Positions 1 to 64,000 of a stretch of 64,000 nucleotides of DNA are shown piece by piece; within the stretch, counting starts at the first letter, position 1; each line of letters begins with the position of its first letter. Below the pieces are notes generated by a model. It was not told the origin of the DNA, did not search any database, and saw only the letters and a program-made list of their open reading frames with translations. This DNA is from Lactiplantibacillus songbeiensis (GTDB lineage Bacteria > Bacillota > Bacilli > Lactobacillales > Lactobacillaceae): assembly GCF_005405125.1 (NCBI RefSeq), contig NZ_BJDL01000008.1, positions 1 to 64,000 of the forward strand, in the 5' to 3' direction. Made by a program: the position numbers and the translations under genes.

Positions 1-54
1 GAGCTGGGTATCTACGCTCATTTTATCCATTATCAGAACACCTCAGATTGTGTT

Positions 55-405
55 CCAACTTTTGGGGTACACCTCAAGCCCGGTCTTCAAAACTGGCCTT
101 GGCCTAAGTCCGAGCAGACCACTCACACTAAGGCCAACGACACGGCTGAGCATTTTAGGAACCAACCTCTCGGCTAAATGACCGGATTAAAAATAAACAA
201 TCGTTAATTTTTTATATCTGTTAATTAACGTCGGGCGGGCCAGAATTGGCTCAGTGGTGTCGTTTGACTTAGTCGAGTGATTTTCTCGAGTTAGTCAAAG
301 CCCGGCTTATGAGACCGCTTTGTGGCTCATAAACGCGGCCACCACGTTCCAGCCGATTCTGGACCAACTAGAGTGACAATTTAAACCAGCTAGCACCAAG
401 CGTAG
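55..405 (-). repeat. MITE-like intergenic repeat, copy 1
   Basis: Copy 1 of the hairpin-rich repeat family found six times in this window. Read on the minus strand it begins near 400 with the end motif CTTGGTGCTAGCTGG. Next comes module A (about 230-355), a large imperfect palindrome whose arms carry CCACCACGTTCCAGCC and GGCTCAGTGGTG around an inner stem-loop. Module B (about 78-180) follows, with a stem built on TTTTAGGAACCAACC. The left boundary is unclear. It fills the space downstream of mnmG, beyond that gene's terminator. Confidence 0.7.
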
Positions 406-456
406 TCACTATCCAACCAGACTTCCAAATGTTTTCAATAACTAACTGACAAGCAC

Positions 457-498
457 AAAAAAACGGCAACTAGCCATCACAACTAGTCACCGTTTTTA
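457..498 (-). terminator. Terminator of the mnmE-mnmG unit
   Basis: On the minus strand, just after the mnmG stop, a stem of about 16 bp (AAAACGGTGACTAGTT with its imperfect partner) is followed by seven T residues. This is a canonical Rho-independent terminator. Confidence 0.85.
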
Positions 499-499
499 G

Positions 500-2413
500 T
501 TAATCTTGAACTTTAGCAATCCGCCCTTGTTGAATGTAAACACTCAAAATAGCGATGTCAGCGGGATTGACCCCACTAATCCGGGAGGCTTGTGCAATCG
601 TCGCTGGTTGAATCTTCTTCAGCTTTTGATGGGCTTCAGTTGCTAAGCCGTCAATTGCATCGTAATCAATCCGATCAGGAATTTTCTTAGCTTCCAGCTT
701 CTTCAAGTGGGCCACGCGTTCTTCAGCCTTTTTGATGTAGCCGGCATACTTGATTTGAATTTCAACTTGTTCAATAATATGCCGTTCCAATGGTTCTGGC
801 GCTGCGGGAATAAACCGCATCAGATCAGCATAGCTGACTTCTGGTCGCTTCAAGAAATCGGCAGCCAAAACGCCATCTTTAAGTTCACCAGAATGACGTT
901 CGCGCAAGAATTCGTTCACGGCATCATTAGGTTTGATACGGATGTTGTCCAATCGGTCAAGTTCATTTTTAATTGCTTGGCGTTTAGCTTCAAAAGCTGC
1001 ATACCGGTCATCGTCAATCAACCCTAAATCATGCCCCTTATCTGTTAAGCGTAAGTCCGCATTATCATGCCGTAAAATTAACCGATATTCCGCCCGACTA
1101 GTTAACAAACGATAAGGTTCATTCGTCCCCTTTGTCACCAAATCATCGATCATGACCCCAATATAGGCATCACTACGCTTTAAGGTCAATTGACCACGAT
1201 CTAGCGCCCGTAAACCGGCATTAATCCCAGCAATCAACCCTTGACCAGCAGCTTCTTCATAGCCAGAAGTCCCATTGGTTTGGCCGGCGGTATACAGATT
1301 CTTTACCAGCTTGGTTTCTAGCGTTGCGCGTAATTGATAGGGTGCTACCACGTCATATTCAATTGCATAACCAGGCCGCATCATCTCAGCGTCTTCCAGA
1401 CCTTTAATTGAATGTAAGATGTCTTGTTGGACTTCTTCTGGCATCGACGTTGATAATCCTTGAACATACCATTCATCCGTATTACGGCCTTCCGGTTCCA
1501 AGAATAATTGATGCCGCTTCTTGTCGGCAAAACGAACAATCTTGTCTTCAATTGATGGGCAATATCGTGGACCAACCCCTTCGATCACACCAGTAAACAT
1601 CGGCGCCCGGTCGAGATTGTCCCGAATAATCTTATGTGTGGTTTCGTTGGTATACGTTAACCAGCAAGATAATTGATGTTTTAAGTCAATATAGTCCTCA
1701 TCCTTGGTTTCAAAGCTAAAGTGATGCGGTTCGGGATCACCTGGTTGTTCTTCGGTCACACTATAATCAATCGTGTTCCCGTCAACCCGTGGTGGTGTCC
1801 CAGTCTTAAACCGTTCAAGGTCAAACCCGAGCTTTTCCAAGTCGCCAGATAACTTCATCGCTGGCTGAGAATTATTAGGACCTGACGAATACATTAATTC
1901 GCCGATAATAATCTTCCCACGGGCGGCCGTACCAGTTGTTAAGACCACACTTTTGGCACTGTAACGGGCCCCAGTATTCGTGATAACCCCTTTGCAGACA
2001 CCATCTTCCACGATCAAGCCATCCACGATACCTTGACGCAAGGTCAAGTTAGGTTCGCGTTCAATCGTATGTTTCATTTCAGCATGATAAGCATGCTTAT
2101 CTGCTTGGGCCCGGAGTGCACGCACAGCGGGACCTTTACCAGTATTTAACATCCGCATTTGGACATAAGTCTTATCAATATTGCGGCCCATTTCGCCCCC
2201 TAAGGCGTCAATTTCACGGACCACAATGCCTTTCGCCGGCCCCCCGACGGATGGATTACAAGGCATGAAGGCCACCATATCTAAGTTGATGGTCATCAGT
2301 AACGTGCGGTTACCCATTCGGGCCGCTGCTAAAGCCGCTTCCGAACCGGCATGGCCAGCACCTACGACGATGACGTCATAGTCGCGGCCAGCGTATTGCT
2401 TTACTTCTGTCAT
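500..2413 (-). CDS. mnmG: tRNA uridine-5-carboxymethylaminomethyl modification enzyme MnmG (GidA)
   Basis: This is the FAD-dependent subunit that works with MnmE to place the carboxymethylaminomethyl group on C5 of wobble U34 in several tRNAs. The 637-residue length fits the family. The FAD-binding motif [12 protein letters not shown] is at about residues 16-27, the family signature [17 protein letters not shown] follows near residue 57, and the C-terminal helical domain is complete. It starts 24 bp after the mnmE stop, so the two subunits are co-transcribed, as is usual beside the Firmicute origin. The ATG is preceded by GGAGGAAAAGTTAATC. Ordinary core gene. Confidence 0.97.
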
Positions 2414-2437
2414 GATTAACTTTTCCTCCGTACGACG

Positions 2438-3829
2438 CTACTTACCCAGACAAAATTGGCTAAATAGTTGATCAATTAATTCATCTTCATAGCTATCCCC
2501 GGTAATTTGTCCCAGGAATTCCCAACAACGGGTCATATCGATCTGAACCAAGTCAACGGGCATCCCGGCTGCAATCCCCGTTTGAACATCTTGCAAGGCT
2601 TGCTTGGCTTGGTGCAATAACCCGATATGACGGGCGTTAGTGACCATCACATTATTTTGACTACTTTCGATGCCTTCATTAAAGAACATCTTCGCAATCC
2701 GTTGTTCCAACTGTTCAACACCCGCCTGTTGTAAGACCGACATACTCATGACATCAGCCATATCAACGTTATCAGCGAGTTTCGCCTGATCAAGCTTAGC
2801 AGGTAGATCGGTCTTGTTTAAGATCACGATCCGCTTGGAATCATTTGTTTCAGCAAGTAATTCCAAATCTTCAGCGGTTAACGGTTGACTGTTATCTAAA
2901 ACTAACAAGACCAGGTCAGCGGCACCAATGGCTTTGCGGCTCCGTTCAACCCCGATCTTTTCGACCTTATCTTCAGTATCACGAATCCCAGCCGTATCGA
3001 CTAGTTTCAACGGCACCCCGCGGACATTGACGTATTCTTCAATCACGTCCCGCGTGGTTCCAGCGACATCCGTCACAATCGCTTTATCTTCATGCAACAA
3101 ATGATTTAGTAAACTCGACTTACCAACGTTAGGCCGCCCAATAATCGCGGTTGCTAACCCTTCACGCAAGACTTTTCCTTGCTTGGCGGTTGCCAACAAT
3201 TGATCGATACTTTGACCCACTTCAGTTGCCTTTTCAGTCAGCATCTTCGTGGTCATCGCTTCGACCGCATCATATTCCGGATAATCGATATTGACTTCGA
3301 CTTGTGCCAACACATCTAAGATATCTTGCCGTAGATGCCGAATTAAGGTCGATAAATCACCGTCTAATTGATTTAAGGCTACTTTCATCGACTTATCGGT
3401 CTTAGCCCGAATCAAGTCCATCACGGCTTCAGCTTGAGAAAGGTCTAGCCGGCCGTTTAAGAAGGCTCGCTTGGTAAACTCACCTGGTTCCGCCATCCGC
3501 GCCCCATGACTCAAAATCAACTGTAGAATCTCATTTGTTGCCACGAGACCACCGTGACAGTTGATTTCAATCACATCTTCACGCGTATATGTCTTGGGTG
3601 CCCGCATCACGGAAGCCATCACTTCATCGACTTCTTGCTTCGTATCAGGGTCAATAATATGCCCGTAATTAATCGTATGGGAGTTAACCTTGCTTAAATC
3701 TTTCCCTTTAAAAATGCGAGCTACAACGTTAAACGTCTGCTCACCACTAATCCGGATAATCGAAATACCACCTTCACCAGGTGGGGTCGAAATTGCCGCA
3801 ATCGTATCAAATTCCGTGGTCGTCGGCAT
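2438..3829 (-). CDS. mnmE: tRNA modification GTPase MnmE (TrmE/ThdF)
   Basis: MnmE is the GTPase and tetrahydrofolate-binding partner of MnmG in wobble-uridine modification. The N-terminal formyl-binding domain covers about residues 1-120. The inserted G domain carries [12 protein letters not shown] near residue 225, then DVAGTTRD and NKTD. The protein ends in FCLGK, which holds the conserved catalytic Cys of the C-x-G-K motif. An upstream ATG would add six residues, but AAAGGA lies at good spacing only before ATGCCGACG, so I start at 3829 (463 residues). Confidence 0.96.
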
Positions 3830-3878
3830 GTCATCATTTCCTTTCATTTGCTGTCTGAATAGCGCTTTACCGCCTAAT

Positions 3879-3887
3879 ACTATACCA
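3879..3887 (-). promoter_or_regulatory. Candidate extended -10 promoter for mnmE-mnmG
   Basis: The minus strand reads TGGTATAGT, an extended -10 box, about 50 bp upstream of the mnmE start. No strong -35 is visible. Only the motif and its position support this call. Confidence 0.4.
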
Positions 3888-3929
3888 AGTTTTACTTACA
3901 ATTAGTTAACAATATGTCCTAAAATGCAG

Positions 3930-3979
3930 AAAAAAAGCGCCTAGTCCACGCCACCTTAAAGCGTGGATAAAGCACTTTG
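3930..3979 (-). terminator. Terminator of jag
   Basis: The minus strand forms a long stem with interior mismatches (TCCACGC pairing with GCGTGGA, then GCGC with a GCAC-type partner) followed by seven T residues. It separates jag from mnmE. Confidence 0.75.
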
Positions 3980-4071
3980 ACTACTTTATCTAAAAGATAA
4001 GAATGATTACCACTTACTATAATAGCTCATTTGTCGTTTGTCAAACGCCTGTTTGTGCTCACTAAAAAGAG

Positions 4072-4977
4072 CTATTTACGAATCGCCACAACGACGGCTC
4101 GATGCGGATCACGGCCCTCAGAAAAAGTCGTCACATGATGATTGTCAGCCAGTTCGGCATGAATTAATTTTCGTTCAAACGATGGCATCGGATCCAAGAA
4201 AACTTGTTTGCCAGTCGCAATCGCTTCACGTGCCGTACTTTCAGCCAAGCGTTTCAAAGTGTCTTCTCGACGTTCCCGATAATCATCAACGTCTAAGACA
4301 ACATTGACGTGTGACGCACCATGATGATTCATGTACACTTGCGCTAAATCTTGTAACGCATTGATGGTCCGCCCATGCTTGCCGATTAATAGCCCTTGCT
4401 TGGGCGTGTCAAAGTTCAAGCTGGCATATCGATTACCAAAATCGACATCCAAATCAGCAGTAATGCCAAGTTGCTTCACCACTTCTAACAAGTAGGCGCT
4501 CAAATCTCGAACGGCTTGTTCATTTGCCGCTTGCCGCGCCGCAATTTCAGCCGGTGTCCGCGTAGGCACTTCATTAGCTGAAGCTTTAACTGGCTTGGCT
4601 GGTTTGGACTTGGCCACTTTGCTGGGTTTAGTCGACTTAACCGGTTTAGCCACTGCTTTGGGTTTCGCTTGGTGAGCCACCTTTTTAACTGGTTTAGTTG
4701 TTACTGGCCGTTGCGGTGTCACCGGTTGCGTTGGTACTGCTGCTTGAGCTGGTTTAGAACCAACTGCCGATTTAGCGGGCGTCGCCGTTTTAGCCGCAAT
4801 TGATTGCGGTGCTGGCTTAGCAATCAACGCAACCTTAGCGGGGCGCTTACCAAGTCCTAGGAACCCTTTCTTGGGATTTTCAAGTACGTCAATTTTAACG
4901 TTGTCACGGGTCGTTTGCATTTGCTTAAGGCCCGTCGCAATTGCTTCAGCGACGGTAGGTCCTTCAAATACTGCCAT
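4072..4977 (-). CDS. jag: Jag/KhpB RNA-binding protein (KH and R3H domains)
   Basis: This is a cytoplasmic RNA-binding protein (SpoIIIJ-associated protein, KhpB) linked in Firmicutes to cell elongation and division control. The N-terminal Jag domain (about residues 1-50) contains the family motif KKGFLGLG. A long Ala/Lys/Pro/Val-rich linker occupies about 55-140. A KH domain with LIGKHGRTINALQ lies near 200-212, and a C-terminal R3H domain follows with the AVVVAIRK ending. The low-complexity linker is longer than in Bacillus Jag. It lies downstream of yidC, as usual, but a terminator and an own promoter separate the two. Confidence 0.93.
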   Translation of the reverse strand: MAVFEGPTVAEAIATGLKQMQTTRDNVKIDVLENPKKGFLGLGKRPAKVALIAKPAPQSIAAKTATPAKSAVGSKPAQAAVPTQPVTPQRPVTTKPVKKVAHQAKPKAVAKPVKSTKPSKVAKSKPAKPVKASANEVPTRTPAEIAARQAANEQAVRDLSAYLLEVVKQLGITADLDVDFGNRYASLNFDTPKQGLLIGKHGRTINALQDLAQVYMNHHGASHVNVVLDVDDYRERREDTLKRLAESTAREAIATGKQVFLDPMPSFERKLIHAELADNHHVTTFSEGRDPHRAVVVAIRK

Positions 4978-5012
4978 ATTGCTGTTTCCTCCTCGTAAAA
5001 ATACCTGTGTTT

Positions 5013-5018
5013 ATTATA
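5013..5018 (-). promoter_or_regulatory. jag promoter, extended -10
   Basis: The minus strand carries TGCTATAAT, an extended -10 element, 36 bp before the jag ATG and upstream of a GAGGAGG ribosome-binding site. It suggests jag can be transcribed separately from yidC. A TTCCCA 18 bp upstream is a weak -35. Confidence 0.5.
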
Positions 5019-5265
5019 GCATTGAACTAGGAGGCATGGGAATTGCGGGTTGAGGCGTGACATTGTGGGTTAGATTGGAATTTTATTGACTGTTTTCATT
5101 TTTGACCGATTGGTAAAATAGCAGTGCTTTTTTCTATAATCTTAGTCACTTGCCGAAACGTTTTCGGGTTGACTGGGAAATGCCACTCGCTATGTCATCA
5201 GCACTGCTCGGAAACTCATGGCGTCATCCTAAAAGCTCGGCCCCAAATTATCAGCCCAAACACGC

Positions 5266-5293
5266 AAAAAAAGACCCACCACATGGCAGGTCT
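5266..5293 (-). terminator. Terminator after yidC
   Basis: On the minus strand the stem AGACCTGCCA/GTGGGTCT is followed by seven T residues, 11 bp after the yidC stop. It splits yidC from jag. Confidence 0.8.
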
Positions 5294-5304
5294 ACTCAAT
5301 CGTA

Positions 5305-6138
5305 TTAACGTTTATGATTTCTGATCGCACGCTTTTTGGCACGTTCAATCGTACGTTGACGGTCTTTTTCTTTTTGCTTCTTGGCTTCTCGTTCGCGATT
5401 GATCTTGAATGGGTTTTGCAACAACATTGTTTGACCAACTTGGAACGCGTTAGAAATAACCCAGTATAGTGACAACGCGGATGGCACGTTGATGGCAGTA
5501 ATCAAAATGACTAACGGCATCAAGTACGTCATCCATTGCGTCATCCCATTTTGTTCTGGTTGCGACTTCATCGCTAACCAGGAACTAGCAAACGTGAATA
5601 ACGCCGCTAGGATTGGCAAAACGTAATACGGATCTTTATCACCAAGTTGCAACCATAAGAAAGTCCCAGTCTTCAAGACTTTAGTACGCCAAATTGCTTG
5701 ATATAACGCAATCAGAATCGGCATTTGAACTAACAATGGTAACATGCTGGCCATTGGGTGCACGCCATACTTACTGTAAAGCTTCTTCATCTCGGCTTGT
5801 AGCTTTTGTTGTGTTTCCATATCCTTAGATGAATATTGCTTTTGTAAAGCCTTCATCTGTGGTTGGATTTCTTGCATCGCAAGCATACTGCGAGTTTGGA
5901 AGATCATTAACGGTAAGATGATGATCCGGATGATCAACGTAAAGGCGATAATCCCTAAGCCGTAGCTGTGACCGAACAAGTGCGATAACCAAATAATCGC
6001 CCGTGAGAAGTTCAGGATGACACCGCCATCCCAAAACCCGGTACTCTGCTCCGTAATTGGGGTATTACTACACCCAGTCAGTACTAGCGCAATTGCCAGC
6101 ACGGAAAGCATTGCCAGTATTTTTCTGTACTTTTTCAA
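5305..6138 (-). CDS. yidC: Membrane protein insertase YidC (lipoprotein form)
   Basis: YidC/Oxa1/SpoIIIJ inserts and folds membrane proteins, alone or with SecYEG. The 277-residue length is that of the Gram-positive form, which lacks the large periplasmic domain. The N-terminus is a lipoprotein signal ending LVLTGC (Cys23). About five membrane segments follow; the conserved core includes QMPILIALYQAIW and SLYWVISN, and the C-terminal tail is very basic and could contact the ribosome. The start codon is TTG at 6138, chosen because GAGGA lies just upstream and no in-frame ATG fits. It sits 14 bp downstream of rnpA. Confidence 0.95.
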   Translation of the reverse strand: MKKYRKILAMLSVLAIALVLTGCSNTPITEQSTGFWDGGVILNFSRAIIWLSHLFGHSYGLGIIAFTLIIRIIILPLMIFQTRSMLAMQEIQPQMKALQKQYSSKDMETQQKLQAEMKKLYSKYGVHPMASMLPLLVQMPILIALYQAIWRTKVLKTGTFLWLQLGDKDPYYVLPILAALFTFASSWLAMKSQPEQNGMTQWMTYLMPLVILITAINVPSALSLYWVISNAFQVGQTMLLQNPFKINREREAKKQKEKDRQRTIERAKKRAIRNHKR

Positions 6139-6152
6139 ACGAATATCCTCAC

Positions 6153-6497
6153 TTAATCATTGTCCAGCAGGTGCGCTAGCTTTAGCGCATGGCTAAGATA
6201 AGCTTTGATTTCAGCTTGCGACTTACCAGCAACACTCGGCCGTGCAATCACGAGAAAGTCAACCGTTGTAGGCAACTGTGGCTTTAACTCAGTAATTGAC
6301 TGTCGAATCCGCCGTTTGACCCAATTCCGAGCAACAGCATTCCCAATCTTTTTACCAACTGAGATACCGACGCGAAAATGTGGTTGTGCAGGCTTGTCCA
6401 AAACGTAAATGACAAATTGACGATTGGCATACGAGTTGCGGGTTTCAAAAACCTGCTGAAAGTCAGCTTCTTTTTTGACCCGATATGATTTTCGCAT
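6153..6497 (-). CDS. rnpA: Ribonuclease P protein component
   Basis: This is the small basic protein subunit of RNase P, which binds the catalytic RNA and helps recognise pre-tRNA 5' leaders. The 114-residue length is typical. The family signature is visible in VGKKIGNAVARNWVKRRIRQ (about residues 47-66). It lies between rpmH and yidC in the universal rpmH-rnpA-yidC order. A terminator-like hairpin and a second long stem-loop separate it from rpmH, which would lower rnpA transcription relative to L34. Confidence 0.96.
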   Translation of the reverse strand: MRKSYRVKKEADFQQVFETRNSYANRQFVIYVLDKPAQPHFRVGISVGKKIGNAVARNWVKRRIRQSITELKPQLPTTVDFLVIARPSVAGKSQAEIKAYLSHALKLAHLLDND

Positions 6498-6550
6498 AAT
6501 CCATCTCCATGTGTGCGCTCAAGCTCACCTGAGCAAATCGCTGCACAACT

Positions 6551-6614
6551 TTACAGCCCTGAACGACCGAAGTCACTCAGGACTGTAAAGAAAAAGCCAC
6601 TGATTATCAGTGGC
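6551..6614 (-). terminator. Two stem-loops between rpmH and rnpA
   Basis: On the minus strand the first hairpin (GCCACTGATAATCAGTGGC then five T, 6591-6614) overlaps the end of rpmH and resembles an intrinsic terminator. A second perfect stem (TTTACAG..CTGTAAA, 6551-6590) follows without a T run. Together they look like partial termination or processing that keeps rpmH expression above rnpA. That effect is an inference. Confidence 0.7.
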
Positions 6615-6749
6615 CTATGCAGACAATACTTTTCTGCCTCGTTGGCGTCGACGGGCTAACACTTTACGGCCTGTGCTGGTGCTCATCCGTTTGCGGAAAC
6701 CATGGACACGTGAACGATGCCGCTTCTTTGGTTGGTAAGTTCTCTTCAT
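6615..6749 (-). CDS. rpmH: 50S ribosomal protein L34
   Basis: L34 is a very basic 44-residue protein of the large ribosomal subunit. The sequence starts [20 protein letters not shown] and contains the family core [15 protein letters not shown]. Two adjacent ATG codons exist; the second (6749) gives the canonical MKRTYQP start and sits 7 nt after GGAGG. Its promoter lies in the oriC-proximal region upstream. Confidence 0.97.
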
Positions 6750-7256
6750 CATGACACCTCCTTCTCTATAATGACATGAATCAATTCGATTAAGTCGTTA
6801 TTTTCAAAACGCAGTCTATTCTAAAACGCATTTCCTAGATACTATAGCATAGATTTACTAATTTGAAAACCTCGAAATTAATAATCCCGTCAACTATTAC
6901 CAATGATTTTAGCGAATAACTTGTGGCTAGCCCTGTGGATGATTGTGAATTACCTTTTGACTGTCCCCAAGTTACACACAGCCTTATTGACAAAATAACG
7001 GGGTGTGATTTAGTTATCCACAGCGTGTTTATTTTGTGTGCATAACCTTTTGAAACGTTAGTCTGTCAAAGCCACTTTTAACCACCTTTTTGTGGACAAC
7101 TCTGCTTTTCTCCAAAATCCTCCAGTTTTAGACACCCTGTGTATAACTTTAAAAACAGCTTGTGATTTCAATTTACATTCTTATCGGCTGCCTGTGGAAA
7201 ACTTTTAACGTTCATGCTAAAATAGACTTACGTTTTTTAAGAAAAGGGGTATCCAT
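6750..7256. other. oriC left part: rpmH-dnaA intergenic region with DnaA boxes
   Basis: This 507-bp AT-rich gap separates divergent rpmH and dnaA. DnaA-box matches (consensus TTATNCACA, either strand) lie at 7014-7022 (TTATCCACA, perfect), 7037-7045 (TGTGCATAA, perfect complement), 7091-7099 (TGTGGACAA), 7138-7146 (TGTGTATAA, perfect complement) and 7193-7201 (TGTGGAAAA), with a weaker one at 6944-6952. An extended -10 for dnaA (TGCTAAAAT, 7215-7223) follows the boxes. This matches the upstream half of the bipartite Bacillus-type oriC and suggests DnaA autoregulation. Confidence 0.85.
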
Positions 7257-8618
7257 GTGCTGGATCGTAATGACTTATGGAACATCATTAAGTTCTCCCT
7301 AAAAAGTGATCTCTCATCGATGACTTTTCAAACATTCGTCGAGCCGGCCAATCCGCTGCAACTAAATAAATCGCAAATGACGATTGAAGTCCCAACTAAA
7401 CTTCATCGTGACTATTGGGAAAAAAATCTCGCTGAAAAATTCAGCGACTATGCTTTCCAAGCGACCAATGAGCAGATTGAACCAGTAATGATCACAGAGG
7501 AAGAACGTCAGCAGCTTACGGAAAAATCGCAAGCATCTACCGGTAACGTTGCAACCGAAAAATCGGCGACCGCAACTACCCCCACATTTATGCGGGAAAC
7601 GAAACTCAATCCGAAATATACCTTTGATAGCTTCGTCATTGGCAAGGGGAACCAAATGGCCCATGCCGCGGCGTTGGTCGTGTCGGAAGAACCCGGCACG
7701 ATGTATAATCCATTGTTTTTCTACGGGGGCGTCGGACTGGGCAAGACCCATTTGATGCACGCGATTGGCAACAAACTTCTCGATTCGAATCCAAATGGCA
7801 AGGTTAAGTACGTCACCAGTGAAGCGTTCACCAATGATTTGATTAACGCTATCCAAACTGGGACACAAGAATCGTTTCGTGAAGAATACCGTAATGTTGA
7901 CTTATTATTAGTTGATGATATTCAATTCTTTGCTAATAAGGAAGCTACTCAAGAAGAGTTCTTCCATACATTTAATGCGTTATATGAAGATGATAAACAG
8001 ATCGTCCTCACCTCTGATCGCTTACCAAATGAAATTCCGAAATTACAAGATCGGTTAGTTTCTAGATTTAAGTGGGGGTTATCCGTTGATATTACCCCAC
8101 CTGATCTTGAAACCCGAATTGCCATTTTGCGTAACAAAGCGGATCTTGAAGGGATTGCGATCCCCGATGATACCCTAAGTTACATTGCGGGACAGATCGA
8201 TTCTAATGTCCGCGAACTTGAGGGTGCTTTAGCTCGAGTTCAAGCTTACTCACAATTAAACAAATCACCCATCACCACGAGTTTAGTGGCCGATGCATTG
8301 AAGAGCTTAAACCTTAATAGTAAGCTATCAGAAGTGTCGATTCCCGTTATTCAGGAAAAAGTCGCCAAGTATTACCATATTACAATGGCTGACATTAAGG
8401 GGAAGAAACGTAATAAACAGATCGTTAATCCACGCCAAATCGCGATGTACCTAGCACGAGAGTTAACAGATAGTTCACTCCCACGCATTGGTAACGAGTT
8501 TGGCGGTAAAGATCACACCACGGTCATCCATGCTTGTGATAAGATTTCCGCGGCACTCAAAACCGATACCGAATTACAACAAGCTATCGGTGATCTGAAA
8601 AGTCAGCTAAAAGCGTAG
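7257..8618 (+). CDS. dnaA: Chromosomal replication initiator protein DnaA
   Basis: DnaA is the AAA+ initiator that binds DnaA boxes, melts oriC and loads the helicase. Its 453 residues show an N-terminal interaction domain, a variable linker (about 85-115), Walker [13 protein letters not shown] near residue 157, Walker [11 protein letters not shown], and the C-terminal DNA-binding signature [11 protein letters not shown]. The start is GTG at 7257, 7 nt after AAGGGG; the ATG two bases earlier is out of frame. DnaA boxes flank the gene on both sides. Confidence 0.98.
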
Positions 8619-8791
8619 TGTGGATAAATTCTAATAACTCTAAAAGTTTTCCACAACTTATGCACATGTGGAAAACTCGATGGTTAGTAGGGTTACAAAA
8701 CTTTTCCACAGTACCCACTGCCCTACTATTACTACGATCTTTTATCTATTAATCTATATAAACCCGTGTCACCAAGAAGAGAGGATACCTT
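8619..8791. other. oriC right part: DnaA boxes and DnaA-trio unwinding element
   Basis: The dnaA-dnaN gap carries boxes at 8619-8627 (TGTGGATAA, perfect), 8647-8655 (TTTTCCACA), 8658-8666 (TTATGCACA, perfect), 8667-8675 (TGTGGAAAA) and 8702-8710 (TTTTCCACA). After the last box comes a short GC-richer step (8711-8723). Then follows CTACTATTACTACGATC (8723-8739), a run of TAC/TAT triplets like the Bacillus subtilis DnaA-trio, and a strongly AT-rich stretch to about 8760. By that precedent this is the duplex-unwinding site. Confidence 0.85.
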
Positions 8792-9931
8792 ATGAAGTTC
8801 ACGATCAATCGATCAGCTTTTATTAAAGAATTAAATAATGTGCAACGCGCAATTTCATCTAAAACCACCATTCCGATATTAACCGGACTAAAAATCGACG
8901 TTGCAACGGATGGCTTAACCCTAACCGGTAGTGATGCCGATATCTCAATTGAAACCACGATTCCCGCTGACGACGAAAACAATACGTTGGTCGTTGAAGA
9001 ACCTGGTTCAGTTGTCCTAACAGCCCGTTTCTTCAGTGAAATCGTTAAGAAATTACCAGAAGATACGATGACCATTGCGTTAGTTGATGGGTTCCAAACC
9101 CAAATCACTTCCGGCGCGGCTTCATTTACCATCAATGGCTTAGATCCGGAAAACTATCCACATTTACCTGAAATCGATACAACTAACACCATTACGTTAG
9201 CCGGTGATGTCTTCAAAGAACTTATTGGCCAAACCGTAATTGCCGTTTCAAATCAAGAAAGTCGGCCAATTTTAACTGGGGTTCACTTTATCTTGAAAGA
9301 CGGCGAATTTTTAGCGGTTGCTACCGATTCACATCGGTTAAGTCAACGTAAGATCAAGTTACCAGAAGCCAACAATGCCAATTACGACGTGATTATTCCA
9401 GGGAAGAGTTTAACGGAATTATCTCGGATGATTGGGGATGACAATCCGGATGTCCAAATGCGCTTATCTGAAAATCAAGTGCTATTTGTGTTAGGCAAGA
9501 CCTCGTTTTATTCACGTTTGCTGGAAGGTAACTATCCCGATACGTCACGGTTAATTCCTAAAGAATCAAACACCACGGTCGAAATTGAAGCCCCAGCATT
9601 GTCAGCAGCAATCGAACGGGCCTCACTACTGTCACATGAAAGTCGTAATAACGTGGTGCGTTTCTCGGTTAATCCAACAGACAAAACCATTACGATTTTT
9701 GGGAATTCACCAGATGTTGGGGAAGTTACGGAACAATTACAACCCGCTGAACTCAATGGTGATGAACTTGAAATTTCGTTTAACCCGGATTACATGAAAG
9801 AAGCTTTACGGTCATTCGGCCAAGCCATGATCAAGATTTCATTCACGATGGCTTTACGGCCATTTACCCTGGTGCCAACTGAAGAAGGCGAAAACTTTAT
9901 TCAGTTGATCACGCCAGTGCGGACCTTTTAA
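8792..9931 (+). CDS. dnaN: DNA polymerase III beta subunit (sliding clamp)
   Basis: DnaN forms the ring-shaped dimer that tethers DNA polymerase III and repair proteins to DNA. The 379-residue length and the three clamp folds are typical. It begins MKFTINRSAFIKELNNVQ and ends with the conserved clamp C-terminus LITPVRTF. It starts with ATG after AGAGAGGA, just beyond the oriC unwinding element, and ends at a strong terminator, so here it is separated from yaaA-recF-gyrBA. Confidence 0.98.
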   Translation: MKFTINRSAFIKELNNVQRAISSKTTIPILTGLKIDVATDGLTLTGSDADISIETTIPADDENNTLVVEEPGSVVLTARFFSEIVKKLPEDTMTIALVDGFQTQITSGAASFTINGLDPENYPHLPEIDTTNTITLAGDVFKELIGQTVIAVSNQESRPILTGVHFILKDGEFLAVATDSHRLSQRKIKLPEANNANYDVIIPGKSLTELSRMIGDDNPDVQMRLSENQVLFVLGKTSFYSRLLEGNYPDTSRLIPKESNTTVEIEAPALSAAIERASLLSHESRNNVVRFSVNPTDKTITIFGNSPDVGEVTEQLQPAELNGDELEISFNPDYMKEALRSFGQAMIKISFTMALRPFTLVPTEEGENFIQLITPVRTF

Positions 9932-9961
9932 TTGAGTTGAATAAATATACAAAGTGATGCT

Positions 9962-10000
9962 AAAGGCGACCAATCAAATACTGATTGGTCGCCTTTTTTT
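9962..10000 (+). terminator. dnaN terminator
   Basis: The inverted repeat AAAGGCGACCAATCA / TGATTGGTCGCCTTT is followed by a run of T. This is a strong intrinsic terminator. Confidence 0.9.
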
Positions 10001-10180
10001 GTTGGTAGTAAAGTGACTGATAGTGGGAGGTTGATAGGCTATTTACGTTACCGTAACTTTTACAGTTACACTGACTTGGAACGATATACACTTGTATCCA
10101 ATTGTTGTTTCAAAAAGAGTTTAATAAAAGTGGAATTTTGAACAGCTAACGCTATGTTACACAGTAATAGCAAGTGATGT

Positions 10181-10570
10181 TTGGTGCTAGTTGGATTAAA
10201 TTGCCACTCTGGTTGGCCCAGAATCGACTGGAACGTGGTGACCGCGTTTTTGAGCCACAAGACGGTTTCAAAAGCCGGGCTTTATTAAGTCGAAAACCAT
10301 GACTAAGCTAAACGACACCACTGAGCTAATTTTGGACCGCCCGGCGATAAGTGTTAATCACCAGATAGTCATCATTTAATCCCCAGATTTAGCCGAGAGC
10401 TTGTTTTTTAAAATGTTCAGCCGTGTCGCTGGCCTTAGCACGGGTGGTTTGCTCGGACTTAGACCAACGACAGTTTTGAAGACCGCCCTTTGGTGTCAAA
10501 ATGGTCCATGGCGTTCCAGCATTTTAGAAACCTACCAGCAGGCGGTAATTGGAACTAGCACCAAGCTCAA
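10181..10570 (+). repeat. MITE-like intergenic repeat, copy 2 (longest)
   Basis: This is the most complete copy. The left end TTTGGTGCTAGTTGG and right end GGAACTAGCACCAAGC form terminal inverted repeats of about 12-13 bp. Module A (about 10205-10345) pairs GGCTGGAACGTGGTG-like and CACCACTGAGC arms around an inner stem. Module B (about 10390-10550) holds a second large stem and is about 80 bp longer than in the other copies. Confidence 0.75.
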
Positions 10571-10797
10571 AATAGACTTAAATCAGGGATAGTAACGCGA
10601 TTTTATCCAGATTAAACGATAAACAGTGAGTTACTAATTCTTGAAAAGTGATTTTCAGTCGATTTTGAGCCTGAAAAAACAGTAAATTTGTTAAAATCGG
10701 CAAATTTTTCGAATTTTAGCGAATTTACCCCCAGGTTGGTACCCCGACATTAGTTTTGCTTAAATCGGCTTAAACTGGCTCTAAATGCGGTTATAAA

Positions 10798-10826
10798 TTG
10801 AATTTTCATTAAAAAAACGGTATAAT
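10798..10826 (+). promoter_or_regulatory. Promoter of the yaaA-recF-gyrB-gyrA operon
   Basis: TTGAAT, a 17-bp spacer and TATAAT (10821-10826) lie about 55 bp upstream of the yaaA start. This is a good sigma-A-type promoter for the operon. Confidence 0.75.
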
Positions 10827-10881
10827 ATAACTTGTTATAAGTCGGTTTACAGTAGTCTTGAAAGGTTAGGCAGGTGACATT

Positions 10882-11118
10882 TTGAAAAAGCCAGTCCAAA
10901 TTAATACGCCCTTTATTACACTCGGGCAGTTACTAAAAGAAGAAGCCATCATCAGTTCTGGTGGTCAGGCCAAGTGGTTCTTACAAGAATACGACGTTTT
11001 GGTCAACGAAGAACTTGACGATCGGCGTGGTCGCAAACTTTATCCTGGTGATACGATCGTGATCGCTGATAATGGTGAATTTGTGATTCAGTCCCAATCA
11101 ACAGAAACGACTGATTAA
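10882..11118 (+). CDS. yaaA: S4-domain RNA-binding protein YaaA
   Basis: This is a 78-residue protein made almost entirely of one S4 RNA-binding fold. The S4 pattern is visible in FITLGQLLKEEAIISSGGQAK and VLVNEELDDRRGRKLYPGD, with a C-terminal VIADNGEFVIQ strand. The start codon is TTG at 10882, after an AGGCAGGTGA ribosome-binding region. The stop is immediately followed by the recF ATG, so the pair is translationally linked. Its exact role is unknown; the family is found between dnaN and recF in many Firmicutes. Confidence 0.9.
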   Translation: MKKPVQINTPFITLGQLLKEEAIISSGGQAKWFLQEYDVLVNEELDDRRGRKLYPGDTIVIADNGEFVIQSQSTETTD

Positions 11119-12243
11119 ATGTATCTAGAAAATTTAGTGCTCCATGATTTTCGTAATTACGCGGACTTGCAGGTGACCTTTAAGCCTGGGGTCAACGTCT
11201 TACTCGGCGAAAATGCCCAGGGAAAAACGAACTTGCTAGAAGCCATCTATGTACTGGCCTTAACTCGTAGTCATCGGACCGCCAATGATAAAGAATTGAT
11301 TCGTTGGCAAACGACGACGGCCACGTTAAAAGGCCGCTTACATAAAGCGACTGGTAGTGTGCCGTTAGAACTGGAATTGGGCCGCCGCGGGAAACGGGCC
11401 CGGGTCAATCATCTGGAACAAGCCAAACTATCACAATATATCGGCAACTTAAATGTGATCGTCTTTGCACCGGAAGATCTATCGATCGTTAAGGGGGCAC
11501 CGGCGATTCGCCGGCGATTTATGGATATGGAATTTGGTCAGATGAGTCCTAAATACCTCTATAACCTGAGTCAGTACCGCACTATTTTAAAACAACGCAA
11601 TCAATACTTGCGGCAATTGAACCGTCAGCAAGCGAAAGATAAGGTCTATTTAGGGGTCCTATCTGATCAGCTGGCGGCATTTGGCGCCGAAATTATTGCT
11701 AAACGTTTAGAGTTATTGCAGCAACTTGAAAAATGGGCACAAGCTGTCCACGCGGAAATTACGCAAGACCAAGAGCAACTGACTTTTCACTATGTCACCC
11801 AAGTTGACGTGGCCGAAAATCCGACCGCGGCGCAACTATATCCGGCGTTGCAGGCGTTATATGCCCAGCAACAAGCCAAAGAAATCTTTCAAGGCACGAC
11901 TTTACTCGGGCCGCATCGCGATGATTTGCAATTCAGTGTTAATGGGAAGAACGTCCAAACGTATGGCTCTCAGGGGCAACAGCGTACCACGGCATTATCC
12001 GTTAAGTTAGCTGAGATTGACCTCATGAAAGCTGAAACAGGGGAGTATCCGGTATTATTACTGGATGACGTCTTGTCAGAATTAGACACTGCCCGTCAGA
12101 CACATTTACTGACGGCAATTCAAGATAAAGTCCAAACGTTCTTGACCACTCCGAGTTTGGATGGGGTGGCCCGTAAATTAATAAATGCGCCAAAGGTGTT
12201 TGACGTTAGCCATGGCATTTTACATGAGGAGGAACCGCATTGA
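11119..12243 (+). CDS. recF: DNA replication and repair protein RecF
   Basis: RecF is an SMC-like ATPase that helps load RecA at single-strand gaps. Its 374 residues begin [17 protein letters not shown] and carry Walker [16 protein letters not shown] (about residues 31-45), an ABC-type signature region with [18 protein letters not shown], and Walker [15 protein letters not shown]. Its ATG directly follows the yaaA stop, and its TGA overlaps the gyrB TTG start. Confidence 0.97.
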
Positions 12244-14189
12244 CCGAAGATGAAAAAGAAACCAAACGTGAGCGGGCGCATGAATATGACGCCAGCCAGA
12301 TCCAAGTTTTGGAAGGCCTTGAAGCTGTTCGTAAGCGTCCCGGGATGTATATCGGGACGACCAGTAGCCAAGGGTTACACCATCTAGTTTGGGAAATTGT
12401 CGATAACGGGATTGATGAAGCGTTAGCTGGTTTCGCTAACGAGATTCACGTCACCGTTGAAAAAGATAATAGTATTACGGTAACTGATAACGGCCGAGGA
12501 ATTCCGGTCGGGACGCAAAAGAAGACTGGCAAACCCGCTTTGGAAACGGTCTTTACGATTCTGCATGCCGGTGGTAAGTTCGGCGGCGGCGGTTATAAAG
12601 TTTCTGGTGGGTTACACGGGGTCGGTGCATCGGTCGTCAACGCGTTGTCATCGGAACTAGATGTCAAAGTTATTCACGATGGCAAGATCTATTACATGGA
12701 CTTTGCACGGGGCAAAGTAAAGACGCCAATGAAGGTCATCGATGACCATGCACCAGCTGATGGGCATGGGACGATCGTGCATTTCTTGCCAGATCCAGAT
12801 ATTTTCCGTGAAACCACGACTTACGATATCAATATCTTAACAACGCGAATTCGTGAATTAGCATTCTTGAATAAGGGACTACAGATTACGATTCGGGATA
12901 ATCGGCCAGCTGAACCTACTGAACAAGATTTCTTGTATGAAGGTGGGATTCGGCATTATGTTGAATTTTTAGATAAGAATAAAACCGTGTTATTCCCAGA
13001 ACCCATCTATGTTGAAGGCGAACAAAACGGGATTACCGTTGAAGTGGCCTTACAATACACCGATGACTATCACAGTAATCTGATGACCTTTACGAACAAT
13101 ATCCATACGTACGAAGGTGGGACCCATGAAGAAGGGTTCAAACGGGCTTTAACCCGAGTTATCAATGATTATGCGCGCAAGAATAACTTGCTGAAGGATA
13201 ACGAACCTAACTTATCCGGGGAAGATGTGCGTGAAGGGATGACCGCGGTTGTCAGTGTTAAGCATCCAGACCCGCAATTTGAAGGACAAACTAAGACCAA
13301 GTTGGGGAACTCCGATGCCCGGGCAGCCGTTGACCGGTTATTCTCAGAACACTTTAATAAGTATTTGCTCGAAAATCCAAGTATTGGCCGTAAAGTGGTC
13401 GATAAAGGGACGTTAGCATCGAAAGCCCGGGTTGCTGCCAAACGGGCACGTGAAGTGACGCGGAAGAAGAGCGGCCTGGAAATCAGTAACTTACCTGGTA
13501 AATTAGCTGATAACACGAGTAAAGATCCTGAAATCAGTGAATTATTCATTGTCGAAGGGGATTCTGCCGGTGGTTCCGCTAAACAAGGGCGGTCACGGTT
13601 AACGCAGGCTATCTTGCCGATTCGTGGGAAAATCTTAAACGTTGAAAAAGCCAGCATCGATAAGATCCTGGCCAACGAAGAAATTCGGTCACTCTTTACG
13701 GCGATGGGGACTGGCTTTGGTGGTGACTTTGACTTGAGCAAGGCCAATTACCACAAGTTGATCATCATGACTGATGCCGATGTCGATGGGGCCCATATCC
13801 GGACCTTGTTGTTGACGTTATTCTATCGGTACATGCGGCCATTAGTTGATGCTGGTTTCGTATACATTGCGCAACCACCGTTGTATCAAGTTCGCCAAGG
13901 AAAATTTGTCCGTTATATTGATTCGGATGACGAATTGAGTGAAGTCTTAGGTCAATTAGCACCATCACCGAAGCCCGTTGTTCAACGGTATAAAGGGTTA
14001 GGTGAAATGGACGCGGAACAATTATGGGAAACGACCATGGATCCAGAAAAGCGGCGTTTGTTGCGGGTTCGCGATGAAGATGCGGCCGATGCTGATGACG
14101 TCTTCTCTATGTTAATGGGCGATCAAGTTAAACCACGGCGTGAATTTATTGAAGATAATGCGGTGTTCGTTAAGGATCTCGATGTTTAA
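12240..14189 (+). CDS. gyrB: DNA gyrase subunit B
   Basis: This is the ATPase subunit of gyrase, which introduces negative supercoils with GyrA. Its 649 residues show the GHKL ATPase motifs [13 protein letters not shown] and DNGRGIP, then the Gly loop [14 protein letters not shown]. The TOPRIM domain has [13 protein letters not shown] and DADVDGAHI, and the C-terminal [19 protein letters not shown] follows. The start is TTG at 12240, overlapping the recF stop and preceded by GAGGAGG, which supports coupled translation. Confidence 0.98.
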
Positions 14190-14272
14190 GCACCGATTTA
14201 AAAAGCAAATAAAGTCAATATAATTTGACGAATGAACGTAATTAATAACATCGATAAAGGAGGATGCAAGAC

Positions 14273-16852
14273 TTGGCTGAATCAGAGTTACCAAATCGAA
14301 TAACCGATGTGAACTTGTCGAAGACCATGCGAACGTCATTTCTAAGCTATGCCATGAGTGTTATCGTGGCGCGGGCGTTACCAGATGTGCGTGATGGGTT
14401 AAAACCAGTTCACCGGCGGATCTTATATGGCATGAGCGAACTTGGGGTGACCCCCGAAAAACCGTATAAAAAATCAGCCAGAATCGTTGGGGATGTCATG
14501 GGGAAGTATCATCCGCATGGCGATTCCGCAATTTATGAATCAATGGTTCGAATGGCCCAAGACTTTAGCTATCGCTACATGTTAGTGGATGGTCATGGGA
14601 ACTTTGGGTCTGTCGATGGTGATGGCGCGGCCGCGATGCGGTATACCGAAGCGCGAATGAGCAAGATTGCCGTTGAAATGCTGCGCGACATTAACAAAGA
14701 CACGGTTAATTGGCAGCCTAACTATGATGATACAGAACGAGAACCAGAAGTACTCCCAGCCCGTTTTCCAAACTTATTAGTTAACGGGGCGACCGGGATT
14801 GCGGTCGGGATGACGACCAATATTCCACCGCATAACTTGTCAGAAGTGATTTCGGCGATCCATATGTTGATGGATAATCCCGATGTTACCACGGCGGACC
14901 TGATGGAAGCCGTACCTGGTCCTGACTTCCCAACTGGTGGGATTGTCATGGGTAAATCCGGGATTCGTAAAGCTTATGAAACGGGTCGCGGGAATATCAT
15001 TATTCGGGCTAAAGTGGATATTCAAGACCAAAAGAACGGTAAACAACGGATTATCGTGACTGAATTGCCTTATATGGTCAATAAAGCCAAGTTAATCGAA
15101 CGGATCGCGTCATTAGCCCGGGACAAAGAAATCGAAGGTATCACTGATATCAACGATGAAAGTGACCGTGAAGGGATGCGGGTCGTGATTGATGTGCGGC
15201 GTGATGCCAGTGCGTCAGTTATTCTGAACAATCTGTATAAGATGACTTTAATGCAAACAAACTTCGGCTTTAACATGTTAGCCATCGTTAAGGGTGCGCC
15301 GAAAGTCTTAAGCTTAAAGCAAATCTTAATCTATTATTTGGAACATCAAGAAGATGTTATTCGGCGCCGGACCCAATTTGATTTGAAGAAAGCGCAAGCA
15401 CGAGCTCATATTTTGGAAGGCTTGCGGATTGCGCTGGATCATATCGATGAAATCATTCGGATTATTCGTCAATCGGAAACGAGTGACATCGCTAAGAACC
15501 AATTGATGGATAACTATGGGTTATCTGATAAGCAAGCTCAAGCCATCTTGGATATGCGCCTGGTTCGGTTAACTGGTTTGGAACGTGAGAAGATTGAAAG
15601 TGAATACCAAGAACTTTTGAAATCAATCACGGATTACAAAGCTATCTTAGCCAGCAAAGATCGGATCAACCAAATTATTTATGAAGAATTGCTTGAAATT
15701 CAACGTAAATTTGGCGATGCACGCCGGACGGAATTAATGATTGGTGAAGTCTTGAGTCTTGAAGATGAAGACTTGATTGAAGAAGAAGAAGTCGCCGTGA
15801 CCTTGACACATAACGGCTACATCAAACGCTTGCCAACGACTGAGTTCAAGTCACAACATCGTGGTGGTCGTGGGATTCAAGGGATGGATGTTCATGATGA
15901 TGACTTCATTGAACATTTATTGACGACGTCTACGCATGATGTGTTGTTATTCTTCACGAATGCTGGGAAAGTTTACCGGATGAAAGCCTATGAGATTCCT
16001 GAATATGGTCGAACGGCCAAAGGGATTCCCGTGATTAACTTATTAGGGGTGAACTCCGGTGAAAAGATCCAAGCGGTTGTCAACGTGCACGATGCGGCTG
16101 ATGACAGCGACGATTATCTCTTCTTTACGACCTTGAAAGGGGTCGTAAAGCGGACCCCAGTGTCAGAATTTGCCAATATCCGAAGTAATGGGCTCAAAGC
16201 CATTACGTTGAAAGACGATGATGAATTAATCGGTGTGACGATTACGGATGGTCATCAAAATATGATCATTGGGACACATGCTGGTTATGCCGTTAGCTTC
16301 GATGAGACAACGGTTCGTTCTATGGGCCGGACCGCTGCTGGGGTTCGTGGGATTCGCTTACGCGACGCGGACTATGTCGTCGGTTTCGATATTCTAAAGC
16401 CTGATAGCAAAGTCTTTATCATTACTGAAAAAGGTTATGGTAAACAAACGCCAGCTGGTGAATACCCAATCAAGGGTCGTGGCGGTAAAGGGATTAAGAC
16501 CGCTAACGTCACCGAAAAAAATGGGCCATTAGCAGGTTTAACGACCGTTGAAGGTGCCGAAGATATCATGGTCATGACAGATCATGGCGTCATGATTCGC
16601 TTCAATATTGCGACCGTTTCTCAAACGGGTCGGGCAACGCTTGGCGTCCGCTTGATTCGTTTGGATGATGGTGGCAAGGTTGCCACGATGGCCAAGGTTG
16701 ATCCAGAAGTGGATGCCCCAGATGACGATACTGAAGTTGCCAGTGATGGCGCGGAAGTTAGTGATAGTGCGACGACTGAACCGGCATCAACGAGTGTTGT
16801 TGATGATGACTCATCGGCGACGGAAGCTAAGCCAACTGATCAACAAGATTAA
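14273..16852 (+). CDS. gyrA: DNA gyrase subunit A
   Basis: This is the DNA-cleaving subunit of gyrase. The catalytic Tyr is in [12 protein letters not shown]. The quinolone-determining region reads [17 protein letters not shown], with the usual Ser and Glu, so no classical resistance substitution is seen. The C-terminal beta-pinwheel repeats and GyrA box ([10 protein letters not shown]) are present, followed by an acidic low-complexity tail of about 45 residues. AAAGGAGG overlaps an in-frame ATG at 14264, leaving no spacing, so TTG at 14273 (9 nt away) is the likelier start, giving 859 residues. Confidence 0.97.
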
Positions 16853-16867
16853 TAATTAGTAAATTCA

Positions 16868-16908
16868 AAACGGATGATTGTCAGTCAAATGGCGATCATC
16901 CGTTTTTA
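16868..16908 (+). terminator. gyrA terminator
   Basis: AAACGGATGAT and ATCATCCGTTT form an 11-bp stem followed by T residues, 15 bp after the gyrA stop. Confidence 0.88.
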
Positions 16909-16917
16909 GTTTAGTAC

Positions 16918-17240
16918 GCTTGATGCTAGTTGGATTAAACCGCCACTCTGGTTGGCCCAGAATCGGCTGGAACGTGGTGACCGCGTTTTCGAGCCACAGT
17001 GCGGTGGGGTTATCTCTAAGTCGGAAAATCACCGACTAAGATACACTGAGCCAATTCTGGGCCGCCCGTCGTTAACTAACGGAAATTAAAAAAATAGCAA
17101 TTGATTATTTTTAGTTCCGTTAGTTAGTCGAGCCGTTGGATTCTAAAATGCTCCGGCTTGCCAGTGATATCGCTTGTGTTTCCAGCCGATACTGGTCCAA
17201 TCGGGATGGCAAGCCTAAGCTAACTAAGCTGGTACTAGTT
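16918..17240 (+). repeat. MITE-like intergenic repeat, copy 3
   Basis: The left end GCTTGATGCTAGTTGG matches the family terminal motif. Module A (about 16935-17080) keeps the long palindrome arms (CGGCTGGAACGTGGTG and the partly deleted CACTGAGCC). Module B (about 17130-17215) has a stem around GGATTCTAAAATGCTCC. The right end has diverged. Confidence 0.7.
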
Positions 17241-17248
17241 TTAAAATA

Positions 17249-17262
17249 ATTTCCCGGGAAAT
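17249..17262. promoter_or_regulatory. Noc-binding site (NBS), perfect palindrome
   Basis: ATTTCCCGGGAAAT matches the 14-bp site published for Bacillus subtilis Noc, the nucleoid-occlusion ParB paralogue that recruits DNA to the membrane. A second identical copy lies at 47578-47591. The noc gene itself is not in the window. Confidence 0.75.
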
Positions 17263-17465
17263 AAACGGAAAATTTCAACCCCTTGCGTAGTTTATTAACG
17301 TATCGAGCTTAGGAAGCTTTTTGTTTTGTCGGCTGTTTCAAACCTTGCAACAAATTGACTTAGATGCTATACTATTTATTCGTGAGTATCTAAGCAAAAC
17401 TTAGATTACTTTCCTTGCTCTTTCAAAAGGAAAGGGCCTGAAGTCCATAAGGAGGTGCAAATTTC

Positions 17466-17765
17466 ATGAGTGAATCAAAGAAATATGAAATTACTTACAT
17501 CGTACGCCCAGACATCGACGACGCTGCTAAAACAGCTTTAGTTGAACGTTTTGACAAAATCTTAACTGATAACGGTGCGGAAGTAATTGATTCAAAAGAC
17601 TGGTCGAAGCGTCGTTTCGCATACGAAATCGGCGGGTTCAACGAAGGTACTTATCATATCGTTAACGCTACAACGACTGATGATGCCGCTTTGAACGAAT
17701 TTGATCGGCTTTCAAAGATCAATGATGACATTTTACGTCACATGATCGTTCGTCGCGAAGATTAA
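17466..17765 (+). CDS. rpsF: 30S ribosomal protein S6
   Basis: S6 binds the platform of the small subunit together with S18. The 99-residue length is normal. It starts [18 protein letters not shown] and contains the family pattern [37 protein letters not shown] precedes the ATG. It heads the classic rpsF-ssb-rpsR operon, in which ssb lies between the two S6/S18 partners. Confidence 0.98.
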
Positions 17766-17809
17766 TTCAAACTAAATCGAAATAAATTACGAGAGGAGCA
17801 CTTCTGTTT

Positions 17810-18427
17810 ATGATAAACCGTTCAGTTCTTGTTGGCCGACTAACAAGAGATCCTGAGTTACGATACACAGCTGGTGGTGCGGCAGTGGCAACATTTTCGT
17901 TAGCCGTTAACCGTAATTTCACCAATCAAAATGGGGAACGTGAAGCTGATTTCATCAACTGCGTCATTTGGCGTAAAGCTGCTGAAAACTTTGCGAACTT
18001 CACCCACAAAGGGTCGCTAGTTGGGATTGATGGCCGGATTCAAACCCGGAATTATGAAAACCAACAGGGCCAGCGGGTCTATGTAACAGAAGTGGTCGTT
18101 GAAAACTTCTCATTATTGGAATCCCGTGCTGAATCCGAACGTTATCGTGCCAACAATGGTGGCGGTAGCGCACCGACTAATAACGGTGGCGGCTACAACC
18201 AGAATAACAATAGTGGCTACAGTCAAAACGGCCAAAATGCAGCTCCTCAGCAATCTTCATCAAATAACAACAATAATCCTTTTGGCAATGGGAATGCGGC
18301 TGGTGCCAGCACGAGCGGTAGCGCTAATAATAGTGCCCCTGCAAGTAGTGCGAACAACAACCAAGCTGATCCATTTGCTAATAACGGGGATCAAATTGAT
18401 ATTTCAGATGATGATTTGCCATTCTAA
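17810..18427 (+). CDS. ssb: Single-stranded DNA-binding protein
   Basis: SSB coats single-stranded DNA during replication, recombination and repair. The N-terminal OB fold (about residues 1-110) starts [21 protein letters not shown] flexible Gly/Asn/Gln/Ser-rich linker fills about 118-190. The protein ends in the acidic protein-interaction tip DISDDDLPF. At 205 residues it is a little long because of the linker. It lies 44 bp after rpsF and 35 bp before rpsR, in one operon. Confidence 0.97.
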
Positions 18428-18462
18428 GCAGGTCAACTGCTAATTAGAGGAGGGAAATATCT

Positions 18463-18699
18463 ATGGCACAACAAAGAAGAGGTGGCCGTCGTCGTCGTAA
18501 AGTCGACTTCATCGCCGCAAACCATATCGAATACATCGATTATAAAGATACTGACTTATTACGTCGCTTCGTTTCCGAACGTGGGAAGATTTTGCCACGT
18601 CGAGTAACTGGTACGAGTGCTAAGAACCAACGTTCTTTAACAATCGCTATCAAGCGGGCACGGATCATGGGCTTATTGCCATTCGTTTCCGAAGAATAA
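18463..18699 (+). CDS. rpsR: 30S ribosomal protein S18
   Basis: S18 pairs with S6 on the small-subunit platform. The 78-residue sequence has a basic N-terminus, then the family core [20 protein letters not shown] and the ending [11 protein letters not shown]. It is the last gene of the rpsF-ssb-rpsR operon, with AGAGGAGGG before the ATG and a terminator 12 bp after the stop. Confidence 0.98.
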
Positions 18700-18710
18700 T
18701 TAAGTCTTTT

Positions 18711-18744
18711 AAAAACCACGGGATTAATTCCGTGGTTTTTTATT
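18711..18744 (+). terminator. rpsF operon terminator
   Basis: AAAAACCACGG and CCGTGGTTTTT form a perfect stem around an eight-base loop, followed by a T-rich run. Confidence 0.9.
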
Positions 18745-18898
18745 TTGTCCTTAATTCAATAGGAAACGATGACCCAAAAGCCATCTAACAGATTGTTAGG
18801 TCAAGATTGTCAACGAGGTTTCACGTGACCGAGACTGAATGCTGGCATGGTTTGTGATAAAATATAACTATTACTGAGAACTCTCGAGGGAATTTCAA

Positions 18899-20911
18899 AT
18901 GAAAAAACTTTTTTCGCGCGAAAACATTCCATTTTTCTTACAAAATCAACCATTGCGGCTGTTATCGCTAGTGATTTTAGGTCTGTCACTGATTACTTTA
19001 GTGACTGGATTTTTAATGAACTGGATCTTTGGGACGATCGTGTTGGTCTTAATCATTATGGGCGGTGTGATGTCTTACAATACCCTGATTGAATTAAGTT
19101 CAAGCGCCACGGAATATATATCGGATCTGTCATATCGTATTAAACGGGGTGAACAAGAGGCCTTAATTCAAATGCCGATTGGCGTCATGCTCTTTAATGC
19201 GGACCAAACAATCGAATGGGTTAATCCGTACTTGCAGCGCTATTTTGGCAATCAAGATGTGCTGGGGTATAAGTTAGCAGACATTGACCAAGAGCTGGCA
19301 GCGGCCATTAAAGCGCACCAGGACCAACCGGCCACGATTCGTTGGCAAGATTACCAGTTTGATTTACGCGTGCAGCAGAGTACCAATACGGTCTATCTGA
19401 TGGACGTGACCAAATATGCCGAACTCGCTGATCAGTTTGAAGATGAAAAGTTAGTCATTGGCCAAGTGTTCTTGGATAACTATGATGAGATTACGCAGTC
19501 AATGGCGGATACGGATATTTCTAATTTAAATAATTATGTCACTAACGAGTTGTCACAATGGACGCAAACGTTTGGGATGTACTTGAAACGCTTAGATGAT
19601 GATCATTTCTTCGTCTTAGGCTATGCTAGCAGTTTACGGCGGGTGGAAGAAAATAAATTCCGCATTCTTGATCGTATTCGTGAATCGACATCCAAGCAAA
19701 ATTTCCCGTTAACGTTGAGTATCGGGATTGCTTATGGGGAACGGAATATGAATAACCTCGCCGACTTAGCGCAGAGTAATATGGATCTGGCATTAGGCCG
19801 TGGTGGGGATCAAGTCGTGGTCAAAGCCGAAGATGAACCGGCGCGTTTCTATGGTGGAAAGACCAATCCAATGGAAAAGCGGACCCGAGTTCGGGCACGG
19901 ATGATTAGCCAAACGTTGATTGAACTAATGAATCAATCGGACCAAGTCTTTGTCCAAGGCCATCATCAACCAGATATGGATGCCGTTGGTGCTTGTTTAG
20001 GGATTCGTCGGATTGCGGAAATGAATGGCAAGCAGTGTTGGATCGTCTTAGATGAGCAGAATCTACATTCGGATATTCAACGTCTATTGGATCAATTAAA
20101 GCTTGATGATGATATTGAATCAGCAATTATTTCACCCGCTGAAGCCTTAGAAAAGGCCACTGATCAAAGTTTGTTAGTGATGGCGGATCATTCTAAGCCA
20201 AGCATCTCAATGTCACAAGCACTTTATCAGCGATTAGAAAATCGCGTGATGATTATCGATCACCATCGCCGGGGCGAAGAATTTCCCGAAAATCCGGTTT
20301 TGGTTTATATTGAACCATACGCATCATCAACTTGTGAACTGATTACGGAAATGTTCGAATATCAGTCACATGACGCAGAACCAATCAATAAGATTGAAGC
20401 GACCGCCATGTTGACGGGGATTGTGATTGATACGAAGTCCTTCTCGTTGCGTTCAGGGTCACGGACCTTTGATGCGGCGAGTTACTTACGATCAGCGGGT
20501 GCTGATAGCTTGCTGGTCCAACAGTTCATGAAGGAAAATGTCGATAGCTACTTACAACGTAATCATCTAATTGAATCCGTCGAATTTGTTAATCAGGACA
20601 TGGCATTGTGTGTCGGGGAAAATGATCAGGTCTATGATCCGGTCACAGCAGCCCAGGCTGCAGACTCCCTATTATCCATGTCTGGCGTTGACGCGTCGTT
20701 TGTCATCACTCGCCGAGAAGATGGTCGGGTCGGTATTTCGGCGCGGTCGTTGGGTGAAATCAATGTTCAAGTGTATATGGAACGCTTGGGCGGGGGTGGC
20801 CATTTATCGAATGCGGCGACTCAGATTGAAGGCCAATCGGTCGATGAAGTTAAACAAGCATTAACGGATTTATTGACGGCAACTGATGATGAAGATTCAG
20901 AATCTAATTAG
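18899..20911 (+). CDS. gdpP: Cyclic-di-AMP phosphodiesterase GdpP
   Basis: GdpP is a membrane-anchored phosphodiesterase that degrades c-di-AMP and so controls osmolyte, wall and stress responses. Its 670 residues contain two N-terminal membrane segments (about 20-60), a PAS-like region, a degenerate GGDEF domain (about 170-310), and the DHH/DHHA1 catalytic module. That module shows GHHQPDMDAVGACLG, MADHSK, IDHHRRG and the C-terminal GGGGHLSNAA. It is followed 10 bp later by rplI. An extended -10 (TGATAAAAT, about 18851) lies upstream. Confidence 0.96.
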   Translation: MKKLFSRENIPFFLQNQPLRLLSLVILGLSLITLVTGFLMNWIFGTIVLVLIIMGGVMSYNTLIELSSSATEYISDLSYRIKRGEQEALIQMPIGVMLFNADQTIEWVNPYLQRYFGNQDVLGYKLADIDQELAAAIKAHQDQPATIRWQDYQFDLRVQQSTNTVYLMDVTKYAELADQFEDEKLVIGQVFLDNYDEITQSMADTDISNLNNYVTNELSQWTQTFGMYLKRLDDDHFFVLGYASSLRRVEENKFRILDRIRESTSKQNFPLTLSIGIAYGERNMNNLADLAQSNMDLALGRGGDQVVVKAEDEPARFYGGKTNPMEKRTRVRARMISQTLIELMNQSDQVFVQGHHQPDMDAVGACLGIRRIAEMNGKQCWIVLDEQNLHSDIQRLLDQLKLDDDIESAIISPAEALEKATDQSLLVMADHSKPSISMSQALYQRLENRVMIIDHHRRGEEFPENPVLVYIEPYASSTCELITEMFEYQSHDAEPINKIEATAMLTGIVIDTKSFSLRSGSRTFDAASYLRSAGADSLLVQQFMKENVDSYLQRNHLIESVEFVNQDMALCVGENDQVYDPVTAAQAADSLLSMSGVDASFVITRREDGRVGISARSLGEINVQVYMERLGGGGHLSNAATQIEGQSVDEVKQALTDLLTATDDEDSESN

Positions 20912-20921
20912 GAGTGAATAA

Positions 20922-21377
20922 ATGATGAAAGTTATTTTTTTGAGTGATGTACGTGGTAAAGGTCAACGAGGCCAAATTAAAAATGTTCCAGATGGGTATG
21001 CCCAAAACTTTTTAATCAAAAAAGGGTTAGCTAAAGAAGCGACTAAAGCCGCCATTAATACCTTGAAGGCTGAAAAGAAGTCAGAAGCCGCTCGTGAAGC
21101 GGAAGAATTAGCCACAGCTAAAGCCACTAAAACGGCTTTAGAATCTGACGCGACGGTGGTCGAATTACAAGCCAAAGCCGGGACTGATGGCCGATTATTC
21201 GGTTCGATTCCTAGCAAGCAGATTGCGACCGCTTTGGCGGATCAATTCCAAGTGAAATTGGACAAACGTAAGATTGAATTACCAGACCCAATTCGGGTGT
21301 TAGGTTACACAAACGTGCCCGTTAAGCTTCATCCAGAAGTAACCGCGAAGATTCGCGTGCACGTTGTCGAAAAGTAA
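20922..21377 (+). CDS. rplI: 50S ribosomal protein L9
   Basis: L9 is the elongated large-subunit protein that helps hold the reading frame. At 151 residues it has the N-terminal signature [24 protein letters not shown], a long connecting helix rich in Ala/Lys/Glu, and the C-terminal RNA-binding domain. Two adjacent ATG codons exist; both fit AGGAG, and the second would give the canonical MKVIFL start. It sits between gdpP and dnaC, as in other lactobacilli. Confidence 0.97.
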
Positions 21378-21392
21378 AAGGACGGACCGCGA

Positions 21393-22832
21393 ATGAACAA
21401 TGATGTGCTGGATCAAACGCCACCCCAAAATATTGAGGCCGAAAAAGCCGTTTTAGGGGCAATTTTCTTAAATGGTGACGCACTGGTCGAAGCGATGGAA
21501 TTCGTGGAAGCGCAAGATTTTTATCGGCGTGCGCATCAACTTATTTTTGCCAGCATGGTCACGTTAAATGACCGCGATGAGGCGATTGATGCCGTGACGG
21601 TTAGTGATCTACTAACGGCGCAAAATCAATTAGATGATGTCGGCGGCATGAGTTATATTGCTGAATTGGCCGGTTCCGTGCCGACAGCGGCCAACGCTGG
21701 TTATTATGCCAAAATTGTCGCTCAAAAGGCAACGGTTCGGCGTTTGATTAAGACGACGACCGAAATTACGACGAAAGCGTACACTGAAAATGATGATGTG
21801 ACGACCTTACTGGATGATGCCGAACGTGACATTATGAATGTATCGGAGCAGCGGAATCAAAGTGGATTTAAGTCGATTTCGGATGTCTTAAATTCATCGA
21901 TTGAAGAAATTGATCGATTGTATCAAAATGATGATGATATTACCGGCTTACCAACTGGCTTTACCGAACTTGATAAGATGACGGCCGGATTACAGCCGGA
22001 TAACTTGATTATCTTAGCGGCGCGGCCCGCCGTTGGGAAGACGGCCTTTGCGTTGAATATTGCGCAAAATGTCGCGACTAAGACCGATACGACGGTTGCC
22101 ATTTTCAGTCTAGAAATGGGTGCCGAGTCGTTAGTTAACCGGATGTTGTGTGCAGAAGGTAGTATCGATGCCGGACATTTGCGAACCGGACAACTGGATG
22201 AAGAAGAGTGGGAACACTTAGTAGTGGCGATGGGGAGTTTGTCCAAAGCCAGTATCTTTATCGATGATACGCCGGGGATTAAAATGTCTGAAATTCGGGC
22301 TAAGAGTCGGCGGTTGTCAAAAGAGCAAGGTAATCTTGGCTTGATCGTGGTCGATTATTTGCAGCTGATTGAAGGCGGCAATACCGAAAGTCGGCAACAA
22401 GAAGTGTCGGAAATTTCACGGCAAATGAAAAAGTTAGCGAAGGAATTAGGTATTCCCGTCATTGCGCTATCCCAGTTATCACGTGGGGTTGAACAGCGAC
22501 AAGATAAACGACCGGTCTTATCTGATATTCGTGAATCCGGCTCAATTGAACAAGATGCCGATATCGTTGCGTTCTTATACCGGGAAGATTATTACCGGGA
22601 TGAAGATGGCGATGATGATAGCGGTGGCGGTAATTTTGGTGGCAACGGTGGCGGCGACTTCAATGGCGGCGATCCCCGTGACCAAGACGCCTCGGAAGAT
22701 GTCGGTGAAGTCGAAGTGATTATTGAAAAAAACCGGGCCGGGGCGCGAGGAACGGTGAAGTTATTGTTCGTTAAACCGTTCAATAAATTCTCATCAGTCT
22801 CCTATGCGCAAGACCCACAAAATCCAAGTTAA
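21393..22832 (+). CDS. dnaC: Replicative DNA helicase (DnaB family, dnaC)
   Basis: This is the hexameric helicase that unwinds DNA at the replication fork. The N-terminal domain starts with PPQNIEAEKAVLGAIFL. The RecA-like C-terminal domain carries Walker A AARPAVGKTAFALNIA (about residues 210-225), Walker B LGLIVVDYLQLIEG, and the SDIRESGSIEQDADI motif. Unusually, the region after FLYREDYY holds about 35 Gly/Asp/Asn-rich residues before VEVIIEKNRAGARG, where many homologues have only a short loop. It closes the gdpP-rplI-dnaC group. Confidence 0.97.
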   Translation: MNNDVLDQTPPQNIEAEKAVLGAIFLNGDALVEAMEFVEAQDFYRRAHQLIFASMVTLNDRDEAIDAVTVSDLLTAQNQLDDVGGMSYIAELAGSVPTAANAGYYAKIVAQKATVRRLIKTTTEITTKAYTENDDVTTLLDDAERDIMNVSEQRNQSGFKSISDVLNSSIEEIDRLYQNDDDITGLPTGFTELDKMTAGLQPDNLIILAARPAVGKTAFALNIAQNVATKTDTTVAIFSLEMGAESLVNRMLCAEGSIDAGHLRTGQLDEEEWEHLVVAMGSLSKASIFIDDTPGIKMSEIRAKSRRLSKEQGNLGLIVVDYLQLIEGGNTESRQQEVSEISRQMKKLAKELGIPVIALSQLSRGVEQRQDKRPVLSDIRESGSIEQDADIVAFLYREDYYRDEDGDDDSGGGNFGGNGGGDFNGGDPRDQDASEDVGEVEVIIEKNRAGARGTVKLLFVKPFNKFSSVSYAQDPQNPS

Positions 22833-22838
22833 GCTATA

Positions 22839-22876
22839 AAGTCCAACTAGCGATCGGTTAGTTGGACTTTTTTTGT
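22839..22876 (+). terminator. dnaC terminator
   Basis: AAAGTCCAACTA and TAGTTGGACTTT form a 12-bp stem followed by a T run, just after the dnaC stop. Confidence 0.9.
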
Positions 22877-22987
22877 TTTCAGATTGATCATCTTCGGTGA
22901 CCAGTTTTCAGTGACCGAAAAAATTTTAGAATGTGGTATGGTGGATGAGTAGGTGTTTCGAACGGTTAAGTGAGAGGGGTAACTTGA

Positions 22988-25258
22988 ATGCAACCAGTTT
23001 TTAAGCGTGATTTTATTGAGATTAACGATGCAACGCAAAATAATCTGCAACATGTGTCGTTGCGAGTACCGAAGTACGACACAACCGTATTTGTCGGCTT
23101 GTCCGGTTCTGGTAAATCGTCACTGGTATTCGATACGATTGCGGCGGCATCACGGCGGGAATTGAATGAAACATTTCCCAGTTTTACGCAACAGTATCTC
23201 CCCAAATACGGTCAACCACATGTCAGTGAGATTGATCATTTACCAGTAGCAATTGTGATTGAGCAGCAGCGCTTGGGGAAGAATGCTCGCTCAACATTGG
23301 CGACTTATACCGGAATCTACTCGTTGATGCGGCTGTTGTTTTCACGGATTGGCCAGCCTTTTATTGGTTATTCCGACAGCTTCTCATTCAATTTACCACA
23401 AGGCATGTGCCCAACTTGTCAGGGGTTAGGCTATGTCGATGATATTGATGAACAGCATTTAATTGATCCAGATAAGTCGTTGAATCAAGGCGCCATCACG
23501 TTTGTTAGCTTTGGTCCTGATACTTGGCGTTGGCGGCGGTACGCAACGAGCGGCTTATTCGACAATGATAAACCCATTAAGGATTACTCAGCCGCCGAAT
23601 ACGACTTGTTGATGCACGCGCCTCAGCAAAAGCTCAAACATCCGGGTGACGGGTTCCCACGGACAGCGTTATATGAAGGGGTCGTCCCCCGGATTCGGCG
23701 CTCGGTGATTGGTAAAAAGGAAGCGGAGCATCATCGGGAGGCTATTTCTCAAATCGTGACGCGGAAACCTTGTCCTGATTGTCAAGGGACGCGTCTAAAG
23801 CCGGTCGTCTTATCTAATCGGATCAATGGTCAAAACATTGCTGAGGTGACGGCGATGGATTTGCGGCACGTGCTTGGCTTTCTACAGCAGATTACCGCAC
23901 CGTTAGCGACGGATGTTGTCCGTGAGTTGCGGACGAAGATCCAGTCATTAGTTGATATTGGTTTAGGTTATTTGACGCTGGATCGGGGGACGAGCTCATT
24001 GTCCGGTGGGGAAGCGCAGCGGATTAAGATTGCCAAGTATCTCACCAGTGCCTTAGTCGATATGGTGTATATTTTGGATGAACCAAGCGTGGGTTTGCAT
24101 CCACATGATATTCAGCTGGTCAAACAAGCGTTGACACGATTGAAGGATAAGGGCAATACCATTTTGATTGTGGAACATAATCCCGCGATGATTGATTTTG
24201 CAGACTATGTGGTTGAAATGGGGCCACAAGCCGGCCAAGGTGGTGGTCAAGTTACCTTTACTGGCACATACCCTGAACTATTGGCGTCGGATTCATTGAC
24301 TGGTAAATGGCTGCGCCAGACCCATCATTGGGGCGCTGAACGGCAACCAACCGGGCAATTAGCTTTGCGCCAGGTTACCCAAAATAATCTGAAACAGGTT
24401 GATGTGGATGTGCCATTGGGCGTGATGACCGTTATCTCTGGTGTGGCTGGTTCGGGGAAGTCTTCATTGGTGACCGCCTTGAAAAGCCAATTAAAGGGTC
24501 CTTATATCGATCTAGCTCAGGCGCCGGTTGGACTCAATAGTCGATCGACCCCCGCGACTTACTTGGGACTTTTGGATGAGATTCGCAAGTTATTTAGTCT
24601 GGCGAATCAGCGAGTGGGGACTAGCTTGTTCAGCTATAATGGCAAAGGTGCTTGTCCGCGTTGTAAAGGTAAAGGGGTCACGATTACGAACATGGCTTTT
24701 ATGGATCCGGTCGTGCAGACTTGTGAGCTTTGTCATGGAAAACGCTATAGTGACGACTCGTTACAGTACACGTATCAAGGGAAGAATATTGCCGAAGTCC
24801 TACAGTTGTCAGTGAGCGCCGCGGTGACTTTCTTCCAAGCGACACCTAGATTAGCCGTGCAATTGACGAATTTGGATCGCGTAGGTTTAGGCTATTTAAC
24901 CTTGGCCCAACCTCTAACTACATTGTCTGGTGGCGAGTTACAACGACTTAAATTAGCGGTCGAACTTGGTAAAAAAGGCACCATCTATTTGTTGGATGAA
25001 CCGACTGCTGGCTTGCATATGCAAGATACGGCTCGTTTATTGACGTTATTTAATGCGTTAGTGACGGCTGGTAATTCGCTGATTATCATTGAACACAATT
25101 TGGATGTCATTGGTCAGGCGGACTGGTTGATTGATGTTGGCCCCGATGCCGGACGCTACGGTGGTCAGATTCAGTATAGCGGTACGCCACGGAAATCGAT
25201 CAACGTGGCTAAATCACGAACTGGCGTGGCCTTAAAGGCTTGGATTACTGCTAAGTAG
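22988..25258 (+). CDS. Short UvrA-like ABC ATPase (excinuclease subunit A paralogue)
   Basis: This is a twin-ABC ATPase of the UvrA family at 756 residues, well short of the roughly 950 of housekeeping UvrA. Both ATPase halves are intact: Walker A GLSGSGKSSLVFDT (about 36-49) and GVAGSGKSSLV, signatures LSGGEAQRIKIA and LSGGELQRLKLA, and Walker B ILDEPSVGLHP and LLDEPTAGLHM. Zinc-module Cys pairs are visible (CPTCQGLG, CPDCQGTR, CPRCKGKG, CELCHGKR). The missing length fits loss of the UvrB-interaction region. Such paralogues (UvrA2/DrrC-like) are linked to DNA damage or drug tolerance. It stands alone, with its own terminator. Confidence 0.88.
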   Translation: MQPVFKRDFIEINDATQNNLQHVSLRVPKYDTTVFVGLSGSGKSSLVFDTIAAASRRELNETFPSFTQQYLPKYGQPHVSEIDHLPVAIVIEQQRLGKNARSTLATYTGIYSLMRLLFSRIGQPFIGYSDSFSFNLPQGMCPTCQGLGYVDDIDEQHLIDPDKSLNQGAITFVSFGPDTWRWRRYATSGLFDNDKPIKDYSAAEYDLLMHAPQQKLKHPGDGFPRTALYEGVVPRIRRSVIGKKEAEHHREAISQIVTRKPCPDCQGTRLKPVVLSNRINGQNIAEVTAMDLRHVLGFLQQITAPLATDVVRELRTKIQSLVDIGLGYLTLDRGTSSLSGGEAQRIKIAKYLTSALVDMVYILDEPSVGLHPHDIQLVKQALTRLKDKGNTILIVEHNPAMIDFADYVVEMGPQAGQGGGQVTFTGTYPELLASDSLTGKWLRQTHHWGAERQPTGQLALRQVTQNNLKQVDVDVPLGVMTVISGVAGSGKSSLVTALKSQLKGPYIDLAQAPVGLNSRSTPATYLGLLDEIRKLFSLANQRVGTSLFSYNGKGACPRCKGKGVTITNMAFMDPVVQTCELCHGKRYSDDSLQYTYQGKNIAEVLQLSVSAAVTFFQATPRLAVQLTNLDRVGLGYLTLAQPLTTLSGGELQRLKLAVELGKKGTIYLLDEPTAGLHMQDTARLLTLFNALVTAGNSLIIIEHNLDVIGQADWLIDVGPDAGRYGGQIQYSGTPRKSINVAKSRTGVALKAWITAK

Positions 25259-25274
25259 GACTTTCGAAATATAA

Positions 25275-25318
25275 AAGGCTGCTAGTTACAGATCATATTC
25301 TGTGACTAGCAGCTTTTT
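25275..25318. terminator. Terminator between the UvrA-like gene and the convergent nuclease
   Basis: AGCTGCTAGT-type arms (AAGGCTGCTAGT and ACTAGCAGCTTTTT) form a strong stem with an inner AC-mismatch stem. T runs lie on the plus side, and the minus side is also A/T-rich, so it may serve both convergent genes. Confidence 0.8.
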
Positions 25319-25346
25319 AATGATGTGATGATAATTAATTGCTGGG

Positions 25347-26483
25347 TTACTTAGTGATATGGCTAGTCCCGTCATTGTAGTTCAGGGTCATGCCAGCTTG
25401 AACGTTGAAAATATAAATATTGAAACTAACTGCCTCACTACCAATTGATTGGCCGCGCATCTGAACACCACGAGCTAATAATTCGTTTCCCTTAAAGATG
25501 GGTGTCACTTGGTAGCGAACGTAGTGGCTAGTGTCAGTTTTTAGGTAATCAGCAACTTGATCTTCATAGGTAACCATTTCAGGTGCGTTTAGGGAGCGTG
25601 TCCCGGTCATTAAGTTTTTCGGATTGTTATTTTGACCAGTGAGCTGGTAACCGATTAAATGGCTACGATTATATAGCCAACCGCTAGCAATTCTCTTATT
25701 TCGCCAGCCAGTTGGTGTGACGGTCAAGGGTGCCCGCTGAGATTTGGGCATGAGCGATTGATTTAGTAGTGCATTCGCGGCGGTGACACGATTGAGCTGG
25801 TCAAGGTTACCATAACGCTGCCATGCACCTTGACTCGTTGTTAAGTCAGCTGCTGAGAAAGCAGGCTGATTGTCATTGACGGTTATTGTCTGCTGACCAG
25901 TGTAAGATTGGGCGGCTAGACTTGTAGGACTAGGGTTAGTGCCAGTTTTAAGGGTAGTGGCAGCCGTAGTTTTAGTGGCCCCATCAGTCTTATTTTTGTC
26001 TTTGCGTTTATCAACCTGTGATTTCTGTTTCGCCAAACTTGTTGCCTGAGCTTTTAAACTACTAGTTGAACTACTGTTGGCAGCTTGCAGTTTTTGTAAT
26101 TCAGTATCATTTTTTACTGTAATGGTATGTGTCTTTTTGACGGTTTCAACTTTAACCTTAGTTTGAGGGACTTCAGGTGTTGAACTGCCAATCAGACCTA
26201 GGCTGATCCAGACTAGCAATAGGATTGGCCAACCATGTTTAGCTAACTGTTTGCCACGATAATGCTGTCGAGTAATGAGGTACCAGCTCCAATAAATCAG
26301 CAGTCCCAGCATTAACCAGCCACAAAGCGTTGTGCCAAGTAAGCCCAAACTAATTAATAAAGGAAAAATTGCGGGCCAAGCGTGATGACGCCATTGTTTG
26401 CCTTGATAGTGTTTACGTTGTTTCAAAGCCCAGCACCAGTAGAGGGTCGCGATTAAGATGATTAAACCAACAAAAATATGCAT
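25347..26483 (-). CDS. Membrane-anchored DNA/RNA non-specific endonuclease (EndA/NucA type)
   Basis: This is a 378-residue protein with two or three N-terminal hydrophobic segments (about 3-22, 34-66 and 83-102), a Ser/Thr/Lys-rich linker (about 115-200), and a C-terminal nuclease domain. The domain shows the beta-beta-alpha-metal motif variant NRSHLIGYQLTGQN (His near the usual D-R-G-H position) and GTRSLN. The family includes streptococcal EndA, the surface nuclease of DNA uptake. It starts 21 bp after the upstream lipoprotein gene, with GGAGG before ATG. A role in extracellular DNA degradation or competence is inferred. Confidence 0.85.
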   Translation of the reverse strand: MHIFVGLIILIATLYWCWALKQRKHYQGKQWRHHAWPAIFPLLISLGLLGTTLCGWLMLGLLIYWSWYLITRQHYRGKQLAKHGWPILLLVWISLGLIGSSTPEVPQTKVKVETVKKTHTITVKNDTELQKLQAANSSSTSSLKAQATSLAKQKSQVDKRKDKNKTDGATKTTAATTLKTGTNPSPTSLAAQSYTGQQTITVNDNQPAFSAADLTTSQGAWQRYGNLDQLNRVTAANALLNQSLMPKSQRAPLTVTPTGWRNKRIASGWLYNRSHLIGYQLTGQNNNPKNLMTGTRSLNAPEMVTYEDQVADYLKTDTSHYVRYQVTPIFKGNELLARGVQMRGQSIGSEAVSFNIYIFNVQAGMTLNYNDGTSHITK

Positions 26484-26504
26484 GATCAGAGTCCTCCGAA
26501 TAAA

Positions 26505-27110
26505 TTAGCGTAGTGATTTTCGATAACCGGCTGCTTGCGCCTCGGCTTCGGTATTAAATGTTTCAACGTTTTTGCCAGCCATTCGATAATTATGCTGGCT
26601 GTAAACGTGATAGATTTTAGACCGTTTATTGCCAATAATGACGCCTTGTTGAGCGGTATCGGTATTACCTGAAAAACGATTTGCGTGTTCGGTAGTTTGT
26701 TTGGCTGAGCTAGTCTGCGTTTCAGCAGTTGATTCCGACGCAGCTTTGGCATTCTTACTAGCTTGCTTAGCTTGTGACGCAGCTGTTTTGGATGCAGAAT
26801 CTGCAGCAGCCTGTGAAGCGGCTTTAACAGATTCACGTTGATCAGCCAAATCACTTGATTGTGAATTAGCTTCAGAGGACGCTTTTGCTAGCACTGTGGT
26901 TTGCTTGGCTAACTTTTTCGCTGAAGCGGCATTAGCCCGGCTAACCGCCCGGGCTGCAGACCAGGCATCTTGATCAGCAGTTGTGCGATGATCAACGATA
27001 CTGGTCTGATGCTTGATAATAGTTTTAGGTGCGCGGGTCGTGGTCGTGCTACAACCGCTCAATAAGGTTAAGCCGATGATTACTAATCCAACGGTTTTTT
27101 TCAAAGACAT
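26505..27110 (-). CDS. Lipoprotein with Ala/Ser-rich stalk and small C-terminal domain
   Basis: This 201-residue protein starts at ATG 27110, after GGAGGGAAACC. An earlier in-frame start would add five residues without a better ribosome-binding site. A lipoprotein signal ends LTLLSGC. A long Ala/Ser/Lys/Gln-rich segment (about 45-150) would form a wall-spanning stalk or coiled coil. The C-terminal KIYHVYSQHNYR and FNTEAEAQAAGYRKS resembles the Ada-like metal-binding tail often found fused to secreted nucleases in lactobacilli, but the two Cys ligands are missing. Gene order suggests it is a surface partner of the nuclease. Confidence 0.8.
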   Translation of the reverse strand: MSLKKTVGLVIIGLTLLSGCSTTTTRAPKTIIKHQTSIVDHRTTADQDAWSAARAVSRANAASAKKLAKQTTVLAKASSEANSQSSDLADQRESVKAASQAAADSASKTAASQAKQASKNAKAASESTAETQTSSAKQTTEHANRFSGNTDTAQQGVIIGNKRSKIYHVYSQHNYRMAGKNVETFNTEAEAQAAGYRKSLR

Positions 27111-27367
27111 TTGGTTTCCCTCCAAGTAAGTAATAATTAAATTATACAGGGTCGGAAAGTGATAGGTAAAGTGTTCTGGGGCCTTTTTTCTAAATAATCA
27201 CTGTGATTAAGATTAGTCTACAATGATACTTTCAATAAGTGTTAATGGTGAAGTGATCGACTAGTCACCGCGATCGTGATTGGTTGCAATATAAATTGAC
27301 TAAGCTTTTTGAGATAAATTTTGTTATGATAAAATTAGTAACGATTTTTTTCAAGGGCGGTGGTGCG

Positions 27368-28573
27368 ATGACGAAAAAACAAACGATTGGGATTCCATGG
27401 CTGATTACTGGTCAATTCATGAATAGCATTGGGATGAGCTTTATCTGGCCGTTAACGACGATCTATATGCATAATGTTTTAGGCAAGTCGTTGACTGAGA
27501 CTGGTGTCGTGTTGATGTTGAATTCGATTGCGAATGTCTGTGCCAGTACGGTGGGTGGTCGAATCTTTGACCGCAGTAACCCGTATTATTTGTTATTAAT
27601 GGGTATTTTGATCAATGGGACGGCTAACTTCTTGCTGATTTTTTGGCATAGTTGGCCATGGTATCCAGTCTTATTAGTGATTACTGGTTTTGCCAGTGGG
27701 TGGTTGAATACGATGTTCAATGCCCTAGCTGCCAGCGTCCCTCGTCAAAAAGTTCGCCGAACGTTTACGCTGATGTACTTAGCAGCCAACCTGGGTGTGG
27801 TCTTTGGGACGATGTTTGTGGGACTCGTATATGCGATGGGGATGGCGCCATTATTCTCAATGACGACCGGACTGTATCTTATCTTCTTAGTCATCGCTTT
27901 ATTAGAGTATAATGTGGATACTGTGGACGTTACCGGCGTTGATCCGCGGCAGGCCCGCGATGTTCACTTGCCGACTGCCAATGCGCGGATCGTCTGGACC
28001 TTCTTTGTGAGTTTGTTTATCATTTGGTTATTGTACGAACAATGGGTCAGCAATTTATCCGTCTACATGACCAACCTGGGCATGCCGTTACGCAATTATA
28101 GCTTCTTATGGACCGTAAATGCAGGCTTACTAGTTGTGATTCAGAGTATTTTGAGCTTATTAGGTGATCGAATAAAAAGCCTGTATCATCAATTCTTTTT
28201 CGGCATGCTATTTGTCGGTTTATCCTTTTTATCACTCGTGATTGCCCATGACTATCCGCATTTTATCTTTGCGATGGTCTTATTGACGATTGGTGAAGCG
28301 ACTTGGTCACCAGCGATGCCAACACTAGTGAGCCAGTTATCGCCAGTCAGTGCGAAGGGGCGTTATCAAGGCTTAGTCCAGGCTTTTTGTGCGTTTGGTC
28401 GCTCATTGGGGCCGCTATTTGGCGGCTTAATCATTGATAATTGGTCTTACCGCAGCCTATTTTTATTGGCTTTTGGTATCTTGCTAGTGGTCCTAGCGGT
28501 TAATGTCGGGGTCGTGCACGCTAATCGTCCGGCAACGACGAATTATATGAAAACTGAAATTAAACATAAATAA
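27368..28573 (+). CDS. MFS transporter, multidrug-efflux type
   Basis: This is a 401-residue major-facilitator protein with about 12 hydrophobic segments. The loop between segments 2 and 3 shows GGRIFDRSNP, the motif-A region. Long hydrophobic stretches continue to residue 390. The upstream in-frame ATG at 27284 would add 28 residues with a hydrophobic but unrelated leader; the ATG at 27368, after AAGGGCGGTGG, gives the normal MFS start. Substrate cannot be told from sequence. It stands alone between divergent nuclease genes and proBA. Confidence 0.87.
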   Translation: MTKKQTIGIPWLITGQFMNSIGMSFIWPLTTIYMHNVLGKSLTETGVVLMLNSIANVCASTVGGRIFDRSNPYYLLLMGILINGTANFLLIFWHSWPWYPVLLVITGFASGWLNTMFNALAASVPRQKVRRTFTLMYLAANLGVVFGTMFVGLVYAMGMAPLFSMTTGLYLIFLVIALLEYNVDTVDVTGVDPRQARDVHLPTANARIVWTFFVSLFIIWLLYEQWVSNLSVYMTNLGMPLRNYSFLWTVNAGLLVVIQSILSLLGDRIKSLYHQFFFGMLFVGLSFLSLVIAHDYPHFIFAMVLLTIGEATWSPAMPTLVSQLSPVSAKGRYQGLVQAFCAFGRSLGPLFGGLIIDNWSYRSLFLLAFGILLVVLAVNVGVVHANRPATTNYMKTEIKHK

Positions 28574-28585
28574 TAATCAAAGTAT

Positions 28586-28746
28586 GCTTGGTACTGGTTG
28601 AGGTTATGGGCTCAGTGGTGTCGTCTATCTTAGTCGGTGGTTTTTCGACTTAGATAACCCCCTGGCTTGTAGAAGCCCACATTTGGCTTCCAAACGTGTC
28701 CACCACGTTCCAGCCAATTCTGGTCCAACCAGAGTGGCAACAGCAT
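28586..28746 (-). repeat. MITE-like intergenic repeat, copy 4 (module A only)
   Basis: This short minus-orientation copy has left end GCTTGGTACTGGTT joined almost directly to GGCTCAGTGGTG of module A. The module closes with CCACCACGTTCCAGCC, and the copy ends ACCAGAGTGGCAAC. Module B is absent, so this looks like an internal deletion that kept the terminal repeat. Confidence 0.72.
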
Positions 28747-28754
28747 ACTCAAAA

Positions 28755-28770
28755 TGTTTCACGTGAAACA
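28755..28770. promoter_or_regulatory. parS centromere site, perfect 16-bp palindrome
   Basis: TGTTTCACGTGAAACA is a perfect palindrome and fits the bacterial parS consensus bound by ParB/Spo0J. It lies about 20 kb from oriC on the right arm, where origin-proximal parS sites normally cluster. The ATG at 28754 that would extend proB overlaps it. parA/parB are not in the window. Confidence 0.85.
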
Positions 28771-28804
28771 AAAAAATTTAAAAGTTGGTGCAATAGTGGA
28801 AGAG

Positions 28805-29593
28805 ATGCGCAAGTTACGAGCAAAACGGGTTGTGATTAAGGTTGGGACTAGTACGTTAGTTTATCCAGATGGCGCGATCAATCTACGTGCTATCGATCAG
28901 TTGGCTTTCGTGGTTAGTGCCATGCGACATCATCATCGCGAAGTCGTTCTCGTTTCGTCAGGGGCGATTGGGGTCGGTCTGAACTATATGGGCTTAAAGC
29001 AACGCCCTAAAGCCATTCCAGAGCAACAGGCGATTGCGGCGATTGGCCAAGCTGAGCTACTCTCAATCTATAAAGAACGCTTTGCAATCTATGAACAAAA
29101 AATTGGGCAATTGTTATTAACGCGGGATATCTTCGTCTATCCGAAGAGTCATCAAAACGTCTTAAATACGTTTGAAGCGCTACTTGCACAAGACGTGGTA
29201 CCGATCGTTAATGAAAATGATACGGTAGCGGTTGATGAATTGGATCATGAAACTAAGTTTGGTGATAATGACCAATTATCCGCGATTGTTGCGACGAATA
29301 TTGATGCGGACCTATTAATTATGCTATCAGATATTGATGGTTTTTATGATGGTAATCCGCATGCCGATGCGAAAGCTAAATTATTGCCGCACATTGCGAC
29401 GGTCGATGCCCAGACTTACGCGCTTGCTGGTGGTAGTGGTAGCCGTTTCGGAACAGGTGGGATGGTCACTAAGTTAAAGGCCGCTGAACGGATGCTGAAG
29501 GCTAATGGTCAAATGATCTTAGCTAATGGTGCCGATCCGGCCATTATTTTCCAGATCCTAGCGGGTGAACCAGTCGGTACCTTATTTGGGTAG
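28805..29593 (+). CDS. proB: Glutamate 5-kinase
   Basis: ProB phosphorylates glutamate in the first step of proline synthesis. The amino-acid-kinase fold is complete: VVIKVGTSTLV near the N-terminus, SSGAIGVG, NENDTVAVDEL, and the C-terminal GSGSRFGTGGMVTKLKAA. At 262 residues it lacks the PUA domain of longer homologues, as in many lactobacilli. The start is uncertain. ATG 28805 gives the family-like MRKLRAKRVVIKVG start but its GGAAG is too close; GTG 28796 and ATG 28754 are alternatives, the latter inside the parS site. proA follows 21 bp later. Confidence 0.92.
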   Translation: MRKLRAKRVVIKVGTSTLVYPDGAINLRAIDQLAFVVSAMRHHHREVVLVSSGAIGVGLNYMGLKQRPKAIPEQQAIAAIGQAELLSIYKERFAIYEQKIGQLLLTRDIFVYPKSHQNVLNTFEALLAQDVVPIVNENDTVAVDELDHETKFGDNDQLSAIVATNIDADLLIMLSDIDGFYDGNPHADAKAKLLPHIATVDAQTYALAGGSGSRFGTGGMVTKLKAAERMLKANGQMILANGADPAIIFQILAGEPVGTLFG

Positions 29594-29614
29594 TCGATTG
29601 AAGGAGGATGAATC

Positions 29615-30865
29615 ATGGAAGCAACGAATGAAACATTACAGCAACTGGGCGAACAGGCGCAACAAGCGAGTTACGCATTAGGCCTACTAACGAGTACGCA
29701 AAAAAATAACGTGTTAACGGCGATGGCGGACGCATTGTTAGCCCATCAAGATGAGATCTTAGCCGCTAATGCGCAAGACTTAGAGAATCCCCAAGTGCCC
29801 GCTAAGTTTGTCGATCGGCTAACTTTAACGGCTGATCGGATTCAAGCGATGGCGACTGGGTTACAACAAGTTGCGGCATTACCTGATCCAATCGGCAATG
29901 TTGATCATGCTTGGCGAAATGCGGCTGGATTATTAATCGCTAAAGAACGGGTGCCATTAGGGGTCATTGGGATGATCTTTGAAGCACGGCCAAATGTAAC
30001 TGTCGATGCCTCAGCGCTCTGCTTTAAGGCAGGGAACGCGGTTATCTTACGTGGTGGTAAAGAAGCCTTGCATTCGAATCAAGCTTTGGTAAAAGTGTTG
30101 CAAGCGACTTTAACAGCATCGGACGTGGATGCCCATGCGATTCAACTTATTCAAGATACGTCACATGCCACCGCTGCGAAATTCATGCAGCTCACTGATT
30201 ATGTGGATGTCTTAATTCCACGTGGGAGTGCGCGACTAATTCAAGCGGTGTTGTCACAAGCCACCGTGCCGGTGATCGAAACAGGGGCCGGTAATTGTCA
30301 CGTTTATGTTGACCAAGCCGCACAGCTCCCAATGGCGACGCGGATTATTGTCAATGGTAAAGTCCAACGGCCATCCGTTTGCAATGCCACGGAAAAGGTC
30401 TTGATTCATCAAGCCGTCGCTGCAAAATTCTTACCAACCATTGTGCAAGCTTTACGCGACCAAGGGGTAGAAGTGCGTGGTGATGAAGCGACCCAAGCGA
30501 TTGTCCCGGATGTCGTCCCGGCGACGCCCGCTGATTGGGGAACGGAATATAATGATTTGATTATTGCGATTAAGGTTGTTGATTCGGAAGCGACCGCAAT
30601 TACACATATCAATCGGTATAATACGCAACACTCTGAAGCGATTGTTACTGATAATTATCAAGCCGGTAAGTTGTTCCAACAACGCGTCAATGCCGCTTGT
30701 GTCTATATCAATGCGTCCACCCGTTTTACGGATGGATTTGAATTCGGCTTCGGGGCGGAAATCGGAATTTCAACGCAGAAATTACATGCCCGTGGTCCAA
30801 TGGGCTTAAATGAATTAACGTCTTACAAGTATGTGATTGATGGGAATGGACAGATTCGCAACTAA
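29615..30865 (+). CDS. proA: Gamma-glutamyl phosphate reductase
   Basis: ProA reduces gamma-glutamyl phosphate to glutamate-5-semialdehyde, the second step of proline synthesis. Its 416 residues follow the aldehyde-dehydrogenase-like fold: FEARPNVTVDASALCFKAGN (about residues 120-139), the catalytic Cys in KVQRPSVCNATEKVL, and the C-terminal FGFGAEIGISTQKLHARGPMG motif (split here between 363 and 395). GGAGG precedes the ATG. It forms a two-gene operon with proB and ends at a strong terminator. Confidence 0.96.
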   Translation: MEATNETLQQLGEQAQQASYALGLLTSTQKNNVLTAMADALLAHQDEILAANAQDLENPQVPAKFVDRLTLTADRIQAMATGLQQVAALPDPIGNVDHAWRNAAGLLIAKERVPLGVIGMIFEARPNVTVDASALCFKAGNAVILRGGKEALHSNQALVKVLQATLTASDVDAHAIQLIQDTSHATAAKFMQLTDYVDVLIPRGSARLIQAVLSQATVPVIETGAGNCHVYVDQAAQLPMATRIIVNGKVQRPSVCNATEKVLIHQAVAAKFLPTIVQALRDQGVEVRGDEATQAIVPDVVPATPADWGTEYNDLIIAIKVVDSEATAITHINRYNTQHSEAIVTDNYQAGKLFQQRVNAACVYINASTRFTDGFEFGFGAEIGISTQKLHARGPMGLNELTSYKYVIDGNGQIRN

Positions 30866-30881
30866 AATCAACGTTACTTTC

Positions 30882-30934
30882 AAGCTAATTACTTGATTAC
30901 TAGTGATAGTAATCAAGTAATTAGCTTTTTTTAT
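30882..30934 (+). terminator. proBA terminator
   Basis: AAGCTAATTACTTGATTACTA and its near-perfect partner TAGTAATCAAGTAATTAGCTT (offset by a small loop) give a stem of about 19 bp followed by T7. Confidence 0.92.
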
Positions 30935-31238
30935 TGGTTTGGTAATTGAGTGACTTAACGAGCACAGTTTAAGTGGCTTTCTTAAGGAAATCTTAATCTT
31001 TAACGAAATCGAACCAAAAGGACGAGCTGACGCGGTTCCTGTGGATAGTGATGGTTGAACAGTTTCCAGAGCACTCCCAATTAATTGGTCTAAACGGGAC
31101 TGCCTAGGCTTTTGTTAGCGATAAGCTTAATTTTATCGGTCAATTAACCAAGGATAGGCAAGATTGATGAACGTTCGTATAATGAAGCTAAGGCAAGCTT
31201 TTGTTCAAGTCATCACAATATTGGGGGGTGTCGATCTT
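30935..31238. other. Leader region of the glycogen operon
   Basis: This gap of about 300 bp has no gene I can support and no clear sigma-A promoter or catabolite-repression (cre) site. The last 75 bp are open in frame with glgB, but they lack a ribosome-binding site at the upstream ATG codons. A small dyad, GCGATAAGCTTAATTTTATCGG, sits near 31119-31140; it is described by position only and its role is unknown. Confidence 0.4.
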
Positions 31239-33140
31239 TTGACAACGTCACAAGCAGCAACAGACACATTAGCTTATTTGTTTAACACTGGTAAGGGGTT
31301 TCGCAGTCAGGATTATTTAGGCAGTCATTGGACGCCAACCGACACGAGCTTTCGGGTGTGGGCACCACAGGCTCAAGCTGTCGCGGTCGTCGGGAGTTTT
31401 AACGACTGGCAGCCGGAGCAGTTGCATTTAAACGTGACTACTGGGATTTGGACTGGTCAGTTGAAGTCGGTTCGAGTTGGCGATTTATATAAGTTTCAAA
31501 TCACGGGGGCTGATGGGGCGACCCAACTGAAAATTGATCCCTTTGCGCAACAGTTCGAGAAGAAGCCGGGGGATGCCGCCATTATTACAGCACCGATGAC
31601 GCATGATTGGCATGACAGTCTCTGGATGGCGCGGCGGAAAAAGATGCAGCCGGAGCACCGGCCGATCAATATTTATGAAGTTCATCTGGGGTCATGGCGT
31701 CGGCAGAATGATGATCGCTACTATACGTATCAAGAATTAGCTGCGGCATTGATTCCGTACGTTAAGCAGCTAGGTTATACGCATATTGAACTGATGCCGG
31801 TGATGGAGCATCTGTTAGACGCATCTTGGGGTTATCAGCAGCTAGGCTACTTTGCCCCAACGAGTCGGTTTGGCTCACGCGATGACTTTTTAGCTTTCGT
31901 TGATCAGTGTCACCAAGCCAATCTCGGCGTGTTAGTCGACTGGGTACCGGGGCACTTTATTCGGAATTATGATGCTTTGTATCGCTATGACGGTACCGCA
32001 ACTTTTGAGTATGCGGACCCACAGCGGGCAGATAATCATCGCTGGGGGGCGTGGAACTTTGATCTTGGTAAGACGCAGGTCCAGAGCTTTCTGATCTCTA
32101 GTGCCCTCTTCTGGCTAACTGACTGTCATCTGGATGGGTTGCGAGTTGATGCGGTGTCTAATATGCTCTATCTCGACTATGATGCAGGGCGCGAGGGGCA
32201 GACGAACCAGTATGGGGATAATCGGAATCTAGAAGGGATCGCCTTTTTACAGGAGTTAAATACAACGGTCTTTCAGCAGCATCCCGATATCTTGATGATT
32301 GCCGAAGAATCTTCCGCCTATCCGCAAGTGACGGGGCGTGTGGACCACGGCGGCTTAGGATTTAACTATAAATGGAACATGGGTTGGATGCACGATACGC
32401 TGGATTTCTTTATGATGGACCCGCTGTTTCGTCACGACCACTTTAACTTGTTAACGTTTGGTTTTGTCTATATGTATGATGAACAATTTATTTTGCCGTT
32501 TTCGCACGATGAAGTCGTGCATGGCAAAAAGTCACTGATGCATAAGATGCCAGGGGACCGCTACAATCAGTTCGCTAATTTGCGGACGATGTTCGTCTAT
32601 CTTGCGGCCTTTCCGGGCAAACAATTGAACTTTATGGGTGCAGAATGGGGTCAATTCTTAGAGTGGCGGGATTGGAGCCAGTTAGAATGGGTTGATTTGG
32701 CTGATCCTTTGAATCAGCGGATGCAACAGTTTACAGCGGCACTGAATCACGTTTATCGGGACAATCGCCCGTTATGGGAACTGGATCACGACCAAGCTGG
32801 GATGGTTTACACCTACACGGATGATCCTGAAAGTTCAACGATGGCTTTTATTCGCCAAGCCAAACGCAAATTCAGCTTTGTCATTGCGGCGTTTAACTTC
32901 GTACCAGTTGAGCGGCGGCGTTATCGGATTGGGGTGCCGTATCCCGGAACCTATGAGTTGTTATTGAACACTGAAGCCAAAGCGTTTGGTGGAACTTGGA
33001 CACAATTAGAAACTACGTTTACTGCGACTGAAACGCCGTATCATGGTCAACCGGCCAGTTTTGAGGTGACTTTGCCGGCGATGGGGGCGCTATTGATTCG
33101 GCCGCGTGATGTTAAGAAGGGGAGTCGGAGACATGAATAA
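31239..33140 (+). CDS. glgB: 1,4-alpha-glucan branching enzyme GlgB
   Basis: GlgB makes the alpha-1,6 branches of glycogen. An N-terminal CBM48-like domain ([18 protein letters not shown]) is followed by the GH13 barrel. The nucleophile lies in [16 protein letters not shown], the acid in [13 protein letters not shown], and the third carboxylate in [13 protein letters not shown]. The TTG at 31239 is chosen because GGGGGGTG lies 8 nt upstream; the frame is open to 31164 but without a ribosome-binding site. This gives 633 residues, normal for Firmicutes. The gene overlaps glgC by 8 bp. Confidence 0.95.
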
Positions 33141-34272
33141 CGAGATGCTTGGGATTATTTTAGCTGGGGGTCAGGGAACCCGTTTAGGGAAGCTGACGAA
33201 AGATACGGCGAAGCCCGCGGTGCCATTTGGCGGGCGGTATCGGATTATTGATTTTACGCTGAGTAACTGCGCCAATTCCGGAGTGAATACGGTGGGCGTT
33301 ATTACGCAGTATCAACCTTTAGAGCTCAATGCGCATATCGGCAACGGGGCTAGTTGGGGGTTGGATGACTTAAACGGCGGGGTCACGGTCTTACAACCGT
33401 ACTCCTCGACGGAAGGCGAAAAGTTCTTTGAAGGTACGGCGCACGCGATTTATCAAAACATTGAATATATCGATCAGCAGAATCCAAAGTATTTATTAGT
33501 CTTATCTGGAGATCATATCTATAAGATGGACTATGATGCGATGCTGGCCTATCACAAGGCGAAAAAGGCGTCGTTGACGGTCGGCGTTATCCCGGTCACC
33601 AAGCAAGAGGCCCGGCGTTTTGGGATGATGAATACAGACGAAACAGATCGGATTATCGAATTTGAAGAAAAGCCGGAACACCCTAAGAGTGATAAGGCTT
33701 CAATGGGGATTTATATCTTTAACTGGCCGACCTTACGTGATTATTTGGTGAAGAGTTATGCCACCGATAAGTCGTTAGAAGACTTCGGGAAGAACGTGAT
33801 TCCGTCCTATCTGGCGCATAACGAATCTGTGTATGCGTACGCGTTTAAAGGATACTGGCGCGATGTTGGGACGATTCAGAGCCTCTGGCAAGCCAATATG
33901 GAGTTCTTATCACCGCATAACCGCTTAAATATTGGCGATCGGAATTGGCGGATTTATTCCAAGGCGCAAGTCTTGCCGCCGATGTTTTTGACGGATACGA
34001 GTCAGGTCAATAATTCGATGATTGTCGACAGTTGTTATGTAGCTGGTGAAGTCGACCATTCGATCTTGTCACAACGGGTGTCAGTCGGCATGGGTAGTCG
34101 GGTCGTGGATAGTATGGTCATGCCCGGTGCCACGATTGGGAAAAACGTGGTCATCGACCATGCGTTAATTGGTGAAGAAGCGGTAATTGGCGACGATGCT
34201 ATCGTGCAAGGGACGCCAACGGAAATTGCCGTTGTGGGCTATAACGAAGTAGTGGGGGTGCAACAGCCATGA
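33133..34272 (+). CDS. glgC: Glucose-1-phosphate adenylyltransferase GlgC
   Basis: GlgC makes ADP-glucose from glucose-1-phosphate and ATP, the committed step of glycogen synthesis. The nucleotide-binding loop [13 protein letters not shown], then [17 protein letters not shown], the substrate motif [11 protein letters not shown], and a C-terminal left-handed beta-helix are visible. Its 379 residues fit. The start is ATG 33133, just before the glgB stop and after GGAGTCGGAG. It overlaps glgD by 4 bp (ATGA). Confidence 0.96.
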
Positions 34273-35441
34273 AACGAGGCAGTGTTAGTGCAATTATTAA
34301 TTTAGTCGAACCGTGGGAAGCGTTAGAGCCGTTGACCACTAGTCGCCCAGTTGGAACGTTACCATTTGGCGGCCGGTACCGGCTGCTGGACTTTCCATTG
34401 TCCAGTGTGATCAATGCCGGCATTCAAAATGTGATGGTCACTACGCCACGTTCCGGGCGGTCAGTTGCGGACCATTTGCGGAGCGGCCGTGATTGGAATT
34501 TGGATACGATTCGTGGGGGGCTCTTTACGTATCCTTATAATGATTTGAAGCTAGTCTCACCGGAGAAAAAGGCGACGTTGATCCATCATTACTATGACAA
34601 TACGATCCTTTTCTTAAAACGGAGTCATAGTGAATATTCAGTGGTGATGAGTACTCGCAATGTCGGTAATATTGATCTAAAAGCATTGATTCGCTATCAC
34701 GAAGAACGTGATAATCCAGTCACCACGGTCTATAAGAGTGTGGATCCGCAGACATTAACCCCAGCCAACACGATTTTGCAGCTGACGGATAAAGGCATGG
34801 CGACGGCGGTCGTACCGGCTGGGAAAGCCAAGCTGAAAGCCACAACGAAAAAGGCTGCCAAGAATATGGATATTTACTTGATGAGTACGGTTGATTTGAT
34901 TGACATCTTACAAGAAGCCAATCGGCGCGGTGACTTGATTAGTCTAGAAGAATTGATGAAGCAAGCAGTGATTCAGCACAATGCCAATGCGTTTGAATAT
35001 ACTGGCTTTTATGCCAATATTCACGACTTAGCCAGCTATTACGCGGCGAATATGGCGATTTTAGATGAAGATAACTTCCGAGCGTTATTTTACAGTTCAC
35101 GGCGGATTTACACCAAAGTGAAGAATGAAATTCCAACTTTCTTCGCGCAAGGCTCACAGTTCCGAGCGAGTCTGTGTGGTACCGGTGGTTATATCGAAGG
35201 CCAAGTTGACCATTCAGTCATCTTCCGGAACGTTCTGATTAATCGTGGCAGCCAGATTAAGGATGCTGTGATTATGCAAGGCACCCGGATTGGGGCTGGG
35301 ACGAAGATTGAGCATGTCGTCATTGATAAGAATGTGGTCATTGGACCTAACCTAGTCTTGAAAGGCCGGCCGGATCAGCCGCTGGTCATCAGTAAAGGCC
35401 AGCATATCTTTCAACAAGCGGAGGTGGTTTCCAGTGACTAA
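34269..35441 (+). CDS. glgD: GlgD, regulatory subunit of ADP-glucose pyrophosphorylase
   Basis: GlgD is a GlgC paralogue that in Firmicutes forms a hetero-oligomer with GlgC and raises its activity. The 390-residue protein keeps the overall fold ([21 protein letters not shown]-terminal hexapeptide-like beta-helix with [19 protein letters not shown]). It lacks the catalytic GGxGTRL loop at its N-terminus, which instead reads [14 protein letters not shown]. It is translationally coupled to glgC through ATGA and overlaps glgA by 8 bp. Confidence 0.94.
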
Positions 35442-36873
35442 GATCTTGTTTGCCGCCGCAGAATCTGCGCCGTTCTATAAGACTGGGGGACTGGGCGATG
35501 TGAGTCTCGCATTACCAAAGGCGTTGACGGCTGCGGGGGCGACGGTACGGATCGTCTTACCCTATTACGAGCAACTTTTCCCGGATGAGTATCAGGATCA
35601 AGTGGCGGATGTCACCCATTTCTGGGTCCAAGTTGGTGATCAAGCGAAATATTGCGGGATCAAAACACTCACCTTAGATGGGCTGCAATATTACTTGATC
35701 GATAATCGGGATTATTTCGGTCGTGAGGGGCTTTACGGCTATTGGGATGATGGCGAACGGTTTGCCTTCTTCCAGATGGCCATCTGCGAAATGATGGAAC
35801 GCGTGGCCTATGTTCCCGATGTCTTACATCTAAATGATTGGCACACCGCGTTTATTCCAGTACTGTTGGCTGAAAAGTATTACTGGATTGAGGCCTATCA
35901 GGCAATTAAAACGGTCTTAACGATTCATAATTTGCAGTTCCAAGGGATCTATGACCCAATCGTGCTCGACAGTTTATTTCGGATTGGCACCCAGACGTTT
36001 ACGGATGACGGGATTGCCTTTTACGACCAAGTGAACTTCTTAAAAGGCGGGATTAACTTTGCCAACGCCGTTACGACGGTCTCACCAAGCTATGCCGAAG
36101 AGATTCAGACCGCGGCTTTTGGTGAACGGTTAGATGGTGTCTTACGTGCGAATCAAGGGAAGCTTCACGGTATTTTGAACGGTATTGATACGACGCGCTA
36201 TGATCCGGCGATTGATCCAGCTTTGCCGGCACCCTTCAGTGTTAATTCGCTGACAGAACGGGCAACGGATAAAGCGGCTTTACAAAAAAAGGTGGGCTTG
36301 CCGGTGGCCGATGTGCCGGTCTTTGCCGTCGTGTCCCGGCTGACCAAGCAAAAAGGGATGGATGTCTTACTGGATAGTCTAAATGACTTTTTAATGGCGC
36401 AAAAAGCGCAATTGATTGTTTTGGGGACTGGTGAACCAGCGTTAGAAAATGCCTTTAAGACCTATCAGGCTGCTTATCCTAAGCAAGTGGCAGCGCAGAT
36501 TAAGTTTGATGTGAACTTGGCGCAGCTGATCTATGCCGGTAGTGATTGCTTTGTGATGCCGTCTGCGTTTGAACCGTGTGGCTTGTCACAAATGATGGCG
36601 ATGCGGTATGGCAGCTTGCCGTTAGTTCATCTAGTCGGCGGTCTTAAGGATACCGTTACCCCGTATAATCGTTTCACGGGGGCGGGGACCGGTTTTGGCT
36701 TTGATGATTTCCAGCCGGCCGTCTTACGCAAGATGATGAACCAAGTCTGTCGGGTCTATCACGACACGCCGAAAGCTTGGCGGCAATTACAGCAACAGGC
36801 GATGAGCCACGACTTTGGTTGGACGGCTTCGGCCGCGACTTATTTGCAGTTGTACCAAGACGTTATGAGTTAG
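35434..36873 (+). CDS. glgA: Glycogen synthase GlgA (ADP-glucose dependent)
   Basis: GlgA transfers glucose from ADP-glucose to the growing alpha-1,4 chain. At 479 residues it has the GT5 fold: FYKTGGLGDVSLALPKAL near residue 15 (substrate-binding KTGGL), HLNDWHTAFIP, SRLTKQKGMDVL, and the C-terminal AFEPCGLSQMMAMRYG motif with the catalytic Glu. The start is GTG at 35434 inside the end of glgD, after GGAGGTGG. Confidence 0.96.
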   Translation: MTKILFAAAESAPFYKTGGLGDVSLALPKALTAAGATVRIVLPYYEQLFPDEYQDQVADVTHFWVQVGDQAKYCGIKTLTLDGLQYYLIDNRDYFGREGLYGYWDDGERFAFFQMAICEMMERVAYVPDVLHLNDWHTAFIPVLLAEKYYWIEAYQAIKTVLTIHNLQFQGIYDPIVLDSLFRIGTQTFTDDGIAFYDQVNFLKGGINFANAVTTVSPSYAEEIQTAAFGERLDGVLRANQGKLHGILNGIDTTRYDPAIDPALPAPFSVNSLTERATDKAALQKKVGLPVADVPVFAVVSRLTKQKGMDVLLDSLNDFLMAQKAQLIVLGTGEPALENAFKTYQAAYPKQVAAQIKFDVNLAQLIYAGSDCFVMPSAFEPCGLSQMMAMRYGSLPLVHLVGGLKDTVTPYNRFTGAGTGFGFDDFQPAVLRKMMNQVCRVYHDTPKAWRQLQQQAMSHDFGWTASAATYLQLYQDVMS

Positions 36874-36892
36874 GAGTTAAGGGGGAACTATA

Positions 36893-39298
36893 TTGAAATT
36901 AACGACGGCACAATTTAAAACGGATTTTTTAGCGGAAATTAAGACGTTGTATGCCACAGATCTTGCGGATACGTCGTCATTTGGCCAATTCGTCGCTTTG
37001 GGACATTTGTTGCGGCGGTATGACGGCCCTAACTGGACGCAGACGTCCGAACGCTATCGCCAAGACGATGTGAAACAGGTCTATTACTTTTCGATTGAAT
37101 TCTTACCTGGTCGCCTACTAAAATCCAACTTACTGAACTTAGGCTTGATGCAGCCGGTGCGCCAGGGACTGCAAGAACTAGGGCTAGATTTGGAAACCAT
37201 CAGTGCAGCCGAACCCGACCCTGGTCTAGGTAACGGTGGGTTAGGCCGCTTGGCAGCGTGTTATATGGATTCGATGGCTAGCTTAGGTTTGGCGGGCAAC
37301 GGGAACGGAATTCGGTATCGTTATGGCTTGTTCAAGCAAGTCTTTATGAATGGCTACCAAGTTGAATTACCAGATGATTGGCTGCGTAATGGAGACGTTT
37401 GGGAGATTCGCCGGGAAAATAAAGCGTGTTTAGTGCGCTTTGGCGGGAATGTCTGGATGACTCCGCAAGCAGATGGCAGTTTGAAGCCAACGTATGAGCA
37501 TACCGATGACGTGTTAGCGGTACCGTATGATACCGGGATGGTCGGTGACCATAATGGTGTCACCAATACGTTGCGGTTGTGGTCGGCGGAATTGCCACCG
37601 AGTGCTGATCAGACCTACTATTCGCAAGCCCAACGTGATCGCATCGATGAGATCACTAAAGTGTTGTATCCCGATGATTCAAATTCGGCTGGTCAAGCGC
37701 TACGACTGCGACAGGAGTATTTCTTCTCGTCAGCTGGCGTCCAAAGTATCTTACGGCATTACAGTTTGCGGCATCACGGTATGCGTGAGCTTGGCAAAAA
37801 GATTGCCATTCATATTAATGATACGCATCCGACCCTAGTTATTCCGGAACTGATGCGGTTATTGATGGATGACCACCATTGCAGCTGGGACGTTGCTTGG
37901 GAATTAACGCGCGAAGTGATGAGCTATACCAATCATACGATCATGCAAGAAGCCTTGGAGACTTGGCCAATTGACATGTTTAAAGGCTTATTACCGCGGT
38001 TGTATCAAATTGTGGTCGAAATTGATCGACATTATCGTGCCGATAAGACACCGATTTTTGGTGAAGCCTTGGTTAACCGGACGGCGCCTTTAGGGAATGG
38101 GCAAGTGCGGATGGCGTATCTGGCGGTGATTGGTAGTCATAGTGTGAATGGCGTGGCACCGCTGCATACGGAACTGTTGAAGACCGATGTCTTACGCGAC
38201 TTATATGCGGTCTATCCTGAACGTTTCAATAATAAGACGAATGGGATTGCGACGCGGCGTTGGGTGCAGATTGCCAATGAACCGCTGGCCAATTTGATTG
38301 ACCAAAAGTTAGGAACGGAGTGGCGGCATGAGCCTAGCCAGTTAAAGCTGTTAGGCGCTTACGCCAACGAACCGGCCTTTTTAAAGCAGTTAACCGCAGT
38401 GAAGACCAAGAATAAGCAAGCGTTGGCCGATTACATTCAGAGTGAGCTAGGATTGACATTACGGACCGATGCCATCTTTGATGTCCAGATCAAGCGCCTG
38501 CATGCTTACAAACGACAACTCTTGCATGTCTTTGAGATTATTCGTGAGTATTTAGCGATTAAGGATCATCCAGAGCAGGTTGAACCGCCGCGGGTGCATA
38601 TCTTTGGTGCCAAAGCTGCGCCTAGTTATCACTATGCCAAGTCGATTATTAAGCTCATCAATGCCTTAGCCGACTTAGTCAACCATGATCCAGATATTGG
38701 TGATCGGTTAAAAGTGGCGTTTATTCCAAATTATGGGGTTTCATTGGGCGAATTGATTATTCCGGCTGCAGATGTTAGTGAGCAGATTTCAACCGCCTCT
38801 AAGGAAGCATCGGGGACGAGTAATATGAAGCTGATGGCCAATGGTGCGTTATCGTTAGCGACGCGTGATGGCGCTAATATCGATATTATTCAAGCCGCCG
38901 GTGAAGCCAATGAATATCCGTTTGGCCTGAGTGCGAAAGCTGTTTATGGCTATTATGACCGTGGCGACTATCATGCCGCGGACTTCTATCAGGCCGATCC
39001 GGAATTAAAACGAGTCTTAGATACGTTGGTTGATGGGACGATTCCGGGAATTTCGACGGAAGGACGCGAAATCTATGACTCGCTCTTACGGTACAACGAT
39101 GAATTCTTTGTCTTAGCTGACTATGAAGGTTATATTCAACAACAACGACAAATCAGTCATGACTTTCAAGATCAGCAGCGTTGGCAACAAAAGGCACTAG
39201 CAAATATTGCCGCAGCTGGCGTCTTTTCCGCGGATCTAGCGGTCGCGCGTTATGCGGATGATATCTGGCAAATGCCACATACGCCGCTTAAAGCTTAA
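36893..39298 (+). CDS. glgP: Glycogen/maltodextrin phosphorylase
   Basis: GlgP releases glucose-1-phosphate from alpha-1,4-glucans using pyridoxal phosphate. Its 801 residues match the GT35 family. LGNGGLGRLAACYMDSMA lies near residue 110, and the PLP-binding Lys lies in ASGTSNMKLMANGALSLATRDGANIDI (shown here in parts near residue 640). The start is TTG at 36893, after AAGGGGGAAC. It sits between glgA and the pullulanase, giving synthesis and breakdown in one operon. Confidence 0.95.
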   Translation: MKLTTAQFKTDFLAEIKTLYATDLADTSSFGQFVALGHLLRRYDGPNWTQTSERYRQDDVKQVYYFSIEFLPGRLLKSNLLNLGLMQPVRQGLQELGLDLETISAAEPDPGLGNGGLGRLAACYMDSMASLGLAGNGNGIRYRYGLFKQVFMNGYQVELPDDWLRNGDVWEIRRENKACLVRFGGNVWMTPQADGSLKPTYEHTDDVLAVPYDTGMVGDHNGVTNTLRLWSAELPPSADQTYYSQAQRDRIDEITKVLYPDDSNSAGQALRLRQEYFFSSAGVQSILRHYSLRHHGMRELGKKIAIHINDTHPTLVIPELMRLLMDDHHCSWDVAWELTREVMSYTNHTIMQEALETWPIDMFKGLLPRLYQIVVEIDRHYRADKTPIFGEALVNRTAPLGNGQVRMAYLAVIGSHSVNGVAPLHTELLKTDVLRDLYAVYPERFNNKTNGIATRRWVQIANEPLANLIDQKLGTEWRHEPSQLKLLGAYANEPAFLKQLTAVKTKNKQALADYIQSELGLTLRTDAIFDVQIKRLHAYKRQLLHVFEIIREYLAIKDHPEQVEPPRVHIFGAKAAPSYHYAKSIIKLINALADLVNHDPDIGDRLKVAFIPNYGVSLGELIIPAADVSEQISTASKEASGTSNMKLMANGALSLATRDGANIDIIQAAGEANEYPFGLSAKAVYGYYDRGDYHAADFYQADPELKRVLDTLVDGTIPGISTEGREIYDSLLRYNDEFFVLADYEGYIQQQRQISHDFQDQQRWQQKALANIAAAGVFSADLAVARYADDIWQMPHTPLKA

Positions 39299-39310
39299 GG
39301 GGGCTTGGGC

Positions 39311-41125
39311 ATGCAACTGGATTATGATTCCTTTCAGCCGCAATGTAAGCACCCGTTTGGCGCGGTGCTGGTTAAGACGCCAGTGACGTTTTCCTTGCGA
39401 GTTCAGACTAGTGCCACCGTGCGTGCAGTTAAGCTTTGCATCGTGCATGATGGCCAATGGAATGCTGAACAAGCCGTACCGATGACGGCGCAAGCTGGGA
39501 CTTATACAACGACCTTTACACCAACGCAAACGGGGTTGTATTTCTACTACTTTCAAGTGCAAACGGCGACCGATGCGATCTATTATGGTTGTGTCGATGG
39601 TGGTGCCGGTGGACCAGGTGTGCAATATGCGCAACGTAATCAGGTTCAAATGTATCAATTGACCATCTTAGCCAGTGTCGAACACTTGCCGCGCTGGTAT
39701 CGTGAAGGCGTGGCCTATCAGATCTTTGCCGATCGATTCTACAATGGTAATCCGGACGGTCATGTAAATGCGCCTAAGCCTAACAGCTTTCTATACGGTC
39801 GCTTGAGTGATCGACCTCTGTATATTCGCGGACCCCATCAGGAGATCATGCGCTGGGATTTCTTTGGCGGTAATTTAAAGGGGATTGAAGCAAAGATTCC
39901 GTATCTAAAAAAACTTGGCGTGACGATTATTTATCTGACGCCGATCTTTCAAGCCACGAGTAATCACCGTTATGATACGGGCGATTACTTTAAGATTGAC
40001 CCGGTTCTGGGAGATTTGGCCGACTTCGATCATTTAGTTGCGGCCTTGCATCGCGCTGGCATGCGGCTGATCTTAGATGGCGTCTTTAACCATGTCGGGG
40101 TCGACTCCCGTTACTTTAACCGCAGTGGGCACTACGATACCGTTGGGGCTGCGCAATCCCGGACGAGTCGGTACTACAATTGGTTCACCTTTATTAACTA
40201 CCCAACGGAATATGACAGTTGGTGGGGGATTAGCGACTTACCGACTGTGGATAAAGAGAATCAAGATTATCGTGACTTTATTTTTGCAAAACCAGGTTCC
40301 GTGATTGATTATTGGACGGCACGTGGGGTAGATGGTTGGCGCTTGGATGTTGCCGATGAACTGCCGGATGACTTTATTGCCGGTATTCGCCAAGCGCTGG
40401 ATCGATATCCGGATAAAGTTTTGATTGGAGAAGTTTGGGAAGATGCCTCGCATAAGTTGGCCTATGGTGAACGGCGGCATTATCTAGAAGGTGGCGGCCT
40501 ACAAGCGGTCATGAATTATCCGCTACGGCGGCTGATTATCCACGTATTAAATGGGACACTGGCCCCAGTGGATTGGTGGCGTGAGCTGATGACGTTGAAG
40601 GAAAATTATCCAACCTCAACGTTCAACAATAACTTCAACAATATCGGCAGTCACGATACACCACGGATCTTGACGATGCTACAAAATGATCGTCAGCGCC
40701 TGCAACTCGCAGTGGCGATGCTGCTGACCTTGCCGGGAGTACCATGTTTATACTACGGCGATGAGGCGAAGATGACGGGTGGTAAGGACCCGGATAATCG
40801 GGCGTACTTCCCGTGGGCTAACGTTGATCAGACCCAGCAACAAGTTGTGCAACGTTGGGCCGTCTGGCGACAGAATCATCCGTGGCTAAATACCGCTGAA
40901 TTCGCCCCGTTTTATGTCGGGGATTACGGGATTGGCTACGTCTTCTGGCAAGCCAGGCAACAAGTCTTGGTCGTGATTAATGTGACGACCATGGGCCAAG
41001 TACTCAAAGCAGCTGACTTGCACCTAGCTGGAATTCCAAGGGCATTGGCGACCGCGATTCAGCACCGGTTGGTCGGTCAAGAACTGGCTGGGACCCAAGT
41101 GCAACTTATTGAAAACTTTACATGA
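39311..41125 (+). CDS. GH13 neopullulanase/amylopullulanase-type enzyme
   Basis: This is a cytoplasmic (no signal peptide) GH13 glycosidase of 604 residues that would debranch or shorten maltodextrins for GlgP. An N-terminal CBM34-like beta domain covers about 1-120. The barrel contains DGVFNHVG, the nucleophile in DGWRLDVADELP, the acid in LIGEVWEDASHK, and NNIGSHDTPRILTM. An upstream in-frame TTG at 39305 touches AAGGGGG, so ATG 39311 (7 nt away) is preferred. In Lactiplantibacillus the last gene of the glg operon is usually called apu. Confidence 0.88.
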   Translation: MQLDYDSFQPQCKHPFGAVLVKTPVTFSLRVQTSATVRAVKLCIVHDGQWNAEQAVPMTAQAGTYTTTFTPTQTGLYFYYFQVQTATDAIYYGCVDGGAGGPGVQYAQRNQVQMYQLTILASVEHLPRWYREGVAYQIFADRFYNGNPDGHVNAPKPNSFLYGRLSDRPLYIRGPHQEIMRWDFFGGNLKGIEAKIPYLKKLGVTIIYLTPIFQATSNHRYDTGDYFKIDPVLGDLADFDHLVAALHRAGMRLILDGVFNHVGVDSRYFNRSGHYDTVGAAQSRTSRYYNWFTFINYPTEYDSWWGISDLPTVDKENQDYRDFIFAKPGSVIDYWTARGVDGWRLDVADELPDDFIAGIRQALDRYPDKVLIGEVWEDASHKLAYGERRHYLEGGGLQAVMNYPLRRLIIHVLNGTLAPVDWWRELMTLKENYPTSTFNNNFNNIGSHDTPRILTMLQNDRQRLQLAVAMLLTLPGVPCLYYGDEAKMTGGKDPDNRAYFPWANVDQTQQQVVQRWAVWRQNHPWLNTAEFAPFYVGDYGIGYVFWQARQQVLVVINVTTMGQVLKAADLHLAGIPRALATAIQHRLVGQELAGTQVQLIENFT

Positions 41126-41145
41126 ACTTTACAGAAATAAGATAG

Positions 41146-41173
41146 TTGGTTACAGGGTGAACCCGTATATTAT
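41146..41173 (+). promoter_or_regulatory. Promoter of the candidate small RNA
   Basis: TTGGTT (41146-41151), a 16-bp spacer and TATTAT (41168-41173) lie just upstream of a stem-loop that begins at 41179. This places a start site near the foot of that stem. Confidence 0.5.
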
Positions 41174-41178
41174 AGTTG

Positions 41179-41287
41179 TACTTCTTAATCAGCACCCCGC
41201 GATTATGTCATTAAGAAGTATCCCCGTCGATCCTTAAGAGACGTAGAAGAGGTCGTGGCTTTCCTTGATTGGTCACGGCTTTTTTCT
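41179..41287 (+). ncRNA. Candidate small RNA with C-rich loops
   Basis: This 109-nt interval has a promoter at its left edge and an intrinsic terminator at its right edge. The 5' hairpin has a perfect 11-bp stem (TACTTCTTAAT/ATTAAGAAGTA) whose loop carries CACCCCGCG. A single-stranded stretch with ATCCCCGTCG follows. The terminator stem is AGGTCGTG/CACGGCTT plus six T. Exposed CCCC motifs are typical of Gram-positive trans-acting sRNAs that pair with ribosome-binding sites. There is no open frame with a ribosome-binding site. It could also be an attenuated leader of the HAD gene. Confidence 0.55.
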
Positions 41288-41301
41288 ATGGCCTGAATTA
41301 A

Positions 41302-41315
41302 TGAAAGCGTTTGTA
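41302..41315 (+). promoter_or_regulatory. Possible catabolite-responsive element (cre)
   Basis: TGAAAGCGTTTGTA matches 12 of 14 positions of the cre consensus TGNAARCGNWWWCA. It lies about 35 bp upstream of TATAAT (41349-41354) and about 100 bp before the HAD gene. CcpA control of this gene is an inference. Confidence 0.4.
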
Positions 41316-41414
41316 AGTTTTATTTTCATGGGCTGTCCTGACCCGCGTTATAATTAAGGTAGCTAACTTGGTGATGATCAAGCTAAGGACGATAAAAACC
41401 TAGGGGGTAATTCG

Positions 41415-42182
41415 GTGTATCAAGCAGTGGTGTTCTTTGATTTAGATGGCACGTTAATGCAAGATGATAAAACGGTCGCCGCCAGTAGTGTGCAAGCCAT
41501 TCAGCAGCTTAGAGCCAACCAGATCTTACCAGTGGTCGCAACGGGACGGAATGTCTTTGAAGTGATGCCGTTATTAAAGCAGACCGGGATTGATTCGATT
41601 GTGAGTGCCAATGGGAGTTACGTGCAGTATCAGGGCCAATTCTTATCGGCACATGAACTCGACAAAGGGTTGCTACACGATGTGACGCACTTTGCCAATC
41701 GTCATGGTCAAGCACTGGCTTACTATAATAACGCCGGTTTTGCGTTGAGCCATGCGGACGCTTTGACCGTTGACAACTTTGCGAGCTTAAAACAAACGGC
41801 GGTGGTGGCGCCAGATTACTATCGCAACCATCATATCAATTTTATGTTGACGTTTGATCCGCGGGACGCTAAGCAGTATCAGCAGCGCTATCGCGGCCAA
41901 TTGACATTTGTCCGGAATAATCCGCGGGCGCTAGATACGATGGCCTGGGGTGTGACTAAAGCAACTGGGATTCGGGATATTTTAGTAAAAGCGGGGCTGA
42001 CGCAGGTGCCAACTTACGCGTTTGGGGATCAATTAAACGATATTGAAATGTTCAAAATGGTGCAGACACCAATCGCCATGGGCAACGGGAATCCTATCGT
42101 GAAGAAGTTAGCGGCTTATGTGACTGATGACAATATGCATGCTGGCATTCAGCATGGGTTGCAGCATTTTGGACTGATCTAG
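41415..42182 (+). CDS. HAD-superfamily sugar-phosphatase (Cof type)
   Basis: This is a 255-residue phosphatase with the HAD motifs in order: FFDLDGTLMQDD (motif I nucleophile, about residues 8-19), VVATGRN (motif II), the Lys of WGVTKATGI (motif III), and FGDQLNDIEMF (motif IV). The Cof/IIB cap lies between motifs II and III. Substrate is unknown; family members dephosphorylate sugar phosphates or flavin precursors. The start is GTG 41415, after TAGGGGG. It lies between glycogen and maltose genes, with a possible cre site upstream. Confidence 0.85.
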   Translation: MYQAVVFFDLDGTLMQDDKTVAASSVQAIQQLRANQILPVVATGRNVFEVMPLLKQTGIDSIVSANGSYVQYQGQFLSAHELDKGLLHDVTHFANRHGQALAYYNNAGFALSHADALTVDNFASLKQTAVVAPDYYRNHHINFMLTFDPRDAKQYQQRYRGQLTFVRNNPRALDTMAWGVTKATGIRDILVKAGLTQVPTYAFGDQLNDIEMFKMVQTPIAMGNGNPIVKKLAAYVTDDNMHAGIQHGLQHFGLI

Positions 42183-42184
42183 CT

Positions 42185-42483
42185 TAAAATTTGTCACTTT
42201 GGTTGGGCCAGAATCGGCTGGAACGTGGTGGCCGCGTTTGGAAGCCAAAATTCGGTCTTCCAAGCCGGGCTTTATCTAAGTCGGAAAATCACCGACCAAG
42301 ATAAACGACACCACTGAGCCAATTCTGACCCGCCCGTCGTTAAATAACGTGAATTAATGATTATTTATTATCGATCACAAATTTAGCCGAGCCGTTGGTT
42401 CCTAAAATGCTCAGCCGTGCCCATGGCGTTCCAGCGTTTTAGGAATCAACCGGCAGGCGGAAATTTCAACTAGCACCAAGCGT
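42185..42483 (+). repeat. MITE-like intergenic repeat, copy 5
   Basis: Module A (about 42197-42335) has arms CGGCTGGAACGTGGTGG and CACCACTGAGCC and an inner stem CTAAGTCGG..CCGACCAAG. Module B (about 42380-42455) pairs GGTTCCTAAAATGCT with GCGTTTTAGGAATCAACC. It ends in AACTAGCACCAAGCG, the family terminal motif. It lies between convergent HAD and pgmB genes. Confidence 0.75.
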
Positions 42484-42504
42484 TTTACAGTGTTAGTTGA
42501 AATT

Positions 42505-42553
42505 AAATAAGCATCGGCCAAACTTGTTAATCAAGTTTGGCCGATGCTTATTT
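42505..42553 (-). terminator. pgmB terminator with a perfect 21-bp stem
   Basis: Arms 42505-42525 and 42533-42553 are exactly complementary, with a seven-base loop. The minus strand ends in CTTATTT, and the structure may stop transcription from both directions. Confidence 0.85.
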
Positions 42554-42577
42554 GGATTCAAGTGAAGGTGAGCAACT

Positions 42578-43264
42578 TTAAGCTAAAGCGGCCGCATTCA
42601 TCGCTTGTTTGATATTTGCTAAGGTCAATTGGGCCGTGTCGGTGAAGTTGATATCGGCAGCGGCTAGTACTTTCGGATCACCGATGCCGATTGATGTTTC
42701 GCCAGCGCCGTTGATAGATTGGACACCGGCTGCGGCATCTTCAATCCCGATACATTGAGCGGGGTCTAAGTTTAAGATTTCGGCACCGCGGCGGAAGATT
42801 TCAGGATCGGGCTTGCCGTGTTTCAAACTAGCGGGATCAACCGACTTGGTGAAGAAATCACCTAAACCGAGATGTTTCAACACTAATGGCGAGTTCTTGG
42901 AAGCCGATGCCAATGATAATAGGTAACCTTGAGCCTTTAAATCATCAAGGAAAGCTTGAATACCAGGCAAAATATTGGCTGGACTCATTTGGCTAACGAG
43001 CTTCAAATAGTTATCATTTTTTTCGGCAGCTAGGGCCTCCTTTTCAGTAGCTGAGAACTCATTTTCCTTGTGGTCACGCGCTAAGATTAGATTTAATGAA
43101 TCCATGCGACTGATGCCTTTTAAAGCGTCAGCTAAATCATCATCCCACTTAACGCCGACTTTATCGGCAACCTGATGCCAGGCTTGACTGTGGAACGTTG
43201 AGGTATCTGTGATAACCCCGTCTAAATCAAATACAAAGCCTTTAATATTGTTAAATTGTGCCAT
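42578..43264 (-). CDS. pgmB: Beta-phosphoglucomutase
   Basis: PgmB converts beta-glucose-1-phosphate, the product of maltose phosphorylase, into glucose-6-phosphate. Its 228 residues begin with the HAD motif VFDLDGVITDTSTFH (about residues 11-25), followed by the cap with GISRMDSL, then SASKNS and IEDAAAGVQSINGAG. The motif DLDGVITDT is diagnostic for the family. It lies 13 bp downstream of mapA, so the two steps of maltose use are co-expressed. Confidence 0.95.
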   Translation of the reverse strand: MAQFNNIKGFVFDLDGVITDTSTFHSQAWHQVADKVGVKWDDDLADALKGISRMDSLNLILARDHKENEFSATEKEALAAEKNDNYLKLVSQMSPANILPGIQAFLDDLKAQGYLLSLASASKNSPLVLKHLGLGDFFTKSVDPASLKHGKPDPEIFRRGAEILNLDPAQCIGIEDAAAGVQSINGAGETSIGIGDPKVLAAADINFTDTAQLTLANIKQAMNAAALA

Positions 43265-43277
43265 AAATAAAATCCTC

Positions 43278-46001
43278 CTAATTCGTAACGTCCGCTACTG
43301 TGAGCGGCTTATTAGCTTTTAATTGATACTGTTTACCTGCAATCGTAATCGGTTGCGCTTGATCAGCGGTGACACAGACTTTGCTGTGGGTCATGGCAAA
43401 GTGGTAATGGGTGCCACGGAAGGTGTGCTTGAATTTTAAGCCAGCCCATTGTTCGGGTAATTGTGGATTGACTTGCAACTGCTCGCCTAAGACGCTGACC
43501 CCACCAAAGTTCCGGGTGGTCAAGAGAAGGGTGGCGCACATGACGCCTAAGTGAATCCCTTCAGCCGTCGTTCCGCCTTGAATATCGTAGTAATCTGAGA
43601 ACAAGGCTTCTGAGAAGAGCGTCCAAGCTTGGTCGTAGTTTTCATCTAATTGGTTCAAGACGGCATAAACAATTCGCGATAACGTTGAGCCGTGTGTCGT
43701 CCGTTCCAAGTAGTATTGAATATTATGGGTCAAATATTCTTTGGGCAACTTGTAACCTAACTTTTCAATTAACTTTTGAACGGTCGGCACGTCAAAGTTA
43801 TAAAAGGCCATTAACGCATCGGCTTGTTTAGCGACTTGATAGGCATCCGGGGTCTTACCCTCGGCCTTTAAGATCCGATCCATCCGAGCGATGTCACCGT
43901 ACTTTTGTCGATAAGCGCGGAAGTCTAAGGTCGGCAACTTAAAGTACCCTTCAAATTGGGCAATAATGCCGCTCCGATTGATTTCTAACGTTAGCTTGTG
44001 ACTGATATCATCCATCTTATTCAGCAACTGGCCGTTAAAGTTAGCGGCCCCGGCAGCTTTTTGATAGACGTCATTGGCCAAGTCGCCACGTAACTGATCA
44101 ATGGTATCGAATAACCAAGCGACCATCATGTTGGTATACGCGTTGTTCTTCAAGCCGGGTTGCTTGGCATTCGGGTAGTTTTCGTGGAATTCATCAGGTC
44201 CCATGACGCCCGCAATACTGTAACGGCCGGTCTGGTCATCATAGGTCGCCTTACTGATCCAAAATTCGGCGATTGATAACAACATTTCCATCCCGTATTG
44301 GCCGAGAAAAGCTTTATCTTGAGTGATGTGATAGTACATCCAGACGTTATACGCAATATCGAGTGAGACGTGGCGCTGCAACCGACTGTTGTCAGGGTCC
44401 CAAGTATCGGTAATTGGGTTCAAATGCATGAACTGGGCTTGTTCGTCACCTTTTTGGGCCGATTGCCAGGGATACATGGCACCGGCATAGCCCGCTTTCT
44501 GGGCGTTCTGACGTGCCGCTGCTAATCGTCGATAACGATATAGCAGTAATTGTTTGGCTAACTTTGGTCGATGCAAGCTGTAAAATGGCAAGATAAACAT
44601 CTCATCCCAGAAGACATGTCCCCGATAGGCTTCACCGTGTAGGCCACGTGCCCCCACCGATGCATCTAATTGGCCACTTTCAATGGCTGCGGCGGAAACG
44701 AAGCTATGGTAGATATTGACACGCGTTAATCGTTGACTCGTAATGTCACCACGAATCTTAATATCGGCGTCATGCCAACAGTTATGCCAGTAATCGGTAC
44801 TGCTTTTGACAGTGTCGTCAAAGCTGGCTTGGGCTAACTCATCATTGATTGCTGGTAACGATTTTGGTGCATGATCATTGCCGGTGCGTAAGACAACGTT
44901 TTTATCAAAGGTAACCGTTTGGCCAGCTTGCACGTTTAATGACAACGTCTGCCGGACACTTTGGGCTTGATTGGTGACCTTAACGTGTTTAGTCGTCTCA
45001 ACATCTGGACTAGTTAATTTAGCCCCAATCGTATACGTGATCTGCGATGTCTTCGTCTGACCAGAGAGATAAGCCGTGTTCGTTTGTGATTCCAGTCCTA
45101 ACGTTTGCAAATGATGCTGGTCAAAAACATTATACCGACTTACATTGCCATTGACAACGCTTCCATCAATATCGGCGTAGACTTGCAGCGATCCCGAGAA
45201 ATTCATCGGGGTGATCGTATAGCGAATGGCATAACGGTGCCAGTCGCGCATGTTGGCGAGTTTTTGAGATTGAACTTGCAGTAGGTGACCGGAAGCTAAT
45301 TGGACGATCATCGAGATGGTTAAGATCCCAGTCTTGAGGTCTAGGCTCCGATAAACGTCTTGGATATCGTGTTGATTAATCGTGAATGGGGGTTGGTGGT
45401 CAACGCCAAAAGTCATGAATTGGGCGTTGGGGAGGTTAACTAAATCTTCATTAACAACAGCATGGTCTTTGATCTGGGTGGTTTCTTGGTCAAAGATCCC
45501 GGCGACATAGGCGCCAGGATAATTATTTTTGTCAGCATGGGCTTCAACATAGGCTCCACGTAAGCCAAAGTAGCCGTTCCCCACGGTTAGCATGGCTTCT
45601 TGACCATTATTGCGGACACCATCGTATTGACCATAGTAGTCCAGATGCCACTTGAGATAGGCTGATTTGGCTTTAACAGCAGCGGTTAGACCGTCACGTT
45701 CGACGGCGGCTTGACTAACGACGGGAATATTAAGCATGTTCGTTAGTGCTAAGCCGACATCAATACGTTCGTAGTTGACGCCGACAATCGTATCGGAAAA
45801 CGGATAATCGAGACCGTTTTCCAAGACCGCCGCGTCAAAGTGTAAACCAGCTAAGCGAATTTTGATATTTTCAAGGTTTTCGCCGATGCCTTGCTGGGGA
45901 TTATAAGCGATCATAAAATGCGCTGTGGCGGCCTGATCCTCAGCCGGGTAATAAGCAATCGCCATTGCGTCGTTTTCAATTCTTAATCTAATCAGTTGCA
46001 T
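43278..46001 (-). CDS. mapA: Maltose phosphorylase, GH65 (with N-terminal extension)
   Basis: This enzyme splits maltose with phosphate into glucose and beta-glucose-1-phosphate. The GH65 barrel contains the general acid in GVMGPDEFHENYPNA, and the phosphate-binding region includes TTAEGIHLG; ERTTHGSTLS is also typical. The C-terminal beta domain is present. At 907 residues it is about 150 longer than classical MapA. The first 140 or so residues have no GH65 motif before MLTVGNGYFGLRGAY. GTG at 46013 abuts AGGGG, so ATG 46001 is preferred. Another disaccharide phosphorylase specificity is possible. Confidence 0.9.
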   Translation of the reverse strand: MQLIRLRIENDAMAIAYYPAEDQAATAHFMIAYNPQQGIGENLENIKIRLAGLHFDAAVLENGLDYPFSDTIVGVNYERIDVGLALTNMLNIPVVSQAAVERDGLTAAVKAKSAYLKWHLDYYGQYDGVRNNGQEAMLTVGNGYFGLRGAYVEAHADKNNYPGAYVAGIFDQETTQIKDHAVVNEDLVNLPNAQFMTFGVDHQPPFTINQHDIQDVYRSLDLKTGILTISMIVQLASGHLLQVQSQKLANMRDWHRYAIRYTITPMNFSGSLQVYADIDGSVVNGNVSRYNVFDQHHLQTLGLESQTNTAYLSGQTKTSQITYTIGAKLTSPDVETTKHVKVTNQAQSVRQTLSLNVQAGQTVTFDKNVVLRTGNDHAPKSLPAINDELAQASFDDTVKSSTDYWHNCWHDADIKIRGDITSQRLTRVNIYHSFVSAAAIESGQLDASVGARGLHGEAYRGHVFWDEMFILPFYSLHRPKLAKQLLLYRYRRLAAARQNAQKAGYAGAMYPWQSAQKGDEQAQFMHLNPITDTWDPDNSRLQRHVSLDIAYNVWMYYHITQDKAFLGQYGMEMLLSIAEFWISKATYDDQTGRYSIAGVMGPDEFHENYPNAKQPGLKNNAYTNMMVAWLFDTIDQLRGDLANDVYQKAAGAANFNGQLLNKMDDISHKLTLEINRSGIIAQFEGYFKLPTLDFRAYRQKYGDIARMDRILKAEGKTPDAYQVAKQADALMAFYNFDVPTVQKLIEKLGYKLPKEYLTHNIQYYLERTTHGSTLSRIVYAVLNQLDENYDQAWTLFSEALFSDYYDIQGGTTAEGIHLGVMCATLLLTTRNFGGVSVLGEQLQVNPQLPEQWAGLKFKHTFRGTHYHFAMTHSKVCVTADQAQPITIAGKQYQLKANKPLTVADVTN

Positions 46002-46382
46002 TGATTGGTCCACCCCTTATCTAAAACTAGTGCGACAAGACTAACTTATGAGGTTGTACGGCATGCGGGTTGTTGGATAATTGGTCTGATGAATTTATGG
46101 CGGTTAGCTTAACTTACTGCTGGGACCAGACCGGTAATTTCAAGACGCTTCAAACTAGGGTAGAGTGCCTTGAATTCAAGCCGGATGACCGTACCTGCCA
46201 TTCTCATAAATTAGATAATACATAAGAAATAAAAAATTTAATTCTAGTTTAAGGTTAGTCCCTTTTAAAATGGTCTGCAAATAATGGTGTTGAAATTGAC
46301 TAGAACTTTAGTGGAAAGTGCGGTTAATTATTAAGGTGACTGAACGGGAAGTGAGCGAACGAAGTGACCATGAGTTGGCATT
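46002..46382. other. Intergenic region upstream of mapA
   Basis: There is no gene in this gap of about 380 bp. On the mapA strand an AT-rich block (about 46225-46265) contains TATTAT and could hold a promoter. It would give a leader of about 200 nt with a small CTTGAATTCAAG palindrome. I find no recognisable riboswitch, T-box or cre site. Confidence 0.4.
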
Positions 46383-46414
46383 AAAAAAGAGCTTGGGATG
46401 ACCCCAAACTCGGT
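46383..46414 (-). terminator. Terminator of the flavin-binding-fold gene
   Basis: On the minus strand GAGTTTGGGG..CCCAAGCTC is followed by six T, directly after the stop at 46416. Confidence 0.8.
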
Positions 46415-46415
46415 G

Positions 46416-46850
46416 TTAGTCGTCATCAGGTCGTGAACCCAACTCTAAATGATCAATGGTCATGGCTTGGCGAACTTTGATGGCACTTGTTTGAAATTGT
46501 AAAATAACCGGATCGTGGTAATTCAGCGCCCGCTGAAAGGGGGTTAAGGCCTGCTGCCAACCAGATGGAAACTGAGAAGCGCCCACTTCGGTTAGATGAC
46601 CCTTGAGCATTAGTGAGGAATAGGTGGTTTGGTCATAACAAAATAATGTGGCGCGGTGACAGACTTGGATATTTTGGACGGTCGTCATTTGTCGACTAGT
46701 ATAGAAGAATAACCGAGTTAAGGTTCGTTCAGTGGCTAAGGGACTCAGGGCGACCGTCGTTGGAAAGCCGCTTGCGTCAATGGTAGCAACGGTGAAGACA
46801 TCGGTGGTCGCAATCATTTGGGCGGCGCTTTGACGGGTCGTGTGTTGCAT
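46416..46850 (-). CDS. Pyridoxamine 5'-phosphate oxidase-like FMN-binding protein
   Basis: This 144-residue protein has a split-barrel, flavin-reductase-like look: VFTVATIDASGFPTTVALSPLA near the N-terminus (strand-turn pattern of the PNPOx family), LTRLFFYTSRQMTTVQNI and RATLFCYDQTTYSSLMLKG. It lacks catalytic residues that would show true pyridoxamine oxidase activity, so the function is unknown. ATG 46850 is preferred over GTG 46859 because AGAGGTG is correctly spaced. It is a single gene with its own terminator. Confidence 0.75.
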   Translation of the reverse strand: MQHTTRQSAAQMIATTDVFTVATIDASGFPTTVALSPLATERTLTRLFFYTSRQMTTVQNIQVCHRATLFCYDQTTYSSLMLKGHLTEVGASQFPSGWQQALTPFQRALNYHDPVILQFQTSAIKVRQAMTIDHLELGSRPDDD

Positions 46851-46927
46851 AGTCAGCACCTCTTTTTACTATTAAGTATGCCGATTATTGTTGAGATTGT
46901 CAGCCGATATGCTCATTTCTGCAGGGA

Positions 46928-47236
46928 AAGTGAAACCACTCTGGTTGGGCCAGCATCGGCTGGAACGTGGTGGCCGCGTTTTGGAGCCTCAAGGGCGGTC
47001 TCCAAAGCCGGGCTTTATCTAAGTCGGAAAATCACCGACTAAGATAAACGACACCACTGAGCCAATGCTGGCCCGCCCAACGTTAACTAACGGGCATTGA
47101 TGATTATCTATTATTGACCACAAATTTAGCCGAGAGATTGGCTGCTAAAGTGCTCAGCCGTGTCGTTGGCCTTGGCGTTCCAGCATTTTGGAAACCAACC
47201 AACCGGCAGGCGACAATTTTAACTAACGCCAAGTGT
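46928..47236 (+). repeat. MITE-like intergenic repeat, copy 6
   Basis: Module A (about 46937-47078) has arms CGGCTGGAACGTGGTGG and CACCACTGAGCC around GGAGCC..GGTCTCC and CTAAGTCGG..CCGACTAAG stems. Module B (about 47120-47200) follows. The right end AACTAACGCCAAGTG is a diverged terminal motif. It lies between the PNPOx-like gene and tRNA-Lys. Confidence 0.75.
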
Positions 47237-47319
47237 AAACTAATCATGCGACGATGGGTTATTGTACTAATAATCTAGTAGTCTATCGGTGGTTACAAGG
47301 TTACGGGAAAAATGGCCAT

Positions 47320-47367
47320 AAAAAAATCAGCTCTCACGGTGAATACTCACAGCGTGAAAACTGATTA
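47320..47367 (-). terminator. tRNA-Lys terminator
   Basis: On the minus strand AATCAG..CTGATT encloses a CTCACGGTGAATACTCACAG-type inner stem and is followed by seven T, 13 bp past the tRNA 3' end. Confidence 0.8.
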
Positions 47368-47379
47368 GTGGTTATATGA

Positions 47380-47452
47380 TGGGCAGTCAGGGGATCGAAC
47401 CCTGGACCCACGGATTAAGAGTCCGTTGCTCTGCCAGCTGAGCTAACTGCCC
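47380..47452 (-). tRNA. tRNA-Lys (anticodon CTT)
   Basis: On the minus strand the cloverleaf is complete: acceptor GGGCAGT/ACTGCCC, D arm GCTC..GAGC, anticodon stem ACGGA/TCCGT with loop CTCTTAA (anticodon CTT), T arm CAGGG/CCCTG with loop TTCGATC, discriminator A. The 3' CCA is not encoded. Confidence 0.97.
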
Positions 47453-47766
47453 ATAACTCAACAAAAAATATAATATCATGAATTCAGGGTTCTGACAATA
47501 GTTTTTCGAAAAGTTTTTCAAAAAAGGTGAATTTTCGTGGAAAATTGGCGATTAATATTGTCAAAATCAAGGGCAATATTTCCCGGGAAATACCGTTAAC
47601 CCGCGGATTAGCAATCAAAGAAAGCTCTTAGTATTTGTGATATACTAAAACCAGTGCTGAAAAGAAACTTTTTTCGGCCACCTGACGCGGGTTGACCAAC
47701 TAACGCCCGCAACTATTCGAATATTTAAAAATTGCAACTGTTTTCCCCTAAGGAGGAAGAATCGTT
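47453..47766. other. walR upstream region
   Basis: This 314-bp gap between tRNA-Lys and walR contains a 7-3-7 inverted repeat, AATTTTC-GTG-GAAAATT (47530-47546), a Noc-type palindrome (47578-47591), an extended -10 promoter TGATATACT (47638-47646), and a GCGGG..CCCGC hairpin in the leader before the TAAGGAGG ribosome-binding site of walR. Confidence 0.6.
47578..47591. promoter_or_regulatory. Noc-binding site (NBS), second perfect copy
   Basis: ATTTCCCGGGAAAT is identical to the site at 17249-17262 and to the published Noc consensus. It lies about 47 bp upstream of the probable walR promoter, so a bound Noc could also affect walRK expression (inference). Confidence 0.75.
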
Positions 47767-48474
47767 ATGAAGAAAATTTTAGTCGTTGATGACGAAAAAC
47801 CAATCTCAGATATTATGAAGTTTAATTTAACTAAAGAAGGCTATGAAGTGCACGTCGCTGCTGATGGTGAAGAGGCACTCCAAAAAGTTGATGAAGTTCA
47901 TCCAGATTTAATTCTACTTGATCTGATGTTACCGAAGATGGATGGCCTAGAAGTGGCGCGCCAAGTTCGTAAGAATTATGATATGCCAATCATTATGGTT
48001 ACTGCCAAGGATTCAGAGCTAGATAAGGTCTTGGGCCTTGAATTGGGTGCTGATGATTATGTCACAAAGCCATTCTCGAACCGTGAACTCGTGGCGCGGG
48101 TCAAAGCTAACTTACGGCGACAAGGTTCGGCTGCCGCACAACCGGCTGAAGAAGAGACAAATTCCGACATTGAAATTGGGGACTTAGTGATTCATCCCGA
48201 TGCGTATATGGTCTCAAAACGCGGTGATAATATCGAATTAACCCACCGTGAATTTGAATTACTCCATTATTTAGCGCAACATATTGGCCAAGTTATGACC
48301 CGTGAACACTTACTACAAACGGTGTGGGGCTATGATTACTTTGGTGATGTGCGGACGGTTGACGTTACTGTTCGGCGTTTACGTGAAAAAGTTGAAGATA
48401 ATCCTAGCCATCCTAAATGGTTAGTCACACGGCGGGGTGTTGGCTACTATCTCCGCAATCCAGAAAATGAGTAG
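47767..48474 (+). CDS. walR: Response regulator WalR (VicR/YycF)
   Basis: WalR is the essential OmpR-family regulator of cell-wall hydrolase genes. The receiver domain (about 1-115) starts [20 protein letters not shown], with the phospho-acceptor Asp in LILLDLMLP and the Lys in DYVTKPF. The C-terminal winged helix has [20 protein letters not shown] and [18 protein letters not shown]. Its 235 residues are normal. It is the first gene of the walRK-yycHI-yycJ-htrA cluster. Confidence 0.98.
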
Positions 48475-48487
48475 AGGGCATTGAACC

Positions 48488-50365
48488 GTGTTTAGATTTA
48501 TTAAACGGAGAAACTTCTTCAAAACGATTAATTTTAAAATTGCGTTAGTGTTTGCATTACTCCTATTAATTACGCTGGAGATTGTCGGGGCTGTCTTTGT
48601 CCGGCAACTCGAAACAGAGAACTTACGGCAATTTAAGAGTCAGGTTCAAATTCCGACTTACGTGGATAATTCATTGGCAGAACAACTGTCAACGAATGGA
48701 ACCATTAAGGCGAACGCTCAAATCAAGTCGATTCTGTCAGAAATCAACAATTCTAGCGTGGATGAAGTCCGCGTGGTCGACAGTAAAGGGACGATTCGAG
48801 GGACGAACGACGTCAATGATCAAGCGATTATTGGTCAAAAGACCACTGATCGGAACATTAAGAACGCGATTTATAATAATCGCTCCTATACGAAGAACAC
48901 TTACGATACCCAAGACAATAGTCGCTACTATATTTCAATTGTGCCGTTATATAATTCCAATTCGACCGGAAATAGTAATCAGCTAGTCGGGGTCTTGTAT
49001 GTGCGGGCCAATATGAAGTCGGTCTACAATACGATCAACAGTATTATGGTGATCTTTGCGTCGGCGTCACTGATTGCGATTGCGTTAGGACTAGTGATTG
49101 CAATCATCATTGCCCGGGCAATTACCCGACCAATTGAAGAAATGAAGCAACAGACGCAACGAATTGCGCGTGGCGATTACGCGGGACAAGTGCGCGTTTA
49201 TAGTGACGATGAATTAGGCCAATTAGCTGGCGCCATCAATAACTTGTCGATTCGGGTGGAAGAAGCCCAAGAATCGACTGAAGCGGAACGGCGCCGGTTG
49301 GATAGTGTCCTAGCCCATATGAGTGATGGGGTTATCGCGACGGATCGGCGCGGTAATATCACAATTATTAATGAAACGGCGTCAGACTTTATGGACGTGA
49401 CTGCTGAAAAGGCGATTGGTAGCTCGATTTTGGATATGCTTCAAATTCGAGACGACTATTCGTTGCGGGATTTAATTGAAAATCAAGATGAACTAACGCT
49501 CGATTTCTCGTCAAATGAACGGGATTTGATTTTGAACGCTTATTTCTCGCTGATTCAACGTGAATCTGGTTTTATTAGCGGCTTGGTCTGTGTCTTGCAC
49601 GATGTCACGGAACAACAAAAGATTGATAATGATCGTAAACAATTCGTTTCTAACGTGTCGCATGAATTGCGGACACCGTTAACGAGTTTACGCAGCTATA
49701 TTGAAGCATTAAGTGATGGTGCTTGGAAAGATCCCGAAGTGGCCCCTGGATTTTTAAAGGTGACTCAAGAAGAGACGGACCGGATGATTCGGATGATTAA
49801 TGAGCTGTTAAGCTTGTCACGGATGGATTCTGGGACAACTAGAGTTGATATGGAACTTGTCAATATCAACGAAATGTTTAACTATGTTCTCAATCGGTTT
49901 GATATGATTCTGAAAAAAGACGATAATCCAGCCAAATATTACACGATTAAACGTGAATTTACGAAACGGGACTTGTGGGTCGAAATCGATACCGATAAGT
50001 TCACCCAAGTGCTCGATAATATTATGAACAATGCGATCAAGTATTCGCCCGATGGTGGGGTCATTACGTGTCGGCTTTTGGAGACCCATAATCAAGTGAT
50101 TATTAGTATTAATGACCAAGGCTTGGGGATTCCACGGGCTGACTTGAACCACGTCTTTGATCGGTTCTTTCGAGTCGACAAGGCGCGTTCACGGGCGCAA
50201 GGTGGGACTGGCTTAGGCTTGGCGATTTCTAAGGAAGTCGTTCAAATGCTTGGTGGCCGCATCTGGGTCGATAGTGTTGAAGGCCAAGGGTCAACGTTCT
50301 ATATTTCGTTGCCGTATGAACCTTATGAGGAGGAGGATCTTTGGGATGATGATGCGAAGGCTTAG
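48488..50365 (+). CDS. walK: Sensor histidine kinase WalK (VicK/YycG)
   Basis: WalK is the membrane kinase that phosphorylates WalR in response to wall and lipid II status. Its 625 residues contain two membrane segments (about 15-37 and 184-206) flanking an extracellular Cache-like domain, then HAMP (ITRPIEEMKQQTQRIARGDY), PAS (about 265-370), HisKA with VSHELRTPLTSLRSY, and HATPase with NNAIKYSP and GTGLGLAISKEV. This matches the long, double-membrane-span lactobacillus form. It overlaps yycH by 20 bp. Confidence 0.97.
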   Translation: MFRFIKRRNFFKTINFKIALVFALLLLITLEIVGAVFVRQLETENLRQFKSQVQIPTYVDNSLAEQLSTNGTIKANAQIKSILSEINNSSVDEVRVVDSKGTIRGTNDVNDQAIIGQKTTDRNIKNAIYNNRSYTKNTYDTQDNSRYYISIVPLYNSNSTGNSNQLVGVLYVRANMKSVYNTINSIMVIFASASLIAIALGLVIAIIIARAITRPIEEMKQQTQRIARGDYAGQVRVYSDDELGQLAGAINNLSIRVEEAQESTEAERRRLDSVLAHMSDGVIATDRRGNITIINETASDFMDVTAEKAIGSSILDMLQIRDDYSLRDLIENQDELTLDFSSNERDLILNAYFSLIQRESGFISGLVCVLHDVTEQQKIDNDRKQFVSNVSHELRTPLTSLRSYIEALSDGAWKDPEVAPGFLKVTQEETDRMIRMINELLSLSRMDSGTTRVDMELVNINEMFNYVLNRFDMILKKDDNPAKYYTIKREFTKRDLWVEIDTDKFTQVLDNIMNNAIKYSPDGGVITCRLLETHNQVIISINDQGLGIPRADLNHVFDRFFRVDKARSRAQGGTGLGLAISKEVVQMLGGRIWVDSVEGQGSTFYISLPYEPYEEEDLWDDDAKA

Positions 50366-51671
50366 ACGGTTAATGCTGCCGATCGGACTATCCCTATTGA
50401 TTCTACTCAGTATTGGGTTGTCGATGTATATTTGGACGAATCCGTCGCGTTATGAACGAGAAAGTAAGGTCAGCACGGCCAGTTCCAATTCGACGATTGC
50501 GACCCGGACGATCGATGATGTTTATTTGCCGACGCAACTTGTGCACACGGATGCTAAGGGCAAGCAAACCTTACTGATTAATAAAAATGTCAGTCTGGTG
50601 ACCCAATTCAAAGAGCAGATTAGTAAATGGGATGCTCGTAGTATCTCGAAGGTCCGGATCACGTCGGCACGTAGCTATACCGCGCTTTTGAATGGACAAG
50701 ATTCGTATGTCTTGAATTTCCCAGATAGCGTCACGGTTAGCATGTTTAACACGATCTTTAGTCAGAACTTGCAAAGCTATAAAGCGGCGAAGTTCAGTCG
50801 CATCGTGATTCCAATCAATGATACGAGTCATATCTATCTCTTAAATGATAGTCAGCATCAGATCTACAGTGTGCGGCTCAAGCAAAAGTCACTGACGAAG
50901 ATGCAAAAGATCCTTGCGGCGGTTAGCGTGAAGTCGATTCCGGTCGCCATGACGTATCGGCATAATGCCACCTACTTGGATTACACGCAGCCAGTGAAGA
51001 TGCAGCAATATAGTTATTTATTGAATAAACTCGCGGCGAGTCAATTGGCTAACCGGTTGTTAGATGCGGATGGCAACTCATCCGTGACGGTCCATAACCG
51101 TAAGCACGAACAAGAATATACGACCGGATCGTATAAGCGGATGACCGTCAATACGAAACAGGGCACCGTTAAGTATGAGGACTATAGTGATGCGGGCAAT
51201 CAACGGCAACTGACGTTAACGACGCAGCTACGGAAGAGTTACAATCACTTAGTTAGCATTGGCGTCCCGATGGATAATATCCGCTACTACGGCTACGATA
51301 CGACAAGCAACAGTGTCATCTATCGGAGTTATGTTGAAGGGTTCCCAATCTTCAATCAAACGGAAAACGGTGATGTCCGGGTGCAAATGACCACGAACAG
51401 CTTAGAACGGTACTACTTCTCATTGTATAGTCTGCAAGTCCCGGTTCCAACGACTGGGAAACAACAGTCGGTCACGCTGCCAAGTACGAGCACCGTTTTA
51501 AAGAAACTGGTCGCCGCTGGTTTTAAAGAAAGTAAGCTTGGCAGTATTGAACTTGGCTACCACTGGTCGAAGAATACGTCATCGAGATTAGTGATTGATC
51601 TCAATCCGACGTACTACGTCTATTACAATGGCGCTTGGCGGACATACACGTCCATGCTGAGTGGGTCGTAA
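50346..51671 (+). CDS. yycH: WalK regulator YycH
   Basis: YycH is a membrane-anchored extracytoplasmic protein that, with YycI, binds WalK and adjusts its activity. It has one N-terminal membrane segment (about 13-33) after a basic start, then an extracellular domain of about 400 residues containing PVKMQQYSYLLNKLAA and YVEGFPIFNQTENGDV. The start is ATG 50346, after GGAGGAGG inside the walK 3' end; the frame is open earlier but overlaps walK coding, so 441 residues is best. It is followed 12 bp later by yycI. Confidence 0.92.
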   Translation: MMMRRLRRLMLPIGLSLLILLSIGLSMYIWTNPSRYERESKVSTASSNSTIATRTIDDVYLPTQLVHTDAKGKQTLLINKNVSLVTQFKEQISKWDARSISKVRITSARSYTALLNGQDSYVLNFPDSVTVSMFNTIFSQNLQSYKAAKFSRIVIPINDTSHIYLLNDSQHQIYSVRLKQKSLTKMQKILAAVSVKSIPVAMTYRHNATYLDYTQPVKMQQYSYLLNKLAASQLANRLLDADGNSSVTVHNRKHEQEYTTGSYKRMTVNTKQGTVKYEDYSDAGNQRQLTLTTQLRKSYNHLVSIGVPMDNIRYYGYDTTSNSVIYRSYVEGFPIFNQTENGDVRVQMTTNSLERYYFSLYSLQVPVPTTGKQQSVTLPSTSTVLKKLVAAGFKESKLGSIELGYHWSKNTSSRLVIDLNPTYYVYYNGAWRTYTSMLSGS

Positions 51672-51683
51672 GGGGGACGCATA

Positions 51684-52550
51684 ATGAATTTTCGTAGAAT
51701 TGAATGGATCTTCTTGGTGGCCTTTGTTGTCCTAGATGTGTTCTTGGTGTACATGTTCGTGCAAACTAGTTCGAGTGATACGAGTACGAAGTCGACGAAT
51801 GATACGACCACGACCGTGATTCGGGAAATGCGCGATGACAATATCAGCTTTAGTACCCCCAGTGGTAAGGAAAATAATGGGTACTATATTGCTGGCAATA
51901 ACGATAGTGGCTTAAAAGCACATCTGAATCAGTTAACTGACCAGTCAACCCGCGTCTTAAGCAACGGCAAGATCACGAGTACGCTGCGCACTTCCGTAAC
52001 GGTTGATCCGGATCACCCTGAAAAGACGTTGGATCAGTATGTTAAGTCAGCGACTAATGTGATTCATGGTGATGAATATGTGTATAGTGCGGAATTGTCA
52101 TCAAGCAGTGATTACGTCTATGTGCAAAAGGTCGCAGATGGGAAGATTTTGACAGGCACGGGGCAATTGCACTTGACGATCAATAAGAATCATCAGTTGA
52201 TTGGCTATACGCAAGGCTATGTCAACAATGTCAAGACGTTGCGCGAAAAGGCCGTCACCATTAGTGAGAAGAAAGCCTTAGTGGCGTTGTATCAATATAA
52301 TCAAGTTTCAAATGACTCCCGGATTGTGTGGGGCCGGTTGGGTTACTCACGCCTGTTGAAGTTAAAAGACAGTAGTGTGTATGTGCCAACCTGGGTCTTT
52401 GCAGTCCGCAGTAAAAATAGTTCCAATATTAGCTTGCATCGAATCAACGCCTTTACTGGGGCGGCGATGAAGGCCAATACCGCCAATACCGCGTCGAGTG
52501 ATACGACGGATGGCGATGTGGCCGCGGGGATGATTTGGAATGCTGAATAG
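51684..52550 (+). CDS. yycI: WalK regulator YycI
   Basis: YycI is the partner of YycH in the membrane complex that controls WalK. It is 288 residues with one N-terminal membrane segment (WIFLVAFVVLDVFLVYMFVQ, about 9-28) and an extracellular beta-rich domain containing GTGQLHLTINKNHQLIGYTQ and the C-terminal YVPTWVFAVR region typical of the family. It ends at a terminator, so yycJ and htrA may use separate promoters. Confidence 0.92.
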   Translation: MNFRRIEWIFLVAFVVLDVFLVYMFVQTSSSDTSTKSTNDTTTTVIREMRDDNISFSTPSGKENNGYYIAGNNDSGLKAHLNQLTDQSTRVLSNGKITSTLRTSVTVDPDHPEKTLDQYVKSATNVIHGDEYVYSAELSSSSDYVYVQKVADGKILTGTGQLHLTINKNHQLIGYTQGYVNNVKTLREKAVTISEKKALVALYQYNQVSNDSRIVWGRLGYSRLLKLKDSSVYVPTWVFAVRSKNSSNISLHRINAFTGAAMKANTANTASSDTTDGDVAAGMIWNAE

Positions 52551-52557
52551 TTAAAAT

Positions 52558-52597
52558 AAGCAATTGCCCCACTAAAATGGTTGGCAATTGCTTTTTT
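52558..52597 (+). terminator. yycI terminator
   Basis: AAGCAATTGCC and GGCAATTGCTT form an 11-bp stem with a T6 tail. Confidence 0.9.
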
Positions 52598-52732
52598 GAT
52601 AGGGCCATAACTTTCCATGCTGGTTCAAAGCGTGTATCATATATGGGGTAATGCGCATTGGTGGTCGAGAAAGGTGGGCCGCTGGTGGTAACTGGGAACG
52701 TTGATTTTTCAGAGATAGGAAGAACCTAAATA

Positions 52733-53548
52733 ATGGTATTAAAATTAGCAACAGATCAAATGCAAGTGAGCGTCTTAGCGTCCGGTAGTACCGGTAACGT
52801 GACGTATATTGAAACGCCAGAACATAAAGTCTTAGTCGATGCCGGCTTGAGCGGCAAGAAGATTGCTAATTTAATGACGTCAATCGGTCGTGATATTAAC
52901 GAGGTTGACAGTTTGTTTGTCACCCATGAACACACCGATCATTGTCATTCGGCCGGGATCTTAGCCCGTAAGTATGGGTTAGATGTGTATGCGAACCAGG
53001 GAACATGGGATGCCATGGCTCATAGGATTGGTAAAGTCCCTGCCGAACTCTGCCATGTCTTTGATCCGAATACGACTTTGGGCTTGGGTGATCTGGATAT
53101 TGAATCCTTTAGTGTCTCCCATGATGCGGCCGAACCACAATTTTATGAATTGCACCATGCGGGCAAGTCGTTTGTGATCATTACCGATACCGGTTATGTT
53201 TCTGAACAGGTTGAGGGTGTGATTCGCGATGCGGATGGTTATTTATTTGAATGCAATCATGATTTAGAAATGTTACGGATGGGGCGTTATCCATGGCCGT
53301 TGAAACAACGAATCTTGGGCGATGAAGGCCATCTATCTAATGAAGATGGGGCTAATGCGCTAATGGACGTGATTGGCCGTCATACGAAGCGGATTTATCT
53401 GGGTCACCGGAGTCAGGATAATAATATGAAGACGCTTGCCCACTTAACGGTCGCTTCGATGATGAAAGAACATGATTTTGGTGTTGAACATGATTTCCAA
53501 CTCTATGATACTGACCCGGAAGCGGCCACGAAATTAGTGACGCTATAA
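52733..53548 (+). CDS. walJ: MBL-fold hydrolase YycJ/WalJ (VicX)
   Basis: This is a metallo-beta-lactamase-fold phosphodiesterase found in the walRK cluster of Firmicutes and thought to act on DNA (exonuclease) in replication-linked processes. Its 271 residues show the metal-binding motif THEHTDHCHSAG (about residues 63-74), SVSHDAAEP, VIITDTGYVS and the C-terminal YLGHRSQDNN. No signal peptide, so it is cytoplasmic. The ATG at 52733 is preceded by AGGAAGAACC. Confidence 0.93.
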   Translation: MVLKLATDQMQVSVLASGSTGNVTYIETPEHKVLVDAGLSGKKIANLMTSIGRDINEVDSLFVTHEHTDHCHSAGILARKYGLDVYANQGTWDAMAHRIGKVPAELCHVFDPNTTLGLGDLDIESFSVSHDAAEPQFYELHHAGKSFVIITDTGYVSEQVEGVIRDADGYLFECNHDLEMLRMGRYPWPLKQRILGDEGHLSNEDGANALMDVIGRHTKRIYLGHRSQDNNMKTLAHLTVASMMKEHDFGVEHDFQLYDTDPEAATKLVTL

Positions 53549-53662
53549 TGACGATTTAATATTTCCACAATTGTTCAGTCATAGAAAAATCACACTTTTT
53601 AGCTAGAATAAGCTTAAAGCAATGAACATCAGTAGGGAGGGAACGCGTTTTAACGCGAAATT

Positions 53663-54937
53663 ATGGCAAATAATTCATTAGTTAAAGTGGCGGTGACCGC
53701 ACTTGTCGCCGGTTTGTTAGGTGGCGGGATCGCTTATGGCGGGATTAATTACATGAGTAACAATAATGTCTCCACGTCTTCAACCAGTGTACCGACCGGC
53801 TCCAACAAGTCGGGCTCAACTTCAACGACCAATGTGAAAGTTAATGTGAGCTCGCAAGCAACGAAGGTCTTTAAGAATAATAAGGCCGCTGTCGTTTCCG
53901 TAATCAACTTGCAAAAGCAAAGTACGTCTAGTGGCTGGAGTGGAATCTTAGGCGGCGATGACGGCTCATCGGATAGTGATGGGTCAAATTCAAGTTCTGG
54001 ATCTTCCAGCAGTAACAGTAAGTTGCAGGAATATAGTGAAGGCTCTGGCTTGATCTATAAGAAGAGTGGTAGTGCCGCCTATATCGTGACGAATAATCAC
54101 GTGGTGAGTGGATCGAATGCGATTCGCGTCATTATGAGTGATGGCACCAAGCTCAGTGCTAAGTTAGTCGGGACCGATTCTGTGACCGACTTAGCTGTCT
54201 TAAAGATTAACTCAGCTAAAGTTTCTAAGATTGCCAGTTTCGGGAACTCCGATAGTATCGAAGTGGGTGAAAGTGCCTTAGCGATCGGGTCACCATTAGG
54301 CTCTAACTACGCCACGACCTTAACGGAAGGAATCATTTCCGCTAAGAAACGGACGATTGCCACAACGAATACGTCGGGACAGCAAACCGGTTATGCGACG
54401 GTTATCCAAACTGATGCTGCGATTAACCCTGGGAACTCCGGTGGGCCACTATTTAACTTAGCCGGTCAAGTCGTCGGGATTAACTCGATGAAGCTGTCAT
54501 CGGATAGTTCTGGGACGAGCGTTGAAGGGATGGGCTTTGCGATTCCAAGTAATGAAGTCGTGAAGATTATCAATGAGTTAGTTAAGAACGGTGAAGTCGT
54601 CCGGCCAGCTTTAGGGGTCGCAACGTATAACTTGTCTAATATCCAAGCGAGTGATCGTAAATCAGTCTTGAAGTTGCCAACGAGTGTGACTAAAGGGGTC
54701 GTTATTATGAAGACCTATACGGGGTCACCGGCGAAGAAAGCTGGCTTGACGAAGTATGATGTTATTACCGAATTAGGCGGTAAGAAGATTACAAGTCTAG
54801 CAACCTTGCGGACAGCTTTATATGATCATCAAGTGAACGATACGGTCAGTGTGAAGTACTATCACAACGGGAAACTTAAGAGTACAACGATGAAGTTAAC
54901 CGAAACTACCAAAGCGTTAACTAAACAATCCAATTAA
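53663..54937 (+). CDS. htrA: Membrane-anchored serine protease HtrA/DegP
   Basis: HtrA is the surface quality-control protease that degrades misfolded exported proteins. Its 424 residues have one N-terminal membrane anchor (about 8-31), a Ser/Gly/Asn-rich linker with a run of SSGSSSSNS type (about 95-125), a trypsin-like domain with catalytic TNNHVV (His), DSVTDLAVLKI (Asp) and NPGNSGGPLFN (Ser), and one C-terminal PDZ domain. It completes the wal cluster, as in many lactobacilli, and ends at a strong terminator. Confidence 0.96.
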   Translation: MANNSLVKVAVTALVAGLLGGGIAYGGINYMSNNNVSTSSTSVPTGSNKSGSTSTTNVKVNVSSQATKVFKNNKAAVVSVINLQKQSTSSGWSGILGGDDGSSDSDGSNSSSGSSSSNSKLQEYSEGSGLIYKKSGSAAYIVTNNHVVSGSNAIRVIMSDGTKLSAKLVGTDSVTDLAVLKINSAKVSKIASFGNSDSIEVGESALAIGSPLGSNYATTLTEGIISAKKRTIATTNTSGQQTGYATVIQTDAAINPGNSGGPLFNLAGQVVGINSMKLSSDSSGTSVEGMGFAIPSNEVVKIINELVKNGEVVRPALGVATYNLSNIQASDRKSVLKLPTSVTKGVVIMKTYTGSPAKKAGLTKYDVITELGGKKITSLATLRTALYDHQVNDTVSVKYYHNGKLKSTTMKLTETTKALTKQSN

Positions 54938-54954
54938 ATGATTAAGCTTTCATA

Positions 54955-54992
54955 AGAGCGCCGGAGCGGTGATGCCGTTCCGGCGCTTTTTG
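54955..54992 (+). terminator. htrA terminator
   Basis: AGAGCGCCGGAGCGG and CCGTTCCGGCGCTTT form a GC-rich stem followed by five T. Confidence 0.92.
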
Positions 54993-55135
54993 CGATCAAA
55001 ATTGGAAAAACCGAAAGTTCATCTTTCAAAAAACCTATTTAGACGATGAAACCGATATAATTATGAAAGAATCCGAACAAACTGAGTTGGTTATCCGGAA
55101 ACCATTTTTTGCCCGGTCGACCAGTTGGGTAAAAC

Positions 55136-55449
55136 TGTGGACAACTTCGGGGATAACTTTGACGGACGGAGACTGAATTTTATGAACAGGCGCTAGCTCG
55201 GCAATTCGGGGTGTTTAAAAGTTATCCACAGGCAGCCGAAAAGTCTGTGGATTAAATTTTTGAAATTTATTTTAATTAAACTGGATTGTTGATATAATGG
55301 GATTTGTAACCGGAAAACGCGAACGGATGTTGCTGTTAATAACTGTGGATAAAGTGACGGGCTATTGACAAAACCGGTCAAAATAAATGTTGTGGCAAAC
55401 ATACGTTCAACACAACATGTAGCAAATCGAGTTATACACCTGTGGATAA
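55136..55449. promoter_or_regulatory. DnaA-box cluster upstream of rlmH
   Basis: Within about 315 bp there are DnaA-box matches at 55136-55144 (TGTGGACAA), 55222-55230 (TTATCCACA, perfect), 55246-55254 (TGTGGATTA), 55344-55352 (TGTGGATAA, perfect), 55432-55440 (TTATACACC) and 55441-55449 (TGTGGATAA, perfect). This density matches oriC itself, 47 kb away. An extended -10 (TGATATAAT, 55290-55298) for rlmH lies inside the cluster, so DnaA may regulate rlmH or be titrated here. There is no gene in 54993-55482. Confidence 0.8.
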
Positions 55450-55482
55450 CTTTGTTAATAACTTGTGTAAAGGTGGTTAATT

Positions 55483-55962
55483 ATGAACATCAAAATTATC
55501 TGTGTCGGAAAATTAAAGGAAAAATATTTTAAACAGGGGATTGCGGAATATGCGAAACGCATGAGTAAATTTGCAAAATTCCAAATTGTTGAAGTTCCCG
55601 ATGAAAAGGCTCCTGAGTCATTAAGTAACGCAGAGATGGCTAATGTCATGGACAAGGAAGGTCAGCGGATTCTGGAGAAGATCAAGGATCGCGACTATGT
55701 GTATGCGCTGGCGATTAAAGGCAAGGAACGGACGAGTGAAGAATTCGCCGCTGAAATCGATAAACTGACGACTTATGGGCATAGTGATATTGACTTTATA
55801 ATTGGTGGCTCATTAGGGTTGGCACCAGAGGTCTTGCAACGGGCAGATACGCAGATCTCGTTTGGGCGGTTTACGTTGCCCCATCAGTTGATGCGGTTGG
55901 TGCTGTCGGAGCAGGTTTATCGGGCGTTTATGATTAATATTGGGTCTCCGTATCATAAGTGA
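55483..55962 (+). CDS. rlmH: 23S rRNA (pseudouridine1915-N3)-methyltransferase RlmH
   Basis: RlmH is a small SPOUT methyltransferase that modifies pseudouridine 1915 in helix 69 of 23S rRNA on assembled ribosomes. Its 159 residues begin [16 protein letters not shown], carry the knot motif [15 protein letters not shown] (about residues 105-119), and end [17 protein letters not shown] precedes the ATG. In staphylococci this gene is orfX, whose last codons are the SCC attachment site; here the same codons are repeated downstream (see the att features). The gene itself is intact. Confidence 0.97.
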
Positions 55963-55966
55963 CGCG
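55943..55966 (+). repeat. att site 1 (chromosomal, at the rlmH 3' end)
   Basis: The core TCCGTATCATAAGTGA (55947-55962) includes the rlmH stop codon and is followed by CGCGAAAAAGG. It is the reference for the downstream copies. Confidence 0.7.
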
Positions 55967-56056
55967 AAAAAGGTGTCCCACATGCTAGGCGCTTGGGATT
56001 CATGACATCGTAAATTATTTGGTAATTCGGCGTTTATAGCTAATTGCGTCGTTAGG

Positions 56057-56076
56057 GAAGTCCGTATCATAAGTGA
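56057..56076 (+). repeat. att site 2
   Basis: The core TCCGTATCATAAGTGA (56061-56076) is identical over 16 bp to site 1, at a 114-bp offset. In the rlmH frame it reads AGT CCG TAT CAT AAG TGA, that is SPYHK-stop. Confidence 0.7.
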
Positions 56077-56230
56077 GAAATAAACAGTTCATGTGCTGGG
56101 GACTAAGGACTTATTGGGTTAAGATTTAGTTGATACTTCATCTGTTTTAATTCTTTGTATTTGTGAGATATCAAAACTTAAAAAGTATGCTAAACTTTGA
56201 GTATCAAACTAAGAGAGGTGGCGGAATGTC

Positions 56231-57382
56231 ATGGCAATATTAAGGATTCCAGTGAAAGCCGAAATTATTGACTGGGCAATTGATAACGGTGAAAAAAAAG
56301 AATTAGAATTGAAAAAAAAGTATGCGCTTGATGCTTGGAAAAATCCACAGACTGACCATGACAATCCGACATTCAAGCAAATTCAGAATTTTAGTCGAGA
56401 TACACATATTCCATTCAACTACTTTTTCAAGGACAAACTTCCTGAAGAAAAAAATGAATTTGTCAAATTTAGAACAATTAATAACGATACGGTTCAGCCA
56501 AGCAGACGGTTGATTGATACAATATATGCTATGGAGACTCGTCAGGAATGGATGAAGGAGTATTTGCTAGATCAAAATAAAACCATAAGTTTTCAGTTTT
56601 CAAAAGTGTTTAGTGACACTATGGATCCAGTTGCTGTTTCGAAGGACGTATTGGAACTTTTAAATTTGTCAGATACACTTGGAATTGCAATGTCTGATGA
56701 TGACTTTTTTAATGTCATTAGAACTAAAATTAGTTCTTTAGGTATTATGGTTATGCAGAATGGTATTGTTGGTACTAATACACAGCGTCCATTAGATGTT
56801 GAGGAGTTTCGGGCATTTGTACTGATTGATTCCGTAATTCCCTTGATTTTTGTAAATAGTCGCGATAGTAAAAAGGCAAAAATATTTTCTTTGATTCATG
56901 AGCTTATTCACGTATTTTTAGGGAATAATGAAGTACTCAATGTGTCGCCTGAAGATGATATTGCAAATGAGCGTTGGATAAATCAAGTTACAATTAACGT
57001 GCTTATACCTGCCAATAAGATTGACAAATTAATATCAAAAAAAGTGTCACCTGAGAATAATGTAAAACTTTTATCCAGAAGGTTTCATACTAGTTTGGTA
57101 GCTACGGCAATTCGTATGAAGGAATTGCATATTTGGGGTGACAACATAGTTGATTGGTCGAAGAAAGAACAATCAAAATATTTACAATTAAAATTCGAGA
57201 AAAAGTCTTCCGGTGGGGACTTTTATAATACGGCAGTATCAAGAATTGATCGATACTTTGCTAATGCGATTATTAATACAGAGTCCAGTGGAAGTATGGC
57301 AATTGTACAGGCAGCGTCAATGTTAGGAGTAACTCTCAAAACATATGATACAACGGTTGATAAAATTTTAGGAATGGCGTGA
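56231..57382 (+). CDS. ImmA/IrrE-family zinc metallopeptidase with N-terminal regulatory domain
   Basis: This 383-residue protein has an N-terminal XRE/COG2856-type module (residues about 1-90, including TFKQIQNFSRDTHIPFNYFF) and a C-terminal metallopeptidase domain whose HEXXH motif is HELIH at about 223-227, in FSLIHELIHVFLGNNE. The family cleaves or controls repressors (ImmA with ImmR, IrrE with DdrO). The next gene begins 4 bp later and encodes a PIN-like protein, so it probably acts as antitoxin or regulator. Direct repeats GATATCAAAACT and GAGTATCAAACT in the promoter (56169-56213) may be its operator. Visibly AT-rich. Confidence 0.85.
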   Translation: MAILRIPVKAEIIDWAIDNGEKKELELKKKYALDAWKNPQTDHDNPTFKQIQNFSRDTHIPFNYFFKDKLPEEKNEFVKFRTINNDTVQPSRRLIDTIYAMETRQEWMKEYLLDQNKTISFQFSKVFSDTMDPVAVSKDVLELLNLSDTLGIAMSDDDFFNVIRTKISSLGIMVMQNGIVGTNTQRPLDVEEFRAFVLIDSVIPLIFVNSRDSKKAKIFSLIHELIHVFLGNNEVLNVSPEDDIANERWINQVTINVLIPANKIDKLISKKVSPENNVKLLSRRFHTSLVATAIRMKELHIWGDNIVDWSKKEQSKYLQLKFEKKSSGGDFYNTAVSRIDRYFANAIINTESSGSMAIVQAASMLGVTLKTYDTTVDKILGMA

Positions 57383-57386
57383 TATT

Positions 57387-57887
57387 ATGGAATATTTAAT
57401 TGACTCTAATTCATTAATAGATGCGCATCAAAAGTGGTATCGACCGAATGTCTTTGTATCTGTTTGGAATTGTCTTGCAAGTCATAAGAATGTTAAGATG
57501 ACATCTTTTGTTTATAATGAAATTAGGTATCCAAACGACTTAGCTATGTGGACAAAAAATACGTATCAGAAAGAAATCGTTACTCCTAATAAGGAGATTA
57601 TAAAGGCTTATGGAGAAATTATGGATTGGATTACGCAATCCAAGCGATGGAGTGCAGCTGGTATTTCAGAATGGCAAAGTCCTGACAAGGCTGATCCCTG
57701 GTTGATTGCCACAGCAAAAATAAACAAGCAAACAATTGTGACCCTAGATGGGAATGGTCGGGCAACCATGCCAAATGTAGGGAGTGCTTCTGGAAAAGAG
57801 CCTAAAATTAATGCAGTTGCGGGTCAGTTTAATGTTCCGACAATAACGATTTATGAATTGCTTGAACAGTTAAATTTGTCAGTGTAG
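57387..57887 (+). CDS. DUF4411 PIN-like protein, probable toxin
   Basis: This 166-residue protein has a PIN-like nuclease layout: N-terminal MEYLIDSNSLIDA with the first acidic residue, a central VYNEIR, then KADPWLIATAKIN and TIVTLDGN carrying the later acidic positions. DUF4411 genes are known partners of COG2856 (ImmA/IrrE) genes in predicted type II toxin-antitoxin modules. RNase activity is inferred from the fold. It is followed by a hairpin terminator. Confidence 0.8.
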   Translation: MEYLIDSNSLIDAHQKWYRPNVFVSVWNCLASHKNVKMTSFVYNEIRYPNDLAMWTKNTYQKEIVTPNKEIIKAYGEIMDWITQSKRWSAAGISEWQSPDKADPWLIATAKINKQTIVTLDGNGRATMPNVGSASGKEPKINAVAGQFNVPTITIYELLEQLNLSV

Positions 57888-58290
57888 ATTTTTTTAATTA
57901 TTTCATTGAAATTTCAAACATTGATGTTAAATCGGTTTCTCATCAACTTGTATTGATGAAAGGACAGGAGGTTCAATTCAACTTTCGAATTGAGATTCTT
58001 TTTCCTTGCGTTACCAGATATAATAGTCAAAAAATAGTCCGTTTCACGATTTTTTTTAGAATCGTAGAATAGGCTATTTATTTTTAATGAGAGAAGTCAT
58101 TAGCTTTTATAGAAAACAAGAAAATAAAACTTATTGAAGCGAATTATCTATAAACAACGATTGCCGGATCATTGTCATCTTTTATACTTTTAAGGTGCTT
58201 TGGAAATATGAGCGATTAGGTTTTCTTTTGACCGTTATACAAAGTTTGATAAGTATTGGGGTCTCTACTTAAATAGCGCCCAGGTATGAT
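57888..58290. other. AT-rich gap after the DUF4411 gene
   Basis: A terminator-like stem (TCAATTC/GAATTGA plus T5, 57972-58005) ends the toxin-antitoxin unit. A long imperfect dyad (AATAGTCCG..CTATT, about 58035-58080) follows. No gene is evident up to att site 3. Confidence 0.5.
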
Positions 58291-58374
58291 ACGGATCTCC
58301 TTATCACAAGTGACGCGGCTTTTCTTGGGATTGACTGCTAAGTGGATGGTTACGGAAGTCCACACCATAAGTAC
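58275..58374 (+). repeat. att sites 3 and 4 (compressed pair)
   Basis: Site 3 (58298-58313, TCCTTATCACAAGTGA) follows TAGCGCCCAGGTATGATA and reads Y-G-S-P-Y-H-K-stop in the rlmH frame. It is followed by CGCGGCTTTT, resembling the SCC border. A weaker site 4 (TCCACACCATAAGTAC, 58359-58374) lies 61 bp downstream, whereas the outer pairs are 114 bp apart. The shortfall suggests an internal deletion of about 53 bp. Confidence 0.65.
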
Positions 58375-58390
58375 CAAAAATACGGCAAAC

Positions 58391-58420
58391 AAAGAGGCCT
58401 CGACGATTCGAGGCCTCTTT
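58391..58420 (-). terminator. merR terminator
   Basis: AAAGAGGCCTCG and CGAGGCCTCTTT form a perfect 12-bp stem around a six-base loop. It lies just after the merR stop on the minus strand. Confidence 0.85.
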
Positions 58421-58431
58421 GTCTATGTTGC

Positions 58432-58812
58432 TCACATCACCGTGCTGTCTCCAGCTAAGTACCGCTCAAGCTTATGATCAATCACTTTCAGCTGTTCCTG
58501 CTTATCAGCAATCGAAGCGATGACTTGCTTACGTTGTTCGCGCATTAATTCAATTCGTTGAGGTAAGCTGTTATCGCCTTCACGTACTAAGGTCGTGTAG
58601 TGTTGCAATTCAACAATCGACATGCCAGCTTCTCGCAAATAATGCAAATTAGTTATCCAGTGTAGGTCTTCATCATTAAAGATCCGTTGATTATTTTCAT
58701 TGCGCTTTTCTGGTGGTAATAAGCCACACTCTAAGTAATACCTAACTGTTCGAATAGTGACTTTAGCGGCTTTCGCAAACTCACCGATCCGCATCAATTG
58801 ATTTTTGTCCAT
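58432..58812 (-). CDS. MerR-family transcriptional regulator
   Basis: This is a 126-residue regulator with the MerR N-terminal winged helix (LMRIGEFAKAAKVTIRTVRYYL, in two halves at about 6-27), then the second helix pair and a C-terminal dimerisation coiled coil (about 80-115). The only Cys is in ECGLLPP of the DNA-binding domain, so it is not a metal sensor; it looks like the AdhR/NmlR-type group. GGGAGGTC before ATG 58812 decides the start; an upstream frame extension runs through the promoter and is discarded. It is divergent from the SDR gene. Confidence 0.88.
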   Translation of the reverse strand: MDKNQLMRIGEFAKAAKVTIRTVRYYLECGLLPPEKRNENNQRIFNDEDLHWITNLHYLREAGMSIVELQHYTTLVREGDNSLPQRIELMREQRKQVIASIADKQEQLKVIDHKLERYLAGDSTVM

Positions 58813-58818
58813 TTTTGC

Positions 58819-58849
58819 TTGACCTCCCGTTACGTTAGGCTGATATAGT
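58819..58849 (+). promoter_or_regulatory. MerR-type promoter and operator of the SDR gene
   Basis: TTGACC (58819-58824) and TATAGT (58844-58849) are separated by 19 bp, the over-long spacer that MerR proteins correct by DNA distortion. A GACCT..AGGTC dyad brackets the promoter. The SDR gene is therefore the likely target of the adjacent regulator. Confidence 0.75.
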
Positions 58850-58876
58850 AGGTCCATCATAACAGAAAAGGAAGCT

Positions 58877-59596
58877 ATGAATATGACTATCAAGACATTA
58901 ATTACTGGTGCTGATCGCGGGATGGGCTACGAATTAGCCCTAGAGCTTGGTTTGAAAGGCCAATATATCTATGTTGGTTCTAGGAACTTAGCTCGTGGGC
59001 AGGCCGCAGTTACCCAGCTTGAGGCTGCGAGTGTTCAAGCTCAGGCAGTACAGTTAGACGTGACCGATCATGAGTCGATTGTTGCCGCGAAAGCGAATAT
59101 CACCACTAATTTAGATATTCTAATCAATAATGCCGGTATTGCTGTTGATCATGAGACTAAGCCGTCGGAACTGTCACTAGCCGCAATTCGGCAAGATTTT
59201 AACGTGAATTATTTTGGCTTGATCGATGTCACGCAAGTCTTCTTACCACTTTTGAAGGTAGCGCCGGCTGGCCGGATTATCAATATCTCCAGTGCAGTGG
59301 GGTCGTTGATGCTGGCCAGCGATACCAGTACTAGCATTCACAAGCTACAAGCATCTGGCTATCAGGCTTCTAAATCAGCGGTCAATATGTTCACCATTAA
59401 ACTCGCCGCCGAACTTGAGGGAACGTCTGTCACGGTAAACGCCGTCAATCCTGGTTGGGTAGACACCAGTTTTGGTGGTGGTGGCGGTAATCGGACCGTG
59501 CAAGTAGGTGTAGCGCGGACTGTGGAATTGGCCACTTCTGATGTGTTAACTGATTCTGGTACGTTTTCAGATATTGATGGTATCGTACCTTGGTAG
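58877..59596 (+). CDS. Short-chain dehydrogenase/reductase (SDR)
   Basis: This is a 239-residue classical SDR. The cofactor-binding motif is TGADRGMGYELALELG (about residues 10-25), then NNAG (about 89-92), the catalytic Ser in ISSAVGS, and the catalytic YQASK (Tyr-x-x-x-Lys, about 161-165). The Arg of GSRNLARGQ after strand 2 hints at NADP preference. Substrate is unknown. It sits opposite the MerR gene with a MerR-type promoter, a frequent lactobacillus stress-inducible pair. It lies inside the rlmH-repeat region. Confidence 0.9.
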   Translation: MNMTIKTLITGADRGMGYELALELGLKGQYIYVGSRNLARGQAAVTQLEAASVQAQAVQLDVTDHESIVAAKANITTNLDILINNAGIAVDHETKPSELSLAAIRQDFNVNYFGLIDVTQVFLPLLKVAPAGRIINISSAVGSLMLASDTSTSIHKLQASGYQASKSAVNMFTIKLAAELEGTSVTVNAVNPGWVDTSFGGGGGNRTVQVGVARTVELATSDVLTDSGTFSDIDGIVPW

Positions 59597-60203
59597 CCTG
59601 CTCAAATCTAGTACGACAAACTAAGAAGGCAAAGTTATCTCTAGAAGAAAAAATAATATTTTAGACAAGACATTTTAACAACTTCGAATCAAAATGAAAG
59701 TGATCTTATCGTGATTGTTTACGAGGGATTACTTTTTAACGTCGGATGATACCTGAAGCTTAGAAGTTGGTTATCCGACTATTTATGTGGCTGTAATTCC
59801 TGGAAAATAATTGTTGTTCAGCATACATATAAGAAGACTTGGTTTTTCGACTGAGTCTTCTTTTATGCGTAGTACTAGTTAATTCGATGCCAAGTATCCT
59901 AGTTTGTAAAATTGATCAGATTTAATAAAGTTCGCCAATTCATTTTAGATGATTAGTCTGGAATTCCTTAGTTTGATTATCCTCGTAGATTTGTTAGAAC
60001 CATCTTAGCTATCGTGTCGGAGTGCCGACATTTCTACTCCTTACGAAATGAACGTGCCCCGCCTATTCCTTAGATGGTTGCAATTGAGTTTTACGTAGTT
60101 TGAAGAGATTATTTTTGTGTGGGTTTAGACTGAGTATTTTTCTATAGGGGTAGACAGATCAGCACCAAGCTACCTGATACCTTGGTGGTTGAGTTCATTG
60201 TAT
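59597..60203. other. Gene-poor gap after the SDR gene
   Basis: About 600 bp have no supportable gene. A terminator (AAGAAGACT/AGTCTTCTTTT, 59831-59864) probably serves the SDR gene. Small hairpins TGTCGG..CCGACA (about 60016-60031) and CACCAAG..CTTGGTG (60163-60187) are present. TTGAGT-17-GATTAT (60084-60112) could be a promoter pointing at the small toxin-like gene, as an antisense RNA would need, but it is weak. Confidence 0.45.
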
Positions 60204-60232
60204 AAAAAATGAGCTAGTAGTTAAACTAGCTC
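60204..60232 (-). terminator. Terminator of the small hydrophobic peptide gene
   Basis: On the minus strand GAGCTAGT..ACTAGCTC is followed by ATTTTTT, 22 bp beyond the peptide stop. This is a canonical intrinsic terminator. Confidence 0.85.
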
Positions 60233-60254
60233 AAATCTATTAGATGTGAGTGAT

Positions 60255-60338
60255 TTACAGATTACCCCTGCACCGGATCAAGCATCCTGCTGGTAAGTAA
60301 ACCAGGGACATAGCTAGGATTGTGAGTAAAGTATGCAT
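60255..60338 (-). CDS. 27-residue hydrophobic peptide, type I toxin-like
   Basis: The peptide begins MHTLLTILAMSLVYLPAG and continues CLIRCRGNL. It has one hydrophobic membrane-like helix (about residues 4-21) and a short basic C-terminus, the layout of type I toxins and related membrane peptides. GGAGGTAATGGAT gives a strong ribosome-binding site; the internal ATGGAT is too close to serve. A terminator follows, and an extended -10 promoter lies about 150 bp upstream with a tRNA-like leader between. I do not recognise the family. An antisense RNA is not proven. Confidence 0.65.
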   Translation of the reverse strand: MHTLLTILAMSLVYLPAGCLIRCRGNL

Positions 60339-60421
60339 ATCCATTACCTCCTTCAAGGAATCGTAGAGACAACTTGAGAACAGAGATTGGAGTAAGGTGC
60401 TTAGAACCGGTAATTTTAGAT

Positions 60422-60479
60422 AGCAGGAGTGGGGATCGAACCCACGAGCTCTAAGGCTGTATGTATAGTTTACTTCTGC
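60422..60479 (-). ncRNA. tRNA-like minihelix in the leader of the hydrophobic peptide mRNA
   Basis: On the minus strand a perfect T arm (GTGGG/CCCAC, loop TTCGATC) is followed by CTCCTGCT. That segment pairs with GCAGAAG, located 43 bases upstream of the T arm, through six of seven positions in one register. D and anticodon arms are missing: only 27 bases lie between. The 5' strand starts 6 nt after an extended -10, so the RNA would begin at the helix itself. It may be a decayed tRNA gene or a tRNA mimic controlling the small peptide downstream. Confidence 0.55.
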
Positions 60480-60484
60480 GAATT

Positions 60485-60493
60485 AGTATATCA
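60485..60493 (-). promoter_or_regulatory. Extended -10 promoter of the tRNA-like leader and peptide
   Basis: The minus strand reads TGATATACT. The same nine bases form the likely walR promoter (47638) and recur at 62732. The predicted start is at about 60478, the first base of the tRNA-like helix. Confidence 0.55.
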
Positions 60494-60535
60494 TACTTGA
60501 ATCAATTTATTGGAGTGATCGTAGAGTAGTCTGTT

Positions 60536-60557
60536 ACGGATTTCCCAGTATCACAAG
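60536..60557 (+). repeat. att-like remnant 5
   Basis: ACGGATTTCCCAGTATCACAAG matches site 3 (ACGGATCTCCTTATCACAAG) with a small insertion. The sequence after it diverges at once into a terminator hairpin. Confidence 0.45.
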
Positions 60558-60591
60558 AAGCCAGAGTGCCCTTCGGATGCTCTGGCTTCTT
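60557..60591 (+). terminator. Hairpin terminator before the lipoprotein gene
   Basis: GAAGCCAGAG and CTCTGGCTTC form a perfect 10-bp stem, with weak T content after it. It starts exactly where the att remnant ends. Confidence 0.6.
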
Positions 60592-60660
60592 CATGTGTTC
60601 AAGACGAAATAGTTCTAGTGATTTAGTCTACTTTTAGTACAGTTCAAGGTATAAGTGCAG

Positions 60661-60690
60661 TTGAAATGGCGAATATTTTCAAAGTATAAT
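60661..60690 (+). promoter_or_regulatory. Promoter of the accessory lipoprotein gene
   Basis: TTGAAA, an 18-bp spacer and TATAAT lie 48 bp upstream of the ATG at 60738. This is a good sigma-A promoter. Confidence 0.75.
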
Positions 60691-60737
60691 TAAATCCGTA
60701 TGTAAGCGCTGCTTTGCGGTGGAAGGGGTAAGAATAA

Positions 60738-61592
60738 ATGAAAAGATTTATCAGATTTACGGGACTGCTTGCGCTATTTTTGATACTAGTGGCAGGGTTA
60801 GTCGCATGTAGGAGTAAGTCTAGTTCAAATAGTGATTCGTCATCGGGGTACGCTAATTCAATCAGTAAGGGATTAGACGCAGTTGCTGAGAACAAGATGA
60901 ACAAAGCGATTGCTTACTTTGATAATGCTTTGACTCAAAAGCATAAAGATGCTAAAGCTAAGGTCTATCGAAACCAAGCACAAGCCTATGTTGATACGAA
61001 TAACCAACTCAAAGCTGGTGAAATTCAAAAGGCAGTTACCACTGTTACTGATGGCGTAAAAATTAAAAATGGTGCCAGAAGTCTAGATGCTAAATTAATC
61101 CAGTTAAAGACAACTGCAAAATCTGATTTGACAGAGTACAACCAATTGAATAAGGATGTTACGGCTCAACTAAGAGTCACAGATGGTAATTATTCGAGTG
61201 ATGTTTTGAAGCAAAGTCAAAAGATTGATTGGGATAAAAAACCTTACCTAAGCAAACTTAAACCAAAAGTAAACCGATTGATTAAGCTGTCGAGTCAAAG
61301 AGACAGTTCCAGTAGTTCTGAAGCTTCTTCGAGCAATTCATCAAGCACAGCAAGCTCGGAGAGTGGTTTATCTGCATCTGATGCTAAGGGTAAGCTCGCA
61401 TCATTAGCTTTTTATAAAAAGAATAGTTCTCACATTGATATTACAGGCCAGCAACAGACAGCTAATGGATGGGAATTCACATGGCATTTTTCGAGTGGCA
61501 ATATGGGTGGAACCTTTGAAGTAAATAATGATGGGAGTATGTCCGCACAAGCCTCCAGTGGAGATAATGTTGGTACGGGTAATTGGAAATAA
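60738..61592 (+). CDS. Lipoprotein with TPR-like and Ser-rich regions
   Basis: This 284-residue protein starts with a lipoprotein signal ending GLVAC (Cys24). Residues about 45-125 are helical and TPR-like (AIAYFDNALTQKHKDAKAKV). A Ser-rich linker spans about 190-220. The C-terminal 65 residues (SASDAKGKLASLAFYK, then WEFTWHFSSG and a Gly/Ser ending) form a small domain that recurs in lactobacillus surface lipoproteins by recollection. Function is unknown; it would sit on the outer face of the membrane. It has its own promoter and terminator. Confidence 0.8.
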   Translation: MKRFIRFTGLLALFLILVAGLVACRSKSSSNSDSSSGYANSISKGLDAVAENKMNKAIAYFDNALTQKHKDAKAKVYRNQAQAYVDTNNQLKAGEIQKAVTTVTDGVKIKNGARSLDAKLIQLKTTAKSDLTEYNQLNKDVTAQLRVTDGNYSSDVLKQSQKIDWDKKPYLSKLKPKVNRLIKLSSQRDSSSSSEASSSNSSSTASSESGLSASDAKGKLASLAFYKKNSSHIDITGQQQTANGWEFTWHFSSGNMGGTFEVNNDGSMSAQASSGDNVGTGNWK

Positions 61593-61620
61593 TCAAGCTT
61601 CATACAATAGCATGCGTAAG

Positions 61621-61654
61621 ATAGCTGGTTCTGAGAAAGAGAGCCAGCTATTTT
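61621..61654 (+). terminator. Terminator of the accessory lipoprotein gene
   Basis: ATAGCTGGTTCT and AGAGCCAGCTAT pair around a short loop and are followed by four T. Confidence 0.75.
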
Positions 61655-61858
61655 AGTGATAAATAATGTTCAAGTTCTAATGAATAGTTGACAAGTATAT
61701 TTAGTTTATGATTGATTAGGGATAGGAGATTAGAAAAGAAAACACAGTTTGTTTGTCCGATAAGTGCGGGAAAACGGGTGGGGGTGTTGTATAGAGCAAT
61801 CATAATTAATGGCTATACGTACTTGAATGTCATGATGAGGCTTTAGCTTTTAAAAAAA
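61655..61858. other. Short gene-free stretch before the last att pair
   Basis: AT-rich with no motif recognised. It merges into AAAAAAATAGCGCC, the left edge shared with att site 3. Confidence 0.3.
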
Positions 61859-62013
61859 TAGCGCCTAGGTATGATATGGATCTCCGTATCACAAGTGACG
61901 CGAAAAAGGCGTTCCATATGCTAAGCACTTAGAATTCATGACATCGTAAACTAGTTGATGCTTCGGCGCTTATAGCTACCTATGTTGTTAGGGAAGTCCT
62001 CTTACCATAAATA
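61859..62013 (+). repeat. att pair 6 and 7 (second copy of the 134-bp module)
   Basis: TAGCGCCTAGGTATGATA leads into the core TCCGTATCACAAGTGA (61883-61898), which reads Y-G-S-P-Y-H-K-stop in the rlmH frame. The following 114 bp align throughout with 55963-56076, sharing CGCGAAAAAGG, ATTCATGACATCGTAAA and TTAGGGAAGTCC. It ends in the diverged TCCTCTTACCATAAATA (61997-62013). Confidence 0.7.
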
Positions 62014-62050
62014 AAGCAGATTTATCAAATTCAAGTGTGATAAAATAATT

Positions 62051-62140
62051 TAATTCCCCACGTTTGTGGGGGTGATCCAATAGTTTTAAGTAGTGTACGG
62101 CATACAGTGCTGTATTTCCCTACATATGTGGGGGTGATTT
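62051..62140 (+). CRISPR. Two-repeat remnant of a type I-E CRISPR array
   Basis: Two 28-bp repeats (62051-62078 and 62113-62140) share 22 positions and flank one 34-bp spacer. Both have the type I-E layout: ATTCCCCACG-like left arm, GTGGGG right arm and the GTGATCC-type end. The first forms CCCCAC/GTGGGG; in the second, CCCTAC/GTGGGG still pairs through a G-T wobble. An AT-rich stretch precedes them, as a leader would. No cas gene is in the window. The drifted second repeat suggests an inactive relic or the trailer end. Confidence 0.7.
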
Positions 62141-62208
62141 TTCGGGTAAATATCAGAGTAAATGTGTGTACAATGTGATAAGGGCTTTTTTTATTCATGA
62201 AAAAATGG

Positions 62209-62256
62209 AAGGACTAATCTAAGTTCGAATTAGTATAACTTAGGTTAGTCTTTTTT
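62209..62256 (+). terminator. Strong hairpin terminator after the CRISPR remnant
   Basis: AGGACTAATCTAAGTT and AACTTAGGTTAGTCTTTTTT form a stem of about 16 bp with one wobble and a T6 tail. It implies a transcript reading rightward across the CRISPR remnant. Confidence 0.85.
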
Positions 62257-64000
62257 ATTTACAGTCAATTATTTGGCAAGGACTGAAGTACGTGAAACGT
62301 TCAGTTATCTAATAAAGAGTCCAAGCTACATTCTTGGTTTCCGTGGTCCTTAAAAGTAACAAGTAAACGACAATTTGTTTATGTGACGGATAGTCTTAGC
62401 TGGAATATAAAACAACTTGAAGCCCAACATTACGGTGTTATGTCTATTCTCATCCTGTGAGAGCACTAATATTCTTTGGCTTGAATAAGCTTTTAGGCAA
62501 TCTTACTCAATAAATAGCAGTCGTTAACCAAGTAATCATGGCTAAGAGGAATCAATTTGTTTTTTTAATAATTTTCGATGACGTCATGCAGATAAGACCA
62601 AAAGAAGTTTGTTGGGCTAGTTTACTTTGAATACGATCCTATATTGTTGTGCCTAGTTCACTAACGTAAGCTAATGCTTTTCTCTGATACTGTTATATAG
62701 AACACTCGTTAATACTATATTGGTTATAATGTGATATACTAAAATGGAACTTCTTATCTAGTTAAGAATATATACGAATTTTTATAGCGGTGTTTTTTTG
62801 TGATTAGGTCTGTATGTTGATTTTTTTAATAGATACAATGCTTTAATACAGTGAGGTCAGATTAAAATTTGAAGCAGGAAATAAGCGGGATTTATCAGGT
62901 ATTGCAATAGTGCTTATGTGAGTATTTAAAGAGAGAGGTCAATGCTGACGAATATTGGAAATTAAAGCATCAAGGAATACTGAGGAGGTGTTATGGGTTT
63001 CGGTTTCGTTGTTTTAATGGGGAATACAGGCTCGACTAACGTTTTATGAGTGGATTTTTCCGAATGTTGTCCATCTTTTCACAATCCAGAATCAGGAAAC
63101 TTCCAGATATCATATTCATTGTTGCATGGTAGTCAGGCCTGAAGAGGAGAGAAAAGATTGATGAATAGCGAAATCGACTAGTAAAACAATAATTCTTGGA
63201 TATATATATATTCGAGGGCACCTATTATTGAATCTTGAGGTGTTAGTGAAAGTGTTCCAGTTTGAAAGAAAAATATAAAACTGAATAAGAATCATCATTA
63301 GGAAAAAGTAAGTAAATATATATGATCTTGATACACCCCTAAATCACTGAAGGCGAACAGAATCGATGGGGTGGAACCGTATGCGGGTGATTAAGACGCA
63401 TGTATTGGCTCTGGAAACCGGATTGCGAAAGCAATCTGGGCTGCAAAGCTATGGGAGACACCTGATGTCATACTAGCGGTAGTTGATTTTTGGAATGTAC
63501 AAAATTTGATGGCGCCGGATTGGTAATCAGTAGTGACTCTAAAAGAAATTGGTGAATGAGATCATAAAAAGATGCAAACTGACATCGTAGGAATTATTAT
63601 CGACCTGCATGCGCCGGATGTACTAACCAAAGAAGCAAGCATGGAAACTGTTGAAGAATGAGAAACGTTGAAACTAATAATAGCTAAATGTTTAAACTGG
63701 TCATTTGCAATGAATCTTGATTCTTAAGTGATCAGATTTTTATCCTCTTAAAAGAAGAAACTAAGACGTAATACGTTTTGTATTAGGATTGACGTTTTTA
63801 ACGAAATAGTTGGTTTAAATGAACGTAATCATATGGCACTATAGAACGCACGTTCTTAGCCAGCAATATTAAATTATTGAGAAGAGTTGTCAAAAAAGTG
63901 GAAGTATCAGATTTGGATAAATTGTATGTAAAAATGAAACAGGTTCAGCGGGATTGTGAAAGCAAAGATAACGGGTGTTTAATGACGTTGGGGACACCTA
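62257..64000. other. 1.7-kb region without convincing genes, rich in hairpins
   Basis: No frame has both a ribosome-binding site and protein-like length. From about 62740 on, short stems follow each other: TTCTTA/TAAGAA (62752-62769), CACCT/AGGTG (63220-63242), CACCCC/GGGGTG (63334-63373), CCGGATTGC-GAAA-GCAATCTGG (63418-63439), GAATC/GATTC (63714-63725), TAATAC/GTATTA (63770-63786), GAACG/CGTTC (63845-63856) and GGTGT/ACACC at the right edge. A TGATATACT box lies at 62732-62740. It may be a large structured RNA or decayed mobile DNA. Confidence 0.4.
62993..63049 (+). CDS. Possible 18-residue peptide (MGFGFVVLMGNTGSTNVL)
   Basis: GAGGAGGTGTT directly before ATG is one of the best ribosome-binding sites in this region, and the frame is short and hydrophobic in its first half. 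There is no homologue I recognise and no clear promoter close by. It may be chance, or a truncated gene start. Confidence 0.25.
   Translation: MGFGFVVLMGNTGSTNVL

Follow-up and report, generated by a model that had tools for sequence, protein, structure and literature searches.

The stretch of DNA considered here, referred to as the window, comprises 64,000 nucleotides of a contig of Lactiplantibacillus songbeiensis, and carries on its minus strand a compact unit that can be followed from promoter to terminator. An extended -10 element, TGATATACT, is read directly at 60493-60485, without a good -35 element; a promoter scan detected it in six of seven aligned genomes, and its variants are TGATATAAC in L. 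suantsaiihabitans and TGATATACC in genome G404. With the start placed from this element, the transcript would extend over about 276 nt (60204..60479), beginning with GCAGAAG (60479-60473) and closing with an intrinsic terminator at 60204..60233, made of a stem (60233-60210) followed by T6. The leader contains a T-arm-like hairpin, GTGGG-TTCGATC-CCCAC (60429..60445), enclosed by a helix, P1, the strands of which are CUUAGAGC (60455-60448) and GUUCUAAG (60407-60400; whole span 60400..60455). A good Shine-Dalgarno sequence (about 60351-60346) then precedes by 8 nt the ATG of a 27-codon frame (60255..60338, stop included), encoding the hydrophobic peptide MHTLLTILAMSLVYLPAGCLIRCRGNL. An earlier note on this DNA had described such an assembly, and reading the sequence located every part of it, the promoter, Shine-Dalgarno, frame and terminator as well as GCAGAAG and a perfect T-arm hairpin.

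Eight species have conserved this unit in full, its structured 5' leader together with the frame of the small hydrophobic peptide. Besides the window's own genome, close homologues of the whole were found in Levilactobacillus huananensis (G260), L. brevis CD0817 (G245), L. suantsaiihabitans (G331), L. enshiensis (G401), a Lactobacillus metagenome-assembled genome (G012) and two further genomes (G001 and G404), and a single distant relative was recognized in G248. BLAST searches with positions 60204-60540 gave near-complete matches in three of the 21 genomes of the genus, its own included (13 further ones had short chance-level matches only, up to E 1), and in six of 397 genomes of the family, ten others having matches of 21-40 nt. 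R1, a covariance model built on the leader, recovered the same six family genomes at E < 1e-31 and placed the unit in five of 35 Levilactobacillus genomes, G404 being the newcomer. The match in G248, located 1.7 kb from rlmH, has an E-value of 3.5e-4 in its genome, which amounts to about 0.14 expected over the 397. At E <= 1, R1 matched 178 of the 397 genomes, 171 of them between E 0.001 and 1; the 23 best of these weak matches were rejected as units, since 18 overlap tRNA genes called by ARAGORN and the other five, together with one more weak match (L137), appeared by eye to be tRNA-like or unrelated sequence. An order-wide covariance model search with stricter filters retrieved the window's own genome alone among 395 at E <= 0.001, and no relative was found on plasmids or phages (blastn) or on viral contigs (exact pattern). 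In the resulting eight-way alignment (A5, where column i stands for window position 60480-i), the transcript region is conserved from end to end.

The hairpin of the leader looks much like a piece of tRNA. It has a G-C closing pair, a TTCRANY loop and five Watson-Crick pairs; T arms this good are rare by chance, first-order Markov sequences of 64 kb containing 0.04 of them on average and eight of 200 such sequences containing one or more, and the window holds two, the hairpin at 60445-60429 and that of a real tRNA-Lys. Its pairs are retained in all eight members, with a single G-U in one genome, and the loop reads TTCRANY in all eight. The observed loop changes are all transitions, which would preserve R57 and Y60 regardless. 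The earlier note had built on this likeness, proposing a tRNA-like minihelix at the 5' end of the messenger that could be cut by RNase P or RNase Z, or could sense tRNA maturation. The comparison of species speaks for another view. In the window, the tRNA-Lys near 47380-47452 is the only tRNA reported by ARAGORN, and likewise by Rfam at gathering scores, a permissive Rfam scan of 60100-60700 with E up to 10 gave no tRNA match, and the window sequence is without CCA. The acceptor helix that would have to sit on the T arm (columns 1-6 with 52-57) is paired in 52.1% of the cells of A5, with no two-sided change; five of its six pairs form in the window, where alone its first pair exists. The helix is broken elsewhere because the strand GCAGAAG is replaced by TCAGAAG, TCAAAAG, TCATAAG, TCGCAAG or TCACAAG while its partner is TCCTGC or TCCCGC. 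When the leader was folded over its first 90 columns, pair probabilities were examined for four positions of the acceptor, and came to at most 0.14 in the window and to 0.000 in the seven other homologues.

It is another helix that evolution kept. P1, which encloses the hairpin, is paired in 98.2% of cells over seven genomes and in 97% over eight; one pair of P1 is G-U, G-C or A-U according to the species, and no pair counts as a two-sided change. Taken alone, P1 and the hairpin do not exceed shuffled alignments (429 of 500 did as well), and the fold energy of columns 20-85 is unremarkable (z -1.64, 9 of 100 shuffles). In the distant relative G248 the loop has become CTCGATT and the stem contains two G-U pairs, so that T-arm identity is lost there and the hairpin itself retained. 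The hairpin probably matters, its tRNA identity probably does not. With the acceptor broken, a different helix kept and the loop changed in G248, cutting by RNase P or RNase Z, or sensing of tRNA maturation, is left without comparative support; despite the TTCRANY loop of the eight close members, the minihelix reading is largely refuted and we hold it to be very improbable. The T-arm sequence might also be seen as what is left of a decayed tRNA gene or tRNA attachment site; a 32-nt part is matched, at 81%, in four of the genus's genomes, and the one match checked by coordinates (L039) falls inside a tRNA-Met gene. The 20-mer has no second copy in the genome with up to three mismatches allowed, however, the hairpin is retained in eight species, ARAGORN found no tRNA gene in the eight loci submitted to it, the distant one included, and, as will be seen, the insertion target here is rlmH and not a tRNA. 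This derivation is rejected, being in our judgement even more improbable than the minihelix. Of the two findings that the earlier note had named as speaking against it, a full tRNA gene at homologous loci and a peptide frame that is not conserved, neither was made.

We may therefore ask what fold the transcript as a whole is predicted to adopt. A consensus structure was derived with RNAalifold from the alignment of the eight transcripts. It contains 86 pairs, with 95.9% of 684 cells paired as compared with 34-40% for slid partners, a control that is biased since the consensus comes from the same sequences. Shuffled alignments equalled the observed values in none of 500 cases for cells paired or for the covariation score, in four of 500 for cells with two-sided changes (seven), in 32 of 500 for pairs with such changes (four) and in 111 of 500 for further pair types, figures to be read knowing that kinship among sequences can beat shuffles without any structure. 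A separate control, on the 276-nt transcript, gave a consensus energy z of -5.79, none of 100 class-preserving column shuffles being equally low; the two sequences folded singly for this purpose had z values of -3.28 (window) and -5.12 (G001).

The first helix of this structure is predicted to join the 5' end (nucleotides 6-20, 60460..60474) to the region of the start codon (nucleotides 141-155, 60325..60339), through 13 pairs formed in 95% of cells; one of these pairs changes on both sides (G-C / A-U) and is broken in three of the eight genomes including the window, and the three AUG pairs are formed in all eight. The sixth is predicted to sequester the Shine-Dalgarno sequence (129-134) with a UCUCU stretch at 60387-60382 (93-98; span 60346..60387), 100% of cells being paired over the eight genomes. 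Most of the frame lies within a long predicted hairpin, helices 8-11, at 158-243 (60237..60322), and columns 142-245 have a z of -3.12, with two of 100 shuffles equally low. The twelfth helix is the terminator stem, where one pair shows two-sided changes. By prediction, then, mRNA structure hides the ribosome site, a hallmark of type I toxin messengers, and with start codon, Shine-Dalgarno and frame all paired the primary transcript should be translationally inert. Folded as single sequences, three of seven members formed the start-codon helix and four, the window among them, preferred other partners; an alternative long-range pairing of the leader (69-84) with the frame (194-208) is about as well retained (94% of cells) and hardly varies. 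The RNA may alternate between two locked states in competition, of the sort that known toxin mRNAs have.

The frame that this structure would lock is intact in the eight members. It specifies 27 or 32 residues, with a net charge of +1 or +2 and a best 19-residue mean hydrophobicity of 2.0-2.8. Over seven genomes, the variable columns number ten at first, four at second and ten at third codon positions, and pN/pS is 0.38, with 24 of 300 column shuffles as low: a modest coding signal, and one drawn from columns that RNA structure constrains as well. From sequence comparison the frame is likely, though not proven, to be coding. Some copies may be weak or dead, as the G404 peptide has a proline within its hydrophobic stretch, and has lost both cysteines, and that of L. 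suantsaiihabitans has an aspartate in the same stretch. The peptide has no match in Pfam at E <= 10 (three variants) or in NCBIfam at E <= 1 (two variants), and its matches in PHROGs are at E 0.12 or worse.

The genomic neighbourhood adds a different kind of evidence. Some distance away on the plus strand lies rlmH (55483..55962), the protein product of which ends in GSPYHK followed by the stop, and the 3' end of the gene, GGGTCTCCGTATCATAAGTGA, is the first att site of an array of direct repeats, all in one direction, at 55948, 56062, 58299 and 61884 and, further along the contig, at 69670. From 55948 to 61902 of the window, and on to contig position 69691, we thus observe an SCC-like array at rlmH, with repeated att sites and exchangeable cargo: the genes between the repeats differ among species. 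A repeat lying beside the unit, entertained at some point as a mobile repeat as such, is an att site of this array. The unit has its own relation to att. A degraded SCC-type copy is found at 60532..60562 (plus strand), 52 bp upstream of the transcript start, and in seven of the eight members an att core lies 52-53 bp upstream of that start. The window's copy has 13 mismatches in 31 (one of 300 random stretches is as good), six others have 1-8 in 31, and the L. enshiensis locus has none. rlmH is 2.3-13.2 kb from the unit in the same proportion of members, seven of eight; in L. enshiensis it was absent from the 14.7 kb examined.

Recombinase genes complete the association. In L. huananensis (L074) the unit has att on one side and a convergent ccrB-like gene on the other, beyond which come genes resembling ccrA and cch; L. 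brevis CD0817 (L075) has the same order, except that a DDE transposase gene separates the unit from its ccrB-like gene, which is shortened at its end; in L. enshiensis, near the end of the contig, a convergent ccrB-like piece (43% identity over 211 aa) is located about 0.4 kb beyond the unit. At E <= 1e-100, ccrB was found in six of the 397 genomes and in none of the window's genome, G012 and G001; four full-length copies are distant, with 43-48% identity, and their genomes (G162, G172, G184 and G237) have no R1 match at E <= 1. As in staphylococcal SCC, the insertion point of these elements is the 3' end of rlmH, their att sites, here with TATCATAAGTGA, are direct repeats, and they carry ccrA-, ccrB- and cch-like genes, recombinase and helicase being both present in G260 and G245. 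The elements differ from SCC in residing in another host family and in Ccr and Cch matches far under the staphylococcal equivalog cut-offs, for example 536 as against 900 bits. For the peptide module, no staphylococcal counterpart is known to us. The fixed att spacing, the vicinity of rlmH and the adjacency of ccrB lead us to conclude that SCC-like elements of Lactobacillaceae carry the unit as an end module; no ccrB being found in its genome, the element of the window is a remnant in which the module is intact.

Several other features were noticed in and around the array. A conserved gene-free stretch (59931..60160, minus strand), partly deleted in G001, separates the unit from the place of ccrB. 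It includes a short stem-loop, which reads GTCGG-CACT-CCGAC in the window; by eye, the outer pair is T-A there, whereas several of the other copies have C-G. At 58432-59596 a MerR regulator and an SDR gene diverge, with 87-91% DNA identity to cassettes of other species, in some of which their order relative to the unit differs. Between two att sites, at 56231-57887, a Peptidase_M78 gene (ImmA/IrrE-like) and a DUF4411 gene perhaps constitute a pair of the toxin-antitoxin type. From 63877-64000 to contig position 69598 (L081, 2878-8599) runs a large helicase with weak similarity to DdmD (PADLOC E 2e-18), the 702-aa partner of which has no Pfam or PADLOC match; the two are a possible defence pair carried as cargo. 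At 62040-62138, a pair of degenerate repeats with TTCCCCACGTTTGTGGGGGTGAT, spaced by 62 bases, looks by eye like a decayed type I-E CRISPR array, and ORFs resembling a type I-E cas operon are seen, again by eye, at about 72.6-81.9 kb of the contig. In G260, a second copy of the rlmH 3' end (C32:67322-67417, aa 125-156, 81%) lies beyond the cassette, perhaps the relic of an earlier insertion.

If the peptide were a toxin, an antitoxin, antisense or other, may accompany it. The best antisense promoter candidate is inside the frame and passes the scan in five of seven genomes, and judged by eye the copies of G012, L. brevis and G404 have no good -10; no antisense terminator was found in the window between 59900 and 60740. 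Complementarity to the 330 downstream bases, compared with shuffles in seven genomes, stands out only in L. huananensis, where one of 60 shuffles was as long; in the other six, 9 to 60 of 60 were.

Locked messengers of type I toxins have been described, and these accounts show what AapA/IsoA of Helicobacter, Hok and TimP have in common with the fold predicted here: a short hydrophobic peptide and a ribosome site hidden by local hairpins together with long-range pairing (PMC6733600; PMC11228461). The present unit differs from them in that its peptide has no family match, that the predicted partner of its start codon is the 5' end and not the 3' end, and that it is located at the end of an SCC-like element. 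Closer in taxonomy, Lpt, a member of the Fst family from Lacticaseibacillus plasmids, is a 29-aa hydrophobic peptide, as compared with 27-32 aa here, also from lactobacilli, and, according to PMC5608710 and PMC6811638, has a structured 5' leader too. In these sources Lpt is paired with an antitoxin RNA that converges on it and shares direct repeats, and is placed beside the plasmid gene repB; neither was found at the unit. The tails differ as well, KYALDNHK in Lpt and RCRGNL here, and the peptide shows no sequence similarity to the Fst/Lpt family (NCBIfam E <= 1, Pfam E <= 10). Our search of the literature, whose coverage left subscription journals mostly outside, found no account of the unit or of SCC-like elements in lactobacilli; in the accessible part of PMC6008420, examined for 'SCC-like', 'Lactobacillus' and 'rlmH', Lactobacillus appears in the reference list only.

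How should these observations be put together? The predicted fold over the start signal and the tiny membrane-type peptide point to a gene in the style of toxins rather than to a tRNA mimic, and we place slightly more belief than disbelief in a translation-locked, type I toxin-like peptide mRNA acting as end module of an SCC-like cassette at rlmH, the likeness being one of design and not a claim of class membership. The extended -10 promoter, just inside att, would drive a short and highly structured mRNA, whose hydrophobic product of 27-32 aa ends in a positively charged tail. As long as the RNA is of full length, its 5' end would be paired with the start codon, a stem would hold the Shine-Dalgarno sequence and a long hairpin would enclose the frame; this inert primary transcript would be activated by refolding or trimming. 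If the analogy to locked messengers of type I toxins holds, the membrane would be the target of the peptide, and addiction the means by which it favours retention of the element. A bolder version seems to us improbable: SCC-like cassettes of lactobacilli would bear, at a constant distance within one att end, a new family of self-locked toxin-peptide mRNAs, expressed according to the integrated or excised state of the cassette, with antisense transcription coming in over att from the chromosome as the antitoxin, lost on excision.

Two other explanations need to be weighed against the toxin-like messenger. The transcript could be a structured non-coding RNA of the element, controlling for example excision or replication near att, its frame incidental or minor; the constant spacing of 52-53 bp from att in seven of eight members would suit such a role, and the fold signal of the whole transcript (0/100) exceeds the coding signal (24/300). 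A good Shine-Dalgarno sequence set 8 nt before the ATG of a frame intact in all eight, and the scarcity of variable columns at second positions (four, against ten and ten, in seven genomes), would nevertheless be hard to account for, and we judge this explanation unlikely. Rather less likely still is a small non-toxic peptide, either a signal or a regulator of the cassette recombinases. The motif LP(A/V)GC near the middle of the peptide, which we take to resemble the end of a signal peptide, and the neighbouring ccrB, adjacent in two genomes and reduced to a ccrB-like piece in a third, would fit it; yet a double lock on the ribosome site is a trait of toxin mRNAs, and the unit has been retained in the window's genome, G012 and G001, which have no ccrB match at E <= 1e-100.

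Returning to the locked, toxin-like messenger, a general lesson can be drawn from the way its leader misleads the eye, as a convincing T arm may belong to an unrelated regulatory fold. The unit also provides a comparative data set of eight species for a predicted start-codon lock that is directly testable. If the peptide is toxic, an addiction module would be present within the core of SCC-like elements, and this would help explain the persistence of cassettes, and of their remnants, at rlmH.
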